Source: Lachnospiraceae bacterium (GTDB lineage: Bacteria > Bacillota > Clostridia > Lachnospirales > Lachnospiraceae). From it: a stretch of 64,000 nucleotides of DNA. The position numbers were made by a program, and so were the translations under genes. Below are positions 1 through 64,000 of the stretch, piece by piece. The stretch is taken from positions 38,573-102,572 of the forward strand of contig JAGAYR010000021.1 of assembly GCA_017940415.1 (NCBI GenBank). The letters are read 5' to 3'. The notes below the pieces were generated by a model that ran no database searches, was not told the DNA's origin, and worked only from the letters and a program-made list of their open reading frames with translations. Positions within the stretch are counted from its first letter, which is position 1. Each line of letters opens with the position of its first letter.

Positions 1-542
1 GATTTAAGCTCCGCGGGATCTTCGTTTCCGTATTCTTTTAACTCGGGGAAATAACCCCATTTGAATTTCTTGCCGGGATAGGCGCTGAATATTCCGTAGT
101 CGGAGGCAACGTAAGCGCCCGCGCACATGAGATATACGGGACCTTTTCTGAAAGCGGTATGCTCTTTGTATTTGGCGATAAGGCCTCTGGGATTGTAAGC
201 GTAGAGCTGGCTTTTCTTGTAAAGTCTTTCGCTGATCCTGAGTGTAAGTGCGCCCTTCTTAAGCCTTGGCATCACAAGAGACATATCCGTGGTCCAGCCG
301 ATAAGAGCGCAGTCCGCATCCATGATCTTTTTAAGGCATTCTTCGTGAACCTTCTCACTTTCATATGCCTTCATTACATAGGCGGGCGTTTCATCCTTCC
401 ATCCCATGGAAGTACGTTCTTCTTCTATCTTTTCCGTCTGGATAAAAACAAAATCCCCCGCGGGGCCAAGCTTTTCTGTCATGGCCTCGCAAAAGGGAAT
501 CTGATGATGATTTATATAATTGGATACAAAGACTATCTTCAT
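1..542 (-). CDS. glycosyltransferase, N-terminal part (runs off the left edge)
   Basis: I read this frame directly. It starts at an ATG (542-540) and stays open to the window edge (about 180 residues). The N-terminus, MKIVFVSNYINHHQIPFCEA, resembles the first beta-alpha unit of GT-B glycosyltransferases (GT1/GT4 type), where a strand and a short loop carrying histidines open the acceptor domain. The start overlaps the TGA of the upstream glycosyltransferase as ATGA, so it is probably translationally coupled within a polysaccharide operon. Donor and acceptor cannot be inferred because the C-terminal nucleotide-sugar domain lies outside the window. Assignment to the superfamily is fairly safe and to a reaction impossible. 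Confidence 0.7.
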   Translation of the reverse strand, partial: MKIVFVSNYINHHQIPFCEAMTEKLGPAGDFVFIQTEKIEEERTSMGWKDETPAYVMKAYESEKVHEECLKKIMDADCALIGWTTDMSLVMPRLKKGALTLRISERLYKKSQLYAYNPRGLIAKYKEHTAFRKGPVYLMCAGAYVASDYGIFSAYPGKKFKWGYFPELKEYGNEDPAELK

Positions 543-1867
543 GAATCAGCGCCGCACATCCTGTTGTAGATCCCGATCATCTGACCTGCTACGGTAGCGG
601 GATCATGGTCTTTAAGTGCTCTTTGTCTTGCAGCCTTGGCTCTGCTCTTTGCAGCTTCGGGATCTGCCATAACTGCCTCAATGCATCCGCGAAGAGATGC
701 CGCAACTTCATCAAGAGGTTTTCTCGCATTACAGTCATAGAGAAGGCATTCTTTTTTATCCTCGATGATATCGGGAATACCTCCGACTCTGGATGCGATT
801 ATGGGAGCTTCGCAAAGAGCCGCTTCAACTATGGAATTAGGCGAATTCTCTATTGATGAAGGGCATATGTATATGCCGCATTTTAAATACTCTTCTTTCA
901 TCTTCTCGGCGGAGATCCTTCCCAGGAATTCCACCTTACCCTGAAGATTTCCTCTCTCAATAAGCTCTCCGAGATACTTTCCGTATTCCGAGATCTTCAC
1001 TTTCTCTTTGAGAGTGTTCTGAGAAACAATATTCTGACCTGCAACTCTTATCTTAAGCTCGGGCCAGTTGATATCCATAAGTGCTCTGAGAAGAATGTGG
1101 AATCCCTTGAGAGGATAATCCGCACCGGATACGAAAATGGTATTGGCGTCTCTCTGAACACTTTCGGTAAGAGGCTCATAGAACACTGCTCTCATAACCT
1201 CTCCCGCATATACATACTCAGCTTCCGGGCCGAGTCTTGTCGCCCACTTTTTATCAAAAGAAGTCCTGCCGCCCAGGAATCCCGCACAGCCTGCAGCTTC
1301 AAGTTCGTTGCGTGCTCTTGCCTGGAATTTCTCCTGCTGCTGTTTAATGGAATCCTTCTTAAGCGTATCTCTGAATGTTGCGGAGGATACGATCTCATCG
1401 GGAAGACATGCCATGTAATCCGCAGCCACCGCCGCACAGATTCCCTGAAATGTAATGAGAAGCTTTTCTCTGCCAGGATGGTAATGGAAATCATCACCGC
1501 ATACAGCCTTACCCATGGCAAGTGCATGAGGATATTCCGTGCCGAAAATATGGACCACGTCGGGTCTGTACTCATCCAGGATTCTGTTCATCCTGCCTTC
1601 AAGAGCCGGATCAAAAATCTCTGGATGAACCGTGTCTTCACGAAAAGCAAAATAACTTACTTCAAAAGTTTCATTTAAGAAAAAGGATCCTCTTTTTCCG
1701 TCATATTCTTCGGAAACAGGAAAAGCAACGGCAAGGCTTACATCGGATGCCGATGAAGCCATTGCAGTCATAAGGCCCTCAACCCAGCCTTCCTTGGGAA
1801 TGCCGGTGATACCGAGTGCCTCGCCCGCCTGAGGCGGTATGAGATTGCAAAGCCATAGTACTTTCAT
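539..1867 (-). CDS. glycosyltransferase family 4 (GT-B fold)
   Basis: This is a 442-residue GT-B glycosyltransferase, likely cytoplasmic or membrane-peripheral, building a polysaccharide repeat unit. The C-terminal half carries the GT4 donor-site pattern: a stretch around 'SGADYPLKGFHILL' followed by 'PSSIENSPNSIVEA' with the EX7E-type glutamates, then 'ASRVGGIPDII'. The N-terminal half has the acceptor domain with 'VVHIFGTEYPHA'. The start directly abuts the stop of the polyprenyl glycosylphosphotransferase gene, and its stop overlaps the next glycosyltransferase by 4 nt, so it is an internal operon gene. Sugar specificity is not readable from sequence. Confidence 0.85.
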   Translation of the reverse strand: MKVLWLCNLIPPQAGEALGITGIPKEGWVEGLMTAMASSASDVSLAVAFPVSEEYDGKRGSFFLNETFEVSYFAFREDTVHPEIFDPALEGRMNRILDEYRPDVVHIFGTEYPHALAMGKAVCGDDFHYHPGREKLLITFQGICAAVAADYMACLPDEIVSSATFRDTLKKDSIKQQQEKFQARARNELEAAGCAGFLGGRTSFDKKWATRLGPEAEYVYAGEVMRAVFYEPLTESVQRDANTIFVSGADYPLKGFHILLRALMDINWPELKIRVAGQNIVSQNTLKEKVKISEYGKYLGELIERGNLQGKVEFLGRISAEKMKEEYLKCGIYICPSSIENSPNSIVEAALCEAPIIASRVGGIPDIIEDKKECLLYDCNARKPLDEVAASLRGCIEAVMADPEAAKSRAKAARQRALKDHDPATVAGQMIGIYNRMCGADS

Positions 1868-3310
1868 TTAATCGTCCCGTCCGCCGTTTTGTTTTTCGTT
1901 CTTAAGAGCGGTTATCTGTTCCTTCTCTACGCCTTCCGTTGAATCGGGCCAGAGAAGAACTTTAAGTGTAAGGAGCATGAGCTTGAGATCAAGCATCAAT
2001 GAATACTTTTCAATATAGATAAGATCCAGCTTTAATTTGTCGTAAGGAGTGGTGTTGTATTTTCCGTAGACCTGGGCAAATCCCGCAAGGCCTGCCTTAA
2101 CCTTCATACGATATGCAAACTCGGGCATGATCTCAACATACTGCTTGATGATCTCGGGGCGCTCGGGTCTGGGTCCTATGAAGGACATCTCACCCTTTAA
2201 AATATTGAAGAGCTGGGGAAGTTCATCAAGTCTGCACTTTCTGATGAATTTACCGACGGGAGTAATTCTGGAATCGCCCTTGCTTGCAAGTCTTGCAACA
2301 CCGTCACTCTCCGCATCCACTCTCATGGATCTGAATTTGTAGATCTTGAACTCCTTGGCATTTCTTGTACATCTGACCTGCTTATAAAGCACGGGGCCTC
2401 GATCATAGAGCTTGACCGCAAGTGCAGTAAGAAGCATAAGAGGCGAAGTCAGAATGATAAGTATCAGTGAGAATACGATATCAATGGTACGCTTGATAAC
2501 TCTCTCTTCGATGGTAAGTGAATACTCTCTGGTAAGAAGGATGGGAGAATCAAATACGTGAAGTTCCTCTGCACCCGTCAGTATTACATCGCCGATCTTG
2601 GGGAAAAGATAAAATCTGATGGAGTTGCCGTAGCAGTATTTAACGATCTGTTTTCTCTCATCAACAGTGATATCTCCGATGACAACCGCGTTACATTTAC
2701 CGGTGGAGAAATCCTCTTCTATTCTCTTAACAACCACATCGTATCCCTGTTCAACTTCAATACGGTCGGTAATCTTGTACTTGTCTTTTCTGGTCTCGAA
2801 CTTCTCGGTCAGCATATCGGGCTGTTTGCTTCCGTAGATCATGAGAAGTTTTCTGGGCGGGAAAAGATGCCTGTAGATCTTATTCGCTATGGGAATATAA
2901 ATGACTACAACCAGGAACTGTTCAAAGCCCATGTATATGAAATAGGGCAGGCGGAAAAGCTGAAACGCCATGAGGGAAAGCTCACCGTATATAAGGATTC
3001 CCGCAAGGAGCGTTGCAAAAAGCTGTGAAAAAACAATCTCGGAATTTTTAAGATATCCCAGTCTCATTCCGCCGTACATGTTGGAGAACATCAGGAGAAT
3101 GACGCCGTAAACAGCTATCTCGAGAACGTGACCCTTGAACCAGAAATTTCTCAGAGGTTCAACAACACTGTGCTGGAAATGGAAATACCAATGAAGACCG
3201 AAGATTGCTATCTCCAGTCCTATACATCCCATACAGAGCATCAGGTTGATAAGTCTCTTGGTACTCTCCAGTATTTGGTCTTTTCTGTAATGTTCGTCGT
3301 TGATGATCAT
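1868..3310 (-). CDS. polyprenyl glycosylphosphotransferase (initiating sugar-1-phosphate transferase)
   Basis: This 480-residue membrane enzyme is expected to transfer a sugar-1-phosphate from a UDP-sugar to undecaprenyl phosphate, the first step of a cell-surface polysaccharide. The N-terminal half has several hydrophobic segments and a CoA-binding-like cytoplasmic domain. A further hydrophobic segment precedes the bacterial sugar-transferase domain, which shows 'GPVLYKQVRCTRNAKEFKIYK' spacing, 'KFRSMRVDAE', 'RKCRLDELPQLFNILKGEMSFIG' and 'GPRPERPE'. These match the WbaP/EpsL-type catalytic core, including the DE pair. Its place among glycosyltransferases supports a role as the priming enzyme of this cluster. 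Which sugar is loaded is unknown. Confidence 0.9.
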   Translation of the reverse strand: MIINDEHYRKDQILESTKRLINLMLCMGCIGLEIAIFGLHWYFHFQHSVVEPLRNFWFKGHVLEIAVYGVILLMFSNMYGGMRLGYLKNSEIVFSQLFATLLAGILIYGELSLMAFQLFRLPYFIYMGFEQFLVVVIYIPIANKIYRHLFPPRKLLMIYGSKQPDMLTEKFETRKDKYKITDRIEVEQGYDVVVKRIEEDFSTGKCNAVVIGDITVDERKQIVKYCYGNSIRFYLFPKIGDVILTGAEELHVFDSPILLTREYSLTIEERVIKRTIDIVFSLILIILTSPLMLLTALAVKLYDRGPVLYKQVRCTRNAKEFKIYKFRSMRVDAESDGVARLASKGDSRITPVGKFIRKCRLDELPQLFNILKGEMSFIGPRPERPEIIKQYVEIMPEFAYRMKVKAGLAGFAQVYGKYNTTPYDKLKLDLIYIEKYSLMLDLKLMLLTLKVLLWPDSTEGVEKEQITALKNEKQNGGRDD

Positions 3311-3311
3311 T

Positions 3312-4292
3312 TTATTTCTTTATTCTTTCGTGGATCTTCTTAACAAGCTTTGCGGGGAAAAACGCAAAGAGTATCAGGTTTCTCTTATGCTTTCCCGTCA
3401 GGTACTTATCCTTCAGGATATTCCCTTTGAATGACTTTACCTTCTTCATGACCGAAGTGTAAAGAATATTGTCTTTATTCATTTCATCAGCCGGTATGTG
3501 GAGAAGAAACCACATGGCCTGCATCAGATAAAAATGGATCGCGTCCTCTTTGTACTCAGGAAATTTTCTTTCCGTAAGTTCCAGCATCTTATCCGCGTTT
3601 TCCATCACGTTCTCGTAGAAGCTCTGCTTATAAGTGCCTCTTGTATTACTCTGGCCCCGCAGGATTATGTGATATCCCGGCTTTCTTACAATAAGCAGCT
3701 TTCTGATGGAAGAACTCATATTTACCAGAAGCTCGAAATCCTCATTCAGCCTTCCCTCGGAAAAAGAAAACCCTTCGAAGAAATCCTTCCTGAAAAGTTT
3801 CGTACAAAACGAGCTGTCTCCCCTGTGGAGCAAAAGGCTTCTGAAAAATTCCCTTCCGGAAAAAGAAACCGATTCGTCAAATCCCTCGCCGAAAGCTTTT
3901 ATAACTTTGCCTTCTTCATCTTCCTCGCAGGAAAGTATCTGGGCCGCATCCGCGTCAAAGTCGTTCTCAAGAGCGGACACCAGGTTCATATACATATCTG
4001 TTTCGATATAGTCATCCGCATCGATGAAGCCTATATACTTACCGGTTGCAACTTTAAGTCCCGCGTTTCTTGCAGAGGACGATCCGCCGTTTTCTTTGGA
4101 TATAACCTTGATCCCGGGATCCTCTGCGGCATAGCCCTTAAGCATCTGCAGGGATTCATCCTTGGAGCCGTCGTCTACGCAAATGACCTCAAGATTTTCA
4201 TAGGTCTGTTTGCGGACACTGCCAATGGACCGCTCGAGATACTTCGCGGCGTTGTACACAGGTATTACGATGCTCACTAATGGCTTATCCAT
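3312..4292 (-). CDS. glycosyltransferase family 2
   Basis: This is a 326-residue GT-A glycosyltransferase. The opening 'VSIVIPVYNAAKYLERSIGSV', the nucleotide-binding 'CVDDGSKDES', and the metal-site 'GFIDADDYIE' around residue 92 are classic GT2 features. 'NGGSSSARNAGLKVATGKYI' is the usual helix between them. The C-terminal third is basic and weakly hydrophobic (ending FFPAKLVKKIHERIKK), consistent with peripheral membrane association. It sits 1 nt upstream of the glycosylphosphotransferase gene in the polysaccharide operon. Its upstream flank carries a GTGACA/TGTCAC hairpin (4314-4346) rather than an obvious promoter. Confidence 0.88.
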   Translation of the reverse strand: MDKPLVSIVIPVYNAAKYLERSIGSVRKQTYENLEVICVDDGSKDESLQMLKGYAAEDPGIKVISKENGGSSSARNAGLKVATGKYIGFIDADDYIETDMYMNLVSALENDFDADAAQILSCEEDEEGKVIKAFGEGFDESVSFSGREFFRSLLLHRGDSSFCTKLFRKDFFEGFSFSEGRLNEDFELLVNMSSSIRKLLIVRKPGYHIILRGQSNTRGTYKQSFYENVMENADKMLELTERKFPEYKEDAIHFYLMQAMWFLLHIPADEMNKDNILYTSVMKKVKSFKGNILKDKYLTGKHKRNLILFAFFPAKLVKKIHERIKK

Positions 4293-4313
4293 AACTAATT
4301 TATTATAACATAC

Positions 4314-4346
4314 TGTGACAGCGGGGGCGCTTCACTTTTGTCACCT
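4314..4346 (+). repeat. GGTGACA-type short hairpin repeat, copy 1
   Basis: The sequence has GTGACA at 4315-4320 and TGTCAC at 4339-4344, enclosing a GCGGGGGCG core. The same layout (GTGACA, G-rich GGGGACG core, T-rich stretch, GTCACC) recurs at 50315, 53457, 55631 and 59503, with a related form inside uvrB. This copy supplies the stop codon (4345-4347) of the glycosyltransferase on its right. It is likely a dispersed palindromic repeat; a terminator role is possible but unproven. Confidence 0.6.
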
Positions 4347-5094
4347 ATATTCTTCTTTTTACTGCGTTAAATCCCCAGCCTATAAAGCAAAAGCAGCTGT
4401 ATATAAAGGGCAGCTTTTCCGACTGACGATACAGGTTCCAGATACGTCTTGCGGAATCCGACTTATCCGATGAAAGAGAATTACCGATTCTTCTGTAAAG
4501 CACCAGGTTCTCGGTTACGCCGCAGGCCTTGTATCCCTTGCGGAGAAGCTTAAACCAAAGGGCGGTATCCTCGGATTTGATATCGGGGAAAACCAGTTCT
4601 TCCTTGGGTACGATCTCGGTATCGAAAATAACCGTGGAAGTAAATATCGTGGTATTGCAAAGTGCCTTTCTGTAACTGATCTTGGAAGGAACCTTTACCA
4701 CCTTGCCCATGGGATTGGCATCCTTGTCCGCAAATTCATATCCGGTGTAGCAGAAGCCGCACTTCTTCTCTTCCATGAGTTTCAGCTGTTTTTCCAGCTT
4801 TCCCTCCATCCAGAGATCGTCTCCGTCCAGAAATGCGATGTATCTTCCGCCGCTTTCCCTGATACCTAAGTTCCTTGCGCCGTGTGCCTTAAGCTTCTTA
4901 CCGGGCTCGATAAGTCTGATAGGTGCTTCGATGTGGCGTGCCTTATATTTATTGATAGCGGCAACCGAATTGTCCGTACTCATGTCATCGACCAGAATGA
5001 TCTCTATGTCGGAGATGTTCTGGGCAAGTACGGAATCAAGGGTATACTCTATATATTTTTCAAGATTGTAAACAGGTATTACTACACTGATCAT
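4345..5094 (-). CDS. glycosyltransferase family 2
   Basis: This is a 249-residue GT-A glycosyltransferase. Visible motifs are 'ISVVIPVYNLEKYIEYTLDSV', 'IILVDDMSTDNSV' and 'YIAFLDGDDLW' near residue 93, the last being the metal-binding DxD region. It is shorter than its neighbour because it lacks the C-terminal extension. The start overlaps the stop of the preceding membrane-protein gene by 4 nt (5091-5094), so the genes are translationally coupled. The stop codon lies in a GTGACA-type hairpin, suggesting a repeat inserted at the very end of the reading frame. The acceptor is unknown. Confidence 0.88.
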   Translation of the reverse strand: MISVVIPVYNLEKYIEYTLDSVLAQNISDIEIILVDDMSTDNSVAAINKYKARHIEAPIRLIEPGKKLKAHGARNLGIRESGGRYIAFLDGDDLWMEGKLEKQLKLMEEKKCGFCYTGYEFADKDANPMGKVVKVPSKISYRKALCNTTIFTSTVIFDTEIVPKEELVFPDIKSEDTALWFKLLRKGYKACGVTENLVLYRRIGNSLSSDKSDSARRIWNLYRQSEKLPFIYSCFCFIGWGFNAVKRRI

Positions 5095-5924
5095 AGAATA
5101 CCTCCGTGTATCAGATAAAATCTCTCACCGTTTGAAGCGGTAAATTCCTCGCAGGAAAAGCCCGCGCTTTCTATTAATGCAGGATCGCATTCTCCGGGAA
5201 CCACCACGATTCCCGCTCCCATTGCAAAAGCATCTTCCACCACTTCCGCAGCCAGATGGAATTTATTATCCGCCATATCCAGAAGATCGTCACGAAGCTG
5301 TCTTACCTCCGCAGGGTAAGTACCGTAACGGTTCTTGGTAAGTCTTCCGTCCCACATATCTCTTCCGTAGAGAGTTGTGACATCCGCACTTATTGCGTGA
5401 ATGCATGCGGTTATATCATCATTTGCCAAAACCGTATTACCTTCATAATGAGTGCAGATAAATTCGGCAACTTCACGCTCGGAGACAGACGCATTTTCAA
5501 AGCGGCCCTGTCCCTGTTCTGCGCCGGTTCCCAGAGAGCCGCACAAAAGTACCGCTCCCGCTATAAGTGCGCAGCCTGTGATGATGGTACTCTTTTTCAT
5601 CTTACGAATATCGGAAACATATTCACCCGCCATGTCAGACATGCACACAGCTCCCAGAGGAATCAGAGGAATTATTCCCCAGATATCGGGAACGTCGTAA
5701 TATGTTCCGAAAACAATGCGGATTATCGAAGCACTGACAGGGATCATCAGCATCGCAAAAGAAACCGCAGCAAGTAAAAGAAGTGCCTTTATGCGATCAT
5801 CCGTCTTCCTGCCGGTCTTCTTAAGCAGCGCTATGGCAGCTATGCCGGATACGAAAAGAGACGCGTTCAGGATAATGCATTCTCTGTAATGTGCTATGCA
5901 ATCGATCAGGAGGCCTTTAAGCAT
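5091..5924 (-). CDS. membrane protein, possibly the C-terminal part of a split protein
   Basis: I place the start at the ATG 5924-5922, which has AGGAGG a few bases upstream, giving 277 residues; the longer frame to 6023 has no such site. The protein has three or four hydrophobic segments in the first 150 residues, then an extracytoplasmic-looking soluble domain ending 'NGERFYLIHGGIL'. It overlaps the preceding gene by 19 nt in the -1 frame, and the two together look like one polytopic protein with a soluble tail. I do not recognise the family. Its position among glycosyltransferases suggests a role in polysaccharide assembly or export. Confidence 0.6.
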   Translation of the reverse strand: MLKGLLIDCIAHYRECIILNASLFVSGIAAIALLKKTGRKTDDRIKALLLLAAVSFAMLMIPVSASIIRIVFGTYYDVPDIWGIIPLIPLGAVCMSDMAGEYVSDIRKMKKSTIITGCALIAGAVLLCGSLGTGAEQGQGRFENASVSEREVAEFICTHYEGNTVLANDDITACIHAISADVTTLYGRDMWDGRLTKNRYGTYPAEVRQLRDDLLDMADNKFHLAAEVVEDAFAMGAGIVVVPGECDPALIESAGFSCEEFTASNGERFYLIHGGIL

Positions 5925-6904
5925 TTCACCCTCCTTACCGCGATCATGCAGATGATAAACATCGCATAGATACATGCACAAAATCCGATTCCGTACTGAG
6001 TCCTGCAAATAAGCGCTTCGCATAATACGGGAAGAATCGCTAAGAAATATTTTTTCTCAAAGAGAAGATACAGCATAAAAGGGATCAAAACCCAGATTCT
6101 TATGGCCGGTCCCGTCCACATCTGTGAAAGCACCGCAAATCCCTGCGCATAGGATGAAAGGTCCGATGCAAAAACAAAGAGGATCACGGAAAGCATGAAT
6201 ACCGAGCGCTTGAAAGCTTCGTTTTCTTTTTCGGAGAAGAGGCTCTTCGACAGAGAAAGCATGGCGCACAGTCCGGATACAAACCAAAATGCGGGCATGA
6301 TGTTATATAGAATAACCTCGGGTGCGGTTCCGAAAGCAGAGGCCATAACGGAATACAATCCGGGAAGGCAAAGGATCTTGTATCTCATGGGAACGCCTTC
6401 CGCGTAGGGCTTTCCCGTCAAAGGATCTAAGGTATACATCACATTTCCCTTGAGAAATGTTCTTACCGTTTCAAGCGTTTCATCGCCGGTTGTATTAACG
6501 CGAAGTCCGAATGCTACCGTGATAACGCCGGCCAAAACCGCCAATGCTGCGATGCAGATGATCGCCTTCACACCTGCGGGTAATGTTTTCTTTTCCTTCT
6601 TCTTATCTCCCTTAGCCTTACCCATGATCACGGTGAGAACCACAAATGCAAAATAAGATACGGTCATCAAGACTACCATGATGATGCCTGCGAGCTTTTT
6701 TTCATCTGCTACAGGTCCGCTACGCATTATCGTAAGAAAATGGGAAACAAAAGAAACGCACAGGACTGCTAAAGAGCCTGCGCAAAAAGATGAAAAGATA
6801 TCCGCTTTCTTTTTGGAAAAAAGAGCGGAAAAAAGCATCAGGGTACGCCCCGAAAAAAATGCAACAATTATCAAAAAAAGAACAAGCAGAACCGTTTTTG
6901 CCAT
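5906..6904 (-). CDS. polytopic membrane protein of the polysaccharide cluster
   Basis: This is a 332-residue protein with about eight predicted hydrophobic segments, beginning 'MAKTVLLVLFLIIVAFFSGRTL'. A large loop after the fourth segment contains 'GDETLETVRTFLKGNVMYTLDPLTGKPY' spaced residues, which would face outside. That pattern resembles the first external loop of GT-C transferases and related integral membrane proteins, but the resemblance is only architectural. It stops within the start region of the next gene, where a CTTAAAG heptamer preceded by AGGAGG could in principle also allow a -1 shift. Family not identified. Confidence 0.6.
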   Translation of the reverse strand: MAKTVLLVLFLIIVAFFSGRTLMLFSALFSKKKADIFSSFCAGSLAVLCVSFVSHFLTIMRSGPVADEKKLAGIIMVVLMTVSYFAFVVLTVIMGKAKGDKKKEKKTLPAGVKAIICIAALAVLAGVITVAFGLRVNTTGDETLETVRTFLKGNVMYTLDPLTGKPYAEGVPMRYKILCLPGLYSVMASAFGTAPEVILYNIMPAFWFVSGLCAMLSLSKSLFSEKENEAFKRSVFMLSVILFVFASDLSSYAQGFAVLSQMWTGPAIRIWVLIPFMLYLLFEKKYFLAILPVLCEALICRTQYGIGFCACIYAMFIICMIAVRRVKCLKAS

Positions 6905-6918
6905 TCCAAATATCCTTG

Positions 6919-7857
6919 TCAGAAGCAGTTTTTCTCATTCTTAAGATAAAGAGGACGTTCCTTCACCTCAAGGTATGCCTTGGCAATATACTGTCCCAGG
7001 ATGCCGGTACAGAAGAACTGCAAGCCGCCCACAAATACAATAACCGTCATAAGGCTGGGCCATCCCGCAACAGGATCTCTGAAGATCAGCCATCTGACGA
7101 TAATAAACAGGATCATTACAAATGAAATAAAGCACAGAATTATGCCTATCAGTGAACTGAGTACGAGAGGCTTGGTGGAGAATGCGGTGATGCCTTCGAG
7201 AGAATACAATACAAGTCCCCAGAAGTTCCACTTGGTCTTGCCGGCGCTTCTGTCAACATTCTCGAAATCGATCCACTTGGTCTCATATCCGACCCATCCG
7301 AATATACCCTTGGTAAAACGGTTGTACTCTGTCATGGAAAGGACAGCTGAAATAAACTGATTTGTCATCAGTCTGTAATCTCTTGCTCCGTCCATGATCT
7401 CGGTGTCGGAGAGTTTTTTCATTACTTTATAAAAACGTCTTGCGAAAAAGCTTCTGATCGGAGGCTCGCCCTTTCTGGTAACGCGCCTTGTGGCAACGGA
7501 ATCATACCCCTGATCGATGTATGAAAACATCTCTTCGAGAAGTGAAGGGGGATCCTGAAGATCCGCATCCATGATAACCGCATAGTCCGAATCCGCAGCA
7601 GCTCTGAGGCCCGCATACATGGCAGCTTCCTTACCGAAATTCCTGGAAAAAGAGATCATGTGTACTCTGGGGTCACTGTCATGAAGTCCTCTTACCACCT
7701 CAACGGTCTTGTCATCTGAACCGTCATCAATGAATATAAGCTTAAGCTCAGTACCTCTTTTCTCAAGAAAAGCAGTCTGAGCAACAAGTTCTTTATAGAA
7801 AAGAGGGATTGCTTCCTCTTCATTTTTGCAGGGTACAATTACGGTAAGTTCTGACAT
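6919..7857 (-). CDS. GtrB/DPM1-like polyprenyl-phosphate glycosyltransferase (GT2)
   Basis: This 312-residue GT2 enzyme most likely makes a polyprenyl-phosphate-linked sugar. The N-terminal 230 residues hold 'LTVIVPCKNEEEAIPLFYKEL', 'IFIDDGSDDKT', 'ISFSRNFGKEAAMYAGLRAA' and 'DYAVIMDADLQDPP', the diagnostic set of the GtrB/PglC-like DPM synthase subfamily. Two transmembrane helices follow (about 232-256 and 268-292). Such enzymes supply a flipped lipid-linked sugar to extracytoplasmic GT-C transferases. That fits the neighbouring polytopic membrane protein, but the partnership is an inference. Confidence 0.9.
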   Translation of the reverse strand: MSELTVIVPCKNEEEAIPLFYKELVAQTAFLEKRGTELKLIFIDDGSDDKTVEVVRGLHDSDPRVHMISFSRNFGKEAAMYAGLRAAADSDYAVIMDADLQDPPSLLEEMFSYIDQGYDSVATRRVTRKGEPPIRSFFARRFYKVMKKLSDTEIMDGARDYRLMTNQFISAVLSMTEYNRFTKGIFGWVGYETKWIDFENVDRSAGKTKWNFWGLVLYSLEGITAFSTKPLVLSSLIGIILCFISFVMILFIIVRWLIFRDPVAGWPSLMTVIVFVGGLQFFCTGILGQYIAKAYLEVKERPLYLKNEKNCF

Positions 7858-7915
7858 TTCGCCTCCGCATAGAATTCATTACATATTCCGATACATTATA
7901 GCATATAAACGGACA

Positions 7916-7943
7916 TAAAAACAGCGGAGCTGTGCGCTCCGCT
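7916..7943 (-). terminator. rho-independent terminator downstream of the HPr-like gene
   Basis: Read on the minus strand, an 8-bp perfect stem (7923-7930 with 7936-7943, AGCGGAGC/GCTCCGCT) with a 5-nt loop is followed by a T run (7921-7917). It lies about 20 nt after the stop of the HPr-like gene and separates it from the polysaccharide operon. Confidence 0.85.
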
Positions 7944-7963
7944 GAAAAATCTTCTATTTAGGA

Positions 7964-8230
7964 CTATTCCCCCAAACCGCTCTCTACAACTGCAACAAGA
8001 GCTTCAAGAGCCTTATCCTCATCCTCGCCCTCACAGACGAATTCTATCTCGTCACCGCACTTGATGCACGCTCCGAGAACTGAAAGAACGGACTTGGCAT
8101 TGGCTGTATTGTCATCACCGAATCTGAATGTTATCAGCGACTTGTACTGCATTGCTTCCTTGCAAAGAATACCGGCGGGTCTCAAATGAAGTCCTGTAGG
8201 ATTTTTGATCAAAACCTTCTGAGATACCAT
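7964..8230 (-). CDS. ptsH: HPr family phosphocarrier protein
   Basis: This 88-residue protein is about the length of HPr. 'NPTGLHLRPA' places the phosphorylatable histidine exactly at residue 15 with the conserved Arg17. 'AKSVLSVLGA' provides a serine at residue 47, equivalent to the regulatory Ser46 of Firmicute HPr. It should carry phosphate from enzyme I to PTS transporters, or act as a Crh-like regulator. The Ala usually after His15 is Leu here, so a regulatory paralogue rather than the main HPr is possible. It appears monocistronic, with its own promoter (8304-8332) and terminator. Confidence 0.85.
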   Translation of the reverse strand: MVSQKVLIKNPTGLHLRPAGILCKEAMQYKSLITFRFGDDNTANAKSVLSVLGACIKCGDEIEFVCEGEDEDKALEALVAVVESGLGE

Positions 8231-8303
8231 TTTCGAATGCCTTTCCTAGTCTTATTAGACACGCCTGCTGCCGTCCATGTAACAGGCTTATCTTCTATAC
8301 ATG

Positions 8304-8332
8304 ATAATAACAGATTACCATGATAAAAACAA
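8304..8332 (-). promoter_or_regulatory. putative promoter of the HPr-like gene
   Basis: On the minus strand TTGTTT (8332-8327) and TATTAT (8309-8304) are spaced by 17 nt, about 75-80 nt upstream of the HPr-like start codon. It fits a sigma-A promoter by consensus only. Confidence 0.4.
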
Positions 8333-8336
8333 TATT

Positions 8337-9686
8337 TTAGAACATCCTGTCCTGTATGAGATTAGCCAGTTTTTCAGCTTCCTCGCGGATCATATTCTGA
8401 TCCTTTCCCTCGATCATAACCCTTACCAAAGGCTCTGTTCCGGAGGGTCTTATAAGAACTCTTCCCTCGCCCGCAAACTTCTCTTCAAGCTTCTTGATCG
8501 CATCTGCGATCTCGGGATATTCAAGGTACTTATCCTTCTTATGATTTGCAACCTTAGCACCCACAAGTGCCTGAGGAAGAACCTCCATAACTGTTGCAAG
8601 TTCGGAAAGCTTCTTTCCGGAATCTACCATAACCTTGAGAAGGTGAAGTGCGGATAAAAGTCCGTCACCGGTAGTGTTTTCATCAAGGAAGATAATGTGA
8701 CCGGACTGCTCTCCTCCGAGAGATGCACCGATCTCTTTCATCTTCTCCATAACATACCTGTCGCCTACTGCGGTTCTCTCCAGATTGATGCCGTTCTTTT
8801 CACAGCTGAGCGAGAATCCCAGATTACTCATTACGGTAGCGACAATGGTGTCTTTTTTGAGAGTTCCCTCTTTCTTCATGCTGCATCCGACGATTGCCAT
8901 GATCTGGTCGCCGTCAACAACTTTACCGTTCTCATCAACAGCAAGAAGTCTGTCCGCATCTCCGTCGAAAGCAAGTCCCACATCAGCCTTCTCGTAAACG
9001 ACTCTTGCACAGAGTTCTTCCATGTGGGTCGATCCGCAGTTTGCGTTGATGTTGGTCCCATCGGGATGATTGTGGATTGCGATAACATTTGCACCCGCTT
9101 TTCTGAGAGCTTCGATGGAGGTGTAATGCGATGCACCCTCTGCGCAGTCAGCTACGATCTTAAGTCCGCTCAAGTTAACGGGTACGCTTCTTACAGCGTG
9201 ATTGATATATTCTTCCCTTGCATCGGTACGAACCTTGATCTTACCGACTCCGGATCCGATGGGGAACTGAATGTCCTCCATATTTCTCTTGATCTGATCT
9301 TCGATCTCATCTTCAAGTGCATCGGGAAGTTTGAATCCGTCAGCATCGAAGAATTTGATACCGTTAAACTCTACGGGATTGTGTGATGCGGAGATAACTA
9401 CTCCGGCATCTGCCATGTACTTGCGGGTAAGATAAGCAACCGCAGGAGTGGGGATGACACCAACATAGATACAGTTAGCTCCGACGCTGCAGGCACCTGC
9501 CATAAGTGCGGATGCGAGCATATCTCCCGAGATTCTGGTATCGCAGCCTACCATGATGGTGGGCTTGTGGTTCTGCTGTTTGGTCAGGACATAAGCACCT
9601 GCCTGGCCGAGTTTCATTGCAAGATCGAGAGTAAGTTCTTCGTTGGCGATTCCTCTTACTCCGTCAGTTCCAAACATTCTGGACAT
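8337..9686 (-). CDS. glmM: phosphoglucosamine mutase
   Basis: This is a 449-residue GlmM, converting glucosamine-6-phosphate to glucosamine-1-phosphate for UDP-GlcNAc and peptidoglycan synthesis. The start 'MSRMFGTDGVRG', the phosphoserine loop 'ISASHNP' with Ser101, the Mg-binding 'DGDADR', and the C-terminal phosphate-binding 'IRPSGTEPLVRVM' are all intact. Length is normal for the family. It follows cdaA and cdaR in the same orientation, the conserved Firmicute arrangement in which the diadenylate cyclase is regulated by CdaR and GlmM. Confidence 0.97.
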   Translation of the reverse strand: MSRMFGTDGVRGIANEELTLDLAMKLGQAGAYVLTKQQNHKPTIMVGCDTRISGDMLASALMAGACSVGANCIYVGVIPTPAVAYLTRKYMADAGVVISASHNPVEFNGIKFFDADGFKLPDALEDEIEDQIKRNMEDIQFPIGSGVGKIKVRTDAREEYINHAVRSVPVNLSGLKIVADCAEGASHYTSIEALRKAGANVIAIHNHPDGTNINANCGSTHMEELCARVVYEKADVGLAFDGDADRLLAVDENGKVVDGDQIMAIVGCSMKKEGTLKKDTIVATVMSNLGFSLSCEKNGINLERTAVGDRYVMEKMKEIGASLGGEQSGHIIFLDENTTGDGLLSALHLLKVMVDSGKKLSELATVMEVLPQALVGAKVANHKKDKYLEYPEIADAIKKLEEKFAGEGRVLIRPSGTEPLVRVMIEGKDQNMIREEAEKLANLIQDRMF

Positions 9687-9703
9687 TTCCGTTCTCCTTA
9701 GCT

Positions 9704-10990
9704 TCAGACATCTTCTTCAACGAGGGTCAGCTGAACTCTTACATAAACTGCATCAGCATTTACATGATCGCTCAGATTGAATTTGACGGGTATGGTAACG
9801 ATATCTCCGTCAGTTATGTCCGTAATATTATTTGCGGTGAGATAAGAATCTATCTCGACGATTCCGGTGAGAGATTCATTGCTCACCGCATTGAGCTCTG
9901 TTTCAAGACCTACCAGTCTGACATTTATATCCTCGGTTCCCACGATCTCCGCGTTGAATCCTTCAGGGATGTCGTGAAGGAGAAGTGCTTCGGGTGATAT
10001 GGTCAGGTTCTTCTCAAGCATCTTCTCGATGTATGCCGTAACGGATATTTCACCGTCAAAACTCTTGTCTTCGAATTCGACTCCGCTGGGAAGATATCTG
10101 GTCAGATCATAAGTTGCCGTTATATCGTTTCTTGCGGATCCTATATCAACGGGATCGGTTATATCGATACTTGTGATTCCGTTAAGAACGCTGGTGTCGC
10201 CCGCTATTGTGATAACCTCGGGATCAACGGACAGATCGCCGGTATAAATATAACCCACTGAAGGGTCGCCGGTAACCGATGCGTAAATAGGAACTCTCTT
10301 GGTGGAAAGAACCGTAACGGTGGTGGTCACATAATCGGTCTGCTTAACGATCAGCTCATTCTCAATTCTGTTTCCGGTAGCATCATAGAGGTAAATCTCC
10401 ATGTCTGCGGATATGGTCTTTATGGCACCGTCCAGATCTATGGTAACAAGAGCATATGCGATCCTGTCCACAGCGGAAGCGGGACCTGATATCTCAAGTC
10501 TGTTTCTTGCAAGCTTAACTCCGCCCTGTACGCAGCCTTCTCCCACCTCTCCGATAAGCTGATACTGTATATTTACATATTTGGTCTTCTTATCATCAAC
10601 GCTTATGAGAAGTTCGTCATGATCTGCGATTATTCTCTCCGCTCTGTCGAGGGAATAGGTGATGGGAACGGTACCGTCCTCATTTATCTCGGACAGATCG
10701 GCAACCGCAGATATATCTGATGCGGACAATGTGCTGATAACGGATTCGGGAGCCCTCACGGTTACTTTGACAACGTCCGTCTGATCCAGTATCTGATATA
10801 CCTTACCCTGTGCCTCAAGCTGTTCTGCATTGATAAGGGTTACTCTTACGTTGGAAAAAGAAACCGTTCCAACAGGGTTGGAGATCTGGGCTACGATGAC
10901 CCAGAGAACGAATGCCAGTGCCACCGACAAAAGCTTCAGTCCGAAATTGTTTGTGATTATATTTCCGAGGCGTTTTAATGTTTTCATCAT
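9704..10990 (-). CDS. cdaR: YbbR-domain protein, regulator of the diadenylate cyclase
   Basis: Start chosen at the ATG 10990-10988. It overlaps the cdaA stop as ATGA and has GGAGG 8 nt upstream; the ATG five codons earlier lacks this. The result is 428 residues: one N-terminal transmembrane helix ('FGLKLLSVALAFVLWVIVAQ') followed by repeated beta-rich YbbR domains outside the membrane, e.g. 'VPITYSLDRAE' and 'KRVPIYASVTGDPSVGYIYTG'. In Bacillus and Listeria CdaR binds CdaA and tunes c-di-AMP synthesis. Function is assigned by domain and operon position. Confidence 0.92.
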   Translation of the reverse strand: MMKTLKRLGNIITNNFGLKLLSVALAFVLWVIVAQISNPVGTVSFSNVRVTLINAEQLEAQGKVYQILDQTDVVKVTVRAPESVISTLSASDISAVADLSEINEDGTVPITYSLDRAERIIADHDELLISVDDKKTKYVNIQYQLIGEVGEGCVQGGVKLARNRLEISGPASAVDRIAYALVTIDLDGAIKTISADMEIYLYDATGNRIENELIVKQTDYVTTTVTVLSTKRVPIYASVTGDPSVGYIYTGDLSVDPEVITIAGDTSVLNGITSIDITDPVDIGSARNDITATYDLTRYLPSGVEFEDKSFDGEISVTAYIEKMLEKNLTISPEALLLHDIPEGFNAEIVGTEDINVRLVGLETELNAVSNESLTGIVEIDSYLTANNITDITDGDIVTIPVKFNLSDHVNADAVYVRVQLTLVEEDV

Positions 10991-11853
10991 TTTCTGCGCC
11001 TCCATTTTTTGCTTGCATCCTCATTTCCTTCTTCAGCGAAAAGTCCGAGTTCGGAAATGATGTAATTTTTAAGGGCTTCTTCGCCCAGGTTTCTCTCAAG
11101 CTGTCCTTCGTGAGCTGCGGATACTCTTCCGGTCTCCTCGGATACGATGATGATCACCGCATCATATTCTTCGGACATTCCAAGCCCCGCTCTGTGTCTT
11201 GTTCCCAGTTCCTTGGATATGGTCTGTGACTGGGTAAGAGGCAGATAACATGTAGCCGCTGAAATACGGTTGTTTCTTATGGTTACTGCGCCGTCATGAA
11301 GAGGCGTATTCTTTTCAAATATATTGATAAGGAGCTGGTTTGTGATGTCCGCATCAACTTTGATACCGGTCTCATCAATCCTGGATACGGACTCTTTGTT
11401 CTCGATAACGATAAGTGCTCCGGTTCTTACCCTGCCCATCTGGAAGCATGCTCTTACGATCTCATCAATGCTCTTTCTGGAAAGAATCTCCTCCGCGGGC
11501 TTCTGTCCGAAATCAAACATTCCTCCGATGACATTGGTCTTTCCCAGTGACTCGAGAGCTTTTCTGAGCTCGGGCTGAAGAACAACGATCAGTGCGATGA
11601 CCGCAAACTGGAGAATGTTGCTGGCGAGCCAGAGAATGGTATCCATGTGAAAGAGCTTTGCGAGGCAGATAAAGATGATGATCACAAAGAGGCCCTTTAA
11701 GAGGGACCATGCTCTGCTCTGGTGAATCCACTTGATCATGTAGTACAAAAGAACGGCAATGATTATGATCTCGGTATAATCCTGCCACTCGATCGTACCC
11801 ATGTAGGTCACGAAGCTGTTCAGATATTCCATTGTGTCATTTAAAAATGTCAT
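10987..11853 (-). CDS. cdaA: diadenylate cyclase CdaA (DacA/YbbP type)
   Basis: This 288-residue membrane enzyme makes cyclic di-AMP from two ATP. Three hydrophobic helices occupy about residues 28-92. The DAC domain follows with the catalytic 'DGAVTI' (Asp187-Ala189) and 'GTRHRAGLGMSE' (RHR 219-221), both intact. c-di-AMP controls potassium uptake and osmolyte and cell-wall homeostasis in Firmicutes. The gene is coupled to cdaR by a 4-nt overlap and followed by glmM. Confidence 0.97.
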   Translation of the reverse strand: MTFLNDTMEYLNSFVTYMGTIEWQDYTEIIIIAVLLYYMIKWIHQSRAWSLLKGLFVIIIFICLAKLFHMDTILWLASNILQFAVIALIVVLQPELRKALESLGKTNVIGGMFDFGQKPAEEILSRKSIDEIVRACFQMGRVRTGALIVIENKESVSRIDETGIKVDADITNQLLINIFEKNTPLHDGAVTIRNNRISAATCYLPLTQSQTISKELGTRHRAGLGMSEEYDAVIIIVSEETGRVSAAHEGQLERNLGEEALKNYIISELGLFAEEGNEDASKKWRRRK

Positions 11854-11878
11854 CCGTCAGCCTTCTTAAAACTTTGGT

Positions 11879-12910
11879 TTATTTCTTTTTCTCTTCTCCG
11901 GGAATGGGAGCGGTGAGATAATCTGTGTCAAATTCTTCGGTGAACTCACCTGCTAAGGGTTCACGGCTTGCGCTTGTATGAGTCTTGTGAGAACGGTTGA
12001 TGTTCTTGACTCTTCTCTCGGGAGCGGCAACGCTCATCTTAGGTACTGCTTTTACGTAGTAATAATATTCGTCGTCTTCAAACTGCACGCGTTCCGTTCG
12101 CGTATAATCCACGCAGAATTTGAAGAATTCCAGAACCTTGCCTGCACCTACCGCCAGGATACATCCGATGAATACACCGAAGATATTAAAACCTGCGGAT
12201 TTAACAACGCCGCCTACAAGAACGATGATGAGGCAGAGAGCTGCTCCGGAAAGCATTGCGATGGTCCAGCAGTGCTCGATGGGAAGTCTCCTGATCACAT
12301 AGACAACGATTGTGGTGATGGCAAATGCAAGTATAAGAACCAGCATCTGCTTGTTTCCGAGAAGGGAATCAATGATGAGTCTGATCTCGCCCATCAGATC
12401 CGAGATGTTTCCGGATACATTGGCAGCATTGGTGGTTACGGTGTTAAGCGCAAAATAAACGATGACACCGCATACGACGGAAAGTGCCGAAGCGGGGCCT
12501 CCGATAAGTCCCATGACTACGGGGATCACGTAGGGAATCTTAAGCACAAAGAGCATGGGAGTGATGACTATGCAAAGTGATTCGGAAGGAGTAAATCTCA
12601 GATAAATGAGATACACCAGCATGTAGATCACTGCAATGATGATCGCAATCTCGGGTGAGAGCGCGAATACATGTGCCATCGAAACTAAAGCTCCGAATAA
12701 AAGTATTGCTCCCGTGGGGAGAAAAGAAGCCGCAAGAGCTACGATAAGTACAATGCCGACATTGTTCAGCTTGCTCATGTAACCGAGTTTTCCGTTTATC
12801 ATGAGCATCATGATGAATGCAAGCAGGAACTTTACAACGGGTATTGCAAAAACATCATACTTGGTAAAAAACAACTTGATATTATCTCTGATCTCTAAAA
12901 GCTTAGTCAT
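11879..12910 (-). CDS. polytopic membrane protein of unknown function upstream of cdaA
   Basis: This 343-residue protein has about nine hydrophobic segments up to residue 275. A polar cytoplasmic tail then begins after 'FFKFCVDYTRTERVQFEDDEYYYYVKAV' spaced residues and ends with an acidic segment and a lysine cluster. The tetra-tyrosine stretch and charged tail look like a conserved signature, and I recall similar unannotated proteins next to cdaA in Lachnospiraceae, but I cannot name a family. It lies 25 nt upstream of cdaA in the same direction. A link to cell envelope or c-di-AMP signalling is inference from position only. Confidence 0.7.
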   Translation of the reverse strand: MTKLLEIRDNIKLFFTKYDVFAIPVVKFLLAFIMMLMINGKLGYMSKLNNVGIVLIVALAASFLPTGAILLFGALVSMAHVFALSPEIAIIIAVIYMLVYLIYLRFTPSESLCIVITPMLFVLKIPYVIPVVMGLIGGPASALSVVCGVIVYFALNTVTTNAANVSGNISDLMGEIRLIIDSLLGNKQMLVLILAFAITTIVVYVIRRLPIEHCWTIAMLSGAALCLIIVLVGGVVKSAGFNIFGVFIGCILAVGAGKVLEFFKFCVDYTRTERVQFEDDEYYYYVKAVPKMSVAAPERRVKNINRSHKTHTSASREPLAGEFTEEFDTDYLTAPIPGEEKKK

Positions 12911-12927
12911 AACATTTCCTTACTGTC

Positions 12928-13317
12928 TTACTGTTTATCATACATACGTCTGAGGACCTTAAGATTCCTGAAATACTTCTTGAGGCTCCTTCTGGAGGCG
13001 TTGTATTTGATGGTGCAGACTACATATGTGATCATCACGTAGATACCGGTGAACCACAGATATCTGATCATGATGTTCCTTGCAAAATCAAGTATGTCTA
13101 TGTCGTACATGCTTGCCATAAATGTCTCGAAATTGTAGTAGATATACAATCCGAGAATGAGCGCATATGACAAAGTAGCGCAGACGATTCCCTTGAGGAT
13201 GCCGACTGCTATATAGTCGCCTTTGAAAAATCTGACGACGTTCATATGCTTCTTTCCTTCACCGGCCTCATAAGCGGCCATTCTCGTCATAAGTATGACT
13301 CTGTCTTCATTAAGCAT
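12928..13317 (-). CDS. small membrane protein of unknown function
   Basis: The gene encodes about 129 residues from the ATG at 13317. A TTG nine codons earlier (13344) with AGGTG upstream is an alternative start, so the N-terminus is uncertain. The protein opens with a polar stretch ('NEDRVILMTRMAAYEAGEGKKH'-like spacing), then two hydrophobic helices (about 39-60 and 86-108 of the ATG form) and a basic C-terminus 'KYFRNLKVLRRMYDKQ'. It precedes the polytopic membrane gene by 17 nt, in line with the cdaA operon. No family was recognised. Confidence 0.65.
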   Translation of the reverse strand: MLNEDRVILMTRMAAYEAGEGKKHMNVVRFFKGDYIAVGILKGIVCATLSYALILGLYIYYNFETFMASMYDIDILDFARNIMIRYLWFTGIYVMITYVVCTIKYNASRRSLKKYFRNLKVLRRMYDKQ

Positions 13318-13347
13318 TTTTAAACCACATTCCCATACACACAATCA

Positions 13348-13395
13348 GTCACCTGCCCTATTCCAAGTCCCAAAAGGACTGATATGACAGGTGAC
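13348..13395. repeat. inverted repeat GTCACCTG...CAGGTGAC
   Basis: Perfect 8-nt outer arms (13348-13355 and 13388-13395) enclose an inner GTCC/GGAC stem. It lies between the stop of the yvyF-like gene and the following membrane-protein gene. The outer arms resemble the GGTGAC/GTCACC arms of the repeats at 53-60 kb, but the GGGGACG core is not preserved. It may be a distant relative or an unrelated processing or termination structure. Confidence 0.5.
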
Positions 13396-13413
13396 CGTAT
13401 GTTTAAATCAAGA

Positions 13414-13836
13414 TCATTTGTCGAGGAAACGCATCTTCGGATTTTCCTTGAGATTTTCCTTAAGATCTTTCCTGACCTGCTGCGTTGCAGCTTTATGTGC
13501 ATTGATAATACTGTTAAGGCCGTTGGTTACGCTGGCCTTACATCTGTCACAATATCTTCCGGATCTGATAGGTGCTCCGCAGCTTTCACAATTGAGCATA
13601 AGAGCGGAATCTTCGGTAACTTCAAGTCTGTCATCTCTGAGCCACTGACGGATCTGACCCGGATCTACTCCGCAGGCTTCGGATACTTCGCTGATACCTA
13701 CACCCTTGTGCTCTCTGATGTATTCTTTTACTTCCTGGAATTTAGCTTCGGTCTGCTCCCTGCAAAGAGGGCAGATAGGCGGTCCTGCGATATAATTGAA
13801 GAGCTTTCCGCAGTTCTTACAATTTCGTACGTTCAT
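13414..13836 (-). CDS. yvyF: YvyF-like zinc-ribbon flagellar operon protein (TIGR03826 type)
   Basis: This 140-residue protein has an N-terminal zinc ribbon ('CKNCGKLF...PPICPLCRE'), a central winged-helix-like segment ('GISEVSEACGVDPGQIRQWLRDDRL') and a second treble-cysteine motif ('CESCGAPIRSGRYCDRCK'). This matches the family called flagellar operon protein TIGR03826. In Bacillus subtilis yvyF lies between comFC and flgM, and here it directly follows the comF gene, which supports the call. A strong GGAGGTGG site precedes the ATG. Role: probably regulation of flagellar or competence genes; the mechanism is unknown to me. Confidence 0.8.
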   Translation of the reverse strand: MNVRNCKNCGKLFNYIAGPPICPLCREQTEAKFQEVKEYIREHKGVGISEVSEACGVDPGQIRQWLRDDRLEVTEDSALMLNCESCGAPIRSGRYCDRCKASVTNGLNSIINAHKAATQQVRKDLKENLKENPKMRFLDK

Positions 13837-13864
13837 TAAAGATCCACCTCCGTAAATATTATTC

Positions 13865-14605
13865 CTATATCCCGGCTCCGGACGCCAGTGTCATGCAGTA
13901 CACGCTCTCGGCTCCCGCCTCAAGAAGTACTTTGGCACAGGCATCAGTTGTGGCACCTGTTGTATATATATCATCTATCAATAATATACGCTTTGATTTT
14001 ACTACACTTTGCCCGCTCTTGAAAGCATTTTTGAGATTTTTTTGACGCTCCGCGGGGCTCAAAAGCTTCATGGGAGCGGTATTTCTGACCCTTTTCAAAG
14101 CTCCCGGATAAAAGGGTATATTTGTCAGTTTTGAGACCTCGCCTGCGTAGTCTTCAGCCTGATTGTAGCCTCTTTTCAGCATTTTCTTTTTGGAGAGAGG
14201 GACGCAGACTATGGCGTCAGGCTTTGTCATGGCCAGGTAATCCCCGAGTATCTTAACCGAGCTTTCGGCGAAAAAAGCGGCATATTCACGCCGACCCAGG
14301 TATTTGAACCTGTAGACCGGATTGCTTATGCAGGGATATTCGAACACACTCCTGCATCTTACAAAAGAATGCTCGTTTCGCTTGCAGTCACCGCATATTC
14401 CCTCGCCGAAATTAAGCTTTTTCCCGCATTTTTCACACCATGGATATCTGAGCGCCTTTAAGGATCTCAAGCAGTCAAGGCATATCTTTTCTCCGTAAGG
14501 CGCGGCATTATCACACACGGGACATCTTGCGGGATAAACAAGGTCTACCGCCTTAGCGGCCGCACGCTTCAATGAGTCTTTCAGCAAAAGAAGTGTATCT
14601 GTCAT
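13865..14605 (-). CDS. comF: ComF family phosphoribosyltransferase-like protein
   Basis: The protein has 246 residues. The N-terminal part has a zinc-binding 'CPVCDNAAPYGEKICLDC' and 'CEKCGKKL...GICGDC' pattern. The C-terminal part carries the PRPP-binding motif 'ILLIDDIYTTGAT' of the type I phosphoribosyltransferase fold. ComFC proteins are needed for natural transformation in Bacillus and relatives, working with the ComFA helicase, which is absent here. The frame overlaps the 3' end of recD2 by 53 nt. That is unusually long, and no good internal start was seen before the zinc motif. Confidence 0.88.
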   Translation of the reverse strand: MTDTLLLLKDSLKRAAAKAVDLVYPARCPVCDNAAPYGEKICLDCLRSLKALRYPWCEKCGKKLNFGEGICGDCKRNEHSFVRCRSVFEYPCISNPVYRFKYLGRREYAAFFAESSVKILGDYLAMTKPDAIVCVPLSKKKMLKRGYNQAEDYAGEVSKLTNIPFYPGALKRVRNTAPMKLLSPAERQKNLKNAFKSGQSVVKSKRILLIDDIYTTGATTDACAKVLLEAGAESVYCMTLASGAGI

Positions 14606-16790
14606 TCGAACCTCTCGTATCGGTCATACGGTGAATGGTCTGTGAACTTCCGAGAAGCACCACGCAGGACTTGGCCCTGGTGATACCGGTATAAAGCAGG
14701 TTCCTGTAAACCAGCGGCATGGGCGGATCGAGAACGGGAATGATGACCGCGGGATATTCGCTTCCCTGGGACTTATGGATGGTCATGGCATATGAAAGGT
14801 CCAGTTCATCCAGTTCGGAAAAAGAATACTTCGCTACTCTTCCGTCATCGAAAAGCACCGTCATTGTTCTGGCAGCTTCATCTATCCTTCTGATGCGGCC
14901 CAGGTCTCCGTTAAAAACTCCCGTTCCGGCCCTCTGAAGAGACTCAAGCCTTTCGTCCGTAGTCCACTCAAGTTTGTAATCGTTCTTGGTCTGCATTACC
15001 TTGTCGCCCTCGCGGTAAAGAGTATCTCCGTAGATATACTCTGCTTTGGTCTGAGCGGGAGGGTTCAGGATCTGCTGCAGGAATCTGTTTAATTCATAAG
15101 CGCCCAGCGCACCCTTTTTCATGGGGGTGAGCACCTGGATATCAAATTTACTGCAATGAATATATGCAGGCAGTTTATCCGAGATCATCCATCCGATGGT
15201 CTGTTTGATCACATTTGAATCATCTCTTTCCAGGAAAATAAAATCCCTTATGGAAGATGAAAGTTCTATATGTTCACCCTTGTCGATCTTGTGGGCGTTG
15301 ATGACTATATTACTGGTCTCGTCCTGTCTGAAGATTTTCTCAAGCTTTACCATGGGGAAAGCAGGACAGGAACAAATATCATTTAAGACGCATCCTGGAC
15401 CGACGCTGGGAAGCTGTGAGGCATCACCCACAAGTATCAGTCTCGAGGATATGGGAACCGCCGATAAAAGGGCTTTGAACAGCATTATGTCAACCATTGA
15501 CAATTCGTCAATTATGATAACATCCGCTTCCAGAGGGTCTTCCGCGTTCTTTTGGAAGATTACGGACTGCCCCGACTCATCAGCCATGGAAGTCACCCCG
15601 AGGAGTCTGTGAATGGTGGTAGCCTCGTATCCGGTAGCCTCCGTCATCCTCTTGGCAGCTCGTCCCGTGGGTGCCGCAAGAAGGATCTCCAGCCCCTGGT
15701 TCATGAAGTAGCCGATGATCATGTTGATGGTGGTGGTCTTACCTGTTCCGGGACCTCCGGTCAGAATAAAGAGTCCGTTTTTGATGCACTCTTTTACCGC
15801 GTTTACCTGGAGAGGGTCCGTCTGCATGGCATTGCCCTCTGCAATCTTAACGATATCCCTTTCGATCTTCTCATCAAGTCCGGGGAGATCTTTCATCATG
15901 GGGATATTCTTCTCAGCAAGCATCCTGGCACAGGAAAGCTCGGCGAAATAAAAAGCGGGAAGATAGATCTTATCCTTATCGGTCTTGAGTTTTCCGGCGT
16001 GGATAAGCTCTTCCAGTGCGGATTCCACACTTCCGTGTTCGGGCCCCAGAAGCTGCTTTGTGTAGTCTATAAGTATTTCTTTGGGAAGATAGCAATGGCC
16101 TTCCGAAGCGCTTTCCGTCAAAGCATAGGTTATTCCCGCCATGCATCTTTCGGCGCTTCCCGGATCCATTCCCAGTTTGGATGCGATATCATCGGCAGTC
16201 TTAAATCCGATGCCTCTCACATCCTCCGCAAGTTTATAAGGGTTGGTCTTGATCACGGTAATGTAATCGGGACCGTAGTTGTCATATATCTTAACCGCCA
16301 TGCTCTGGGTGATACCCAGACCGCTCATGGCTACCATGGCATCGCGGAGGTCTCTTTTTTCCTCCATTGCGACCGCTATCTCCATGGCTTTTCTCTTACT
16401 GATGCCTTTGATCTCCGCAAGGCGCTCGGGTTCCTCTTCTATGATCCTAAAGGTGTCGTCCCCGAATTTGCTTACGATCTTGGAAGCCAGCTTTTCGCCC
16501 ACGCCGGATACAGCGCCCGATGCAAGATATCTCTCCATTGCCTGAGAATCCGCGGGAGGAATAATCTTGTAGGACTCGGCCTTGAACTGAATTCCGAATT
16601 TGGGATGGTCCACGTACGAGCCGGTAACTTCGATGGTGTCGCCTTTTGATACGTCGGGCATCTTACCCACTACCGTCTCATCGGATCCGTCGCAAATAAG
16701 AGAGAGGGCTTTATAGCCGTTCTCATGTTTCTCAAAAAAGACTTTATCGACATAGCCTTTTAAAACATTTTCTTCCTGCGAAAAATCCAA
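14553..16790 (-). CDS. recD2: RecD2 ATP-dependent 5'-3' DNA helicase
   Basis: The 745 residues are typical of RecD2, the RecBC-independent form. An N-terminal OB-like region is followed by helix-hairpin-helix units ('SGVGEKLASKIV', 'VRGIGFKTADDIA') to about residue 210. The SF1B motor has Walker A 'GGPGTGKT' at 345-352, 'VIIIDELSMVD' (motif II), 'LVGDASQLPSVGPG' (motif III) and the C-terminal 'AMTIHKSQGSEYPAVIIP' (motifs V/VI). RecD2 acts in genome maintenance at stalled forks. It is the first gene of a short operon with comF and yvyF. Confidence 0.95.
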   Translation of the reverse strand: MDFSQEENVLKGYVDKVFFEKHENGYKALSLICDGSDETVVGKMPDVSKGDTIEVTGSYVDHPKFGIQFKAESYKIIPPADSQAMERYLASGAVSGVGEKLASKIVSKFGDDTFRIIEEEPERLAEIKGISKRKAMEIAVAMEEKRDLRDAMVAMSGLGITQSMAVKIYDNYGPDYITVIKTNPYKLAEDVRGIGFKTADDIASKLGMDPGSAERCMAGITYALTESASEGHCYLPKEILIDYTKQLLGPEHGSVESALEELIHAGKLKTDKDKIYLPAFYFAELSCARMLAEKNIPMMKDLPGLDEKIERDIVKIAEGNAMQTDPLQVNAVKECIKNGLFILTGGPGTGKTTTINMIIGYFMNQGLEILLAAPTGRAAKRMTEATGYEATTIHRLLGVTSMADESGQSVIFQKNAEDPLEADVIIIDELSMVDIMLFKALLSAVPISSRLILVGDASQLPSVGPGCVLNDICSCPAFPMVKLEKIFRQDETSNIVINAHKIDKGEHIELSSSIRDFIFLERDDSNVIKQTIGWMISDKLPAYIHCSKFDIQVLTPMKKGALGAYELNRFLQQILNPPAQTKAEYIYGDTLYREGDKVMQTKNDYKLEWTTDERLESLQRAGTGVFNGDLGRIRRIDEAARTMTVLFDDGRVAKYSFSELDELDLSYAMTIHKSQGSEYPAVIIPVLDPPMPLVYRNLLYTGITRAKSCVVLLGSSQTIHRMTDTRGSNDRYTSFAERLIEACGR

Positions 16791-16906
16791 ACTAAATACT
16801 CCTCATGCAAAGTCTGAAACTGTTCTCCGAATCTTTCAGTCCGAAGCAGAAGGCTTCAAACCATATGCGCGGAATGCGCGAAGTAAGACAAGTTCACTAC
16901 CTGTCT

Positions 16907-16935
16907 AGGATATCACTAAGAGGGCAATAAGACAA
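16907..16935 (-). promoter_or_regulatory. putative promoter of recD2
   Basis: On the minus strand TTGTCT (16935-16930) and TATCCT (16912-16907) are 17 nt apart, about 115 nt upstream of the recD2 ATG. The sequence between the promoter and the gene includes a GCGC..GCGC palindrome. This is a consensus match only. Confidence 0.35.
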
Positions 16936-17023
16936 ATTAAGGTTATATTAAACCTACTTTAATTCCCTCTTTCTCCCCCGCATGAGAATGGCCCCCTCAA
17001 AAGACGGTCTTTTACCTCGGGCA

Positions 17024-17461
17024 GGCTATAATTTCGCTCATTTATGAGCTTTTTATAGCCCCAAACCTCCTCAGAAACCGGTTCTTCACTCAAAAAGGCT
17101 ATAATTTTGCCGTTTTTCGGCACTTTTTTAGCCCCTGACTTCCTCAGAAGCTTCTTTCCACCTCAAAAAGGCTATAATTTTGCCGTTTTTCGCGAGTTTT
17201 TTAGCCCCTGACCACATCTAAATCCATGTTTTCCCTAGAAAAGGCTATAATTTTGGCTTTTATCTCGATTTTTTTAGCCCCCAGCTTCCTCAGAAGCTAA
17301 TTTACACACCAAAAAGGCTATAATTTCCGCGTTTTTCTTGATTTTTTTAGCCCCACCACTTCAAGCCACTGCCATATCCCACAGAAAAGGCTAATAAAGT
17401 GGAAGTTTCTGAGGATTTATTAGCCCGACAAGTCGCCACGGCCGAAAAGATGTGTAAATAG
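17024..17461. repeat. tandem array of six 73-bp hairpin units (array 1)
   Basis: Units begin at 17024, 17097, 17170, 17243, 17316 and 17389, exactly 73 bp apart. Each is a 37-nt hairpin-forming segment (GGCTATAATTT...TTTTTTAGCC) followed by a 36-nt less conserved segment ending in an A run. Stems differ but pair: unit 1 GGCTATAA/TTATAGCC, unit 6 GGCTAATAAA/TTTATTAGCC, unit 2 GGCTA/TAGCC with inner TGCCG/CGGCA. Units 2 and 4 carry TTCCTCAGAAG between hairpins; unit 6 has TTCTGAGGA in its loop. On the minus strand each stem is followed by TTTT, like a weak terminator. This array fills most of the 724-bp gap between the flagellar operon and recD2; no gene is present. Confidence 0.9.
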
Positions 17462-17464
17462 TAA

Positions 17465-17496
17465 TACCCCCGGCGGCGCGAAGCTCGTCGGGGGTA
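17465..17496 (-). terminator. GC-rich hairpin after the flagellar operon
   Basis: An 11-bp stem with one mismatch (17465-17475 with 17486-17496, core CCCCCG/CGGGGG) lies about 20 nt beyond the stop of the flgJ-like gene on the minus strand. The following T run is short, so termination is likely but not certain. Confidence 0.6.
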
Positions 17497-17514
17497 CCAC
17501 ATATATGGAATAGT

Positions 17515-17925
17515 TTAGTTGTTTTTAGGTTTGATGTAGGCCACCTGATCTGCGGGAATTGAATTGGGATCAAGGCCATAGTTTCGGCGAAGCTGCTCGT
17601 AAAGCTGCTGAGCAAGTCCGAGGCCGTCTTTTTCGGTGGACTGCTTCGCAAGTTCCTGGATAGTCTCGCCTTTGAAGAAATCTACAAGATTCTCCGTAGC
17701 TGCATCCTTGGAATCATCTCCGTTTCGGATAACAGTCTTATCCATATGCTTGAAAACCTGCTCGAGAAGATAACTCTCAAATTGTTTGCATACGGAAAGA
17801 AGTTCATCATCGCTGCTCGCATTTTCCGCTTTGTTTGAAAGTGAATTTGCAAGCTCAGTTGCCTGAGTCTGTCCGGTGACGGAAGTATAGTAATCTGTAA
17901 GTGAAGAAATATTGGAAATATCCAT
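17515..17925 (-). CDS. flgJ: FlgJ-like flagellar rod-binding protein (no muramidase domain)
   Basis: This 136-residue protein corresponds to the N-terminal rod-binding domain of FlgJ only. 'VCKQFESYLLEQVFKHMDKTV' and 'VDFFKGETIQELAKQS' match the FlgJ-N pattern (family FEalllkqmlk...). The peptidoglycan hydrolase domain of enterobacterial FlgJ is absent, as is usual for Firmicutes. It presumably acts as a scaffold for rod assembly. It follows flgG by 3 nt in the flagellar operon, which supports the assignment. Confidence 0.8.
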   Translation of the reverse strand: MDISNISSLTDYYTSVTGQTQATELANSLSNKAENASSDDELLSVCKQFESYLLEQVFKHMDKTVIRNGDDSKDAATENLVDFFKGETIQELAKQSTEKDGLGLAQQLYEQLRRNYGLDPNSIPADQVAYIKPKNN

Positions 17926-17928
17926 TTA

Positions 17929-18747
17929 TTATCTCCTCAGGTTATTAGCCTCTTCAAGCATGGTGTCGGAAGTGGTGATTACTTTGGAGTTGAGCTCGTA
18001 AGCTCTCTGGGTTGTGATCATGTTGACCATCTCATCGGCAACCTGTACGTTGGAACCTTCGAGATAACCCTGGTTAATGGTACTCTTCTGAAGATTATTG
18101 TTGTTATATTCGTTGATTGCTCTTCCGCTTGCTGCGGTCTCTTTGAAAAGAGTATCGCCTTCGCGGAAAAGACCGTTGGGGTTATTGAACTGCCACAGTC
18201 CGATCCTGATGCCCAGCGACTTGGGATTGTTCTTGTCATCGGGATAGCAGATTTCGCCGTCCTTGGTTACGGTGATAAGACTGGTGGTGTATTTTGAATC
18301 AAGAATAATGGGTTTTCCATTGGTATCGAGAACGGGATTTCCGTCCGATGTAGCAAGCATGTTGCCACCGTTTGATGCAAGAGTCCATCCGAAGTTACCG
18401 TTTCTGGTGTAGTAGGTATTTCCGTCGGCACCTTTGATTCCGTAGAAGCCGTTACCGGAAATAGCAAATGCGGTATCGCTTTCGGAAGCAAAGAAAGCAC
18501 CCTGTGTAAAGCTGGTGTTAAGAGATGAAACTCTTGTTCCGAGACCTACCTGTGCACTGCCGGGCTTGGTGTCACCGTTGGCGGAAGTGGTCTTGGTCTG
18601 TATTGTCTGATAAAGAAGGTTCTTGAACTCAATGCTCTGGGATTTGAATCCGGTGGTATTGACGTTAGCAAGGTTGTTGGCGATATTGTCAAGGCTGGTC
18701 TGCTGTGCGAGCATTCCGGTTGCGCCTGTCCATAAACTTCTGACCAT
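17929..18747 (-). CDS. flgG: flagellar basal-body rod protein FlgG (FlhP type)
   Basis: This 272-residue protein is a distal rod component exported by the flagellar type III apparatus. The N-terminal 'MLAQQTSLDNIANNLANVNTTGFK' is the flagellar basal-body rod signature, and 'ISGNGFYGIKGADGNTYYTRNG' and the C-terminal 'MVNMITTQRAYELNSKVI' helix complete the FlgG architecture. It is adjacent to a second rod protein and to mbl, the order seen in Bacillus (mbl-flhO-flhP). Confidence 0.93.
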   Translation of the reverse strand: MVRSLWTGATGMLAQQTSLDNIANNLANVNTTGFKSQSIEFKNLLYQTIQTKTTSANGDTKPGSAQVGLGTRVSSLNTSFTQGAFFASESDTAFAISGNGFYGIKGADGNTYYTRNGNFGWTLASNGGNMLATSDGNPVLDTNGKPIILDSKYTTSLITVTKDGEICYPDDKNNPKSLGIRIGLWQFNNPNGLFREGDTLFKETAASGRAINEYNNNNLQKSTINQGYLEGSNVQVADEMVNMITTQRAYELNSKVITTSDTMLEEANNLRR

Positions 18748-18766
18748 GTTTTCCTCCTTCTAAACT

Positions 18767-19543
18767 TTATACTTTACCGATCCTGGTTACTGCAGTTTCG
18801 AGTGTTGAGTCTATTGTCTGAATGATCTTCTGGTTACTCTCATACTGTCTTGAGATAGTGATGAGGTTGACCATCTCGGTTACGGTTGAAACATTTGATG
18901 CCTCAAGATATCCGCTGTAGATCTGACCGTCGGCACTTTGCATCTCCGCACCCTGAATGGGCTCCCAATAAGTCTCTCCGTATTTTTTCAGATAATCGTA
19001 ATCTTTGAAATCAGCGATCTGTATCTGAGCAATGGTCTTGCCGTCCTGAATAACATTTCCAGCTCTGTCGATGGTGGTTTCTTTTAACGGATCTACTTTG
19101 ATGTGCTTTCCGTTTACGTCGAGAAGATAGTCGCCTTCGTGAGTTACGATGTTGCCGGCATTGTCCAGCTGGAACTCACCCGCTCTCGAATACTTGGTAC
19201 TGGTCTCGCCCGCTTTGTTTGTGAATTCTATTGCGAAGAATCCGTTTCCGCCAAGAGCAAGATCGTAGGTGTTGCCTGTAATTCTGAAAGAACCCTGGGA
19301 CCAATCGGTGTAGTTTTCTCCGATCTTAACGCCGCGGCTTGTGTAACCTTCTCTTGTAGCCAGGTTATAACCTACGGTTGAATCTTTGATCTTAAGATCG
19401 AGAACCTGATCAAAGGACTGGCTGGTCGCACCTTCTTTTTTATATCCGACGGTGGTTACGTTAGCCATATTATTACTGAGAACGTCCATACGATTCTGCT
19501 CGTTGATCATTCCCGTATAAGCTGTGTACAGTCCTTTAACCAT
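18767..19543 (-). CDS. flhO: flagellar hook-basal body protein (FlgF/FlhO type)
   Basis: This 258-residue protein is a paralogue of the neighbouring FlgG. 'MINEQNRMDVLSNNMANVTTVGYKKEG' is the rod signature, 'LGGNGFFAIE' is the central motif and 'EMVNLITISRQYESNQKII' is the C-terminal helix. It forms part of the proximal or distal rod. The order after mbl matches flhO in Bacillus subtilis, hence the symbol; FlgF is the equivalent name elsewhere. Confidence 0.9.
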   Translation of the reverse strand: MVKGLYTAYTGMINEQNRMDVLSNNMANVTTVGYKKEGATSQSFDQVLDLKIKDSTVGYNLATREGYTSRGVKIGENYTDWSQGSFRITGNTYDLALGGNGFFAIEFTNKAGETSTKYSRAGEFQLDNAGNIVTHEGDYLLDVNGKHIKVDPLKETTIDRAGNVIQDGKTIAQIQIADFKDYDYLKKYGETYWEPIQGAEMQSADGQIYSGYLEASNVSTVTEMVNLITISRQYESNQKIIQTIDSTLETAVTRIGKV

Positions 19544-19597
19544 AGATTATTCTCCGAGTGACGCCGGGTACCGATGTCATCAATTTATCGTTTTGGT

Positions 19598-20596
19598 TTA
19601 CTCTATAGAACTTCTGAATGTTGAAATGAACTCCACGTATTTACCGGTTCCGATGGCAACTGCGGTCATGGGATCTTCGGCTGTCATACAGGTAATTCCG
19701 GTTCTGTCGGTAATGAGATCTTCAAGTCCTCTGAGAAGTGATCCGCCTCCGGTAAGAACGATTCCGCGGTCTGCGATATCTGCGGAAAGTTCGGGGGGAG
19801 TTCTCTCAAGTACGGAGTGGATGGCTTCTACGATGCTGTTGGTAGAATCTTCGAGAGCCTCTTCCATCTCTTCACTTGTAACCTCGATGGATGTGGGAAG
19901 TCCCTTGACGATGTGTCTTCCTTTTACTTCCATCTTATCTACTTCAGGTCTTCTGAAGCAGGTACCGATCTTAATCTTAACATCCTCTGCGGTTCTTTCA
20001 CCGATGCTGAGGCTGTGATTTTTTCTCATGTACTTAACGATCGCGTCGTTGAAGTCGTCTCCGGCAACTTTGAGTGATGCACTCTCAACTGCGCTTCCGA
20101 GGGAAATGACTGCGATGTCGGTGGTACCGCCGCCGATATCAACGATCATGTTTCCGCAAGGCTTGGAGATGTCGATTCCCGCACCGATTGCAGCCGCGAT
20201 GGGCTCTTCGATGATGAGGGTCTCTCTTGCGCCTACCTGGTAAGCTGCATCTTCAACCGCTTTCTTCTCAACTTCGGTTACGCCCGAAGGTACGCAAACA
20301 GCGATCCTGGGCTTTCTGAGAAGCTTATGTCCGACAGCCTTCTGAACGAAGTACTTCATCATTTTCTCGGTTACCTGATAGTCGGAGATAACGCCCTGCT
20401 TGAGGGGACGGACTGCGACGATGTTGGCAGGTGTTCTACCGAGCATAAGTCTTGCGTCTTCGCCGATGGCTTTGACTTTCTTGGTGTTCTTATCGATCGC
20501 TACAACTGAGGGCTCCTTGAGGACAACGCCCTTGCCTTTTATGTATACGAGAACCGATGCGGTTCCCAAATCGATTCCGATGTCTAATGCTGCCAT
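19598..20596 (-). CDS. mbl: MreB/Mbl family cytoskeletal protein
   Basis: This 332-residue actin-like protein organises lateral wall synthesis. It has phosphate-1 'DIGIDLGTASVLVYIKGKG', 'CVPSGVTEVEKKAVEDA', phosphate-2 'NMIVDIGGGTTDIAVIS' and the adenosine motif 'IVLTGGGSLLRGL', all intact. Length is standard. Position before flhO/flhP identifies it as Mbl rather than MreB, by analogy with Bacillus; mreC and mreD are not nearby. A TATAAT promoter lies about 50 nt upstream. Confidence 0.93.
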   Translation of the reverse strand: MAALDIGIDLGTASVLVYIKGKGVVLKEPSVVAIDKNTKKVKAIGEDARLMLGRTPANIVAVRPLKQGVISDYQVTEKMMKYFVQKAVGHKLLRKPRIAVCVPSGVTEVEKKAVEDAAYQVGARETLIIEEPIAAAIGAGIDISKPCGNMIVDIGGGTTDIAVISLGSAVESASLKVAGDDFNDAIVKYMRKNHSLSIGERTAEDVKIKIGTCFRRPEVDKMEVKGRHIVKGLPTSIEVTSEEMEEALEDSTNSIVEAIHSVLERTPPELSADIADRGIVLTGGGSLLRGLEDLITDRTGITCMTAEDPMTAVAIGTGKYVEFISTFRSSIE

Positions 20597-20644
20597 TACT
20601 AAAACCCCTTTCGGATACTTACTTAAATATATACAATCCGATTT

Positions 20645-20673
20645 ATTATACCCGATTTCGGGGGAAATTAACA
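20645..20673 (-). promoter_or_regulatory. putative promoter of mbl and the flagellar rod genes
   Basis: The minus strand has a perfect TATAAT (20650-20645) with TGTTAA 17 nt upstream (20673-20668). The spacer contains the CCCGA/TCGGG inverted repeat. The predicted start is about 40 nt upstream of the mbl ATG. Confidence 0.5.
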
Positions 20674-20687
20674 GTTACAATTTATTA

Positions 20688-20706
20688 TGTTGACTTTCAG
20701 TCAACA
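20688..20706. promoter_or_regulatory. operator-like perfect inverted repeat upstream of mbl
   Basis: TGTTGACT and AGTCAACA (8-nt arms, 3-nt spacer) lie just upstream of the putative mbl -35 element. A regulator binding site is plausible, but no regulator is identified. The rest of the gap 20597-20881 holds the promoter and a terminator and nothing else that I could see. Confidence 0.35.
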
Positions 20707-20790
20707 ATCTGCAATTTATCGCAGTACAATCATTTCCCGGTCACGTTCACTGCGTCATGCATTTCCGTGAGTATATCGGTATACGCTCAT

Positions 20791-20828
20791 AAAAAAGCGC
20801 ACGGAAAGGCAGTTTTTGCTTCCGTGCG
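20791..20828 (-). terminator. terminator at the end of the cobalamin operon
   Basis: On the minus strand a 9-bp perfect stem (20798-20806 with 20820-20828, CGCACGGAA/TTCCGTGCG) is followed by a T6 run (20796-20791). It is about 55 nt after the last gene of the leftward operon (glycosyltransferase 20882-21700). Confidence 0.85.
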
Positions 20829-20881
20829 AAATAATCAGAGTTATCCTTACAAGTTGTATATCGGAAAAGAAAACGAAAAGG

Positions 20882-21700
20882 TTAACCCCTGTGATAGATT
20901 TTTTTTACCAGGGAATTATAGAGCCCCGAAAGAGGGCCTGTGGAAACGGCGTGGCGCAAAGGCTGGAGCGTTACGATCATGTAGAGCTTGCAATAGAAAA
21001 GCTGCCACTTGGTAAGATACATTCCCGTGATCTCTTTGTGCTCATCCGCAGAGCGCTTGGCCTGCTTGGGATTGTCGGAATAACCGCCGCCTTCGTAACG
21101 ACAGACGGGCTCTTCCACGTAGACGGTCTGAGTATTGTTTTTAAGTACGCTCCAAAGAAAATGCTCATAATCCGCGCGCACTTTATATTCAGGTCTGAAA
21201 AGACGTTTTGAAAAACATTCTTTGGAATAAAGAATTGCCTGATGACAGGGAATATTCCTGTAACAAACAAGTGGTGTGATCTTGGGTGAGATGTATTCAA
21301 CACTTCCTGTCTGAGACGCAAATCTGCTTCCGTAAAGGATCAGCGGCTTGCTCTCCGAAGGCTCGCCGTTTGCTGCGACATACTCTTCCGCCGCTTTCCT
21401 GAAACGAGCAAGAACTGTATCGTCGTAAAAGAAATCGCCGCAGTTCATGAAAATGTAGTAATCACCCGTAGCGTTGGTGATTCCCTGATTCATGCCGTCG
21501 TATATGCCGGTATCCTTCATCTCGAAAATATTGACATGTGCGTCATTAAGTGATTTGACAGCGTCAAGGGAGCCATCCTTTGAAAGACCGTCTTTTAGGA
21601 CGATCTCAAGATCAACATCCTTCTGAGCAAGAATGTTGTTTACAGTCTCTATCAGTTTTTCTCCCGCGTTCAGGGATACGACGATTATCGAAAATTTCAT
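20882..21700 (-). CDS. glycosyltransferase family 2 (WcaE-like), coupled to the cobalamin operon
   Basis: This 272-residue GT-A enzyme has 'FSIIVVSLNAGEKLIETVNNI', 'IVLKDGLSKDGSLD', 'DTGIYDGMNQGI' and 'YYIFMNCGDFFY'. The last two are typical of WcaE-like colanic-acid-type GT2 proteins, in which an NxGD motif replaces DxD. The start codon overlaps the TGA of the Cys-rich gene as ATGA, so this gene is translationally coupled to the cobalamin operon and ends at its terminator. No step of B12 synthesis needs such an enzyme. It may simply be read-through cargo. Confidence 0.85.
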   Translation of the reverse strand: MKFSIIVVSLNAGEKLIETVNNILAQKDVDLEIVLKDGLSKDGSLDAVKSLNDAHVNIFEMKDTGIYDGMNQGITNATGDYYIFMNCGDFFYDDTVLARFRKAAEEYVAANGEPSESKPLILYGSRFASQTGSVEYISPKITPLVCYRNIPCHQAILYSKECFSKRLFRPEYKVRADYEHFLWSVLKNNTQTVYVEEPVCRYEGGGYSDNPKQAKRSADEHKEITGMYLTKWQLFYCKLYMIVTLQPLRHAVSTGPLSGLYNSLVKKIYHRG

Positions 21701-21936
21701 TTACTCTTTTTAAGATATTCCATCACTTTATCGTAGTTGCCGGGCACATGAGGGAAGTTGCAGTTTTTGCAGCTCTTTATCTTCCTGTCCCCTTTATCGA
21801 TTATAGTATAATTTCCCGGACAGGCAAGATTATAGAGAGGGCAAAAACAAAAAAGGCAGTTCATGTCGCCCTCGATCTTATGGCAGGGATAGTACTGACA
21901 TTCTTTATTTGCAAAAAACTTACTTGAGTTTTCCAT
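21697..21936 (-). CDS. cysteine-rich small-domain protein
   Basis: This 79-residue protein starts at the ATG 21936 (AGAGG upstream; the GTG just before is less likely). It has eight cysteines, in pairs such as 'CQYYPCHK', 'CLFCFCPL' and 'CKNCNFPH', matching what I recall as the Pfam cysteine-rich small domain, found near corrinoid genes in anaerobes. It could bind metal or an Fe-S cluster; the reaction is unknown. It overlaps cbiA by 17 nt and the following glycosyltransferase by 4 nt, so it belongs to the operon. Confidence 0.75.
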   Translation of the reverse strand: MENSSKFFANKECQYYPCHKIEGDMNCLFCFCPLYNLACPGNYTIIDKGDRKIKSCKNCNFPHVPGNYDKVMEYLKKSK

Positions 21937-23329
21937 CACGGACCTCTTTCATCCTGTCGATAAAACTGTCAACAAACGCAGGCTTCGAAGCATAGTAAAA
22001 ATGCGGAAATCCCCAGATGCCGTTATTGCGGTTTATCATACAACTCCACTGCGTTTCTCTGAACGGTTTCTTCGCAGTGCAGCTTTCGCCGTTCATACTG
22101 GAATCATAATAATGGAATTCATGACCTTTCAGACCGCTGACACTTCCGTAAAAGCAATCGTCCCTATCAGCGTCTGTTATAAGCATGTATCCGAATCTCA
22201 CAAGACGTCCCGTGAATCTGCACTCCCCGGCATAGGCACCGGCCATTTCATAAACACTGCCTTTATCGTCTTCGATGGATTTTCCAAGATACATAAATCC
22301 GCCGCACTCGGCAAGGGACGGTTTCCCTTCATCAATAAAATTTCTTACGGATGCAAGCATTTCTTTATTGGCGGAAAGCTTATCAAGATAAAGCTCGGGA
22401 TATCCGCCTCCCAGAAGAATTCCGTCAGCATCTTCAGGAACCTTGCTGTCATTAAGAGGTGAGAAGTATTTTATCTTCACTCCCCTTTCTTCAAACATCT
22501 CGATATTATCGGGATAATAAAAACAAAACGCATCATCAAGTGCAACCGCAAGGGTTAAGCCCTCGCCTTTACTTTGCAAACCGGAATCATTTCTTTCGGA
22601 GATTTCCAGTTCCTGCGCATCTTCCATTATGAATATCATCTCGGACACATCTACGTGCTCTTCAAAAACATTCGATGCGGTTTCGATCTTATCGCTTGTA
22701 TCATCCGACTCTCCGGGAAGCTTAAGTCCCAGATGCCTGCTCTCAAAATCTATACCCTTAGTCTTCGGGAAAAATCCAAGCAGTTTAATATCCGGTCTTG
22801 ATTCGGACAGTTCCTCTTCAAGTATGGGAAAAAGCATCTCATAAAACTTTTCGCTTATGTTGTTTAATATGATGCCTTTGATCAGTCTTCCGGTGTCATC
22901 CCCTATAACTCCTTTTATCATGGAGATTACGGTTCTGCCCACCTTTCCCGCATTGACAACGAGTACTATGGGAGTTGATGTGATCGCAGCGATCTCATAA
23001 CAGGATCCTGCGGATGAGGAAGGATCGTTGCCGTCATAAATTCCCATGGCACCTTCCATTACGGCATAACCGTTTTCAGCCTTCGCAACAGTTCTTCTTA
23101 CCAGCTCTTCTCCCATAAAAAAGATATCGAGATTCCTGCTGTCTATTCCGAATGCTTTTTTGTGGAACATGGGATCGATATAATCAGGGCCGCATTTATA
23201 TGATTTAAGATCATATCCTCTTTTCAAAAGACATCTTAAGAAAGCGCAGGTGAGTGTGGTTTTTCCGCTGCCGCTTGTCATACCTGCGAAGAGTAATCTG
23301 TTTACTTTTATTTCTTTGGTTTTGTTCAT
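21920..23329 (-). CDS. cbiA: cobyrinate a,c-diamide synthase
   Basis: The start is the ATG 23329-23327, which overlaps the preceding stop as ATGA. The longer frame begins with TTG and has no ribosome site. This gives 469 residues. The N-terminal dethiobiotin-synthetase-like ATPase has 'AGMTSGSGKTTLTCAFLRCL' and 'YKCGPDYIDPMFH'; the C-terminal class I amidotransferase has 'LAECGGFMYLG' (nucleophile Cys) and the 'GHEFHYYDS' histidine. It amidates the a and c side chains of cobyrinate with glutamine and ATP. Confidence 0.95.
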   Translation of the reverse strand: MNKTKEIKVNRLLFAGMTSGSGKTTLTCAFLRCLLKRGYDLKSYKCGPDYIDPMFHKKAFGIDSRNLDIFFMGEELVRRTVAKAENGYAVMEGAMGIYDGNDPSSSAGSCYEIAAITSTPIVLVVNAGKVGRTVISMIKGVIGDDTGRLIKGIILNNISEKFYEMLFPILEEELSESRPDIKLLGFFPKTKGIDFESRHLGLKLPGESDDTSDKIETASNVFEEHVDVSEMIFIMEDAQELEISERNDSGLQSKGEGLTLAVALDDAFCFYYPDNIEMFEERGVKIKYFSPLNDSKVPEDADGILLGGGYPELYLDKLSANKEMLASVRNFIDEGKPSLAECGGFMYLGKSIEDDKGSVYEMAGAYAGECRFTGRLVRFGYMLITDADRDDCFYGSVSGLKGHEFHYYDSSMNGESCTAKKPFRETQWSCMINRNNGIWGFPHFYYASKPAFVDSFIDRMKEVRDGKLK

Positions 23330-25311
23330 ATGGTAAATGAGAATATCCAAACAGGATTCTGTGCGCTGAGCAGATGATGCTCCCCCGCTTTTCTGACACC
23401 GCTGACGGAAATCTGAATGATTTCTTCATCCGCAGCCTCAAAATCCTTCATTACTTTTTTCACTTCATCAATAGTCTCAAGGCTGACCGCATTCACAACA
23501 TACCTAATACCTTTTTTACGCTCCGACAGTTTGGCGATGATTTCCGAAAGCCTTCCCTCACTTCCACCGATAAAAACTTTATCCGGCGAAGTGATTCCTT
23601 CAAAGGTATCGGGAGCATTTCCCTCTATGACTTCGATGTTATAAAGACCTGCTTTTTTGATGTTTTCTTTTATGAGCTTTACAGCCTCGGGCTTTTTCTC
23701 GAAAGTATATACCTTAAGATCACGGGAAAGAGATGCGGCTTCTATTGATACAGAGCCCGTTCCTCCTCCGACATCATAAAGCACATCACCTTCACAAAGT
23801 TCCAGCCTGATGATACTTTCATGGCGGATACATTCTTTGGTCATGGGCACATCGGTGCGGATCATATCACTGTCTTTGATAACATTTATCAAAGGTTTTC
23901 TTGCGGGTGCAGGATTAGATATAAACGCAGTAGTGATACCTGCATTATCGTAGGCCAATGCTTCATCAGATGACATGGTAATGACTGATTCATCATCATA
24001 AGAAAGGTTATTGCCTGCTGTGATGCTGCCGGTAATACCTGATGCAATCATGGCTTCCGCAATCTTATGAATATCCTTAGCTCCCGATAAAAGAGTAAAA
24101 ACTTTGGAATTGTATTTGATCAGATCAATGAGCTTGGCAAGATCCTCATCACTGTCATGACCGTGCAAGCTGAAAAGCTTTGCATCATCATAGGAGGTAC
24201 CGATTTTTGATGCCAAGTATGATATGGACGATATTCCCGGAAGAACTCTGATATTGATATCTTCTCTCCAATCTTTAAGAGCAGCGATCATCTTTCTGGT
24301 CCCACTGTAAAAAGAAACATCTCCGGAATAAAGAATCACAGGTCTAAGAGGCTTCTCCGATTCCAGAACAGGGATAATATCCTTAGCCAGATACAGGGGA
24401 TACTTTTTCTTATCAAAACCTGCGATAAGTCTCTCCGCACCAAATATGACATCGCTGTCTTTTATTGCCATGTGTGCGTCTAAAGTCAGATTTCCTTCCG
24501 AACCCATTCCAAGGCCGGCAATGGTGATGTTCATTTTCGGGTCCATATCTGCAAGCATCATGGAAAGGGCTGCTTCGACGCTGACTCCTTCCTCTTTGGA
24601 AGGGCGTTCAATGATATGTGCTGTGATGCCTTCGTTACGTGCGGCAAGGATCTTTTCTTCAAAGCCTCCGCTTGCTCCGCTTTCCTTGGTCACCAGATGC
24701 TTAATGGAATACTGTCTGATAAGAGCCTCATTCATCTCTGCAGAGAAAGGCCCGTGCATTGCAATAATGTGAGACTTTTCAATCCCTGCCTTTTCGCAAA
24801 GTTCAAGGCTTTCTATTGAAGGAAGCACTCTGACATAGGTTCTGTCCAAAACTTCCTTGGATACATTTTCCGCATAGGTTCCAAGCTCCTTACTGCCGGT
24901 AGTAAGAAGAATATTTGAATCTGTTTTATTAAGTTCCTTTGCACAGTCAGCTGCGTTCGCATACTTAGGAAAGCCTTCAGCTGCCGACTCATCTCCGCTT
25001 CTTACGACTCTTACATATTTGAGATTAAGTTCCTCACATGCGGACTTAATGTTTGCAGTAACCTCAGATGCATATGGGTGAGTAGCGTCGATGATGATAC
25101 CTTCCTCAGTGATCTTGTTTGATGAGAAGAATTCCTTCATCTGCCCCTCATCCATTCTGCCTACGTGAACTGTGCGGGCAGGATCATCTTCCATCATGTC
25201 TTCACCGTAAGTTCCGGCAACGCAAACGATATGTTTTATCCCATGAGCGGATAAAGCATCCGATAAAATTCTTCCTTCTGTAGTTCCCGAAAAAACAATA
25301 CATCCGGTCAT
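23326..25311 (-). CDS. cbiJET: trifunctional CbiJ-CbiE-CbiT fusion
   Basis: Three cobalamin enzymes share one 661-residue chain. Residues 1 to about 255 are cobalt-precorrin-6A reductase (CbiJ/CobK: 'VFSGTTEGRILSDAL', 'IDATHPYA', 'LLTTGSKEL'). About 260-467 are the CbiE methyltransferase ('ITIAGLGMGSEGNLTLDA', 'LPGISSISYLASKIG'). About 482-661 are the CbiT decarboxylating methyltransferase with the SAM motif 'DVGGGTGSVSIEAA'. CbiE-CbiT fusion is well known (CobL); having CbiJ at the front as well places the reductase and the C5/C15 methylations together. It overlaps cbiH by 4 nt. Confidence 0.92.
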   Translation of the reverse strand: MTGCIVFSGTTEGRILSDALSAHGIKHIVCVAGTYGEDMMEDDPARTVHVGRMDEGQMKEFFSSNKITEEGIIIDATHPYASEVTANIKSACEELNLKYVRVVRSGDESAAEGFPKYANAADCAKELNKTDSNILLTTGSKELGTYAENVSKEVLDRTYVRVLPSIESLELCEKAGIEKSHIIAMHGPFSAEMNEALIRQYSIKHLVTKESGASGGFEEKILAARNEGITAHIIERPSKEEGVSVEAALSMMLADMDPKMNITIAGLGMGSEGNLTLDAHMAIKDSDVIFGAERLIAGFDKKKYPLYLAKDIIPVLESEKPLRPVILYSGDVSFYSGTRKMIAALKDWREDINIRVLPGISSISYLASKIGTSYDDAKLFSLHGHDSDEDLAKLIDLIKYNSKVFTLLSGAKDIHKIAEAMIASGITGSITAGNNLSYDDESVITMSSDEALAYDNAGITTAFISNPAPARKPLINVIKDSDMIRTDVPMTKECIRHESIIRLELCEGDVLYDVGGGTGSVSIEAASLSRDLKVYTFEKKPEAVKLIKENIKKAGLYNIEVIEGNAPDTFEGITSPDKVFIGGSEGRLSEIIAKLSERKKGIRYVVNAVSLETIDEVKKVMKDFEAADEEIIQISVSGVRKAGEHHLLSAQNPVWIFSFTI

Positions 25312-26042
25312 ATATCATATCCTCTGGGAGTTACCATCATCCCGTTCGTGATCTTTGTTTTAGAATTACCGACAAAAACGGTTGTGAACATATCAACGTT
25401 TTCATCGGCCAGCTGTCCTAAAGTACATACCTTCTTTTCTTCGCCGTCTCTTCCGATGTTCCTGACAAAGCCGCAGGATGTTTCAGAGGATAAAACGGTA
25501 AGCAATATCTCGCATGCTCTTTTGAGATAATCCGATCTTTTCCTGCTGGAAGGATTGTAGATTGCCATGCAGAAGTCTCCCTCCGCAGCTTTAATCAATC
25601 TCTTTTCAATCACTTCCCAAGGAGTGAGAAGGTCGCTTAAACTGATCACGCAAAAATCATGAGAAAGAGGAGCACCAAGCACCGCACTTCCGCTGAGTGC
25701 CGCAGTTACGCCGGGGATCACTTCAACTTCCCTGAAATCTTTAGCGGATGCAATCTCCAAAAGCGGTGATGCCATGCCGTAGACGCCGGAGTCTCCGCTG
25801 CAGATAAGAGCAACCTTTTTACCGGAAAGAGCATACTCGACACACTTCTCGCATCTTTCAACTTCTCCGCGCATTCCGTTTTCATAAAATTCTTTACCGG
25901 GAAATATATCCCTAACCAGATCGATATATGTTTTGTATCCCGCAATGATGTCACAATCCTCAAGAACTCGTCTTGCTCTTACGGTCATATCATCCGCGTT
26001 ACCGGGACCTATTCCCACTACATATATTTTGCCGTCACTCAT
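25308..26042 (-). CDS. cbiH: cobalt-precorrin-3B C17-methyltransferase
   Basis: This 244-residue SAM-dependent tetrapyrrole methylase has 'IYVVGIGPGNADDMTVRARRVL', 'IAGYKTYIDLV', 'LICSGDSGVYGMA' and 'EVIPGVTAALSGSAVLGAPL'. The 'GYKTY' and 'GDSGVYGMA' motifs separate CbiH/CobJ from CbiF and CbiL. The enzyme methylates C17 with ring contraction, making cobalt-precorrin-4. It lies between cbiG and the CbiJET gene, overlapping the latter by ATGA. Confidence 0.94.
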   Translation of the reverse strand: MSDGKIYVVGIGPGNADDMTVRARRVLEDCDIIAGYKTYIDLVRDIFPGKEFYENGMRGEVERCEKCVEYALSGKKVALICSGDSGVYGMASPLLEIASAKDFREVEVIPGVTAALSGSAVLGAPLSHDFCVISLSDLLTPWEVIEKRLIKAAEGDFCMAIYNPSSRKRSDYLKRACEILLTVLSSETSCGFVRNIGRDGEEKKVCTLGQLADENVDMFTTVFVGNSKTKITNGMMVTPRGYDI

Positions 26043-26054
26043 ATCTCTGCTCCG

Positions 26055-27059
26055 TTAAATACATTTAAAACCGGCTCTTTTTGCAATCGCGATGGTCATT
26101 CCGTCTTTTGCGGTTTTCTTAAGTACAAGTTCGCATCCCGTTCCTGCACCGAGAACCGCGGATCTTTCACACACGTTATCTACACCCGTTGTCTCTCGGA
26201 CAAACTCGGATGCGGTATATTCTCCGGGTGCCTTTTTAAGAAGCTCCGCATCAAAAGAAAGAACCGGAATCCTGTATTTGTCACGAAGATTTAATATTGC
26301 TGGTTCATCTTCTTTGATATCAATGGTGCAAAGAGCATATATATCGGTTACATCGATATTGTTTTCTTTAAGTGTGTTAAGGAAATATTCTTCAACTTCG
26401 GAAGGATCTTTATCCTTCTTCATTCCCATACCCACTGTATATTTCTTGGGCTTAAGAAGGAGAAGGTGCTCTGCATCTGTTTCATCCGCAACGATCACAT
26501 CAACGGGAACCTTGGGAGGAAAGTCTTTTATGGAAAGAGTCACCTTTTTATTTTCCAATGCTCTTGAAGTGACTTTTTTAATTCCTGATTTTTCTGTGAT
26601 GGTCAGTCTGTTTTCAACAGCAAATGTATCCACGGAAAAAACATCGTTCACATCGCTGGATGTTGTGATAACAGGAATCGCATCAATGAGAGATGCTATT
26701 ATTTCCGCAAGTTTATTTGCACTTCCCGCATGACCGGACAAGATTGGAATAACAAAACTTCCCGCATCATCTATCACGATCACGGGGCAGTCTGAAAGCT
26801 TATCCTTGGGGAGTCCCGACAAAGCTCTCACTGCAATGCCTGCTGCTCCCACGAAGATAAGTGCATTGCCTTCGATAAAATTATCCGAAGTCCATTTGCA
26901 GACGTCTTCATTTACGCGGATAAAATCTTCAGGGATATCTTCTGATGAAGTAAGTGCATAGGCAGTCAAAGGCGTGATGTCTTTACCGTCACACGCCTCA
27001 TTTATCTTCTCTATTATCTTTGCTCCGTTTTTCGAAAAACAGATAGCAAGTTTCTTCAT
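26055..27059 (-). CDS. cbiG: cobalt-precorrin-5A hydrolase CbiG
   Basis: This 334-residue protein opens the lactone of cobalt-precorrin-5A, releasing the C20 fragment as acetaldehyde. The N-terminal 'NALIFVGAAGIAVRAL' and 'VIVIDDAGSFVIPILSGHAGSANKLAE' are diagnostic of CbiG. The central and C-terminal domains 'YTVGMGMKKDKDPSEVEEYF' and 'ERSAVLGAGTGCELVLKKTAKDGMTIAIAKR' are complete. It is 17 nt upstream of the next gene in an order typical of anaerobic pathways. Confidence 0.95.
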   Translation of the reverse strand: MKKLAICFSKNGAKIIEKINEACDGKDITPLTAYALTSSEDIPEDFIRVNEDVCKWTSDNFIEGNALIFVGAAGIAVRALSGLPKDKLSDCPVIVIDDAGSFVIPILSGHAGSANKLAEIIASLIDAIPVITTSSDVNDVFSVDTFAVENRLTITEKSGIKKVTSRALENKKVTLSIKDFPPKVPVDVIVADETDAEHLLLLKPKKYTVGMGMKKDKDPSEVEEYFLNTLKENNIDVTDIYALCTIDIKEDEPAILNLRDKYRIPVLSFDAELLKKAPGEYTASEFVRETTGVDNVCERSAVLGAGTGCELVLKKTAKDGMTIAIAKRAGFKCI

Positions 27060-27076
27060 ATCATCTGTCGTTTGTT

Positions 27077-27841
27077 TTATTCGGTAGTTTTTGCCTGTCT
27101 GAATTCCGTAGTAAATGTAGGATCATACAGTTTGGATCTTTCGTAATTCGAAGTCTTAACCGCATCACCCACAAGAACTATCGCAGTCTTTGTAATTCCT
27201 GCTTTCCTGCCTTCATCCGCAAGAGTTTTAAGGCTGCATACGATCTTTTTTTCTTCGGGCCATGTTGCTTTATATACAAGTGCCGCGGGAGTATCTTCTT
27301 CGTATCCTCCGGCAACAAGTCTCTTACTGAGTTCATCAAGCATTCCGGCGCTCAGGTAAATTGCCATTGATGCTTTGTGTGAAGCAAGCAGTTCTATTTT
27401 CTCAAGTTCGGGAACCGCGGTTTTCCCTTCCATCCTGGTAAGGATAAGTGTCTGTGAAATTCCGGGAAGAGTGTATTCAAGATTAAGCGATGCAGCTGCT
27501 CCGAATGCAGCGCTCACACCGGGACAGGTGGCATAGGGAATTCCTCTTTTATCAAGTTCATCCATCTGTTCTCTGATAGCCCCGTAAATGCTTGCATCTC
27601 CCGTGTGAAGTCTGACGACTTCTTTGCCGGATTCATATGCAGGGATCATCACATCAAGAACTTCCTCAAGAGTCATCTTCGCACTGTCATGAATCTCGGT
27701 GTCTTCCCCCGCATACTCAAGAAGAGCGGGATTTACAAGGCTTCCCGCATAGATGATCACGTCTGCATTTTTGATAAGTTCCATACCGCGAACGGTTATA
27801 AGATCCGTTGCCCCCGGACCCGCTCCGACAAAATTTATCAT
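27077..27841 (-). CDS. cbiF: cobalt-precorrin-4 C11-methyltransferase
   Basis: This 254-residue tetrapyrrole methylase has 'INFVGAGPGATDLITVRGMELI', 'YAGSLVNPALLEYA', 'VRLHTGDASIYGAIREQMDEL' and 'CPGVSAAFGAAASLNLEYTLP', the signature set of CbiF/CobM ('GSLVN', 'TGDxxxYGA'). It methylates C11 to give cobalt-precorrin-5A. The stop overlaps the cbiD start region by 4 nt in the leftward reading, consistent with coupled translation. Confidence 0.95.
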   Translation of the reverse strand: MINFVGAGPGATDLITVRGMELIKNADVIIYAGSLVNPALLEYAGEDTEIHDSAKMTLEEVLDVMIPAYESGKEVVRLHTGDASIYGAIREQMDELDKRGIPYATCPGVSAAFGAAASLNLEYTLPGISQTLILTRMEGKTAVPELEKIELLASHKASMAIYLSAGMLDELSKRLVAGGYEEDTPAALVYKATWPEEKKIVCSLKTLADEGRKAGITKTAIVLVGDAVKTSNYERSKLYDPTFTTEFRQAKTTE

Positions 27842-28959
27842 CCTACGATCTCTTTCTTAGCTTCTTCCATTAAGTCATCCGCGTTTTGGGTCTTACCCAA
27901 AAGGCCGTATGCATTTGCATAAACCATGCACTCAATTTCAAGTCTGTCCGCAGCTCTCTTTTTCAGGTAAAAAGAAATCTTATCCGTAATGTACTCAAAG
28001 CATTTTTCTTTTATCCCTGCGCAGACCATGATCTCAATCGCTTCTTCCGTTGCAACACAGTCAAGGATCTTCGCAAGCACTTTGTTATCTGCTCCGCACC
28101 TGATGGCAGCAGCGGCCATAAGTTCCATTCTGCAATCCCCTTCTTTGGAATGTGTGTTCATTATTCCGCCGGAGACTTTGATGAGCTTTCCGATGTGTCC
28201 GCACAGGAGCATCTTCTTAAAACCGAGTTCCGCAGCCATATCGATGGTGTCTCCGATATAGTTGGAACATTTTACCGCGCGGTCAAGATCATAGCTATAA
28301 GTATCTCTCATGAAATCCAGACCGTAATTTCCGGGAGAGATAACCGCAACAGTTAGTCCCAGTTCTTTGAGCTGGTTCAGCTCAACCCTGATGGTATCAA
28401 GAAGGGCTTTTGTACTCATAGGTTCAACAATGCCTGTTGTTCCTATGATTGATATGCCGCCTTCTATTCCAAGTCTGGGATTAAAAGTCTTAAGTGCGAT
28501 TTCCTCACCGCCCGGCACGGATATTTCAACCTGAAGTGAACCATCAAAGTCATAGAAATCCATAACCTGAATCACTTCATCTCTTATCATCATTCTGGGA
28601 ACCGAATTGATAGCTGCATTTCCTACAGGCTGGTCAAGTCCGGGACGGGTTACTACTCCCACGCCCTCTCCGCCGTCTATATATACTTTCTCACCGGATG
28701 ATTCACCGTCACCTGCGTAAGACACCTTCGCATAAACAAGACTTCCGTTTGTTATATCGGGATCATCACCGGAATCTTTTCTCACCGCACACTTAACATA
28801 GGAATCGCCTTTAGTTATATCTTCGATATCGGGACTGTAGACGATGCCCGCAGGTGTAGTGATCTCTATTTTATTTTTCACGGTGCCTCCGAGAAGCATC
28901 ATTGCGGCAGCCTTGGATGCGGCAGCGGCACAGCTTCCCGTTGTAAAGCCTTTTCTCAT
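27838..28959 (-). CDS. cbiD: cobalt-precorrin-5B C1-methyltransferase CbiD
   Basis: This 373-residue CbiD is the methyltransferase specific to the anaerobic pathway. The opening 'MRKGFTTGSCAAAASKAAAMML', then 'VYIDGGEGVGVVTRPGLDQPVGNAAINSVPR' spacing, 'IGTTGIVEPMS', and 'MLLCGHIGKLIKVSGGIMNTHS' are all characteristic. Its presence shows the oxygen-independent route in which cobalt is inserted early. The following cbiF is overlapped by 4 nt. Confidence 0.96.
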   Translation of the reverse strand: MRKGFTTGSCAAAASKAAAMMLLGGTVKNKIEITTPAGIVYSPDIEDITKGDSYVKCAVRKDSGDDPDITNGSLVYAKVSYAGDGESSGEKVYIDGGEGVGVVTRPGLDQPVGNAAINSVPRMMIRDEVIQVMDFYDFDGSLQVEISVPGGEEIALKTFNPRLGIEGGISIIGTTGIVEPMSTKALLDTIRVELNQLKELGLTVAVISPGNYGLDFMRDTYSYDLDRAVKCSNYIGDTIDMAAELGFKKMLLCGHIGKLIKVSGGIMNTHSKEGDCRMELMAAAAIRCGADNKVLAKILDCVATEEAIEIMVCAGIKEKCFEYITDKISFYLKKRAADRLEIECMVYANAYGLLGKTQNADDLMEEAKKEIVG

Positions 28960-28971
28960 TAAAGTATGCCT

Positions 28972-29595
28972 TTACATGTTATATAAAACGGCATTGCATA
29001 TTGCAGCAGCAATATTACTTCCGCCTTTTCTTCCTCTGTTGATGATGTAAGGAACATCAGAATCAAGGAAAAGCTCCTTGGATGCAACGACATTAACAAA
29101 ACCTACAGGAACACCTATTACAAACTTAGGCTTATAGGTCCCCTCTTCCATCATCTCATGAAGTCTTATAAGTGCCGTGGGTGCATTACCTATCGCAAAT
29201 ATGACATCTTTGTCAAGTTTTGCCGCCTTTTCCATGGATACGGCAGCCCTTGTCACGCCTCTGTCTTTTGCCTCAGCCGCAACATCTTCATCAGCCATGA
29301 AGCAAAAAGCCTCACCTCCGAATGTTGCCAGCTTCTTTTTATTCACACCCGCAAGTCCCATATTGGTATCGGTAACGATAACCGCACCGCCCCTTATGAG
29401 TTCCTTCATCTTCTCTACCGCACCTTCGGAAAAAGAAAGAGTCTCGGCATAGTCAAAATCCGCGGATGTATGGATGCAGCGTTTTATCACAAGTTCGTTT
29501 TCTTTGGGAAGGACAATGCCTTTCTCTTCAAGCTCACTTGAGATTATTTCAAAACTTCTTTTTTCAATTTCGGCAGGACCCAATTTCTCAAACAA
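28972..29595 (-). CDS. cbiC: cobalt-precorrin-8 methylmutase
   Basis: This 207-residue CbiC moves the methyl group from C11 to C12 to form cobyrinate. 'KRCIHTSADFDYAETLSFS' contains the conserved catalytic histidine in the R-x-IHT-x-D motif. 'VTDTNMGLAGVNKKKLATFGGEAFCFM' and 'AIGNAPTALIRLHEMMEEG', with 'VIGVPVGFVNVVASKE', complete the family pattern. It overlaps the cobD gene by 8 nt and is 12 nt before cbiD. Confidence 0.96.
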   Translation of the reverse strand: MFEKLGPAEIEKRSFEIISSELEEKGIVLPKENELVIKRCIHTSADFDYAETLSFSEGAVEKMKELIRGGAVIVTDTNMGLAGVNKKKLATFGGEAFCFMADEDVAAEAKDRGVTRAAVSMEKAAKLDKDVIFAIGNAPTALIRLHEMMEEGTYKPKFVIGVPVGFVNVVASKELFLDSDVPYIINRGRKGGSNIAAAICNAVLYNM

Positions 29596-30640
29596 GGCAT
29601 TCTCCGATCGCTTCGATAAGTTTTTCGTTATCTTCTTTGCATCTTACGGCAATTCTGTAATAGCCTTTTCCGAGGCTGGGATAATCATCGCATTCCCTGA
29701 TGAGGATTCCCTTTTCAAGAAGTTTGGGCTTCAGTCCTTCGGGGCCTTCAAAAAGAACGAAGGAAGTATCGCTGTCGTATACTCCGAATCCGAAACCTTT
29801 AAGTTCCTTCGTCAGATATTTCCTTCCGCACTTCACTGCTTCGAGAGTTTCTTTGAGGAACTTCCCGCTCTTCATGATGTCATAGCCCGTACTGATTACA
29901 GCCTCACTGGTGACGGGAAGATTCCATTCGGGAACCTGCTTTGCAATTTCCCTTATACCTTCATGTGAACCCAGCACTACGCCGGCCCTGATACCGGGCA
30001 CGCAGAAAAGTTTTGTAAAAGATCTTAATATATAGAGGTTATCGTATTTTCTGAGAAGATTTATGCTCTTGGTTCTGAATGAACCTTTGCATCCTTTCGA
30101 AAGCAAATAAAAACTCTCATCCAGAATTACCGTTGCTCCGGCTTCGTTTGCTTTCCTTATCATTTCATTAAAAACATCTTCTTTTATATTCTTGCCGGTG
30201 GGATTAATGGGATCGCACAAAAATACCAGATCCGTTTTGTCCGTGATGGACTTTGTATCCTCCATAGTAAGGTCAAATCCGGATTCCTTCATGGTGTTGT
30301 GATACAGAATATCAACACCTGCTCCGTCAAGCGCCCTCTCATAACCCGTGTAGGAAGGTGCAAAGATAAGAGCATTTGCCGGGCGAAGGCTTCTTACGAT
30401 GGCAGGGATAAGTTCCGATGCACCGCATCCCGCAAATACATTGCCGAAATCAAGCCCTTCCAGATCTGCTATCTTTTCCCTCACAAGTCTCTGATTCTGA
30501 TCGGGGTATTCTTCGCTTCGCTCAAGTGCTTTGATCAGCGCCTCTTTCATCTCCGGAAGTATTCCCAGAGGATTAAGATTGATTGAAAAATCTATATTAA
30601 CTTTGTTTCTGTAAATATCTCCGCCGTGTGACATATTCAC
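29588..30640 (-). CDS. cobD: threonine-phosphate decarboxylase (PLP-dependent)
   Basis: This 350-residue class I/II aminotransferase-fold enzyme begins 'MNMSHGGDIYRNKVNIDFSINLNPLG', the typical CobD start. 'LCDPINPTGKNIKEDVF' and 'RSFTKLFCVPGIRAGVVLG', with the PLP lysine in 'FTKLF', are intact. It decarboxylates L-threonine phosphate to (R)-1-aminopropan-2-ol phosphate, the linker between corrin ring and nucleotide loop. A 77-bp gap separates it from the upstream cbiB, one of the few gaps in this operon. Confidence 0.93.
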   Translation of the reverse strand: MNMSHGGDIYRNKVNIDFSINLNPLGILPEMKEALIKALERSEEYPDQNQRLVREKIADLEGLDFGNVFAGCGASELIPAIVRSLRPANALIFAPSYTGYERALDGAGVDILYHNTMKESGFDLTMEDTKSITDKTDLVFLCDPINPTGKNIKEDVFNEMIRKANEAGATVILDESFYLLSKGCKGSFRTKSINLLRKYDNLYILRSFTKLFCVPGIRAGVVLGSHEGIREIAKQVPEWNLPVTSEAVISTGYDIMKSGKFLKETLEAVKCGRKYLTKELKGFGFGVYDSDTSFVLFEGPEGLKPKLLEKGILIRECDDYPSLGKGYYRIAVRCKEDNEKLIEAIGECLV

Positions 30641-30717
30641 CTGCTTTCGTTGCCGGTGAGTAACCGAAGACGGTTCTCAAAGGCTCAAATAGTTTATATG
30701 TTACATGTGACAATGCT

Positions 30718-31722
30718 TCAAAGCATAACAATCATGATGATTAAAACTATGACAATCACTGATATTGCTTCCGTCATGAACATGAGTGCATTTGATCTTG
30801 CAACATCTCTTACTTCCGCATGTCTTTTCTCATCTCCGATGAACGGTTTATCAACCATAACACCGCCATAGAGGTGAGGTCCTCCAAGCTTAAGCCCCAG
30901 TGCTCCCGCACATACACTTTCTGTCTGTGCAGAATTGGGGGACTTGTGATTAAGCCTGTCTCTTTTCCATATCTTTGCAGCGCCTGCAGGATCGTATGAT
31001 TCGGAAAAGAGTCTAAGTACAAACGCACCCGCTATCATGAACAGTGCACTGATTCTTGAAGGAAAATAGTTAAAAACATCATCGGCCTTCGCCGCAAAAA
31101 ATCCGAAATCCTTGTACCTGTCATTCTTATATCCCAGCATGGAATCCATGGTATTGACCGCTTTGTATAAGAATCCCAGGATGGGTCCTCCGATTGCCGT
31201 ATAGATGAGAGGAGCTATAACTCCGTCGGATGTATTTTCCGAAACAGTCTCAACCGCAGCTTTTATGATCTCTTCCTCGGAAAGCTCAGCAGTGTCTCTT
31301 CCCACTATCATGGAAAGCTTGTATCTTGCTCCGGGGATATCTCCCTTCTTCAGTTCCTTTGAAACCGCCATGCTTTCCTTGCATAGACTTCTTGCAGCAA
31401 GGATGTAACAAGTAAGAATGCTCTCAACAACAATCCCCAGATATTTATTTATCAGGTACGCCCCGACCACGATCAATGTTGAAAACAAAAGGGTAGTCAG
31501 GATGACAATAAACCAAGTCAGGATTCCGCGTCTTTTTTCTCCCTTCGGATCTCGGTTTTCAACTCCTTTTGTCTCACCAAGAAGTTTCTTTTCAAGAACC
31601 ATTATAAACCTTCCGATATCCTTTATGGGATGGGGCATGAAATAAGGATCTCCGATAATCTGATCAAGCAAAATTCCGCAGATCAACGCGGTCATATGTA
31701 GTTGCAACAATGTTTTTACCAT
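30718..31722 (-). CDS. cbiB: adenosylcobinamide-phosphate synthase (membrane)
   Basis: This 334-residue integral membrane enzyme attaches aminopropanol phosphate to adenosylcobyric acid. 'ICGILLDQIIGDPYFMPHPIKDIGRFI' is the diagnostic N-terminus; 'VGRDTAELSEEEIIKAAVETVSENTSDGVIAPL' and 'MDSMLGYKNDRYKDFGFFAAKADDVFNY' spacing follow. I keep the ATG at 31722, which has GGAG just upstream and overlaps the phosphatase gene by 59 nt. A later ATG (31695) would be nearer the usual N-terminus. Confidence 0.94.
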   Translation of the reverse strand: MVKTLLQLHMTALICGILLDQIIGDPYFMPHPIKDIGRFIMVLEKKLLGETKGVENRDPKGEKRRGILTWFIVILTTLLFSTLIVVGAYLINKYLGIVVESILTCYILAARSLCKESMAVSKELKKGDIPGARYKLSMIVGRDTAELSEEEIIKAAVETVSENTSDGVIAPLIYTAIGGPILGFLYKAVNTMDSMLGYKNDRYKDFGFFAAKADDVFNYFPSRISALFMIAGAFVLRLFSESYDPAGAAKIWKRDRLNHKSPNSAQTESVCAGALGLKLGGPHLYGGVMVDKPFIGDEKRHAEVRDVARSNALMFMTEAISVIVIVLIIMIVML

Positions 31723-32281
31723 CGGTCTCCAGATCCATAAACCAGCAGTCCAGGTTCTTAGTCATAAAATGAAAATAGTTTTCTCCGGTGAGGTGACTCA
31801 AAAGTCCCATAATATTTCCACAATGACAGACTATTGCAATGCATTCGTCCTCAGTCATATCACCAAGTGCCTTCATCAGGCCTGTCAGAGATCTTTCGAT
31901 TAGATCCTCTCTTTTCTCGGCACCGGGGATGGGATCTTCACCGTTTGAATTGATCCACTCCTGATAAACAGGATCACCGTTAAGATCGTTATAATTCTTT
32001 CCTTCAAAATATCCGAAGTCTGTCTCGGTGAATTCATCGATAACATTCAGCTCGCGGTCATCAAATAAGATCCGCGCGGTTTCCCTTGCTCTGATCATAG
32101 GTCCGCAATAAACCTTTTTAATCTGTTTATAAAACGATGCGGGAATCCGGGAACGTAATTCCTCCGCCTCTTTTATTCCTTGTTCACAGAGGGGTTGATT
32201 GTTTCTTACGCCTATATATCTCTTCTCGGTATTTCCGATCGTCACTCCGTGTCTTATCAGATAAACTTTCTTTTGTGCCAT
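31664..32281 (-). CDS. cobC: CobC-like histidine phosphatase
   Basis: The start chosen is the ATG 32281-32279, which overlaps the cobS stop as TGATG, giving 205 residues starting 'MAQKKVYLIRHGVTIGN'. It is a histidine-phosphatase-fold protein with catalytic 'LIRHG', 'CGPMIRARETARI', 'ETDFGYFEGKNY' and 'IAIVCHCGNIMGLLSHL'. In this operon the expected role is alpha-ribazole-5'-phosphate or adenosylcobalamin-5'-phosphate dephosphorylation. Substrate specificity within this superfamily is hard to read from sequence, so the symbol rests on context. Confidence 0.82.
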   Translation of the reverse strand: MAQKKVYLIRHGVTIGNTEKRYIGVRNNQPLCEQGIKEAEELRSRIPASFYKQIKKVYCGPMIRARETARILFDDRELNVIDEFTETDFGYFEGKNYNDLNGDPVYQEWINSNGEDPIPGAEKREDLIERSLTGLMKALGDMTEDECIAIVCHCGNIMGLLSHLTGENYFHFMTKNLDCWFMDLETDGKNIVATTYDRVDLRNFA

Positions 32282-33063
32282 CAAATAAACCTCAAAATCA
32301 AAATCACCAAAGCAACCATGCATGCGGCTCCTGTTTCCGATACGCTCACAAACAGCCCCGCAGTATCACCGGTAACTCCGCCGAATTCTTTGTTTGTTTT
32401 CTTTTTATAATAAAGTGTGTATCCCGCAAAAAATAAAAGTACGGGAAGTGCAGTAACAGGATCAAGAACGATCATGGAGACAGCTGCGGCTGCAAGCTGA
32501 ACCGACAATAAAGCCACAGTACCTTTCCTGACATTACCCGCTTCCTTAGAGAGCATTCCGCTTTTTTTCGCTTTCTTTAAAAAGAGAGAAGTCAGTCCGG
32601 AGATGCATCTGCTTACAACAAAGATAAGTGAACATGCGATCACTGTCTCTTTGGTCAGTTCTTCCGATGTAAGGATAAATATGGAAGAAGCCAGTGCAAT
32701 CAGAATCAGTTTTACAAGTGAGATTACCGAGAACGCTCCGATGTGTGGATCTTTTAATATCTCAAGTTTCTTCTCATGCTCTCCGTAAGAATTCAGTGCA
32801 TCGGATGTATCCATGAAACCGTCCAGATGAAATCCTCCGGTGATAAGTATGGGAAGAAGAACGGAAAGAATCGCCCTGACATACAGATCAATCCGGGTCA
32901 AAGGACCGATATTCAGCAGACAGATAAGAGCTCCGATGACTGCTCCGACCAAAGGAAAGAAATCAAGGCTCGTTGCCATGTCATCCTCTCTCCATTCGAA
33001 GCGGGGCATGGGTATCCTCGAATATAACGTAAATGAAATTGCCAGTCTTCTGAATATCTTCAA
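32281..33063 (-). CDS. cobS: adenosylcobinamide-GDP ribazoletransferase
   Basis: This membrane enzyme joins adenosylcobinamide-GDP to alpha-ribazole. I favour the TTG at 33063 (260 residues), with AAGGA 8 nt upstream and lying just past the cobU stop. ATGs up to 33108 would overlap cobU by more. The sequence has 'FTLYSRIPMP', 'ATSLDFFPLVGAVIGAL', the catalytic 'GGFHLDGFMDTSDAL' and 'ILKDPHIGAFSVISLV', all standard CobS motifs, and about six hydrophobic segments. Confidence 0.92.
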   Translation of the reverse strand: MKIFRRLAISFTLYSRIPMPRFEWREDDMATSLDFFPLVGAVIGALICLLNIGPLTRIDLYVRAILSVLLPILITGGFHLDGFMDTSDALNSYGEHEKKLEILKDPHIGAFSVISLVKLILIALASSIFILTSEELTKETVIACSLIFVVSRCISGLTSLFLKKAKKSGMLSKEAGNVRKGTVALLSVQLAAAAVSMIVLDPVTALPVLLFFAGYTLYYKKKTNKEFGGVTGDTAGLFVSVSETGAACMVALVILILRFI

Positions 33064-33067
33064 ATGA

Positions 33068-33613
33068 TTATCCTTCGATTTCTTTAAGCAGATCATGAAC
33101 CTCATCACAAAAAGGAGTTATAAGTTCATTTGTCCTGCTCAATGTCTTAACGTAAAATCTGGTGGCATCATCATAGCCTTCACCGTCAGGGTCATATTCA
33201 TTGGTTACGATGATAAGATTGTGAACATTTTCCGATAAAGCTTTGATCTCGTTTGCAGCTTTCGATGCGATATCGTCACATGCTTTTTCAAGGTCTGCTG
33301 CAGCGATGTCAAAATCCGGATCGTCAAAAATATAATTCGAAACAAGATTTGCAACGCACTCAAGCAAAACCGTTGAAGCCTTTGCATCACCCTTATCGTC
33401 TAAAATACCTGCAATGTCTTTTTGCTTTTCTATGGTTATAAAGCCTTTTCCATCGCGCTGCTTTCTGTGCTTTGCAACGCGTTCTCTTCCGGCATCATCC
33501 ATAACATTCATGGTTGCCAGATAATAGACCTTCTCGTCTCCGGTCTCCAATGCAAGCTTTTCCGCAAGGAGTGATTTACCGGTATTTGATTTTCCGATGA
33601 CAATCGCGATCAT
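33068..33613 (-). CDS. cobU: adenosylcobinamide kinase / guanylyltransferase
   Basis: The 181-residue CobU phosphorylates adenosylcobinamide and then adds GMP. The P-loop is 'GKSNTGKS' at residues 7-14 (the family usually has GGARSGKS, so this is a divergent loop with the Lys kept). 'YYLATMNVMDDAGRERVAKHRKQR' contains the conserved nucleophilic-histidine region, and 'VLLECVANLVSNYIF' and 'LIIVTNEYDPDGEG' replace the usual 'VDCLTLWLSN' and 'VSNEVG' motifs. Divergent but positioned exactly where expected, between cobS and cobT. Confidence 0.85.
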   Translation of the reverse strand: MIAIVIGKSNTGKSLLAEKLALETGDEKVYYLATMNVMDDAGRERVAKHRKQRDGKGFITIEKQKDIAGILDDKGDAKASTVLLECVANLVSNYIFDDPDFDIAAADLEKACDDIASKAANEIKALSENVHNLIIVTNEYDPDGEGYDDATRFYVKTLSRTNELITPFCDEVHDLLKEIEG

Positions 33614-34680
33614 TTACCGTCATACCTTTCGTACTCTTCTATGGGTGTATCGGCAAAATTCGTTCCGCTTTTGTACATTGACATCACCATATCAAGAAGC
33701 GGGAAAAGCATAACCGCACCGGTTCCTTCGCCAAGAGCAAGTCGTCCGTATATCACGGGATCAAGTCCAAGTTCTTCGGACAGAATCTTCATTCCGATTT
33801 CTTTTCCCATATGGGATGCGATCATATATTCACTGCATCCGGGAACAAGGCGGTTAGCAATAAGGGCTGCGACCATGCTGATAAATCCGTCGATCACAAT
33901 GGGTACTTTATAAACGGCGCCGCCGATAAAAACTCCGGTCAGACCCACGATATCAAGTCCGCCGACTCTGCAAAGCGCATCAAAAGCATCTTTGCACCCT
34001 TCAGGGAAATGGAAGGCAAGAGCCTTTTCTATTACCTCTATTTTACGGCTAAGTCCCTCATCCGACAAACCCGCACCTCTTCCGGTGCATTTTGCAGGCT
34101 CAAGTCTCGTAAGAGCGCTTAAAAGTGCCGATGAAGTGGTTGTATTTCCGATTCCCATCTCACCCGTTGCTATGATGGAAATACTTTTGTCTTTAAGGTC
34201 TTTTACACAGGCCATACCTGTCTCAATTGCTTTCAGAGCTTCATCCCCTGTCATGGCAGGCTCGTGAAGGAAATTCTTTGTTCCTTTTGCAACCTTTCTG
34301 TCAAGAACACCTTCGGGAGTATCATCAGAATCGATTCCAATATCAACCGTGAGAATGTGGGCGGGATAGTCTTTAAGCATGATGCCGACAGAGCTTTTCT
34401 TTTGTCCCATAAGTGCCGCGACTTCATAAGTAACTTCCTTGCCGGTCTGGGATACGCCTTCAGCAACAATGCCGTTGTCGGCGCACATTATGATGAGACC
34501 CTTTTCCGTCAGGTCAAAATCCACATTCCCGACAATGCCTGCAATCCTGCAAACAGTATCTTCAAAGGAGCCGAGACCGTCGATGGGCTTGGCAAGTGCA
34601 TCCCATTTTTTCTTAGCCTCAGCTTTGAGTTTAGGATCGGGCATTTCAATTTTTATATTGTGAAGTTCAGACTTTGTCAT
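33610..34680 (-). CDS. cobT: nicotinate-nucleotide:dimethylbenzimidazole phosphoribosyltransferase
   Basis: This 356-residue CobT activates the lower-ligand base to alpha-ribazole phosphate. 'WDALAKPIDGLGSFEDTVCRIAGI' is the characteristic N-terminus. 'MCADNGIVAEGVSQTGKEVT', 'GEMGIGNTTTSSALL' and 'GLDIVGLTGVFIGGA' and the C-terminal catalytic glutamate region 'LGEGTGAVMLFPLLDM' are all present. It overlaps cobU by ATGA and follows the fused ABC-ATPase/CbiP gene by another ATGA overlap. Confidence 0.95.
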   Translation of the reverse strand: MTKSELHNIKIEMPDPKLKAEAKKKWDALAKPIDGLGSFEDTVCRIAGIVGNVDFDLTEKGLIIMCADNGIVAEGVSQTGKEVTYEVAALMGQKKSSVGIMLKDYPAHILTVDIGIDSDDTPEGVLDRKVAKGTKNFLHEPAMTGDEALKAIETGMACVKDLKDKSISIIATGEMGIGNTTTSSALLSALTRLEPAKCTGRGAGLSDEGLSRKIEVIEKALAFHFPEGCKDAFDALCRVGGLDIVGLTGVFIGGAVYKVPIVIDGFISMVAALIANRLVPGCSEYMIASHMGKEIGMKILSEELGLDPVIYGRLALGEGTGAVMLFPLLDMVMSMYKSGTNFADTPIEEYERYDGK

Positions 34681-37076
34681 TTGTTTAATCCGAGCACTTT
34701 GTATATGTATTCCATATCAAGGCTTTTACGTAGATTTTCCGCAAGCTTGTCGTACGCTACTTCTTTGCGGTCTTTATAATCCTCTACGGAAGCTGTATCT
34801 ATCTTCTTACCGCGGGATTCGGAAACAGATCTTACAATTCCTTCCAGAATCTCTTTTTTATCAAAGAATCCGTGGATATAAGTTCCGTAAACATTCCCTT
34901 TGCAATATCCTGTTTTACCGGATGTGAATTCGGTAAGCTCTTCCGTGGGATGGGTTTCTCCCATATGTATCTCATATCCGGTAACGGGAGCACCTTTGAG
35001 AGACTCCAAGATTCCCGTGGAAGAAATAACATTTCCGCTGTAAACAGTTCGTATCTTCTCACTTCCCATAACGGTCTTGACGGGAAGAAGACCCAGGCCT
35101 GTTTCACTTCCGCCCGACTCTGCACATTCAGGATCTTCCACGGATTCACCCAGTATCTGATATCCTCCGCAGATGCCGATGACCACTGTACCTTCTTTGG
35201 CTTTCTTAATGATCGCATCGAAGAGTCCGTTCTTTATCAGCTCCCTCAGGTCTTCGATCGTATTCTTGGAACCGGGGATTATAAGAAGATCCGGATCACC
35301 GAGTTCCGATGGTTTCTCAACATATCTTACGGATGCTTCCCTGATCTGATCAAAAGTATCAAGATCGGTGGAGTTGGAGATCATCCTTAGTTTTATGACA
35401 GCAATGTCAAATTCTCCGACCGTTTTGTTCGTAAACCTTTCGGAAAGAGAATCTTCATCATCTATTTTGATATCCATATAGGGAACAACACCTACAACCT
35501 TGGTTCTTCCCTTATCCTCGAGGATATTTATTCCGCTTTCAAACAGCTTACCGTCTCCACGGAATTTGTTTACGATAAGCCCCTTTACTCGTTCTCTTTC
35601 TTTTGCCGTAAGGAGATCGAGAGTCCCGAGAAGCTGGGGGAAAATTCCGCCTCTGTCGATATCGCCCACCAGAAGCACGGGAGAATCTATCATCTCCGCA
35701 AGACCCATGTTGACGATGTCGCCGTCTTTGAGATTGAGCTCCACGGGTGAACCTGCACCCTCAACAACAATGATGTCCGCCATATCCGAAAGCTTCTCAT
35801 AAGCCTTCATGATCTCGGGAATGTAATCTTTCTTGTGACGGAAATAATCCATGGCCTTCATGTTGCCCACGACTTTTCCGTTAACAACGACCTGGGAACC
35901 CATTGCAGATGTGGGTTTGAGAAGGATGGGATTCATCTCGGCAACAGGCCTGATACGGGCACACTCCGCCTGCACCACCTGTGCTCTTCCCATCTCAAGA
36001 CCTTCATCGGTTATATAGGAATTGAGGGCCATGTTCTGGGATTTGAAAGGTGCTACCTTATATCCGTCATCCGCAAAAATCCTGCACAGTCCGGCAGCAA
36101 CAAGACTCTTACCCGCGTTGGACATGGTGCCCTGGATCATGATGACCTTAGCTCTATGATGTGATGTGATCTCGCCTGACTTTTCGGAAGTAGAATTATC
36201 AGAAACATTCTTTCTTTGATGCTTATTCAAGATTTCGAACGAAGCGTCAGAATGTCCCTCTTCCTCATTTCTCTCAAGGGACTTTTCACAATCCGAATCT
36301 TTCGAGGCACTTTCCCAGTACTGTTCACCGAGAAGTTCGGATTCAACTCCCTCAATGTTATAAAGCTTTCTTATAAACCTCTCCGTGCATACTTCAGCGG
36401 GAGTTCCTATCTTCAAAACTTTGCCGTCACCCACAGCTACAACAACATCGGATACTTTCCTTGCTATATCCAGTTCGTGAAGAGACATAAGAACTGCAAT
36501 GTTTTTCTCGGAAGCAAAACGTCTTATTTTGCCGAGAAGGTCAATCTTGTATTTGATATCCAGATAGGATGTGGGCTCATCGAGTATCAGCACATCAGGT
36601 TCCTGACAAATAGCTTTTGCAAGAAGTACGCGCTGCTTTTGTCCGTCGCTGAGTTCATTGAAATATTTTTCCGCAAGAAGCGAGGTATCCGTCTGCTCCA
36701 TTGCATCACGAACCTTGTCATTATCTTCTTCCGAAAGAATTCCGAGTTTACCTGTATAAGGATATCTTCCAACTTCAACAACTTCCCTGACTGTCATGAG
36801 TTCCGTACGGATCTTCTCCGTCATGACCATGGACATAGCCTTGGCAGTATCATAAGAATTCAGAAGAGACTTATCCTTACCGTTCAGATATATCACGCCG
36901 CCGCGGCTTTCAAGCTCACCGGTGAGTGTTCTGAGAAGTGTTGTTTTGCCGGATCCGTTGGGGCCGATAAGCGTAACGACCTTACCGGGAACCGCTTCGA
37001 TACAGATTTCTTTTATCAGGTCGCTTCCGTAACCGATGGTCAGATTTTCAGTTTTAATACCTTGGGTCTCGGGCAT
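34677..37076 (-). CDS. cbiP: fusion of an ABC transporter ATPase (BtuD-like) and cobyric acid synthase
   Basis: This is a 799-residue two-part protein. Residues 1-250 are an ABC ATPase of the FecE/BtuD family: Walker A 'GPNGSGKTT' (38-46), signature 'LSDGQKQR' (142-149), Walker B 'VLILDEPTSYLD' (162-173) and the H-loop 'SLHELD'. A polar linker spans about 250-308. Residues 309-799 are CbiP/CobQ, with 'MIQGTMSNAGKSLVAAGLC', 'LKPTSAMGSQVVVNGKVVG', nucleophile Cys636 in 'GICGGYQ' and a C-terminal 'YIHGFFD'. CbiP amidates four side chains of the corrinoid. The reading frame is continuous. The ATPase pairs with the permease directly upstream, so uptake and synthesis are covalently linked. Confidence 0.93.
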   Translation of the reverse strand: MPETQGIKTENLTIGYGSDLIKEICIEAVPGKVVTLIGPNGSGKTTLLRTLTGELESRGGVIYLNGKDKSLLNSYDTAKAMSMVMTEKIRTELMTVREVVEVGRYPYTGKLGILSEEDNDKVRDAMEQTDTSLLAEKYFNELSDGQKQRVLLAKAICQEPDVLILDEPTSYLDIKYKIDLLGKIRRFASEKNIAVLMSLHELDIARKVSDVVVAVGDGKVLKIGTPAEVCTERFIRKLYNIEGVESELLGEQYWESASKDSDCEKSLERNEEEGHSDASFEILNKHQRKNVSDNSTSEKSGEITSHHRAKVIMIQGTMSNAGKSLVAAGLCRIFADDGYKVAPFKSQNMALNSYITDEGLEMGRAQVVQAECARIRPVAEMNPILLKPTSAMGSQVVVNGKVVGNMKAMDYFRHKKDYIPEIMKAYEKLSDMADIIVVEGAGSPVELNLKDGDIVNMGLAEMIDSPVLLVGDIDRGGIFPQLLGTLDLLTAKERERVKGLIVNKFRGDGKLFESGINILEDKGRTKVVGVVPYMDIKIDDEDSLSERFTNKTVGEFDIAVIKLRMISNSTDLDTFDQIREASVRYVEKPSELGDPDLLIIPGSKNTIEDLRELIKNGLFDAIIKKAKEGTVVIGICGGYQILGESVEDPECAESGGSETGLGLLPVKTVMGSEKIRTVYSGNVISSTGILESLKGAPVTGYEIHMGETHPTEELTEFTSGKTGYCKGNVYGTYIHGFFDKKEILEGIVRSVSESRGKKIDTASVEDYKDRKEVAYDKLAENLRKSLDMEYIYKVLGLNK

Positions 37077-38084
37077 TTACAAGCGTTCCTTTTTTCTGTT
37101 CATCATTACATATATAACTACGGGCACCAGCAAAAGCGCAGTCACGGAGCTGATGCTTACTTCGGTGGGTGCAAATACCGTTCTTGCTATCGCATCACAC
37201 AGAAGGGTTACTATTGCTCCTCCTATGAAGGATGCAGGTATTACTATGTTGCTTCTGTCTGTTTTGAGCAAAGATCTTACCAGGTGAGGAACTGCGATTC
37301 CGACGAATGATATAGGACCCGCAAAAGCAGTGACGCATGCTGCAAGAAGACTTGATACAAGTATCAGAACTACTCGCAGCATCCTGATATTGACGCCTGC
37401 GTTTCTTGCATAATTTTCACCCAGCCTGTATGCGTTCATGGGTTTGATGATGGAAAGCGCTACGATCAGGCAGAGAAAAATGACGATGGTGAATACCCTG
37501 ATTTCTTTCCATCCAATTCCGGACAAACTTCCCATGGACCAGTTATGGAGATTCACGATGTTTGAGTCATCCGCAAAGGTTACCACAAAATCAGTTATGG
37601 CAGAGCAGATATATCCGATCATGATGCCGCACACCACAAGGATGCCCATACTCTTTACTTTTACAGAGATGGCAAGAACAAATGCCATGACGATGAGCGA
37701 ACCGGCAAACGCAGAAGCCACCATTGCGATAAGTCCGATGCTCCTGCCTCTTGATAAAAAGAAGATCATCATAAGTGCGACGCAAAGCTTGGCACCTGAT
37801 GAAACTCCAAGGACATAAGGACCCACAATAGGGTTAGCAAAAAATGTCTGAAGGAGATATCCGCTCAAAGCAAGCGCCCCTCCGAGAACAAGTGCAGCCA
37901 CTGCTCTGGGAAGTCTGATGTTCAAGATGATGGCAGCCGATGTCCCCTCCGCTTTGCCCGCGAGAATGTTCAGAACCTCGCTGACGGAGATGGAGGTACT
38001 TCCCAGGACGATGTTCATCCAGAAGAGAGCGGCCATCAACACTATGCATATTGTGAAAAATGTAATGCTTCGTTTCTTGGTCAT
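37077..38084 (-). CDS. btuC: FecCD-family ABC transporter permease (B12/siderophore type)
   Basis: This 335-residue permease has about ten hydrophobic segments. 'LNIRLPRAVAALVLGGALALSGYLLQTFFANPIVGPYVLGVSSGAKL' spacing is the FecCD family's most conserved stretch, and 'FVGIAVPHLVRSLLKTDRSNIVIPASFIGGA' is the C-terminal signature near the coupling helix. It abuts the ATPase fusion gene with no gap. In this riboswitch-controlled operon the substrate is probably a corrinoid, though iron-siderophore or heme permeases look alike. Confidence 0.9.
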   Translation of the reverse strand: MTKKRSITFFTICIVLMAALFWMNIVLGSTSISVSEVLNILAGKAEGTSAAIILNIRLPRAVAALVLGGALALSGYLLQTFFANPIVGPYVLGVSSGAKLCVALMMIFFLSRGRSIGLIAMVASAFAGSLIVMAFVLAISVKVKSMGILVVCGIMIGYICSAITDFVVTFADDSNIVNLHNWSMGSLSGIGWKEIRVFTIVIFLCLIVALSIIKPMNAYRLGENYARNAGVNIRMLRVVLILVSSLLAACVTAFAGPISFVGIAVPHLVRSLLKTDRSNIVIPASFIGGAIVTLLCDAIARTVFAPTEVSISSVTALLLVPVVIYVMMNRKKERL

Positions 38085-38125
38085 TTTATTTATTTTTTTA
38101 GGTGCGGAGGCCTCTCATATGCTTC

Positions 38126-38529
38126 GGGCTATAATATCCCGGTTTTTCCTCAGAATTATTGCCCTTATGGCTTCAATATGGGTTTTTTCGGTGCCTCGGG
38201 GCTATAAGACATCTGGATTTCTGAGGAGATTATTGCCCCGGCAGCACTTTTCGAACGCCTTACAGACTCAAAGGGCTATAATTCACCAAGTTTTTCCTCA
38301 GAATTATTGCCCTTATGTCTTCAACTTGGCGTTTTTTCATACTCAGAGCTGTAATTCTCTTGGCTTCTGAGGTTTTTACAGCCACGAGTGCTCTATGAAA
38401 ACGCCTTTTAGTTCCAGATGACTGTAATCATCTTGATTTCTGAGGATTTTACAGCCCCGAAAGCTCATTCCGAACACCTTTTGCCTAAAATCGGCTGTAA
38501 TTCTCCCGGTTTCTGAGGAATTTACAGTC
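38126..38529. repeat. tandem array of six ~73-bp hairpin units (array 2)
   Basis: Hairpin starts are at 38126, 38199, 38273, 38346, 38419 and 38492, spaced 73, 74, 73, 73 and 73 bp. Units 1-3 are GGGCTATAAT...ATTATTGCCC (one mismatch in the stem). Units 4-6 switch to CTGTAA...TTACAG, a compensatory A-T to G-C change. Loops carry TTCTGAGGA (units 2, 4, 5, 6) or its inverse complement TCCTCAGAA (units 1, 3). This is the same period, copy number and motif as array 1. It fills nearly all of the 484-bp gap between the btuC-like and btuF-like genes; no gene is present there. Confidence 0.9.
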
Positions 38530-38568
38530 ACGTGAGCTTTGAATGCATGCCATGCTAATAGTCACGCC

Positions 38569-40110
38569 TCAGCTCAGCTTGTATATATAAGTATAGTCTC
38601 TGTCTACACCGGTGAATATATCATTGAGGTCTCTGACGAACTCGGCCATGCCGGTGGTTTGCTGGAAGAGGTTGCGCTCGGTGCAGTATACTCTGCCTTC
38701 TTTGACGGCTTTGAAGTCTGTGAACATTGGATTCAGAGCGATGAGTTCATCAATCGAGGAGATCTCGCCTGCGATGGTGGAGTTATAGATGAGGATATCC
38801 GCATCTTTGGCTCCTGCATAGAAATCCTCCGCCTGCATGTTCATGGTGGACAGAGCATTTTCGCCCTCACCTGCATTTTCGGGAACATAGTGTCCTCCCG
38901 ATAATTCTATCATGCTGGTGATATAATCTCCGTTCTTTCTGACATTTATCATGCCGCCGGCTGTCACATGGAAAAATGCCACTTTCAATCCGGTATCGGG
39001 CTTATCCGTAAGCACCGATTCAAGTTCCCTCAGTTGCTCATCAAAATATGCATTCGCCTCATCTTCAAGATCAAACAGAACTCCGTACAACTTGATCCAC
39101 TCAAGTCTTCCGAGAGGGTTCTTCTCATAACTGGAAGTCTCGATAAATACAGGAATTCCAAGTTCCTTCAGTTTCTCGATAACCGAAGGTTCGTGATAGA
39201 TCATGGTATTTTCGATTGCCAGATCACATCCCGAATTCAGTAAAAGCTCGTAATCCGGAGCCCTGTATTTTCCTGCGTACAGAATATCTCCGGAAGCCAT
39301 TGCTGAAGCTGCTTCCTCAACATACCAGTCGCTTTCCTTGGTTCCCGACAAAACAATACGGTCAAGCGCACCGCATGTAACTATCAGATCCATAGCAGAA
39401 GTACTGACAAGATATGTTCTGTCCAAAGGCTTTTGCAAAACCATAACTCCATCCGGCAATCCTTCAGGTACGCTTCCGCCTTCAGGCACCAACAGATACT
39501 CACCCGACATTCCGATGGAAATCACACTGTAATCTCCGAAGCTTGTTACTTTATACCCTACAGCATATTCAGGGATCATCTCTCCTGTTTTCGAAAGACC
39601 TGCTTTTTCCAAAGCATCAAAAAGCTCACTTTCGGAAACCAAAGACGAACTTATAACTTCACTTGATGTAACAGTCTTCTCTCCCCAGGTGATGGTATAT
39701 TCGATCTCATGAGGAGTGCTCATAGCAACAGTATCACCGATAACCGTAAGAGGCTCGGAAATATTATCCAGACTTACCGTAAATGTGGAAGGTCCGCCGG
39801 GATTTTCGTTATCGTATCTGACACCGTTAACGATCATGTAATCATAGTTCACACTGCTCCAGACAAATACCGCAGACAGATCTCCGTCAACGGAAGTGAC
39901 CGTTACGGGTGACTCAATATAAGCTTTTCCGGTGCCACCTTCGAAGCCGATATCGATCAGATAGGTCTCTTTTACACTTGAAACCTGCTCTTCTTCATTT
40001 GTCTGATTAACAAAGGTAACCCCCTGCGAATTGCAGGAGGTTACTATAAGCAAGGAAATGAAAGAAAAAAGTATCGCTGTATTCAACTGTATTTTTTTCT
40101 TCATTTTCAT
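38569..40110 (-). CDS. btuF: substrate-binding lipoprotein of the B12-type ABC transporter, with an extra N-terminal domain
   Basis: This 513-residue exported lipoprotein has a signal peptide ending in the lipobox 'LLIVTSC'. About residues 50-165 form a beta-rich domain ('YLIDIGFEGGTGKAYIESPV', 'FVWSSVNYDYMIVNGVRYD', 'AMSTPHEIEYTITWGE') of the NEAT-like iron-transport-associated kind. From about 215 to the end is a periplasmic-binding-type domain, with 'DRIVLSGTKESDWYVE', 'LAIENTMIYHEPSVIEKLKELGIPVFIE' spacing and 'VYCTERNLFQQTTGMAEFVRDLNDI'. It should deliver a corrinoid or other tetrapyrrole to the permease. It is 3 nt from cbiK. Confidence 0.85.
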   Translation of the reverse strand: MKMKKKIQLNTAILFSFISLLIVTSCNSQGVTFVNQTNEEEQVSSVKETYLIDIGFEGGTGKAYIESPVTVTSVDGDLSAVFVWSSVNYDYMIVNGVRYDNENPGGPSTFTVSLDNISEPLTVIGDTVAMSTPHEIEYTITWGEKTVTSSEVISSSLVSESELFDALEKAGLSKTGEMIPEYAVGYKVTSFGDYSVISIGMSGEYLLVPEGGSVPEGLPDGVMVLQKPLDRTYLVSTSAMDLIVTCGALDRIVLSGTKESDWYVEEAASAMASGDILYAGKYRAPDYELLLNSGCDLAIENTMIYHEPSVIEKLKELGIPVFIETSSYEKNPLGRLEWIKLYGVLFDLEDEANAYFDEQLRELESVLTDKPDTGLKVAFFHVTAGGMINVRKNGDYITSMIELSGGHYVPENAGEGENALSTMNMQAEDFYAGAKDADILIYNSTIAGEISSIDELIALNPMFTDFKAVKEGRVYCTERNLFQQTTGMAEFVRDLNDIFTGVDRDYTYIYKLS

Positions 40111-40113
40111 ATA

Positions 40114-41718
40114 TTAGTCTGCGAGTGAAACGGTGACTTTGTGGTCGTACCATACTCCCTTGGTTCCGATGAGGGCAAGGTCAAATTCTCTGTCCAGGTA
40201 AGGAACGGGAACATCAAATCCGTAAACAGTCTCGGTAAGTCCGTCGCTGTAAGTTACTTCATCCTCTGTGGGCTGAAGAAGTACTGCGCCGTCCTTTGCC
40301 GCATCATCGGCAAGTCCGGGATACAGATTCAAAATGTTCTTGGAAGGAAGTGTGATGTGAACGGTCATTTCGCCATCTTCAACTGTAAGCACAGCTCTAT
40401 TGTCATATGCTTCATTAATATGGAACATAGAGCTGTCAGTTAAAAAAATAACGTCGTACTCTCCATCCTCAAGTGAAGCGGTCTTGAGATCAAGTCCCTC
40501 GATAGCCTCAGCGGTGTGAGCTACGTAAAGCTCCTGAACTGCTTCGATTCTTCCGAGTCCCTCAATCTGGCACCGGATTGCATCGAAATACTCTGAAGCC
40601 TCGAACATGCTCTTCCAGGAATCTTCATCATCGCCTGCCATGTCGTTGTTTGCGTGATCGCCAGCAACTACCATGAGGGGGCGAAGGATAACGGTGGTGT
40701 AACCTGCTGCATGAACATCCTCAATGATATTCTCGCAGGCGGTCTCTTCAGGCTCGCCTTCAACGGTTCCGATGAATACGTTCTCATATCCGAGCTCTGC
40801 CATCTGAGTAGCCATCTGGCTGTAAGAAACCTTTGCGGTGTGTGCGGTTCCGTGTCCCATGAATACGAATGCAACTCCGTCCTCGGCAGCTGCCTCAAGG
40901 CTCTCATATCCTGCACCTGAAACGCTCTCTGCTACGATTGCTTCAGCAACAGCTTTCTTGTCCTCATTAATGACAGTAGCGTCACTTCCAACTTCTCCGA
41001 GAAGGGGCTCAGCGATTGCGACGGTCTCGAACTGATCCTTGTACTCCTCAACAACTTCCATGAGCTCGTCATACTCAGCACCGTGCATAAGGTGAGTAGG
41101 CTGGATAACAAGATTCTTAACTCCGTTAGCTACTGCTCTCTCAAGGGCCTGCTGAACATTGTCGATCTTCTCTTCATCTCTTGCCTGAACATGGTTGATG
41201 ATGATCTGAGCAGTGAATGCTCTTCTTACAGACCAGTCAGGGTTTGCTTCAGCGATTGCCTTCTCGATGCCGCCGATATCGGTTGCACGGCTGTCGTTGA
41301 ATGAAGTTCCGAAAGAAACAACAAGGATCTCATTCTCTCCGATCTCATCTGCATTCAAAGGATCATCCTTGGATGCATCTCCGGTATCTCTTCCAAAATA
41401 ATCGGGATCTGCCTCTTCTCCCTCAACGAGCTCTTTCTGCTCATCGGTAAGTGCATCCCATGCAGCCTTAGCTGCTGCACAAAGCTCATCGGTCTCCTCT
41501 GTCCATTCCTGAACATAGATTGCATCGATAAGTTCTGCAACTTCCATTGCTCTCTCCTCATCACTGAGTTCGGGTTCAGCTTCTGCTTCGGGCTCAGCTG
41601 TTTCTTCAACTGCGGGTGTCTCCTCTACGGGAACTTCCTCTGCGCCGTTTGCGCAGCCGGCAAGCATTGACATGGTCATTGATGCTGCCAGAATTACGGT
41701 TAACAACTTCTTTTTCAT
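40114..41718 (-). CDS. cbiK: lipoprotein-anchored sirohydrochlorin cobaltochelatase (CbiK family)
   Basis: The start is the ATG 41718 (AGGAGGA upstream; the longer frame lacks a site), giving 534 residues. Signal peptide 'LLTVILAASMTMSMLAGC' ends in a lipobox, so the protein should be anchored outside the membrane. An acidic linker and a small helical segment ('AAWDALTDEQKELV') precede the chelatase core, about 125-410. The core has 'ILVVSFGTSFNDSRATDIGGIE', 'IQPTHLMHGAEY' and 'VFMGHGTAHTAKVSY', containing the conserved metal-binding histidines. A C-terminal beta-rich domain ('YDVIFLTDSSMFHINEA', 'VYGFDVPVPYLDREFDLALIGTKGVWYDH') follows. First gene after the riboswitch. Confidence 0.9.
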   Translation of the reverse strand: MKKKLLTVILAASMTMSMLAGCANGAEEVPVEETPAVEETAEPEAEAEPELSDEERAMEVAELIDAIYVQEWTEETDELCAAAKAAWDALTDEQKELVEGEEADPDYFGRDTGDASKDDPLNADEIGENEILVVSFGTSFNDSRATDIGGIEKAIAEANPDWSVRRAFTAQIIINHVQARDEEKIDNVQQALERAVANGVKNLVIQPTHLMHGAEYDELMEVVEEYKDQFETVAIAEPLLGEVGSDATVINEDKKAVAEAIVAESVSGAGYESLEAAAEDGVAFVFMGHGTAHTAKVSYSQMATQMAELGYENVFIGTVEGEPEETACENIIEDVHAAGYTTVILRPLMVVAGDHANNDMAGDDEDSWKSMFEASEYFDAIRCQIEGLGRIEAVQELYVAHTAEAIEGLDLKTASLEDGEYDVIFLTDSSMFHINEAYDNRAVLTVEDGEMTVHITLPSKNILNLYPGLADDAAKDGAVLLQPTEDEVTYSDGLTETVYGFDVPVPYLDREFDLALIGTKGVWYDHKVTVSLAD

Positions 41719-41750
41719 TTTTACTCCTCCTAATCTATACAAAGAAGGAA

Positions 41751-41781
41751 AATAAAAAACTCATCCCGGATAGGGATGAGT
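41751..41781 (-). terminator. riboswitch expression-platform terminator
   Basis: On the minus strand a 9-bp perfect stem (41759-41767 with 41773-41781, ACTCATCCC/GGGATGAGT) is followed by a T-rich run (41758-41751). It lies between the cobalamin aptamer and the cbiK ribosome site, the expected position for transcriptional attenuation. Confidence 0.88.
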
Positions 41782-41867
41782 AAAGGGCGCACACAAAAGG
41801 CAGGGCCATAACCCTGCTAATGTGATACGATCAATTACTCGTGATCCGGATGCTGTTCCTGTATCGT

Positions 41868-42062
41868 TATACATGGCAGGTTTCCCGGCTCATACCTCCC
41901 GGCGGAAAAGAAAACATTCCGCCATCGCTTCTTTCTGCCTTCCCGGTTTCCCAGTGACTTTTGCGAAAGTAAGCTCGGTATCTACGGTGACGAGTTCGCA
42001 CAGGCCTTAAACCTGTTTCCCTTTTAACGTCGGAGGCAAATAACGCCTCTTCGGCACCACAT
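41868..42062 (-). ncRNA. cobalamin riboswitch aptamer
   Basis: Read on the minus strand the region shows the ordered conserved blocks of the adenosylcobalamin riboswitch. These are a 5' GGTGCCGAAGAGGC start, AAAAGGGAAACAGGT (near 42026), CACTGGGAAACCGGGAAGG (near 41956-41938), and the B12 box AGCCGGGAAACCTGCC at 41890-41875. A terminator follows 95 nt downstream. High cobalamin should stop transcription of the leftward operon at 41.75 kb. The 460-bp gap 41719-42178 is thereby explained. Confidence 0.95.
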
Positions 42063-42088
42063 ACCCTTCTTTGTTAAATTGCCCTACG

Positions 42089-42116
42089 ATTATAGCACAT
42101 GTAGACAAGGACGCAA
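42089..42116 (-). promoter_or_regulatory. putative promoter of the cobalamin operon
   Basis: On the minus strand a perfect TATAAT (42094-42089) has TTGCGT 16 nt upstream (42116-42111). The predicted start is about 20 nt before the riboswitch aptamer. Between here and 42178 a CCACG/CGTGG hairpin within an outer GGTTCC/GGAAACC pairing is visible; its role is unknown. Confidence 0.55.
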
Positions 42117-42178
42117 GCATAAGGCGGTTCCTGCATCCACGTCACCCCGTGGAACATAGGAAACCTCCACGTAGCAGC

Positions 42179-42997
42179 CTAAATCATATTTCCCTTTTCA
42201 TCGAACTTGCGCTTTCCGTTCGTGCCTTCCTTTATCCCAAGGAAAAGCATGTCTTTAGCCTTTTTATAGGGATATGTGTCAGCGTAATCGTGCTGCATCT
42301 TGTACACCCAGCGAAATCCCCAGAGCTTAGCCCATTTTCCGTACAGGAAGTGGTAAAGCACGCCTCTGTCATAGAAGATCTTGTCGTTATATCCGTTAAA
42401 CCAGGTGGACGGTCTGGGAACCTCTTCGCCCAGAACCACGGGTGAAGCCAGCATCTTAAATCCCGCTTTTCTCATATCATTGATAAAAAGAGAATCTTCA
42501 CCGTTGGAATACTTTGCACCGCCTCCGAAGAAAAGGCTGTATTTTACGCCTGCTGCCTTCAGTTTCGAAGCTTTTACCGCAATGCTGTAGGCCGGGTACC
42601 TTCCGCTGTTGTACCATTTGACCCATTTGTAGCCCTCATTCCAGTAAGTTCTCCTCTCCTCGCAGACCCTTACATTAAAGAAGATGGCGTCCGCATCCGG
42701 ATGAGCTTCGAATTCTTTTAAAACCTTATCCTCATATCCTTCGTCGTATACGATATCCTCGTCCGCAAAAAGAATGATATCCGCACTCGATTGTTCGATG
42801 CAGGTATTGCGGTTAAGACCGACTCCCTTTGTGCGGGATTTGATGGAGTGAATCTTCTTATCACCCACGTTAAAAGTTTCTTCGGATGATTTTTCCTCAA
42901 GCTGGGATACGATGACCGCATCTGAGGCTATATTCATTTTTTCGGCAAGCTCACGTGCATCTTTCTGTACACATGAGACAAGGAGTTCAAAAGTCAT
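42179..42997 (-). CDS. glycosyltransferase family 2-like protein
   Basis: This 272-residue protein has a GT-A-like core: 'RTKGVGLNRNTCIEQSSADIILFADEDIVYDEGYE' spacing gives the aspartate-rich metal site (DEDIVYDE), and 'YSLFFGGGAKYSNGEDSLFINDMRKAG' is typical of GT2 proteins that modify capsule or teichoic structures. The N-terminal nucleotide-binding strand is less canonical than in the 1-8 kb block. The end 'KMQHDYADTYPYKKAKDMLF' is polar, with no membrane anchor. It sits 44 nt after uvrA in the same direction, so it may be transcribed with it. Confidence 0.75.
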   Translation of the reverse strand: MTFELLVSCVQKDARELAEKMNIASDAVIVSQLEEKSSEETFNVGDKKIHSIKSRTKGVGLNRNTCIEQSSADIILFADEDIVYDEGYEDKVLKEFEAHPDADAIFFNVRVCEERRTYWNEGYKWVKWYNSGRYPAYSIAVKASKLKAAGVKYSLFFGGGAKYSNGEDSLFINDMRKAGFKMLASPVVLGEEVPRPSTWFNGYNDKIFYDRGVLYHFLYGKWAKLWGFRWVYKMQHDYADTYPYKKAKDMLFLGIKEGTNGKRKFDEKGNMI

Positions 42998-43041
42998 CTG
43001 TATTCTTCCGTTTATTATCCATTTCAGCTTAGCACGAATTA

Positions 43042-45972
43042 TTAATCTTCAGACTTCTTCTTTGTAGAAGACTTCTTGGCAGGAGCTTTAGTCTTCGCAG
43101 CAGGCTTTCCCTGAGCCTTCTCCCTCTCCTTTGCCCTGTCCAGCATCTGCTTTACGTAGTGGCCGGTGTAGGATGCCTTAACCTTGACGATTTCCTCGGG
43201 AGTTCCTTCAGCTATAACCGTGCCGCCTCTGTCGCCGCCCTCGGGTCCCATATCTATAATGTAATCCGCACACTTGATGACGTCCAGGTTGTGCTCGATG
43301 ACAACTACGGTGTTTCCGCCGTCGGAAAGTCTCGCAAGGATCTCGACCAGCTTGTGAACATCCGCGAAATGAAGACCCGTAGTAGGCTCATCCAGAATGT
43401 AGATGGTCTTACCCGTTGCACGCTTTGAAAGCTCGGTCGCAAGCTTGATACGCTGTGCCTCACCGCCGGAAAGCTCCGTGGAAGGCTGACCCAGCTTGAT
43501 ATATCCGAGGCCCACATCATAAAGAGTCTGGATCTTGTTTCTGATGGAAGGAATATTCTCGAAGAACTTCAGCGCTTCCTCGACTCTCATATCAAGCACA
43601 TCGAAAATGCTCTTTCCCTTGTACTTAACCTCGAGAGTTTCTCTGTTGTAACGCTTACCTCCGCAGACTTCGCAGGGAACGTAAACGTCGGGAAGGAAGT
43701 GCATCTCAATTTTAATGATACCGTCACCGGAGCAGGCTTCGCATCGTCCTCCTTTTACGTTAAAAGAAAACCTTCCCTTGGCATAGCCCATGCTCCTTGC
43801 ATCCTCGGTAGACGCGAAGAGGTCTCTTATCATATCGAATACACCGGTATAGGTTGCGGGATTGGATCTGGGAGTTCTTCCGATGGGACTCTGGTCGATG
43901 CAAATGACCTTGTCCAGCTTCTCGATACCGGTGATACCTTTGCACTTTCCGGGAATGGTATGCGCGCGGTTTAGTTTTCTTGCCAGATATTTATGAAGAA
44001 TCTCGTTAACCAGTGAAGATTTACCGGATCCGGATACACCGGTGACACAGGTAAATACTCCAAGAGGGATCTTTACATCAATATTTTTCAGATTGTTTTC
44101 CGCAGCACCTTTAACGGTTATCCAGCCTGCAGGTTTACGTCTTACCTCAGGAACAGGGATGGCAACCTTTCCTGACAGATACTGACCTGTTACGGACTCG
44201 GGAACCTTCATGATCTCTTCCGCGGTTCCTACGGCAACAACCTCACCACCGTGAGAGCCTGCACCGGGTCCGATATCTACGATGTAATCCGCAGCAAGCA
44301 TGGTATCCTCGTCATGCTCGACTACAATAAGTGTATTTCCAAGGTCTCTCAAATGCTTGAGAGTTGCCAGCAGTTTATCGTTATCTCTCTGATGAAGTCC
44401 GATACTGGGCTCATCCAGAATGTAGCACACGCCCACAAGTCCCGATCCGATCTGGGTTGCAAGTCTTATACGCTGTGCCTCACCACCCGAAAGAGTTGCG
44501 GTTGCTCTTGAAAGAGACAGATAATCAAGTCCGACATCAACCAGGAAACCTACACGGTTCTTGATCTCTTTTAAAATTCTCTCACCGATGATGGCCTGCT
44601 GCTTAGTAAGGTTAAGACCATCGAGGAAGGACTTCAGATCCAGAATGGACAAAGTGGTCATCTCGTAGATGTTCTTATCGCCAACGGTCACAGCCAGGGA
44701 TTCTTTCTTAAGCCTCTTGCCGCCGCACTCCGAACAGGGAGTGATACGCATGAATGCTTCATACTCCGCTTTCATGGTCTCGGAGAATGTCTCTCTGTAA
44801 CGGCGCTCTACATTCTTCACAAGACCTTCGAATACAGTGGGATATACACCCGAACCGCGCTGTCCAACATAATGAACATCAACGCTCACATCTGTTCCGT
44901 TCAAAAGAATGTCTTTAACCTTATCCGAATACTCTTCAAAAGGAGTATCCAGGTCGAATTTGAATTTCTTGCAAAGTGCCTGAAGGAGTGCATTGGTAAA
45001 GCTTCCTTCCTGATTGCACGACTGCCAGCCGGTCACAATGATGGCGCCGTCATTGATGGAAAGGGACGTATCGGGGATCATGAGCTCCGCATCAAATTCC
45101 ATCTTATATCCGAGACCCGCACATACGGGGCAGGCACCGAAAGGATTGTTGAAAGAAAAACTTCTGGGCTCAACTTCCGAGATGCTTACACCGCAATAAG
45201 GACATGCATATGATGTGCTGAAAGAAAGAGTCTCTCCTCCGACCACATCCACATTGAGCTGACCGTCCGCGATACGAAGTACGTTCTCGGAAGAATCGGT
45301 AAGCCTTCTCTGGATTCCTTCTTTTATGACAAGTCTGTCAACTACGATATCGATATTGTGCTTATCGTTTTTCTCAAGGGCGATATCTTCGGAAAGATCA
45401 TACATGATTCCATCGACTCTCACTCTTCCGTAACCGGATTTTCTCGCCTGCTCGATAACCTTCTCATGTCTTCCTTTTCTTCCTCTTACAACGGGAGCCA
45501 TGAGCATGATCTTGGTGCCCTCAGGAAGTTCCATGATGCGGTCGACGATCTGATCGACGGTCTGACGTTCGATAACACGTCCGCACTCGGGGCAGTGAGG
45601 GATACCGACTCTCGCATAGAGAAGTCTGAGATAATCATAAATCTCGGTTACAGTTCCCACTGTAGATCTGGGATTCTTATTTGTTGATTTCTGATCGATG
45701 GAAATTGCGGGGGAAAGTCCTTCAATGGATTCCACATCAGGCTTTTCCATCTGCCCAAGGAACATTCTTGCATAGGAAGAAAGAGACTCCATGTATCGTC
45801 TCTGGCCTTCGGCATAAATTGTGTCAAACGCAAGTGAGGATTTTCCGGAACCGGATACACCCGTCATTACAACCAGGGCATCGCGGGGAATCTCAACCGA
45901 CAGATCTTTTAAGTTATTTTCTTTGGCGCCTCGAACAACGATCTTGTTCTTGGGCAACATTTTTACAGCCAT
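43042..45972 (-). CDS. uvrA: excinuclease ABC subunit A
   Basis: The 976-residue UvrA is the damage-sensing ATPase of nucleotide excision repair. It has two ABC modules, each with Walker A ('GVSGSGKSS' near residue 38 and again near residue 650), two 'LSGGEAQRI' signatures, and zinc modules including 'CPECGRVI' and '[27 protein letters not shown]' spacing. The C-terminus is lysine-rich. It is 2 nt downstream of uvrB in the same operon. Confidence 0.97.
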
Positions 45973-45974
45973 TT

Positions 45975-47996
45975 CTATACCTTTCTTTTTAAGGGGGCAC
46001 CTTGGTCCATTGAAACAGCAGAACCGTCCCCCTGTGTCTTCAGTTCAAACAATTCATCACGCAGCATAGCAGCTCTCTCGAAATCCAGTTCCGCAGCAGC
46101 TTTGCGCATGGCGCTTTCCGTCTGCTGAATAAGCTCTTTGATCTCTTTTTTCGACATGGATTCGGGATCTTTCTTCCACTTGACGTCGTCGGCTTCCACC
46201 TTCTTGGAAATGCTGATAAGATCGCGGACTGCTTTTTCAATGGTCTTGGGAGTGATGCCGTGAGCCTCGTTATACGCCATCTGAATCTCACGCCTGCGGT
46301 TGGTCTCATCGATTGCCGCCTGCATGGAGCGTGTTATGGTATCGGCATACATTATTACGTGGCCTTCGGAGTTTCTTGCAGCTCTTCCGATGGTCTGGAT
46401 CAGGGACGTTTCCGAACGAAGGAAGCCCTCCTTGTCCGCATCGATGATGGCAACAAGAGTGATCTCGGGAATGTCCAGACCTTCTCTGAGCAGATTAATA
46501 CCTACGAGAACGTCAAAGACATCGGTTCTCATATCGCGGATGATCTTGGTTCTTTCAAGAGCCTTAATATCCGAGTGCATGTAGTTAACTCTGATATCCG
46601 CTTCCTTCAGATAATCCGTAAGGTCCTCTGCCATCTTCTTGGTAAGAGTGGTGACCAGAACCTTGTGTTTATTTGCTACTTCTTTTCGAATCTCGGATAT
46701 AAGATCGTCGATCTGCCCGAAAGTAGGACGAACATCAACCTTAGGATCAAGAAGTCCCGTGGGACGGATGACCTGCTGAGCTCTTAAGAGTTCATGCTCC
46801 GCTTCATAGTCGGAAGGAGTCGCAGAAACAAAGAGCATCTGATCTATATGTGATTCGAATTCTTCGAAAATAAGCGGCCTGTTATCGAGAGCCGAAGGAA
46901 GTCTGAAGCCGTAGTCAACCAGTGTTGTCTTACGGGATCTGTCTCCTGCATACATTGCTCTTATCTGAGGTATGGTCATGTGGGACTCGTCGATGATGAT
47001 AAGGAAATCATCGGGGAAGAAGTCCATAAGAGTTAAGGGAGGTGCACCTGCGGGAAGGTTGTTCAGGTGTCTTGAGTAATTCTCGATACCCGAGCAAAAG
47101 CCTGTCTCTCTGAGCATCTCAAGATCAAATCCTGTTCTCTCCGAAATACGCTGTGCCTCGATGAGACGGTCTTCGCCTTTGAAGTACTTAATTCTTTCTT
47201 TTAACTCTTCTTCTATTGCATCGCACCCCTTAAGAAGTGCGTCACGGCTTACGACGTAGTGTGATGCAGGGAAAACAGCGATGTGCTCAAGCTGGGCCAC
47301 GGGCTTTGCATTAACGGGATCAATCTCTAAGATCCTGTCTATCTCGTCTCCGAACCACTCGATCCTGATGAGGTAATCACCACCCTGAGCGGGGTAGTAC
47401 TCCAGGATGTCTCCGTTGATACGGAAAAGTCCCGGTTTCTTTTCCAGGTCGTTGCGTTCGTACTGCATGGAGATCATGGTCTTAGCCACTTCGTCCCTGT
47501 CGATGGTCTGACCGGGTCTGAGTGAAAGGATCATGCCCTTATATTCGTCGGGTGAACCCAGGCCGTAGATACAGGAAACGGAAGCAACCACGATAACATC
47601 CTTACGCTCTGCAAGAGATGCGGTGGCGGAAAGCCTGAGCTTATCTATCTCGTCATTAATGGATGAGTCCTTGGCAATATAAGTATCAGACTGAGGAACA
47701 TATGCCTCAGGCTGGTAGTAATCGTAGTAGGATACAAAATACTCAACGGCATTTTCCGGAAAGAATTCTTTCATCTCGCCGTAGAGCTGGCCCGCAAGTG
47801 TCTTGTTGTGAGAGATGATCAGCGTGGGCTTATTCAGGCGTTCAATAATATTTGCCATGGTGAAGGTCTTACCGGAACCCGTTACTCCCAGAAGTGTCTG
47901 GAACTGGTTGCCGGCTTTAAAGCCCTCCACAAGCTCGTCTATGGCCTGAGGCTGATCTCCTGTTGGTTTGTATTCGGAATGTAATTTGAAATCCAT
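45975..47996 (-). CDS. uvrB: excinuclease ABC subunit B with a repeat-derived C-terminus
   Basis: The 673-residue UvrB is the DNA-loading helicase-like subunit. Walker A '[14 protein letters not shown]' lies near residue 40, the beta-hairpin region '[18 protein letters not shown]' near 92, then '[15 protein letters not shown]' and '[19 protein letters not shown]'. The C-terminal UVR domain ends '[13 protein letters not shown]'. The last 18 or so residues ('[20 protein letters not shown]') are encoded by a GGGGGACGG-type repeat at 45991-46040 and have no counterpart in UvrB proteins I know. The function should be intact because the UVR helices precede it. Confidence 0.96.
45991..46040 (-). repeat. 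GGTGACA-type repeat inside the 3' end of uvrB
   Basis: On the minus strand GACACAGGGGGACGGTTCTG is followed by a CTGTTTC arm and an AAGGTGCCCCC tail. This matches the GACA...GGGGACGG core of the other short hairpins in this window. It lies in frame at the end of uvrB and codes for its terminal residues. Confidence 0.55.
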
Positions 47997-47997
47997 A

Positions 47998-48870
47998 TCA
48001 GAAAAAACTCATTTGTTCGTATTTATCGGGAAATTCTTCAATGTACCTGAAGCATTCTTCGGGTCTGTAAAGCATTCCGTGCTTTTTACAGATCTTTCTG
48101 AAAAGATCCATCAGTTCCCTCGAATTCGGCGACGGAACCTCGTAGGCGTTGCCGTAGCGGGCGATGTACTTTTCCTTAACTCCCGGGAAATGCTTATCCA
48201 GCGCGGCGTAGTAATACTCCCTGTCTCCCTCGCGGAGCGTAAGCCCCATGTCAAAACAGATCACTCCCTTAACTCCGACCCTTGCACATTCTTCAAGGAT
48301 CGCGGTTATATTTTCCGGAGTATCATTAATATAAGGACAGATCGGAGTAAGCCACACGACTGTCGGGATTCCGCGTTCCCTAAACTTCTCAAGAACCTCG
48401 ATACGCCTCTTGGTGTTGCAGACGTTAGGTTCAAGGATCTTGCACAGATCATCGTCATAAGTCGTGAGCGTCATCTGCACGACAGTTTTTGCCTTCCGGT
48501 TGATCTCGTCAAGAAGATCGATATCCCTGAGGATCATATCCGATTTGGTCAGAGGAGAAACTCCGAATTCGTACCTCGATATAATCTCTAGGCACCTTCT
48601 CATAAGACAGAGCTTTTCCTCGCAGGGCATGTAAGGATCGGTCATTGAACCTGTGCCGATCATTGCCTTCTTTCTTTTCGACCGAAGAGCTGCCTCAAGA
48701 AGTTCGGGAGCATTTTGCTTGACTTCGATGTCTTCAAAGGGGTGGGTGAACTGATAGCACTTGCTTCTGCTGTCGCAATAAATGCACCCGTGAGAGCATC
48801 CGCGATATATGTTCATTCCGAAGTGCCCGCCGCTTCCGGTGAGCAATCCTTTAGCGTCTACAAAGTGCAT
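47998..48870 (-). CDS. radical SAM protein (SPL/COG1533-like)
   Basis: Start at the ATG 48870 with GGGAGGA just upstream, giving 290 residues. Residues 25-32 'CSHGCIYC' bind the radical SAM 4Fe-4S cluster (CxxxCxxC). '[17 protein letters not shown]', '[18 protein letters not shown]' and '[18 protein letters not shown]' are those of the spore-photoproduct-lyase-like COG1533 family. True DNA photoproduct repair is unlikely from these motifs alone, but co-location with uvrB and uvrA (1 nt gap) suggests a nucleic-acid link. The substrate is unknown. Confidence 0.88.
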
Positions 48871-48957
48871 AGCGTCCTCCCGCAAACATGGTAATTATAC
48901 CATTGTGAGGGGGTAATGTCTATGATTTCTCGAACACTTGTTCGCAAGATGGCTGAT

Positions 48958-48987
48958 TTGAAATTTTATCGCAACTGCGATAAAATT
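48958..48987 (+). promoter_or_regulatory. promoter with operator in the spacer, upstream of the HipB-like gene
   Basis: TTGAAA (48958-48963) and TAAAAT (48981-48986) are exactly 17 nt apart. The spacer holds an inverted repeat with 11-nt arms, AATTTTATCGC/GCGATAAAATT (48962-48987, 4-nt loop). Its TATC-N8-GATA core resembles the HipB operator TATCC-N8-GGATA. The ATG begins 6 nt after the -10, so the mRNA would be leaderless, with no Shine-Dalgarno. A second repeat, CGAAC/GTTCG, lies at 48931-48944. Confidence 0.65.
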
Positions 48988-48992
48988 CCGGT

Positions 48993-49583
48993 ATGAATAA
49001 TAATATTAAACTCTACGAACGTTTAAATGCATATAATCTCAATCTCCACACTCTGAGTGAGCGCTCGGGCGTGGCCTACTCTACTGTGTACAATCTTTTC
49101 ACAGGAAAAAAGAACATCAGCGATGCCACAGCAGAAAGCTTATATAAAATATCCAGATTCGTCGGGCTTTCGATGGACGAACTCTACCAAAGTCTCGATA
49201 CGAAAAATCCGGATACCGGAAGTGTTTTTCCAAACTTTTTTCTCATGTGGGAAGACGAAGTAGTGGCCTCAGTCAAAGTAGATGAAACAGAGATTCATGT
49301 GGACAGATTCACTCTTCACCCTGCTAAACAGATTTTTTACGCGGATACGATTCCTACATTTAAATTCGGACAAATTCTGAAAGACAGATGCTGGGATGAA
49401 AACAGGCCGGATATAGACCTCCTTCTGGAAAAGATAGGCCTTTGCGAATACAACCCCTACGAGATTTGCAAAAAGACCCACGGAAAAATGATACAGGACC
49501 GCACCTGGTTCAAATTCGAGGGAGAAACCATAACGTACAAATCCTTGATCGGAGGAAGAAATGACGTCCAAAGTTTCAATTGA
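48993..49583 (+). CDS. XRE HTH protein with a HipA N-subdomain-like tail (HipB/S-like antitoxin)
   Basis: The protein has 196 residues. The N-terminal ~65 are an XRE helix-turn-helix ('LHTLSERSGVAYSTVYNLFTGKKNISDATAESLYKI' spacing). The rest (about 78-185) is a separate domain with 'NFFLMWEDEVVASVKVDE', 'PTFKFGQILKDRCWDENR' and 'YEICKKTHGKMIQDRTWFKFEGE', a pattern I recall from Firmicute proteins encoded just before HipA-like kinases. No Shine-Dalgarno precedes the ATG. It overlaps the kinase gene by 23 nt. Likely the antitoxin and autorepressor of the pair, with a HipS-like domain fused to HipB. Confidence 0.7.
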   Translation: MNNNIKLYERLNAYNLNLHTLSERSGVAYSTVYNLFTGKKNISDATAESLYKISRFVGLSMDELYQSLDTKNPDTGSVFPNFFLMWEDEVVASVKVDETEIHVDRFTLHPAKQIFYADTIPTFKFGQILKDRCWDENRPDIDLLLEKIGLCEYNPYEICKKTHGKMIQDRTWFKFEGETITYKSLIGGRNDVQSFN

Positions 49584-50310
49584 TGCAAGATATTTGATCA
49601 CGGATACCGGTACAAGTGACGGTACTCAGATTAAGTATTATTGTGACAATAAATGGTACAAGATAGACCGTTACGGCGGGGAAGGACTGTGTGAAGAACT
49701 TGCTTCACATATTTTTAAACTGAGCCATTTTAATCCCGAGGAATATGTTGATTATCAAAGCGTGACAATCAACGATGAAAGCGGATGCGTGAGTGACAGT
49801 TTTCTCAAAGAAGATGAAGACTTTATCACATTTTACAGATTGCATTCCAATATCACCGGTAAAGATCCTGCAAGCATAACATCCACGATGGATTACGATG
49901 ATTCCATCGAATACATTATCGACTTCATCAAAAAGAATACGAAAGTTGACGTCACAACATATCTTGCCAACACTTTCATCTTGGATGCGCTTATCCTCAA
50001 CGAAGACAGGCACTTCAACAATCTGGGCCTTATATACAACGGAACAAAATTCCGTCCCGCACCCATATTTGATAACGGCAAAAGTCTTTTTATCGGGAAT
50101 AAAAAATATAATCCGGATAAAGATATCAAAGAAAATAAAAAGAAAGCTTTTGCCAAGGCATTCAGCGGAAGCTTTGAATTGAATCGTTCATATTTAGAAA
50201 ACAAAGCAACATTCAAGCCCGACATCAAAGCCATTCAAAAATACCTGAGTAAAAAGAATCTTGATGAAGACAACATTTACTCCAGATTAGCGAAACTAAT
50301 AGACGGGTGA
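49561..50310 (+). CDS. HipA-like serine kinase toxin (HipT-sized)
   Basis: The protein has 249 residues. The kinase features line up with HipA. They are a Gly/Ser loop 'TDTGTSDGTQIKYY', the ATP-binding lysine in 'KWYKID' (Lys34), a helix-C glutamate in 'CEELASHIF', the catalytic 'NEDRHFNNLG' (Asp149, Asn154) and the metal-binding 'APIFDNGKSL' (Asp171). The length is close to HipT rather than full HipA, because the N-subdomain is absent and appears to be in the preceding protein. GGAGG sits 5 nt upstream of its ATG. HipA-type kinases phosphorylate aminoacyl-tRNA synthetases to stop growth; the target here is unknown. Confidence 0.75.
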   Translation: MTSKVSIDARYLITDTGTSDGTQIKYYCDNKWYKIDRYGGEGLCEELASHIFKLSHFNPEEYVDYQSVTINDESGCVSDSFLKEDEDFITFYRLHSNITGKDPASITSTMDYDDSIEYIIDFIKKNTKVDVTTYLANTFILDALILNEDRHFNNLGLIYNGTKFRPAPIFDNGKSLFIGNKKYNPDKDIKENKKKAFAKAFSGSFELNRSYLENKATFKPDIKAIQKYLSKKNLDEDNIYSRLAKLIDG

Positions 50311-50314
50311 GGAT

Positions 50315-50338
50315 GGCATTGGGGACGCTATCTATGCC
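50315..50338 (+). repeat. GGTGACA-type short hairpin repeat, variant
   Basis: GGCAT (50315-50319) and ATGCC (50334-50338) enclose TTGGGGACGCTA, the same core as the copy at 59503. It lies between two convergent genes, and the stop of the acyltransferase (50332-50334) lies within it. Confidence 0.5.
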
Positions 50339-51300
50339 CTATTACCGCTAAGAACTCCAAGGACCTTAGGACATATCTTTTTCATGAGATAAAAAAGAAC
50401 GTAAGATACCGCGCAGGCAAGAATAACTCTGATGAGTTCAAGGATATTGGCGTTGCCGATGCCAAGGCGCGATGTCAGAAATTCAAGGAAATACAAAAGC
50501 ATGAAATGGGTCATGTTCAGGAAAAACGCAGGTGCGGTGAGAAAGCCGAGAAATCCGCCAAAACCTTCGCCTGCAAAAAGTGATTCGGGGACAGCCTCCC
50601 AAAGAGCCATGGGAAGCAGAACGCACAGAAACCATCTTAAGGTTGATGCAGGGTCTAATCTCAGAAGTACCAATATCACTGCGGTCAGGATGAGGCCGAC
50701 GATCACATTCTTCACACCCACAGAAATCTTTTTCTCATAACGAGCCCCCATTGCAGCACCGAAGCAATAAGGAAGCACATACTCACAGATCCTTACAAGG
50801 TACGCACCTGCAAAGGGAATCTTGAGAATCACTCCGGGGAAAAATGCAAATCCAAGAAAAGAAACCAGAGCGCCGATGAGAATGAGAACCGGTGCTCCGT
50901 ATTTTTTTGACAGAAGTTTCGTAATGAAATGTGCAGGCAGGAACATGATAAACAGCGAAAGCAGATACCATGAGGGCATGCACAGGGGATTGATGGTGAA
51001 TGTTTCCAGAATGTTATAAGGATAGATCTTGCCCTGGAAAAGCCTGACGAAAAGATAGATCAGGTTCCAGAGGAAAAAGGGAAGAACGAGGGTCGAGACC
51101 CTCTTTTTTAATTTGGTTAAAACATCTTTGCCACTTCCGTAGAAAAAGAAAGCAGATACGCAGAAAAAGAAAGCATTGGCGGAAGTTGTGAGGTCGCTGA
51201 TGAAGGAAAACCTGTACCTGAATTCCGAGTGGAACAGGACGATGATCCCCACGAACATCAAACTCAGTAATGAAATTTTTCTGCTTATCTTCTCGTTCAT
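50332..51300 (-). CDS. acyltransferase family 3 membrane protein
   Basis: Start taken at the ATG 51300, overlapping the MATE stop as TAATG; upstream codons in this frame are shadowed by the MATE gene. This gives 322 residues with about ten hydrophobic segments. The N-terminal 'VLFHSEFRYRF' lies where family-3 acyltransferases carry their catalytic histidine, and 'SAFFFYGSG', 'PFFLWNLIYL' and 'MPSWYLLSLF' are further acyltransferase-3 features. Likely O-acetylates a cell-surface glycan; the substrate is unknown. The last codons lie in a hairpin repeat. Confidence 0.8.
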   Translation of the reverse strand: MNEKISRKISLLSLMFVGIIVLFHSEFRYRFSFISDLTTSANAFFFCVSAFFFYGSGKDVLTKLKKRVSTLVLPFFLWNLIYLFVRLFQGKIYPYNILETFTINPLCMPSWYLLSLFIMFLPAHFITKLLSKKYGAPVLILIGALVSFLGFAFFPGVILKIPFAGAYLVRICEYVLPYCFGAAMGARYEKKISVGVKNVIVGLILTAVILVLLRLDPASTLRWFLCVLLPMALWEAVPESLFAGEGFGGFLGFLTAPAFFLNMTHFMLLYFLEFLTSRLGIGNANILELIRVILACAVSYVLFYLMKKICPKVLGVLSGNRA

Positions 51301-52694
51301 TACTTTCCTGTAGTGATCTTCTTGATCCACTTTCCGCTTCTGAGTCTCAGGAACGCCCACAAGGTCTTTACGATCTGGTCCGACTTGAGGAAGATGTATA
51401 TCCAGAATGCGGGCAGGTGGAATACGTAACCTGCAAGGTATCCCAGAGGAATCGCAATGGTCCACAGGAAAATGTTGTCCGCAAGCATCAGCATCTTGGT
51501 ATCACCGCCGCCGCGGAGTACGCCCTTGGTCATGATGGAGTTGGTTGCCTGGAAAACAATAATGAGTGAGATTGCGATCATCAGGTCGTTTGCAACAACT
51601 TTGGCTTCCTCTTCAACTCCGGTGTACATGGCAATAACGGGTCCTTTGGCCAGCATTATGAATAGCGCAGAAAGCAGTCCGAGTCCCAAGCCCAGTCCGA
51701 AGAAAAGAAAACCCTGCTTCATGGTTTTTTCTTTTTGACCGGTGCCCAGAGTCTGACCTGTGACGATGGCACCGGCCTGACATACACCCTGAACCACAAC
51801 TGTTGAGAGCTGCTGAGTGGGACCGGTGATAGAGTTTGCGGATCCGATGATGGGACCGAGATTTCCGATAACCATGGTCACAGTGTTGTTTCCGATGGCA
51901 AGTATTCCGTCGCTGATAAGTACGGGAATGCTTATCCTGATGTATTCGCCGATGATGGATCTTGTTTCCATCAGCATGTGCTTGATTCTGAAGCCGATCT
52001 TTTTATCTACGAACAGGAGGTATCCCGCGATCATGGATGCCTCGAAGAATCTCGCGATAAGAGTTCCGAGAGCCGCGCCCGCAACTTCCATACGGGGAGC
52101 TCCGAATTTTCCGAAGATGAATATGTAGTTTGCACAGAGATTGATGCTGAAAGCTCCGATGGATACCAGGAAGGGAAGCTTTACCTGACGCACGCTGCGA
52201 AGTGCAATTGTGACTGTCAGTGATAATCCGACAAAAAAGTACGTAGGTACGGACCACATAAAATACCGGCAGCCCAGATTAATGACATCGTCCAGATCAG
52301 AGTACATCCTCATGATGGTGCCGGGGATAAACGCAGTTGCAAGTGCAAAAAGCGCAGCAAGAAAAAGAGTGAGTCTAAGCATCAGGCAAACGGTCTGTCT
52401 CAGGGCATGTTCTGCTTTTTCCGGCTCATCTCCGTTTTCCTTCATACCGTAATATCTGGACACCAGAACGGATGCGCCCATTCCCAGGCCCATGCACAGT
52501 ATCTGATAAATGGAGATAAAAGAATTCGCCAGATTGGTTGAAAAGAGTGCATTTCCCGGAAGCGAACCCACCATAATGGTATCAAGCATGTTGACGCCGA
52601 CGGTTATAAGACTTTGCAGTGCAATGGGAAGTGCAAGAGTAAAGACGTTTTTGTAAAATCCTGTTTCAGTTTTATCGAATAATTTGTTTTTCAT
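51300..52694 (-). CDS. MATE family efflux transporter
   Basis: The 464 residues have about twelve hydrophobic segments. The protein begins 'FYKNVFTLALPIALQSLITVGVNMLDTIMVGSL', the MATE family signature, followed by 'LGMGASVLVSRYYG' and a second-half 'ISIPVLISDGILAIGNNTVTMVIGNLG'. It exchanges Na+ or H+ for cationic drugs or metabolites. It is divergent from the response regulator on its right and overlaps the acyltransferase downstream. Confidence 0.9.
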   Translation of the reverse strand: MKNKLFDKTETGFYKNVFTLALPIALQSLITVGVNMLDTIMVGSLPGNALFSTNLANSFISIYQILCMGLGMGASVLVSRYYGMKENGDEPEKAEHALRQTVCLMLRLTLFLAALFALATAFIPGTIMRMYSDLDDVINLGCRYFMWSVPTYFFVGLSLTVTIALRSVRQVKLPFLVSIGAFSINLCANYIFIFGKFGAPRMEVAGAALGTLIARFFEASMIAGYLLFVDKKIGFRIKHMLMETRSIIGEYIRISIPVLISDGILAIGNNTVTMVIGNLGPIIGSANSITGPTQQLSTVVVQGVCQAGAIVTGQTLGTGQKEKTMKQGFLFFGLGLGLGLLSALFIMLAKGPVIAMYTGVEEEAKVVANDLMIAISLIIVFQATNSIMTKGVLRGGGDTKMLMLADNIFLWTIAIPLGYLAGYVFHLPAFWIYIFLKSDQIVKTLWAFLRLRSGKWIKKITTGK

Positions 52695-52700
52695 AACCTT

Positions 52701-52728
52701 TTGTCATTTTATCAGAATATGGTAAAAT
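52701..52728 (+). promoter_or_regulatory. putative promoter of the response regulator
   Basis: TTGTCA (52701-52706), a 16-nt spacer ending in TGG and TAAAAT (52723-52728) make an extended -10 promoter. The transcript would begin near 52735, with a short leader carrying AAGGAGG before the TTG start codon. Confidence 0.6.
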
Positions 52729-52757
52729 TGTCCCCAACGTCACCAAGGAGGCAAAAA

Positions 52758-53456
52758 TTGAGTAATTGTTCGAAAATACTGATAGTTGATGACGATGTGA
52801 CCATCGGAAACATGGTTCAGGAAGCCCTTGAATCGGAAGGGTACATGGCACTCCGCGCTTACTCCGGAACCGAAGCCCTCATGGTCATTGAAAAAGAAAA
52901 CCCGGATCTGATCCTCCTTGATCTCATGCTTCCGGGCCTTACGGGTGAAGAAGTGCTGGCCAAGACCAAAGACATTCCCGTGATTGTCGTCAGTGCCAAG
53001 ACCGATATAGAAGGAAAAGTAAAGCTGCTCTATGAAGGAGCAGCAGATTATATAACCAAGCCCTTTGTTATCTCAGAGCTTATCGCAAGGATTGCGGTAG
53101 CCCTCAGAATGTCCAAAGCCCAGGCTGCATCAGGAAGCAGCGCAGACGAATCTGTTAACGACAACATCATCGAAGCCTGCGGAGTATCCCTTGATACCGA
53201 ACTTAATATCGCAAATATATCAGGTACGGAGATCACCCTTACCAGGACCGAAGCCGCTATCCTTAATATACTTATGATCAATGCAGAGCGCCCCTTGGGA
53301 AGAAATACCATCTTAGTCCGCATCGCGGATTCAACTCCCGACTGCACCGAAAGATCCCTTAAACAGCACATCAGCAACATCCGTAAAAAATTAGAAGCCG
53401 CAGACGGAATCGATCACATCGAAGCCGTCTACGGCATAGGATTTAGATTTAAGTAG
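52758..53456 (+). CDS. OmpR-family response regulator
   Basis: The start is the TTG 52758, because AAGGAGG lies 7 nt upstream and the receiver domain begins right after; the ATG at 52701 is inside the promoter. The 232 residues show a receiver with 'ILIVDDD' (10-13 acidic pocket), phosphoacceptor Asp55 in 'LLDLMLPG', 'VSAKTD' and 'ADYITKPF' (Lys near 103). A C-terminal winged helix has 'ITLTRTEAAILNILM' and 'RSLKQHISNIRKKLEAADGIDHIEAVYGIGFRF'. Its kinase may be the one at 59580, with the ABC transporter as target. Confidence 0.9.
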   Translation: MSNCSKILIVDDDVTIGNMVQEALESEGYMALRAYSGTEALMVIEKENPDLILLDLMLPGLTGEEVLAKTKDIPVIVVSAKTDIEGKVKLLYEGAADYITKPFVISELIARIAVALRMSKAQAASGSSADESVNDNIIEACGVSLDTELNIANISGTEITLTRTEAAILNILMINAERPLGRNTILVRIADSTPDCTERSLKQHISNIRKKLEAADGIDHIEAVYGIGFRFK

Positions 53457-53482
53457 GTGACAGTGGGGACGGCGCGAGTCAC
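53457..53482 (+). repeat. GGTGACA-type short hairpin repeat
   Basis: GTGAC (53457-53461) pairs with GTCAC (53478-53482) around an AGTGGGGACGGCG core. It begins immediately after the response-regulator stop and ends 1 nt before the stop of the convergent chemotaxis-receptor gene. Confidence 0.65.
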
Positions 53483-53483
53483 T

Positions 53484-55568
53484 TTAGAACTGGTTCACTA
53501 TCTTCTCAAGATTCTCGACATTGGCCTTATTTGCCTCTGCGATCTTCTCGATATTTCCGGATACGGAATCGGTCTGCTCGTTCATCTGTACGATGTTGGA
53601 TACGCCCTCACCGTTCTCCGTGGATGCTCCGTTTACAACATCCATTTCCTTGGTTATCTCGGCTACGGATACGCTCAGCTTACTCATAGCTTCGCCTATC
53701 TCTATGACAGAATCTCTTATAGCTGAGATTCCCTCATCATAGCTCTCGCTCTGAGCGCCGAATCTCTTGTAGCTCTCCACAACATCATTTTCGATATATT
53801 CAACAACCTTACCGAACTGGGTTCTTACATTTTCTACGGACTTATTACTGCCCTCAACGATCTGCTGAATGTCCATGGCAGTGTTCTGTGACTGGTCGGC
53901 AAGATTTCCGATCTCACCCGCAACAACCGCAAATCCGCGGCCCGCTTCACCTGCTCTTGCAGCCTCTATGGATGCATTAAGTGCAAGGAGGTTGGTCTGC
54001 CTTGTGATCGCCATGATGATATCCGCAAGCTCGTTGATCTTCTCAACATCCTTGAGACTTTCGATGGCATCCTGCATGTCCTTCATGATCTGTTCCATGG
54101 TCTTCATGCTGCGATCGATATCTTTTTCGATGCTCTTGCTGAGCTCTCCGGACTCTCTTATCAGCTCATCAGAATGATCCCTGCTGTTTGCAACCTTTTC
54201 ACTGACATCACCCGACAGATCCGCGATCTTATCGATTTCGGCACTTACAAGCTGGATGGATGCGGTTGTCTGCTGAATGCTTCCGTAAAGATTCTCGGCG
54301 ATATCACTGTTTTGAGTGGTGACATCCATGAGCATCTTGGAGTTATCATTCAGTTCTACGGTGCTTTCCTTAAGGGAATTACTGCAATCTTTCAGAACAT
54401 TGATAAATCCCGTGATCATATTGATAACATCGGATGTTGCATTTGCCAGCTTACCGATCTCATCTTCACGCTTCTGATACTTCTTAACGGCTTCTCCGCC
54501 GTTAAGATCGAAATTCGCAACCTTTGTAAGGGCCTGCTGAACCTCAGTGATGGGCTTGGTAAGGATATTTACGATAACCGCAAGGACTACGCAGATAAGA
54601 GCAAGAACCGCAAGTCCCACCAGGATTATCATGTTCTGAGCAGATGCAGCTTCCGCAAAAAGAGAATCGGTATCCGCGCCCACAAACATTATCCAGCCGT
54701 ACTCGGGGATGATGGCATAGCTTCCGATCATCTGTTTTCCGGTTTTGGAACTGGTATATTCAACGGTCCCGGTAAGATCCGGCATCTGAGGAGCGGTATC
54801 GGAAAAATCACCGTTCATCTGGGCATCGTTTGCTGCGGTAACCTGTGCAACAAGATCCGCAATGGGGCCTGATTCATAGGTAAGCCCCACCATTGAAGGA
54901 TCCGTATCATAAAGAACCATTCCATCGTTTGATCCGAGAAGTGATACTTCCTGATAGTCACTTACATGAATCCTGTCCATGATTGCATTCATTTCATCGG
55001 AAGTAACCGTTACTGATACATATCCTGCAGGGCTCTTGTCAGATTTATAACAGGATTTAGCCACGCAAAGAGAGATCATATTGTTGGCAGGGTCAAGAAG
55101 TGCCATGGAACTGTATACGGGAGTGGATTCGGGATTCCAGTAATACATCTGAAGAACTGCGATGATATCGTCGGGGTTTCTGAATCCGATCATATTGTGA
55201 TCATTGTGGATGATACAGTCTCCGGCATAGGTAGAATAAAGAACGCTGGTGGAATCGGGGATGATCTTGGAAAAAGCATCCGTCGTGTTTTGAGCCGCCG
55301 CTACCTTTGCGGGGTTCGTGTCATCCTCTATCATGGCCAGCATGGTCTCGGAGGCATTGTATGCATCGGCATAAGCATAGAGCTTATCGATGTATTTTCC
55401 CAGTACTGCAGTATTGGAGTTGACGGCCGATGCCAGGGACTCCTCGGCATTTTCCCTCATGATATTCCTCATGCTTCCTGCGGATATAACACACTGTGAC
55501 AAAATACCTATTGCTGCTGTGATCAGCAAAAATATTGTGATTCTAACGTACAGCTTCTTGATCTTCAC
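53484..55568 (-). CDS. methyl-accepting chemotaxis protein (dCache sensor)
   Basis: The start is the GTG 55568 with AAGGAGG upstream (694 residues); the longer frame begins at a TTG. A transmembrane helix near residues 12-32 is followed by a large extracellular dCache-type domain (about 40-290, with 'YAGDCIIHNDHNMIGF', 'VSVTVTSDEMNAIMDRIHVSDY' spacing, 'YAIIPEYGWIMFVGAD'). After it come a second helix, a HAMP region and the signalling tip 'NLLALNASIEAARAGEAGRGFAVVAGEIGNLADQS'. It couples an extracellular ligand to CheA and flagellar motion. The ligand is unknown. Confidence 0.93.
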   Translation of the reverse strand: MKIKKLYVRITIFLLITAAIGILSQCVISAGSMRNIMRENAEESLASAVNSNTAVLGKYIDKLYAYADAYNASETMLAMIEDDTNPAKVAAAQNTTDAFSKIIPDSTSVLYSTYAGDCIIHNDHNMIGFRNPDDIIAVLQMYYWNPESTPVYSSMALLDPANNMISLCVAKSCYKSDKSPAGYVSVTVTSDEMNAIMDRIHVSDYQEVSLLGSNDGMVLYDTDPSMVGLTYESGPIADLVAQVTAANDAQMNGDFSDTAPQMPDLTGTVEYTSSKTGKQMIGSYAIIPEYGWIMFVGADTDSLFAEAASAQNMIILVGLAVLALICVVLAVIVNILTKPITEVQQALTKVANFDLNGGEAVKKYQKREDEIGKLANATSDVINMITGFINVLKDCSNSLKESTVELNDNSKMLMDVTTQNSDIAENLYGSIQQTTASIQLVSAEIDKIADLSGDVSEKVANSRDHSDELIRESGELSKSIEKDIDRSMKTMEQIMKDMQDAIESLKDVEKINELADIIMAITRQTNLLALNASIEAARAGEAGRGFAVVAGEIGNLADQSQNTAMDIQQIVEGSNKSVENVRTQFGKVVEYIENDVVESYKRFGAQSESYDEGISAIRDSVIEIGEAMSKLSVSVAEITKEMDVVNGASTENGEGVSNIVQMNEQTDSVSGNIEKIAEANKANVENLEKIVNQF

Positions 55569-55630
55569 GTGTAGCCCTCCTTCCGGCAAGATATGTAATT
55601 AACAGGATTATAACACATATTATAAAAACA

Positions 55631-55662
55631 GGTGACAGTGGGGACGTTTAATTTTTGTCACC
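55631..55662 (+). repeat. GGTGACA-type short hairpin repeat
   Basis: Perfect 6-nt arms GGTGAC (55631-55636) and GTCACC (55657-55662) around AGTGGGGACGTTTAATTTTT. It lies in the intergenic region between the divergent chemotaxis receptor and ABC transporter genes. Confidence 0.7.
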
Positions 55663-55763
55663 TCAAATCTTGACAATTTCTTGACCCTCTCCTGCCCGTT
55701 TTCTTGACCCCCCTGCCGTATCATCATCTCATCAGCAAAACAAATACAAAAAGGCAGGACATT

Positions 55764-56678
55764 ATGGAATACATTTTCAGAACAAATTCGCTTTGCAAAA
55801 AATACGGAAGCTTCAATGCTCTTACGAATCTGAACATGAACATCGAAAAAGGTTCGATCTACGGATTCGTAGGAAAGAACGGAGCAGGTAAGACCACTCT
55901 CATCAGAACGCTCTGCGGTCTTCAGCATCCAACCTCCGGTTCTTTCGAACTTTTTGGAATTGCAAATGACGATAAAAAAATTACCAAGGCACGCCGAAGG
56001 ATCGGAGCGGTTGTAGAAAGCCCCGCGATCTGCAAGGACATGAGTGCAAGAGACAATCTGGTTCAGCAGTATCTCCTCCTTGGTCTTCCCGATTTCAAGG
56101 GAATCGACGAACTCCTCGAACTCGTAGGCCTCGCTGATACAGGCCGCAAGAAAGCCGGTAAGTTTTCACTGGGAATGAGACAGAGACTCGGTATCGCCAT
56201 CGCCCTTTGCGGAAATCCCGATTTCATAATCCTTGATGAGCCCACCAACGGACTTGACCCCCAAGGAATCATCGAGATAAGAGAACTGATCCTTAAGCTC
56301 AATAAAGAACGCGGAATCACCTTCCTGATCTCAAGCCACATTCTCGACGAGCTCTCAAGACTTGCAAACCATTACGGATTCATCGACAAGGGACACATCG
56401 TAAGAGAAATGAGTGCGGAAGAATTAAGACAGGAGTGTCGTAAATCCGTACGCATGAAAGTAAGTGACACCAAGATCCTTGCAAAGATCATGGATTCCAA
56501 GAACATCGAATACAAAGTGATTGATGACTCTGTTGCGGATATCTACACAGAGATCAACTTCTCGGATATCGCAAAGAGCTTCGCAGACGAAAACTGTACT
56601 ATTTTCACCATGGAAGAACGTGACGAAAGCCTTGAAGCTTTCTATCTCTCACTCCTCGGAGGCAGTCATAATGACTAA
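55764..56678 (+). CDS. ABC transporter ATP-binding protein (BcrA/antibiotic type)
   Basis: Start at the ATG 55764 with AGGCAGGA upstream (304 residues). The ATPase domain has Walker A 'GKNGAGKTT', signature 'FSLGMRQRLGIA' and Walker B 'FIILDEPTNGLDPQG'. The C-terminal ~80 residues are the extra domain of the BcrA/LanF-type exporter ATPases. It should power the two membrane proteins that follow. Their arrangement with an esterase-like and a sensor kinase gene suggests antimicrobial-peptide or antibiotic defence. Confidence 0.92.
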   Translation: MEYIFRTNSLCKKYGSFNALTNLNMNIEKGSIYGFVGKNGAGKTTLIRTLCGLQHPTSGSFELFGIANDDKKITKARRRIGAVVESPAICKDMSARDNLVQQYLLLGLPDFKGIDELLELVGLADTGRKKAGKFSLGMRQRLGIAIALCGNPDFIILDEPTNGLDPQGIIEIRELILKLNKERGITFLISSHILDELSRLANHYGFIDKGHIVREMSAEELRQECRKSVRMKVSDTKILAKIMDSKNIEYKVIDDSVADIYTEINFSDIAKSFADENCTIFTMEERDESLEAFYLSLLGGSHND

Positions 56679-57435
56679 TATACTTTACTCAGACCTACAC
56701 AGGATCATCAAAGGAAAGGTGTTCACCCTCGGTCTTGCACTGATTTTCGGATACACCTTCTTTGTGTCTCTGATCCTGAAAATAGTCCTCGTGTCCGTTA
56801 ATGCAGACCTTTCATCGGACGATGTGCTTACAGCATTTCCCACCTCGGCTCCGTTTTTCATCGCAGCTTCGATCCTCTTTCTTTTCATCGGAGATTTCAA
56901 TGACGGAACCATCAGAAACAAGATCATGTGCGGAGTCAAAAAGAATACGGTAGCAGCCTCCGCCATAGTACTAGGAGGAATCATCTCTTCAGTCTTCGTA
57001 ATCTTTTCACAGATTTCAGGACTCGTAGTTGCAAAGATCTTCACTAAGGGCTACGAATCAATGACAGCTGTAGAGATAGCAAACTTCAGTCTCAGAAATA
57101 TCATCGCAGCCTTCGCGGCAGGATGCTTTATGGCAATGATCCTCATGGTGCTTGGCGGAACCAAGATCGCATATGTCGCAGGACTTGTAGTTACATTTTT
57201 ATTCCGCGTCGCAACCGGAGAAGTTGCAGACAAGCTCTATCCCGAAACCGGATACTGTCTCCTTACCGGAACCAAACTTCAGGTTTATACACTTTACGAC
57301 AGATATTGCCCCTACGCATTCTTCACGGGTGTCAATTATCACGACCTGGGAAAATGCCTGATCGGATGCATCATCTTAAGCCTGATCTCACTTGCGATTG
57401 GAATGATCGTATATGAAAAAAGAGAATTCAAATAA
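56671..57435 (+). CDS. ABC transporter permease
   Basis: The ATG 56671 overlaps the ATPase stop by 8 nt and has GGAGG about 9 nt upstream, giving 254 residues with six hydrophobic segments. 'LYSDLHRIIKGKVFTLGLALIFGYTFFV' at the N-terminus and the final 'LAIGMIVYEKREFK' are typical of ABC-2-type permeases of the LanE/LanG or BcrB type. It works with the ATPase upstream and the paralogue downstream. Confidence 0.85.
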   Translation: MTNILYSDLHRIIKGKVFTLGLALIFGYTFFVSLILKIVLVSVNADLSSDDVLTAFPTSAPFFIAASILFLFIGDFNDGTIRNKIMCGVKKNTVAASAIVLGGIISSVFVIFSQISGLVVAKIFTKGYESMTAVEIANFSLRNIIAAFAAGCFMAMILMVLGGTKIAYVAGLVVTFLFRVATGEVADKLYPETGYCLLTGTKLQVYTLYDRYCPYAFFTGVNYHDLGKCLIGCIILSLISLAIGMIVYEKREFK

Positions 57436-57447
57436 CCGGAGAAAAAA

Positions 57448-58200
57448 ATGATCAACTTATTTAAAGCAAATCTTCACAAGCTCTTCAAAAATATATATTT
57501 CATCCTGGGATGTCTCATCGCTTTGGCCGTAACCTACGGATTCACATCGGGAACAATTCAGTTCGGGCCCTTCCACAGCTTAAATGCCGGCGAGATCATG
57601 TTCTTCGTCAGTGCGGCGATCGTTCTCTTTTTCACCGTATTCTCACCCATTTACGTATGCAGTGCGTTCTCGGAAGGATACATCAGAAACAGGATCATCG
57701 CGGGTTACACCCAAAAAGAAGACTTTCTCGCACAGGTTCTTGCCCTTGAAATCGGTGTCGTCGTAATGCACGTCTTCTACTTTATCGGAGGCATTGTCGG
57801 AATCCTCAGCGCCGGTCAGTCACTTTCCACCATCCCCGCTCTTCCCGTTGTCCTGTTTCTTATCGCTATCTTCGGATACACGGCACTTGTCTCAGCAATC
57901 TCTTATCGTTTCAAAAATATGATCGCAGGAGTGGTTGCAGGTATGCTTTTATTCAATTTTGCTTACTCATTCGTAATGTTCGGAAATTTCTTCCTGTCCA
58001 TAACCGTCGGAAAGCCCTCTTTTAAAATCGCGGCATTTGTGTATAATATCAACGTCCTCGGTCAGTGGTTTGCGAACACTCCTTTTGTGGATGATAACGT
58101 TAACGGCGGTGCTCCCATGCAGGTAGTATCCTCAATCGTTGTCCTTACGCTCTCACTACTGATCGGATGCATCGGACTCGAAAAAAGAGATCTGAAATAA
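57448..58200 (+). CDS. ABC transporter permease, second subunit
   Basis: This 250-residue paralogue of the preceding permease also has six hydrophobic segments ('IYFILGCLIALAVTYGFTSG', 'FFVSAAIVLFFTVFSPIYVC', 'IVVLTLSLLIGCIGLEKRDLK'). The shared 'LFKANLHKLFKN' and 'EKRDLK' ends mark the two as subunits of the same ABC-2 type heterodimer. It is 12 nt from the first permease. Confidence 0.85.
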   Translation: MINLFKANLHKLFKNIYFILGCLIALAVTYGFTSGTIQFGPFHSLNAGEIMFFVSAAIVLFFTVFSPIYVCSAFSEGYIRNRIIAGYTQKEDFLAQVLALEIGVVVMHVFYFIGGIVGILSAGQSLSTIPALPVVLFLIAIFGYTALVSAISYRFKNMIAGVVAGMLLFNFAYSFVMFGNFFLSITVGKPSFKIAAFVYNINVLGQWFANTPFVDDNVNGGAPMQVVSSIVVLTLSLLIGCIGLEKRDLK

Positions 58201-58230
58201 TTAAGTAATACCGAAAGGCTTTAAATAGAA

Positions 58231-59502
58231 ATGAAACTTTTTAAAAGAACCCTCATAATCGTCACTGCTTTGATCATCTTCTATATAGCAGTTATGCTCC
58301 TTGTAAACGCAGGCGCTCTCCTGTCTTCGTCGCATAAGATAGACGGTATCGAAGAAGTAGCCACAACTCTGGATGACATGGTGATACCCGAAGGCACCAG
58401 AGTTATCGGCATCGGAGAAGCAACCCACGGAAATGCGGAATTCCAGACAGCAAAACTGGATATGCTCAAGAAGCTGATCTCTGAGGGAAAATGCAGATGC
58501 ATCGCATTTGAGATCTCAGTCGGAGAAGCTGCAATCATCAATGCAGCCATCCACGGAAACGGCGAGCATCTCACCGAACTCGTAGGTAGCCTCGATTATC
58601 CTCTTTATGACACACAGCAGATCATCGATCTCCTTGCATGGATGAGAGAATTCAACAGAGGAAGAAGTTATGACAATTCCGTCATGTTTTACGGAATAGA
58701 TATGCAGGGTGCATATACAAGCATCAAGTACCTCTGTCAGTTCTATGACAAGCATCCCGAAGCATTCAAAGAAGGTGAGATTGAAAAGCTGACTATGCTG
58801 GCAGATCCGGATGCAGATTACATGGGAGAAAGAGAATTCTTCCAAAAAATGTACGATCATATGTCACGCAGCAACAATACGGATTACATGATCGCAACCC
58901 TGTGTGTAAATACAGTTCTTCAGGCAATTGACAAGCCCGACTTTGATACCGACCCCAATGCTTACGGCGAGTACAGAGATCAGTGCATGGCACTTAATGT
59001 TCAAAGAATCTCCAATATCGAAGAGCACAGAGGATATTCACAGGTTCTCGTAACCGCACATAACGGTCACATCATGAAAGGCAGTGCAGAAAGCTATGGT
59101 GAAACCGCAATGGGTCAGAGAATCAATGACCTGTTCGAAGGAAAATATTTCTGCGTGGGAACCGAGTTCTACAACACCGTTGTAAACATCCACACCGCAG
59201 GAACTTATGATGAGAACTACGAAAGAAAAGATCACGAGTATTGTTCCCAGGATGTTCTGGCTTACCAGGCTAAGTTCTTCGAAGACGGAAAGTACGCACT
59301 TGTTTTCGATGACATAACCGAGGAACAGTCCAGGATCTACAACATAATCCACGAGGATAATTTCACCGGATGCGCAGGCGAGGGATATACCGTATACATG
59401 GATCTGTACAAGACCTACCGAGTAAAGCTCAAGGTCGCAGAGAGATACGATGCGATGATATACTATTATCAGACTACACCTATCAGGTGCTTACACTATT
59501 AA
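58231..59502 (+). CDS. erythromycin esterase family protein, membrane-anchored
   Basis: This 423-residue protein has one N-terminal transmembrane helix ('TLIIVTALIIFYIAVMLLV'). The catalytic domain follows with 'VIGIGEATHGNAEFQTAKLDM' (family EATHGxxEF), 'FEISVGEAAIINA', 'FYGIDMQGAY' and 'VLVTAHNGHIMKG'. Ere proteins hydrolyse the macrolactone ring, but the family is broad and many members are not resistance enzymes. The extracytoplasmic location is odd for a macrolide enzyme. It is probably transcribed with the ABC genes. Confidence 0.85.
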   Translation: MKLFKRTLIIVTALIIFYIAVMLLVNAGALLSSSHKIDGIEEVATTLDDMVIPEGTRVIGIGEATHGNAEFQTAKLDMLKKLISEGKCRCIAFEISVGEAAIINAAIHGNGEHLTELVGSLDYPLYDTQQIIDLLAWMREFNRGRSYDNSVMFYGIDMQGAYTSIKYLCQFYDKHPEAFKEGEIEKLTMLADPDADYMGEREFFQKMYDHMSRSNNTDYMIATLCVNTVLQAIDKPDFDTDPNAYGEYRDQCMALNVQRISNIEEHRGYSQVLVTAHNGHIMKGSAESYGETAMGQRINDLFEGKYFCVGTEFYNTVVNIHTAGTYDENYERKDHEYCSQDVLAYQAKFFEDGKYALVFDDITEEQSRIYNIIHEDNFTGCAGEGYTVYMDLYKTYRVKLKVAERYDAMIYYYQTTPIRCLHY

Positions 59503-59563
59503 GGTGACAGTGGGGACGCTATTATTTTGTTACCAGGGATGACACTAGGACGCTACTGTCACC
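59503..59563 (+). repeat. compound GGTGACA-type hairpin repeat
   Basis: Outer arms GGTGACAG (59503-59510) and CTGTCACC (59556-59563) are perfect. Inside are two GGACGCTA-type cores, with an inner GTTACC arm for the first. It begins immediately after the esterase-family stop codon (59500-59502) and ends 16 nt before the kinase start. Confidence 0.7.
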
Positions 59564-59579
59564 ATGTGGAGAATATTTT

Positions 59580-60455
59580 ATGAATTATCTTCTTATCATC
59601 AGTATATGTATTAATGTTTTTCTAATATTGAGAATAATGATTCTTAGAAAATCTGTCCGCGACCTCGGGACAGATTTTTCTGCTTACACATCTCTGGACA
59701 GCAACACCCTGATAGGAGTATCCAGCAGGGACAGATACATATGTGCTCTGGCATCATCGATGAATGAGACCATTGCATCGCTACGTGATTCTTATCACAA
59801 ATATCGTCAGGGAGATGCTGAGATCAAGACAGCGGTCACCAATATAGCCCACGACCTGAGAACTCCCCTTACAGCTATCTGCGGATATCTGGAGCTTTCA
59901 ATGAAGCAGGATATGAGTGATGAACTGAGGAAAAACCTGACTATAATTGATGAACGCGCTCAGTATATGAAGGGACTTACGGAAGAATTATTCGAGTATT
60001 CGGTAATTACCGGCGGTGAAATCACTGAAGAACTAGAGAAAGTCAACGTAAACCGTGTGCTTGAGGACTGTGTCATGAACTACTACCCTGCTCTCCTTGA
60101 AAGAGGAATCGAGCCTGTAGTTGATATTACTGAGACCAAGATTGAAAAACAGCTCTACCCTACATATGTGGAGAGAATATTCAATAACCTGATCAGCAAT
60201 GCTTTGAAATATTCCGATGGAGATCTGGAGATATCCCTTTCAGATAAAGGTCTTGTCAGAATAGCCAACTCTGCGTCATCCCTTTCCAATGTCGAGATTC
60301 AAAAACTCTTCGACAGATTCTTTACAGTCGAGAATGCAAGAAGCCATGCAGGTGGTCTCGGACTATCCATAGTCAAGACCTTTGCTTCACGTATGAACTG
60401 CCCTGTAGAGGCTAAGTACGAAGACGGGAAATTAGTAATAGAGATTCAATTTTAA
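59580..60455 (+). CDS. sensor histidine kinase
   Basis: The protein has 291 residues. A single N-terminal hydrophobic helix (3-21) gives little or no extracellular sensor, as in BceS/VanS-like kinases that sense through a transporter. His91 in 'NIAHDLRTPLTAICGYLEL' is the phosphorylation site. The ATPase has the N-box 'IFNNLISNALKYSDG' and 'GGLGLSIVKTFASRM'. The nearest response regulator is at 52758, separated by the chemotaxis gene and the ABC block. They could be partners split by insertion. Confidence 0.9.
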   Translation: MNYLLIISICINVFLILRIMILRKSVRDLGTDFSAYTSLDSNTLIGVSSRDRYICALASSMNETIASLRDSYHKYRQGDAEIKTAVTNIAHDLRTPLTAICGYLELSMKQDMSDELRKNLTIIDERAQYMKGLTEELFEYSVITGGEITEELEKVNVNRVLEDCVMNYYPALLERGIEPVVDITETKIEKQLYPTYVERIFNNLISNALKYSDGDLEISLSDKGLVRIANSASSLSNVEIQKLFDRFFTVENARSHAGGLGLSIVKTFASRMNCPVEAKYEDGKLVIEIQF

Positions 60456-60466
60456 ATCTGCCTATA

Positions 60467-60793
60467 TTACCAGCGAGTCATGTTCTTTTGAAACTTGTTT
60501 GTGTAACTCTCTTTCAATTCATCTGCTGTTATTCCATAGCAAAGCAGAATGTCGTTGTAGTACATTAAAACATCTGCCATCTCTTCAATTAAGTGCTCTC
60601 GTTCGGGGTTATCCGGTTCAGAAACCTCCGAGCCATTCTTCTTTACTATATCGATCACTTCTCCGATTTCACCGATCATCCACAGCAGCTTATTCTTTCC
60701 AACCTCAGGAGAAATGCTTTCCCACTTATCCTTATACTTCTCCTGTAATGCTCTCTGCATATCAAGCATCTCGTTTATACCAAAATCTGACAT
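60467..60793 (-). CDS. MazG-like nucleotide pyrophosphohydrolase
   Basis: This 108-residue protein has the all-alpha NTP pyrophosphatase motif 'GEIGEVIDIVKKNG' with 'EEMADVLMYYNDI', giving the ExxE...ExxD metal-binding set. It likely hydrolyses an (d)NTP to the monophosphate, as house-cleaning or regulation. It is convergent with the histidine kinase gene. Substrate unknown. Confidence 0.82.
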   Translation of the reverse strand: MSDFGINEMLDMQRALQEKYKDKWESISPEVGKNKLLWMIGEIGEVIDIVKKNGSEVSEPDNPEREHLIEEMADVLMYYNDILLCYGITADELKESYTNKFQKNMTRW

Positions 60794-60830
60794 ACCAACT
60801 TCCCTTCCAACGTAAAAAACGTCATCTTAA

Positions 60831-61103
60831 TCAACTAAATTTATCACGATTATCCAGAATATACTTGTAAATAATCTCTCTCGTAACTACCTTTTCTATA
60901 ACATCCCCTGTTTCGTGGCATCCTTTTTGTATGTTGAATATCTCGGTAAATTTCTCTTTTCTGATTATCACTATCGGATCCGAGTAGAAAAGAGTACCTT
61001 CTTTATCAAGTACACATAATTCATATCCAAGAAGTTTTGTAATTACTCTGCAGGCCACTATTACTCCCATGCAGGAAGTATTTCTGCTTTCCTGCTTTTC
61101 CAC
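60831..61103 (-). CDS. small protein of unknown function downstream of an XRE regulator
   Basis: This open frame has 90 residues starting at a GTG (61103), or about 79 from the ATG at 61070. It overlaps the end of the upstream regulator gene by 10-43 nt. Sequence 'CRVITKLLGYELCVLDKEGTLFYSDPIVII' and 'VIEKVVTREIIYKYILDNRDKF' looks like a folded alpha/beta protein, but I recognise no family. The overlap suggests it is co-translated with the regulator, possibly as its partner. Confidence 0.5.
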   Translation of the reverse strand: MEKQESRNTSCMGVIVACRVITKLLGYELCVLDKEGTLFYSDPIVIIRKEKFTEIFNIQKGCHETGDVIEKVVTREIIYKYILDNRDKFS

Positions 61104-61696
61104 ATATTTAGAAGTTGCTCCTTATTATCACGGTACCAGGCTTCGATGACCGGAATAACATACTTTGAGAAGTCCCCTTTAATTTTTCCCTTTGACAGAT
61201 CCAGGCTTCCATGAACATCGTCATCCAGATAATTGATATCTACTGCAGGTTTGCCCTCAAAAGCTGAATCTACAAAAATCTCTATATCACAAAATTCAGC
61301 TATCTTAACCATGGATTTATTCTTAGTTGTATCAAGATAACCGGATGCTTTGCTCTTCTCAGATGTTCGTCTGGCCAATTCCAATAAATGTTCTCTTCCG
61401 AGCCAGTCCATATCATTAAAAAGTTCAAGGAGCTCCCTCTCCTCCGTACCCTTAGGAATGACCATATAATCCATATTTCGGCCGCGTTCGCTGTCTTCGG
61501 TCACGCCTGATAGCAAATACTCCGGAGTCACTTCAAGCGCTGCACATATAGCCATGATCTTCTCTGCTCCGGGATTTGTATTCTTTTTACGCCAATCACT
61601 TATGGTTGTTGTTGCAATGCCGGTTCTGGCTGAAAACTCGCGCTGAGTCATATGTTTTTCCTCAAGAAGATAGAATATTCTCTGCCCGATGGTCAT
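61061..61696 (-). CDS. XRE regulator with an extra C-terminal domain
   Basis: This 211-residue protein has a helix-turn-helix at 1-65 ('MTQREFSARTGIATTTISDWRKKNTNPGAEKI' spacing). Its C-terminal domain (about 130-205: 'IEIFVD', 'DINYLDDDVHGSLDLSKGKIKGDFSKYVIPVIEAWYRDNKEQLLNMW') weakly recalls the DUF4160 fold. GGAGGTG precedes the ATG. Divergent from the XRE gene at 61928, so the intervening 231 bp probably holds both promoters. Confidence 0.75.
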   Translation of the reverse strand: MTIGQRIFYLLEEKHMTQREFSARTGIATTTISDWRKKNTNPGAEKIMAICAALEVTPEYLLSGVTEDSERGRNMDYMVIPKGTEERELLELFNDMDWLGREHLLELARRTSEKSKASGYLDTTKNKSMVKIAEFCDIEIFVDSAFEGKPAVDINYLDDDVHGSLDLSKGKIKGDFSKYVIPVIEAWYRDNKEQLLNMWKSRKAEILPAWE

Positions 61697-61800
61697 ATCG
61701 CACCTCCATATCGTTATTTACGGATATTGTATATCTCGGTCAAAAAATCGTCAATTACGGATTTTTGATCGTAGAAAAATGATTCAACAGCAACTAAATT

Positions 61801-61842
61801 ATCACTTGAGTGATCTATAATATAAACTCAAGTATAACTTGA
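61801..61842. promoter_or_regulatory. operator-like ACTTGA sites in the divergent XRE intergenic region
   Basis: In the 61697-61927 gap, ATCACT/AGTGAT (61801-61814) and TCAAGT/ACTTGA (61828-61842, 3-nt spacer) are inverted repeats sharing the half-site ACTTGA. A TATAAT (61816-61821) lies between them. These sites probably bind one of the two flanking XRE proteins. No other gene is visible in this gap. Confidence 0.45.
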
Positions 61843-61927
61843 TATACATTTTTATTGCTGTGCCTTAAGATTTAACCGTACCAAAACGCCGGCCGGCACA
61901 CACTACCAAATAAGGAAGGCAAAAACT

Positions 61928-62725
61928 ATGTTAGATATGAAAAAAGTAGGTAAAAATATAAAGGCCGCTCGAACAGCGAAAAATATGACGCAGCTTGAAT
62001 TAGCTGACATACTGGGAGTAAGTTATCAGGCAGTATCAAACTGGGAACGTGGAAACACGATGCCCGATATCGCTAAGCTTCCCGATATTTCCAAAGCCCT
62101 CGGAATAGAGATCTCAGATATTCTGGGCGAAGATAACTGTGCCAATACCATTAAGAAAGTTTTGGATGATAGTCCCGAAGCTCTTTCCTCAAAAGAGCTT
62201 ACCGACGTAGCAGCTATACTCCCTCCTGAAGAGCTTAAGAAGGAAATGAAGAAAACGTCAGAACAGGAACCATTGAACATAAAGGCAATCGTTGGTTTGG
62301 CACCGTTTTTAGATGATGAGATTCTCGATGAAATTGTCAGCAAGGTAGATACTGCAAATGTAAGGGACCTGATTCCTCTTGCACCCTTCTTATCAGATAA
62401 TACAATAACCGAAATCTCCAAGAAAATCGGTCCTTCTAAGATCAGTGATCTTGTTGCACTCGCTCCGTTTATGACTGATGAAGCTTTCGATGATATTGTT
62501 TCAAGGATAGACGGTGACGATCTTGATGGCATCAACGCATTAGCTCCATTCTTATCAGATGAAGCTTTAGATAGAATCGTAGATAAAGCTATTGAATCGG
62601 ATAATGTTGCAAAGCTTACATCAACAGCCTGTTTTCTGGGAAATAAATCCTTAAAGAAAATCGTAAATCATCTGGTTCACTCAGGCAACGATAAAGCCCT
62701 TTCAAAGTTCACTATGTATATTTAA
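61928..62725 (+). CDS. XRE regulator with four 27-residue repeats
   Basis: The protein has 265 residues. Helix-turn-helix at about 7-65 ('MTQLELADILGVSYQAVSNWERGNTMPDIAKL' spacing). From about 120 a repeated motif LAPF(L/M)-(S/D)D-(E/N) starts at residues 124, 151, 178 and 205, an exact 27-residue period, with a degenerate unit near 233. Each unit is predicted as two short helices, so the C-terminus is probably a small alpha-solenoid for protein or ligand binding. AAGGAAGGC precedes the ATG. Target unknown. Confidence 0.85.
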   Translation: MLDMKKVGKNIKAARTAKNMTQLELADILGVSYQAVSNWERGNTMPDIAKLPDISKALGIEISDILGEDNCANTIKKVLDDSPEALSSKELTDVAAILPPEELKKEMKKTSEQEPLNIKAIVGLAPFLDDEILDEIVSKVDTANVRDLIPLAPFLSDNTITEISKKIGPSKISDLVALAPFMTDEAFDDIVSRIDGDDLDGINALAPFLSDEALDRIVDKAIESDNVAKLTSTACFLGNKSLKKIVNHLVHSGNDKALSKFTMYI

Positions 62726-62992
62726 ATTATTCCACATAACAACAGAAGAGGGCTCATCGCCCTCTTCTTTAAATCCTATTATATCCTTCAGTCCGGCTTC
62801 ATACAGTTCCATGAGTGCAAACATTGTATCTGCCTGAGGATAACATTTTCCTTTTTCGTATTTGTAGATTGCCTGGACGGACCCAAGACACAGGTACTTC
62901 CTCACATCCTCTACGGAGAGCTTTTTGGAAATACGCAGACGTCTCAAATTCTGCCCAATTTGTTTCATGTCATATTCAGGACGACAGATCAT
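62702..62992 (-). CDS. small XRE HTH protein
   Basis: The protein has 96 residues with AAGGAGA 7 nt before the ATG. The HTH region is 'IGQNLRRLRISKKLSVEDVRKYLCLGSVQAIYKYEKGKCYPQADTMFAL' spaced residues, followed by a short tail. It overlaps the convergent repeat-containing XRE gene by 24 nt at their 3' ends. No partner toxin is adjacent on the same strand. It may be a stand-alone regulator. Confidence 0.75.
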   Translation of the reverse strand: MICRPEYDMKQIGQNLRRLRISKKLSVEDVRKYLCLGSVQAIYKYEKGKCYPQADTMFALMELYEAGLKDIIGFKEEGDEPSSVVMWNNLNIHSEL

Positions 62993-63090
62993 CTATTCTC
63001 TCCTTTTCTATAAACACTAAACTACGGGAACTTTCTTAGATTATCACCATTATACCTGTTTGTCATTAAACTTATGGTTCAAGGTCCCTA

Positions 63091-63495
63091 TTATACCGGC
63101 ATTATGCACCTTTCGTTGTATTCGCGAATTCTTTCATCATGTGTGAATAAGGTAAGGCACTCCAATTTCGCCTGGGCTAAAATAAGTCTGTCAAACGGAT
63201 CATTATGTTCCGGTGTATTTTCCTTTTTTCTTAAAGTTCCTACGGCTAAGATATGCTTTTCCGAAACCTTTAACGGAATAAAACCGGCTTTTTCACAAGC
63301 CTGACAAAAATCAACTTCATCAAAGGGAATATTTTTAGGATGTCTTTCGTGCTTCAGCATAATCTCCCATACAGAGGCTGCACTATAATAAATCTGATTC
63401 GACGGATCCAAAATCATTTGACAGATATAATCAGGCAGATTCTTATCACCGTTAAGACACCAAATTGCCACATGTGTATCTAACAGTATATTCAT
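63091..63495 (-). CDS. PIN-domain ribonuclease toxin (VapC-like)
   Basis: This 134-residue PIN protein has acidic residues in the family's positions: Asp6 in 'LLDTHVAIW', Glu44 in 'SVWEIMLK', Asp99/Asp102 in 'NDPFDRLILAQA' and Asp120 in 'LFTHDERI'. VapC-type toxins cleave tRNA or rRNA. It overlaps the antitoxin gene by 4 nt (ATGA). Confidence 0.88.
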   Translation of the reverse strand: MNILLDTHVAIWCLNGDKNLPDYICQMILDPSNQIYYSAASVWEIMLKHERHPKNIPFDEVDFCQACEKAGFIPLKVSEKHILAVGTLRKKENTPEHNDPFDRLILAQAKLECLTLFTHDERIREYNERCIMPV

Positions 63496-63737
63496 AATCT
63501 TCCTCCAAACAGTGATTCGGCTATTTCAAGATTATCAGCATCAAAATCACCCTTTATTTTGAATTTTCCCTTTGCAACACCTATTCTTTTACTGACCGGA
63601 GCTTCATCCAATAGAGTTATCTTTGCAATCGGTTTACCGTTTCTTGCTATGGTAATATAATCTTCTTTCTTAGTTTCCAATAGTTTTATAAGCTTGGAGA
63701 AATCCGTTTTGGCTTCCAGCATGTTTACCTGTATCAT
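63492..63737 (-). CDS. Phd/YefM-type antitoxin
   Basis: Start chosen at the ATG 63737, with AAGGAGGG just upstream; the longer frame to 63836 runs through the promoter. This gives 81 residues: 'IQVNMLEAKTDFSKLIKLLETKKEDYITIARNGKPIAKI' is the Phd/YefM N-terminal DNA-binding fold, and the C-terminal ~35 residues would wrap the PIN toxin. The pairing of Phd-type antitoxin with a PIN toxin is common. Confidence 0.87.
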   Translation of the reverse strand: MIQVNMLEAKTDFSKLIKLLETKKEDYITIARNGKPIAKITLLDEAPVSKRIGVAKGKFKIKGDFDADNLEIAESLFGGRL

Positions 63738-63776
63738 TTTTCCCTCCTTATCTTTGCACTTAGTCTGCCTGACTAA

Positions 63777-63806
63777 ATTATATATACTCTTAGTCAGCTT
63801 AGTCAA
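63777..63806 (-). promoter_or_regulatory. promoter and GACTAA operator of the toxin-antitoxin pair
   Basis: On the minus strand TTGACT (63806-63801) and TATAAT (63782-63777) are 18 nt apart. Four GACTAA or TTAGTC sites occur at and around it, two of them (TGACTAA/TTAGTCA) as an inverted repeat. This is the usual layout for autoregulation by the antitoxin. Confidence 0.6.
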
Positions 63807-63859
63807 GATATGACCAATGAACCGTTCTCTTAGCATAAAAAAAGAGCCTCAGAGTGTGT

Positions 63860-64000
63860 TGTACCGACCCCCAAAAGTTAGACCAAAAATCTAACATTTG
63901 GAGGTCGGTATTTTTATGTCTAAGTATTCTTTTGAATTCAAAAAGAAAGTTGTCAAAGCCTATTTAAACGGTGAAGGTAGTTATGGATATCTTTCTAAAA
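63860..64000 (+). mobile_element. left end of an IS3/IS150-type insertion sequence
   Basis: TGTACCGACCCCC at 63860 matches the terminal inverted repeat I recall for IS150-group elements. A leader with a GTTAGA/TCTAAC hairpin follows, then the transposase start. The element runs off the window, so its length and right end cannot be seen. Confidence 0.7.
63916..64000 (+). CDS. transposase OrfA, N-terminal fragment (runs off the right edge)
   Basis: From the ATG 63916, 28 residues are readable and start 'MSKYSFEFKKKVVKAYLNGE', the typical opening of IS3-family (IS150 group) OrfA helix-turn-helix proteins. The frame is open to the edge. The weak T-rich leader has no obvious Shine-Dalgarno, as in other IS elements. 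Confidence 0.75.
   Translation, partial: MSKYSFEFKKKVVKAYLNGEGSYGYLSK

Follow-up and report, generated by a model that had tools for sequence, protein, structure and literature searches.

Tandem arrays of 73-bp palindromic units in Clostridia, their helical phasing and their association with a nuclease-like protein family

The window considered here is a stretch of 64,000 nucleotides from a Lachnospiraceae bacterium (assembly GCA_017940415.1, contig JAGAYR010000021.1), and coordinates without another label refer to it. Two host genes on the minus strand frame the locus of interest. The upstream gene (17515..17925) is presumably FlgJ-like and flagellar, while the downstream gene (14553..16790) is taken to encode a RecD2-like helicase, the name also used in the initial annotation, which had correctly placed an array of hairpin units between flagellar and recD2 genes. 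This array, referred to as array 1 (17024..17425, no strand assigned), consists of six 37-bp inverted repeats with a 73-bp period and 36-bp linkers. The palindromes occupy 17024..17060 (unit 1, arms GGCTATAA/TTATAGCC), 17097..17133, 17170..17206, 17243..17279, 17316..17352 (units 2 to 5) and 17389..17425 (unit 6, arms GGCTAATAA/TTATTAGCC), none with an assigned strand.

The regularity that the initial annotation reported for this array was recovered. The six GGCTA starts (17024, 17097, 17170, 17243, 17316 and 17389) are all exact, the exact 73-bp period was returned by Tandem Repeats Finder (period 73, score 290), and a repeat search with a 146-nt reference gave spacings of 73, 73 and 73. Units 1 and 6 do contain the stems given for them, and unit 2 has its inner TGCCG/CGGCA. 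Other statements had to be narrowed. The range 17024..17461 holds up to the end of the last palindrome at 17425, and positions 17426-17461 are flank. The claim that the stems stay paired was too strong: the outer pairs are complete in unit 6 (9/9), but not in unit 1 (8/9) or in units 2-5 (7/9). A minus-strand TTTT, announced for every stem, follows five of the six palindromes, whereas the last one (17060-17024) is followed by TGCC. As a check against chance, a two-unit pattern gave 14 matches in the window's genome and 136 in its relative G001 (both strands summed), and the same pattern reversed gave 0 in each.

Array 2 (38127..38529, no strand assigned), which is kin to array 1, is flanked by genes for an ABC permease and a substrate-binding protein and comprises six units spaced by 73, 74, 73, 73 and 73 bp. 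It is located within a likely cobalamin-uptake operon, and some of its units carry GTAA-type arms. A cobalamin riboswitch (75 bits, 41858-42076, minus strand) stands beside the uptake genes. It is the only RNA that Rfam recognises in the window, the region 16700-17700 having produced one chance match, and an Rfam RNA was therefore rejected as the identity of array 1.

The 73-bp family contains 77 non-redundant arrays with 394 units, a count that omits repeated arrays and two pattern matches outside Clostridia (L129, L138). The array detector gave no array at L005, L091, L097, L104, L105, L110 and L111; variant arrays are visible by eye at L097, L104 and L105, and L005 holds a single unit. The geometry of the units is strict. 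Among 317 spacings, 299 are 73 or 74 bp (72 bp in 17, 73 in 263, 74 in 36 and 75 in one), and the palindrome measures 37 bp in 351 of the 394 units (36 bp in 5, 38 bp in 38). In the 44 adjacent unit pairs with less than 50% identity of loop plus linker, 29 hold 73 bp and 15 hold 72 or 74 bp.

These arrays are dispersed within genomes and spread over a restricted set of them. Related palindromes lie on contigs C3 and C6 of the window's genome (G000; 2.69 Mb, 84% complete), as blastn showed, and a covariance model made from 51 unit pairs (R1) revealed further arrays. Contig C6 starts within an array (L006, 1-116), so assemblies may tend to break at such arrays, and counts from MAGs may be too low. 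Across the genus, R1 found arrays in five of 31 genomes (G000, G001, G015, G017 and G026), while the other 26 gave 0 matches at E 0.01 with at most 124 candidates scored per genome. In a sample of the family Lachnospiraceae, at least 9 of 397 genomes matched at E 0.001 with nine candidates scored per genome (G000, G103, G113, G119, G131, G168, G281, G386 and G406); the matches in G113 and G131 are weak, and the array detector found no array in either. A three-palindrome pattern run over 84,980 species genomes returned 49 stretches, 47 of them labelled Lachnospiraceae, Pseudobutyrivibrio, Eubacterium or Clostridiales and many of rumen origin; the other two, from unrelated high-GC records, are taken for chance. 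An origin from phages or plasmids was rejected, the array having no DNA match in either. Arrays on viral contigs were likewise dismissed: a two-palindrome pattern gave six stretches with one match each, taken as chance. The open-access literature yielded no description of such arrays or of the nuclease-like protein discussed below, and the 73-bp palindrome arrays are apparently a kind of repeat not described before.

Conservation within the unit is concentrated in the arms. The outer GGCT/AGCC and position 8 are almost invariant, while positions 5-7 differ by lineage (ATA, AAT, AAG, GTA, AAC, ACC) and are usually the same in both arms. When units were chosen on the GGCT/AGCC core alone, the arms agreed in 228 of 286; 1000 shuffles within loci gave a mean of 202 and a maximum of 215, and shuffling over all loci gave a mean of 55. 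The 58 units with mismatched arms include some arrays in which every unit is mismatched. Covariation is found only at pairs 5-33, 6-32 and 7-31, the other strong scores being equal columns of adjacent units. A pseudoknot between spacer TTCTGAGGA and loop TCCTCAGAA, spotted by eye, was set aside, as covariation is confined to the arms. The motif GCAACTGAGGAGG recurs in linkers and the complementary CCTCAGAAAC in loops (L039 2450-2778, L047, L041), and no covariation was seen between the two. Six arrays (L033, L034, L035, L037, L038 and L039) are mixed, with an AATAA-type block and an ATAA-type block joined by a single switch. The related arrays of G406 carry other arms, GGCGAACA, as identified by eye. 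The initial annotation had stated that it would be refuted by a lack of covariation, by a lack of other copies or by identity with a known IS or satellite. Covariation and other copies were both found and the repeats did not prove to be a known IS or satellite, and its interpretation is partly supported.

The arrays are intergenic and have mixed surroundings. Simple ORF picking found no ORF of at least 70 aa inside any of the 77 arrays. Fifty of them lie between co-directional genes, 11 between convergent and 7 between divergent genes, and 9 are at contig edges; the neighbouring proteins of 30 arrays, scanned with Pfam, belong to mixed host genes. At the locus of array 1, relatives allow a direct comparison. 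The genes flgJ and recD2 are adjacent at 21 of 29 FlgJ loci, and the spacer between them measures 479, 499, 728 and 1234 bp in four carriers. Among 17 relatives that lack an array it ranges from 9 to 406 bp, with five of them at about 9 bp. With a narrower detector setting, arrays were present at the flgJ locus of those four carriers and at none of the 25 other loci. The locus of array 1 recurs as L033, L042 and L082, where the arms differ. Array DNA was thus added between flgJ and recD2 in the carrier clade.

The base composition of the units follows the turns of the double helix. The A+T profile, averaged over 350 units from 72 arrays, has maxima near positions 9, 19, 29, 40, 50, 61 and 71 of the 73-bp unit, in steps of about 10.4 bp. 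With the arms masked, the seventh harmonic (10.43 bp) has an amplitude of 0.084, compared with 0.0044 (sd 0.0021, maximum 0.011) in 500 within-unit shuffles. No other harmonic exceeded it in any of 1000 bootstraps or in any of the seven genome groups, where its phase ranged from 1.57 to 1.99 radians. Linkers alone, pooled over all groups, place the seventh harmonic on top in 998 of 1000 bootstraps; within single genome groups the seventh leads in three, the sixth in two and the eighth in one, and in the smallest group the leader is harmonic 27. Beyond the array ends a single A+T peak occurs at 12-13 bp and the signal then fades. This A+T phasing is helical phasing of the DNA. Under a wedge model, the predicted bend over the 72 arrays is 54 degrees per 73 bp, compared with 27 for shuffles and 24 for flanks, and exceeds that of the array's own shuffles in 71 of 72 cases and that of its own flank in 64 of 66. 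For array 1 the same model predicts a bend of 88 degrees per 73 bp, where shuffles give 25 (sd 5).

The Pfam scan of the 30 array neighbours left over three unnamed proteins of 270-281 aa, each encoded between two arrays (L094, L157, L103). A fourth relative of 314 aa is located 8 bp from an array in P6A3 (L073), and the four share 46-58% identity. A further neighbour of 270 aa (P0004, at L135) was set aside as membrane-like and unrelated to this family. The gene is also present in 7 of the 47 Clostridia stretches that had been found via the array pattern alone (seven records: L118, L165, L123, L153, L136, L132 and L157). Within the genus, homologues of at least 66% identity occur only in G001, G015 and G017, all of them array carriers, while 13 further genomes have distant homologues of at most 43% identity. 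The copy in G017 is split across contig ends. Searches of the window's own genome and of the carrier G026 (80% complete) did not find the family. Because these assemblies are incomplete and a 770-aa neighbour of the G001 gene is missing from both as well, this absence is uninformative, and for the window itself the link between gene and array is indirect.

Starting from the protein leads to the same association. Tandem palindromes, each with their own arms, were detected at 58 of 90 homologue loci (up to L297), and 32 showed none. The 58 include two weak members, L214 (low complexity) and L290 (one spacing). By level, with a threshold of 5 hits, arrays accompany 15 of 20 genus loci, 20 of 30 family loci and 12 of 20 class-level loci, the last including a few genes already counted (L298 and L240, for example, are one gene). 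Control loci passed through the same detector and threshold gave one of 25 for FlgJ (L205, 5 hits) and none of 12 for Y1 transposases. The detector's period range was 45-139 for genus and control loci and 40-124 for the 90-locus count, and 40 added loci were hand-picked among the family matches listed. The array lies upstream of the gene in 50 of the 58 cases, including 10 with arrays on both sides, and downstream only in 8.

Periods differ between subfamilies of the protein, and they do so in whole helical turns. In the 58 loci they fall at 52-54 bp (10 loci), 62-64 (20), 72-75 (21), 77 (1), 85-86 (2) and 94 (1), with single loci at 103, 105 and 108, and no locus has a period of 55-61 or 65-71 bp. 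The locus at 77 bp (L222) lies off the whole-turn rule. A common divisor of 10.5 bp fits best (R=0.846, n=58). With periods clustered by kinship at 50% protein identity (70 loci), 38 clusters give R=0.80 and a Rayleigh p of about 3e-11, while clustering at 40% identity leaves seven clusters with R=0.72 and p 0.03. In the window's protein subfamily, each of the 11 loci with an array has a period of 72-74 bp. Locus-averaged A+T spectra of the 5-turn (10 loci), 6-turn (20) and 7-turn (22) groups have their maxima at 5, 6 and 7 cycles per unit, respectively, whereas in single loci the expected harmonic is on top in only 16 of 55, and the two 8-turn loci peak at 9. Three carriers of the 73-bp family (G001, G015, G017) also encode a paralogue of about 36% identity, whose array in G001 and G015 (L225, L226) has a 62-bp period and GCATC/GATGC arms. 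Counted on one strand, the pattern of this 62-bp array occurs 14 times in G001, 20 in G015, 8 in G017 and 4 in G026, in several places, and neither in G000 nor in G002; the reversed pattern gave 0. A second family is thus dispersed in the same manner, and two protein-array pairs coexist in one genome.

The protein family is widespread. It is present in at least 125 of 397 Lachnospiraceae-family genomes (E 1e-5) and in 36 of 391 class-sampled genomes from several families. Viral contigs gave no relative, plasmids gave partial matches to the nuclease domain only (8 records), and in phage records three short unannotated faecal contigs matched, one of them with 90% coverage and 32% identity. No Pfam match below 0.02, no NCBIfam match below 0.005 and no solved relative below 0.02 was obtained. 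The last ~115 residues match the end of PDC-S68 in PADLOC (E 9e-29), and also the C-terminal ends of plasmid-borne AAA ATPases and helicases. Across 11 diverse members the motifs RVRSKSE, PDFT, WEH and GMMD are conserved, and E165, D195, E210 and H211 are invariant. An AlphaFold2 model built from seven sequences has a mean pLDDT of 61, with values below 50 over residues 180-251. Its confident part comprises a helix (4-31), two strands (37-43 and 46-52) and a second helix (65-100). A PD-(D/E)XK core is arranged as alpha-beta-beta-beta-alpha-beta with acidic residues; the low-confidence part of the model (helix, four strands, helix, strand) follows the order of such a core, with the acidic residues fitting. 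From motifs and model, the C-terminus of this ~270-aa protein appears to resemble a PD-(D/E)XK nuclease. Cutting is doubtful, because members of the family do not share the lysine of the canonical (D/E)XK motif.

Taken together, these observations are probably best explained by phased arrays of half-sites with a cognate nuclease-like protein that controls its own gene and spreads the arrays. Each unit would be a site in double-stranded DNA, made of two inverted half-sites of about 8 bp (here GGCT-NNN-A) placed about 21 bp apart. Units recurring every seven helical turns would present these sites on one face of a DNA that is curved by in-phase A/T runs. Fixed spacing combined with free loop and linker, whole-turn periods, phased A/T and predicted curvature point to proteins lined up next to each other along a single face of the DNA duplex, which they would bend or wrap. 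Arms that vary between lineages and yet match within a unit, together with a gene and an array that travel as a pair, suggest that the nuclease-like protein is the partner; its predicted N-terminus, a coiled coil with a beta-sheet, may be the DNA-binding part. The mostly upstream position of the gene-adjacent array suggests that this array controls the gene. Dispersed arrays may be copies made in the past, either by the protein itself or through repair of cuts that it introduced, much as REP elements rely on RAYT. Of the roles proposed in the initial annotation, a phased protein-binding array is therefore favoured, on account of the 73-74 bp period, the phased A+T, the predicted curvature and the relatives with whole-turn periods.

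Some of the same features could also be expected if a host wrapping protein, such as gyrase or a nucleoid protein, were the main user of the arrays, which would then absorb supercoils or organise the chromosome while the nuclease-like protein only spread or controlled them. Phased A/T, predicted curvature and the location of all 77 arrays outside predicted ORFs agree with this reading, and so does PMC6379681, which describes a 130-bp gyrase motif in E. coli with GC flanks periodic at 10.75 bp, as well as gyrase cleavage of intergenic BIME-2 palindromes. The centre of the gyrase motif, however, is non-periodic, whereas array phasing extends over the whole unit. Moreover, arms and periods shift with the protein subfamily, and most gyrase-bearing relatives have no arrays (in the genus, R1 detects arrays in 5 of 31 genomes), so that a host wrapping protein is an unlikely main user. 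Defence or addiction is a distinctly remote alternative, in which the protein would attack incoming DNA and chromosomal arrays would mark self or restrain it: the C-terminal resemblance to the PADLOC candidate PDC-S68 and to plasmid AAA ATPases and helicases speaks for it, but only the nuclease-like domain is held in common, and the role needs no dispersed, curved and phased arrays.

The arrays might instead act as RNA, as a series of hairpins in mRNA or in a non-coding RNA, with a part in stabilisation, termination or protein binding. Covariation at 5-33, 6-32 and 7-31 would fit (78 cells changed on both sides against 44 after shuffling), as would strand asymmetries in the 50 co-directional arrays, where G-U exceeds A-C on the sense strand by 61 to 24 (19 arrays vs 8) and sense-strand loops are A-rich in 37 of 48 decided arrays, with the opposite in 11. 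Ordinary mutation bias can also produce such asymmetry, although an RNA role may still lie behind it. A constant loop (19) and linker (36), helical phasing and whole-turn periods would not be expected of an RNA; covariation occurs nowhere beyond the arms, and of the 68 arrays that could be placed, 18 have neighbouring genes that converge or diverge. The structured non-coding RNA proposed in the initial annotation keeps its covariation in the arms alone and matches no known RNA at the Rfam gathering score. Its tandem terminators are not supported: T-richness past the palindrome favours the sense strand in 25 co-directional arrays and the antisense strand in 22, which is no excess, and many arrays have no T run. 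Intrinsic terminators were rejected on this count, yet array 1 does have a sense-strand TTTT at five of six units. Altogether, action as RNA is considered very unlikely. A degenerate CRISPR-like array of 37-bp repeats and 36-bp spacers, suggested by sizes similar to those of CRISPR repeats and spacers, is hardly credible: the centre of the supposed repeat is as variable as the supposed spacer and the arms alone are kept, neighbouring linkers are often near-identical, related arrays differ in period and are dispersed to many places, and no cas gene was found among the 30 array neighbours scanned with Pfam.

Among known systems, the centromere sopC of the F plasmid consists of protein-bound tandem repeats of 43 bp that each contain an inverted repeat. 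The arrays share with it tandem inverted-repeat units whose length is near a whole number of turns, but they are chromosomal and can be numerous in one genome, and their candidate protein has another fold. PDC-S68 and the PD-(D/E)XK domains of AAA ATPases and helicases are related to the protein over the C-terminal ~115 residues; the PADLOC models, however, have at least 1,200 aa, the N-terminal half of the nuclease-like protein differs, and no reported arrays were found for them. With the E. coli BIME-2 gyrase sites, as PMC6379681 presents them, the arrays have in common intergenic tandem palindromes and phased A/T suited to wrapping; they are distinguished by another unit length and other arms, by uninterrupted phasing and by a linked nuclease-like gene.

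REP and BIME elements resemble the arrays in layout. As described in PMC8266576, they are short intergenic palindromes in many dispersed copies, often tandem and with lineage-specific matched arms, and in a REP/RAYT REPtron a single gene is flanked by its own palindromes. The nuclease-like gene, too, is flanked by palindromes that are dispersed elsewhere, and the many dispersed arrays, with the gene elsewhere or sometimes not found, resemble REP/RAYT by analogy. Arrays and gene are thus like REPtrons in arrangement, but membership fails on enzyme, foot motif and geometry. The protein is PD-(D/E)XK-like, whereas RAYT is a HUH Y1 transposase, and a link to such transposases is not supported: PF01797 occurs in two of the five carriers (G001 and G015, not G000, G017 or G026) and in 7 of 26 array-free genomes. 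No conserved REP-type GTAG foot was seen beside the palindromes, and over 350 units no flanking column next to the arms exceeds 0.25 bit. REP and iREP alternate, whereas the units here are direct repeats in one orientation with a whole-turn period.

In its widest form the proposal concerns elements found throughout Clostridia, in which a protein of PD-(D/E)XK fold would co-evolve with half-site arrays of 5, 6, 7 or 8 and more turns, bind them as a filament along one face of curved DNA and spread them, with several independent pairs per genome; this generalisation seems to us evenly poised between right and wrong. If true, it would represent a second, unrelated solution to the role of REP/RAYT, in which a nuclease fold takes the place of the HUH transposase, and a rare example from nature of repeat spacing quantised by the DNA helix. 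Protein-site pairs of varied arms and spacing would make recognition and cooperative binding testable by swapping arms or spacing. Finally, a large share of the unexplained intergenic DNA in rumen and gut Clostridia would receive a name.
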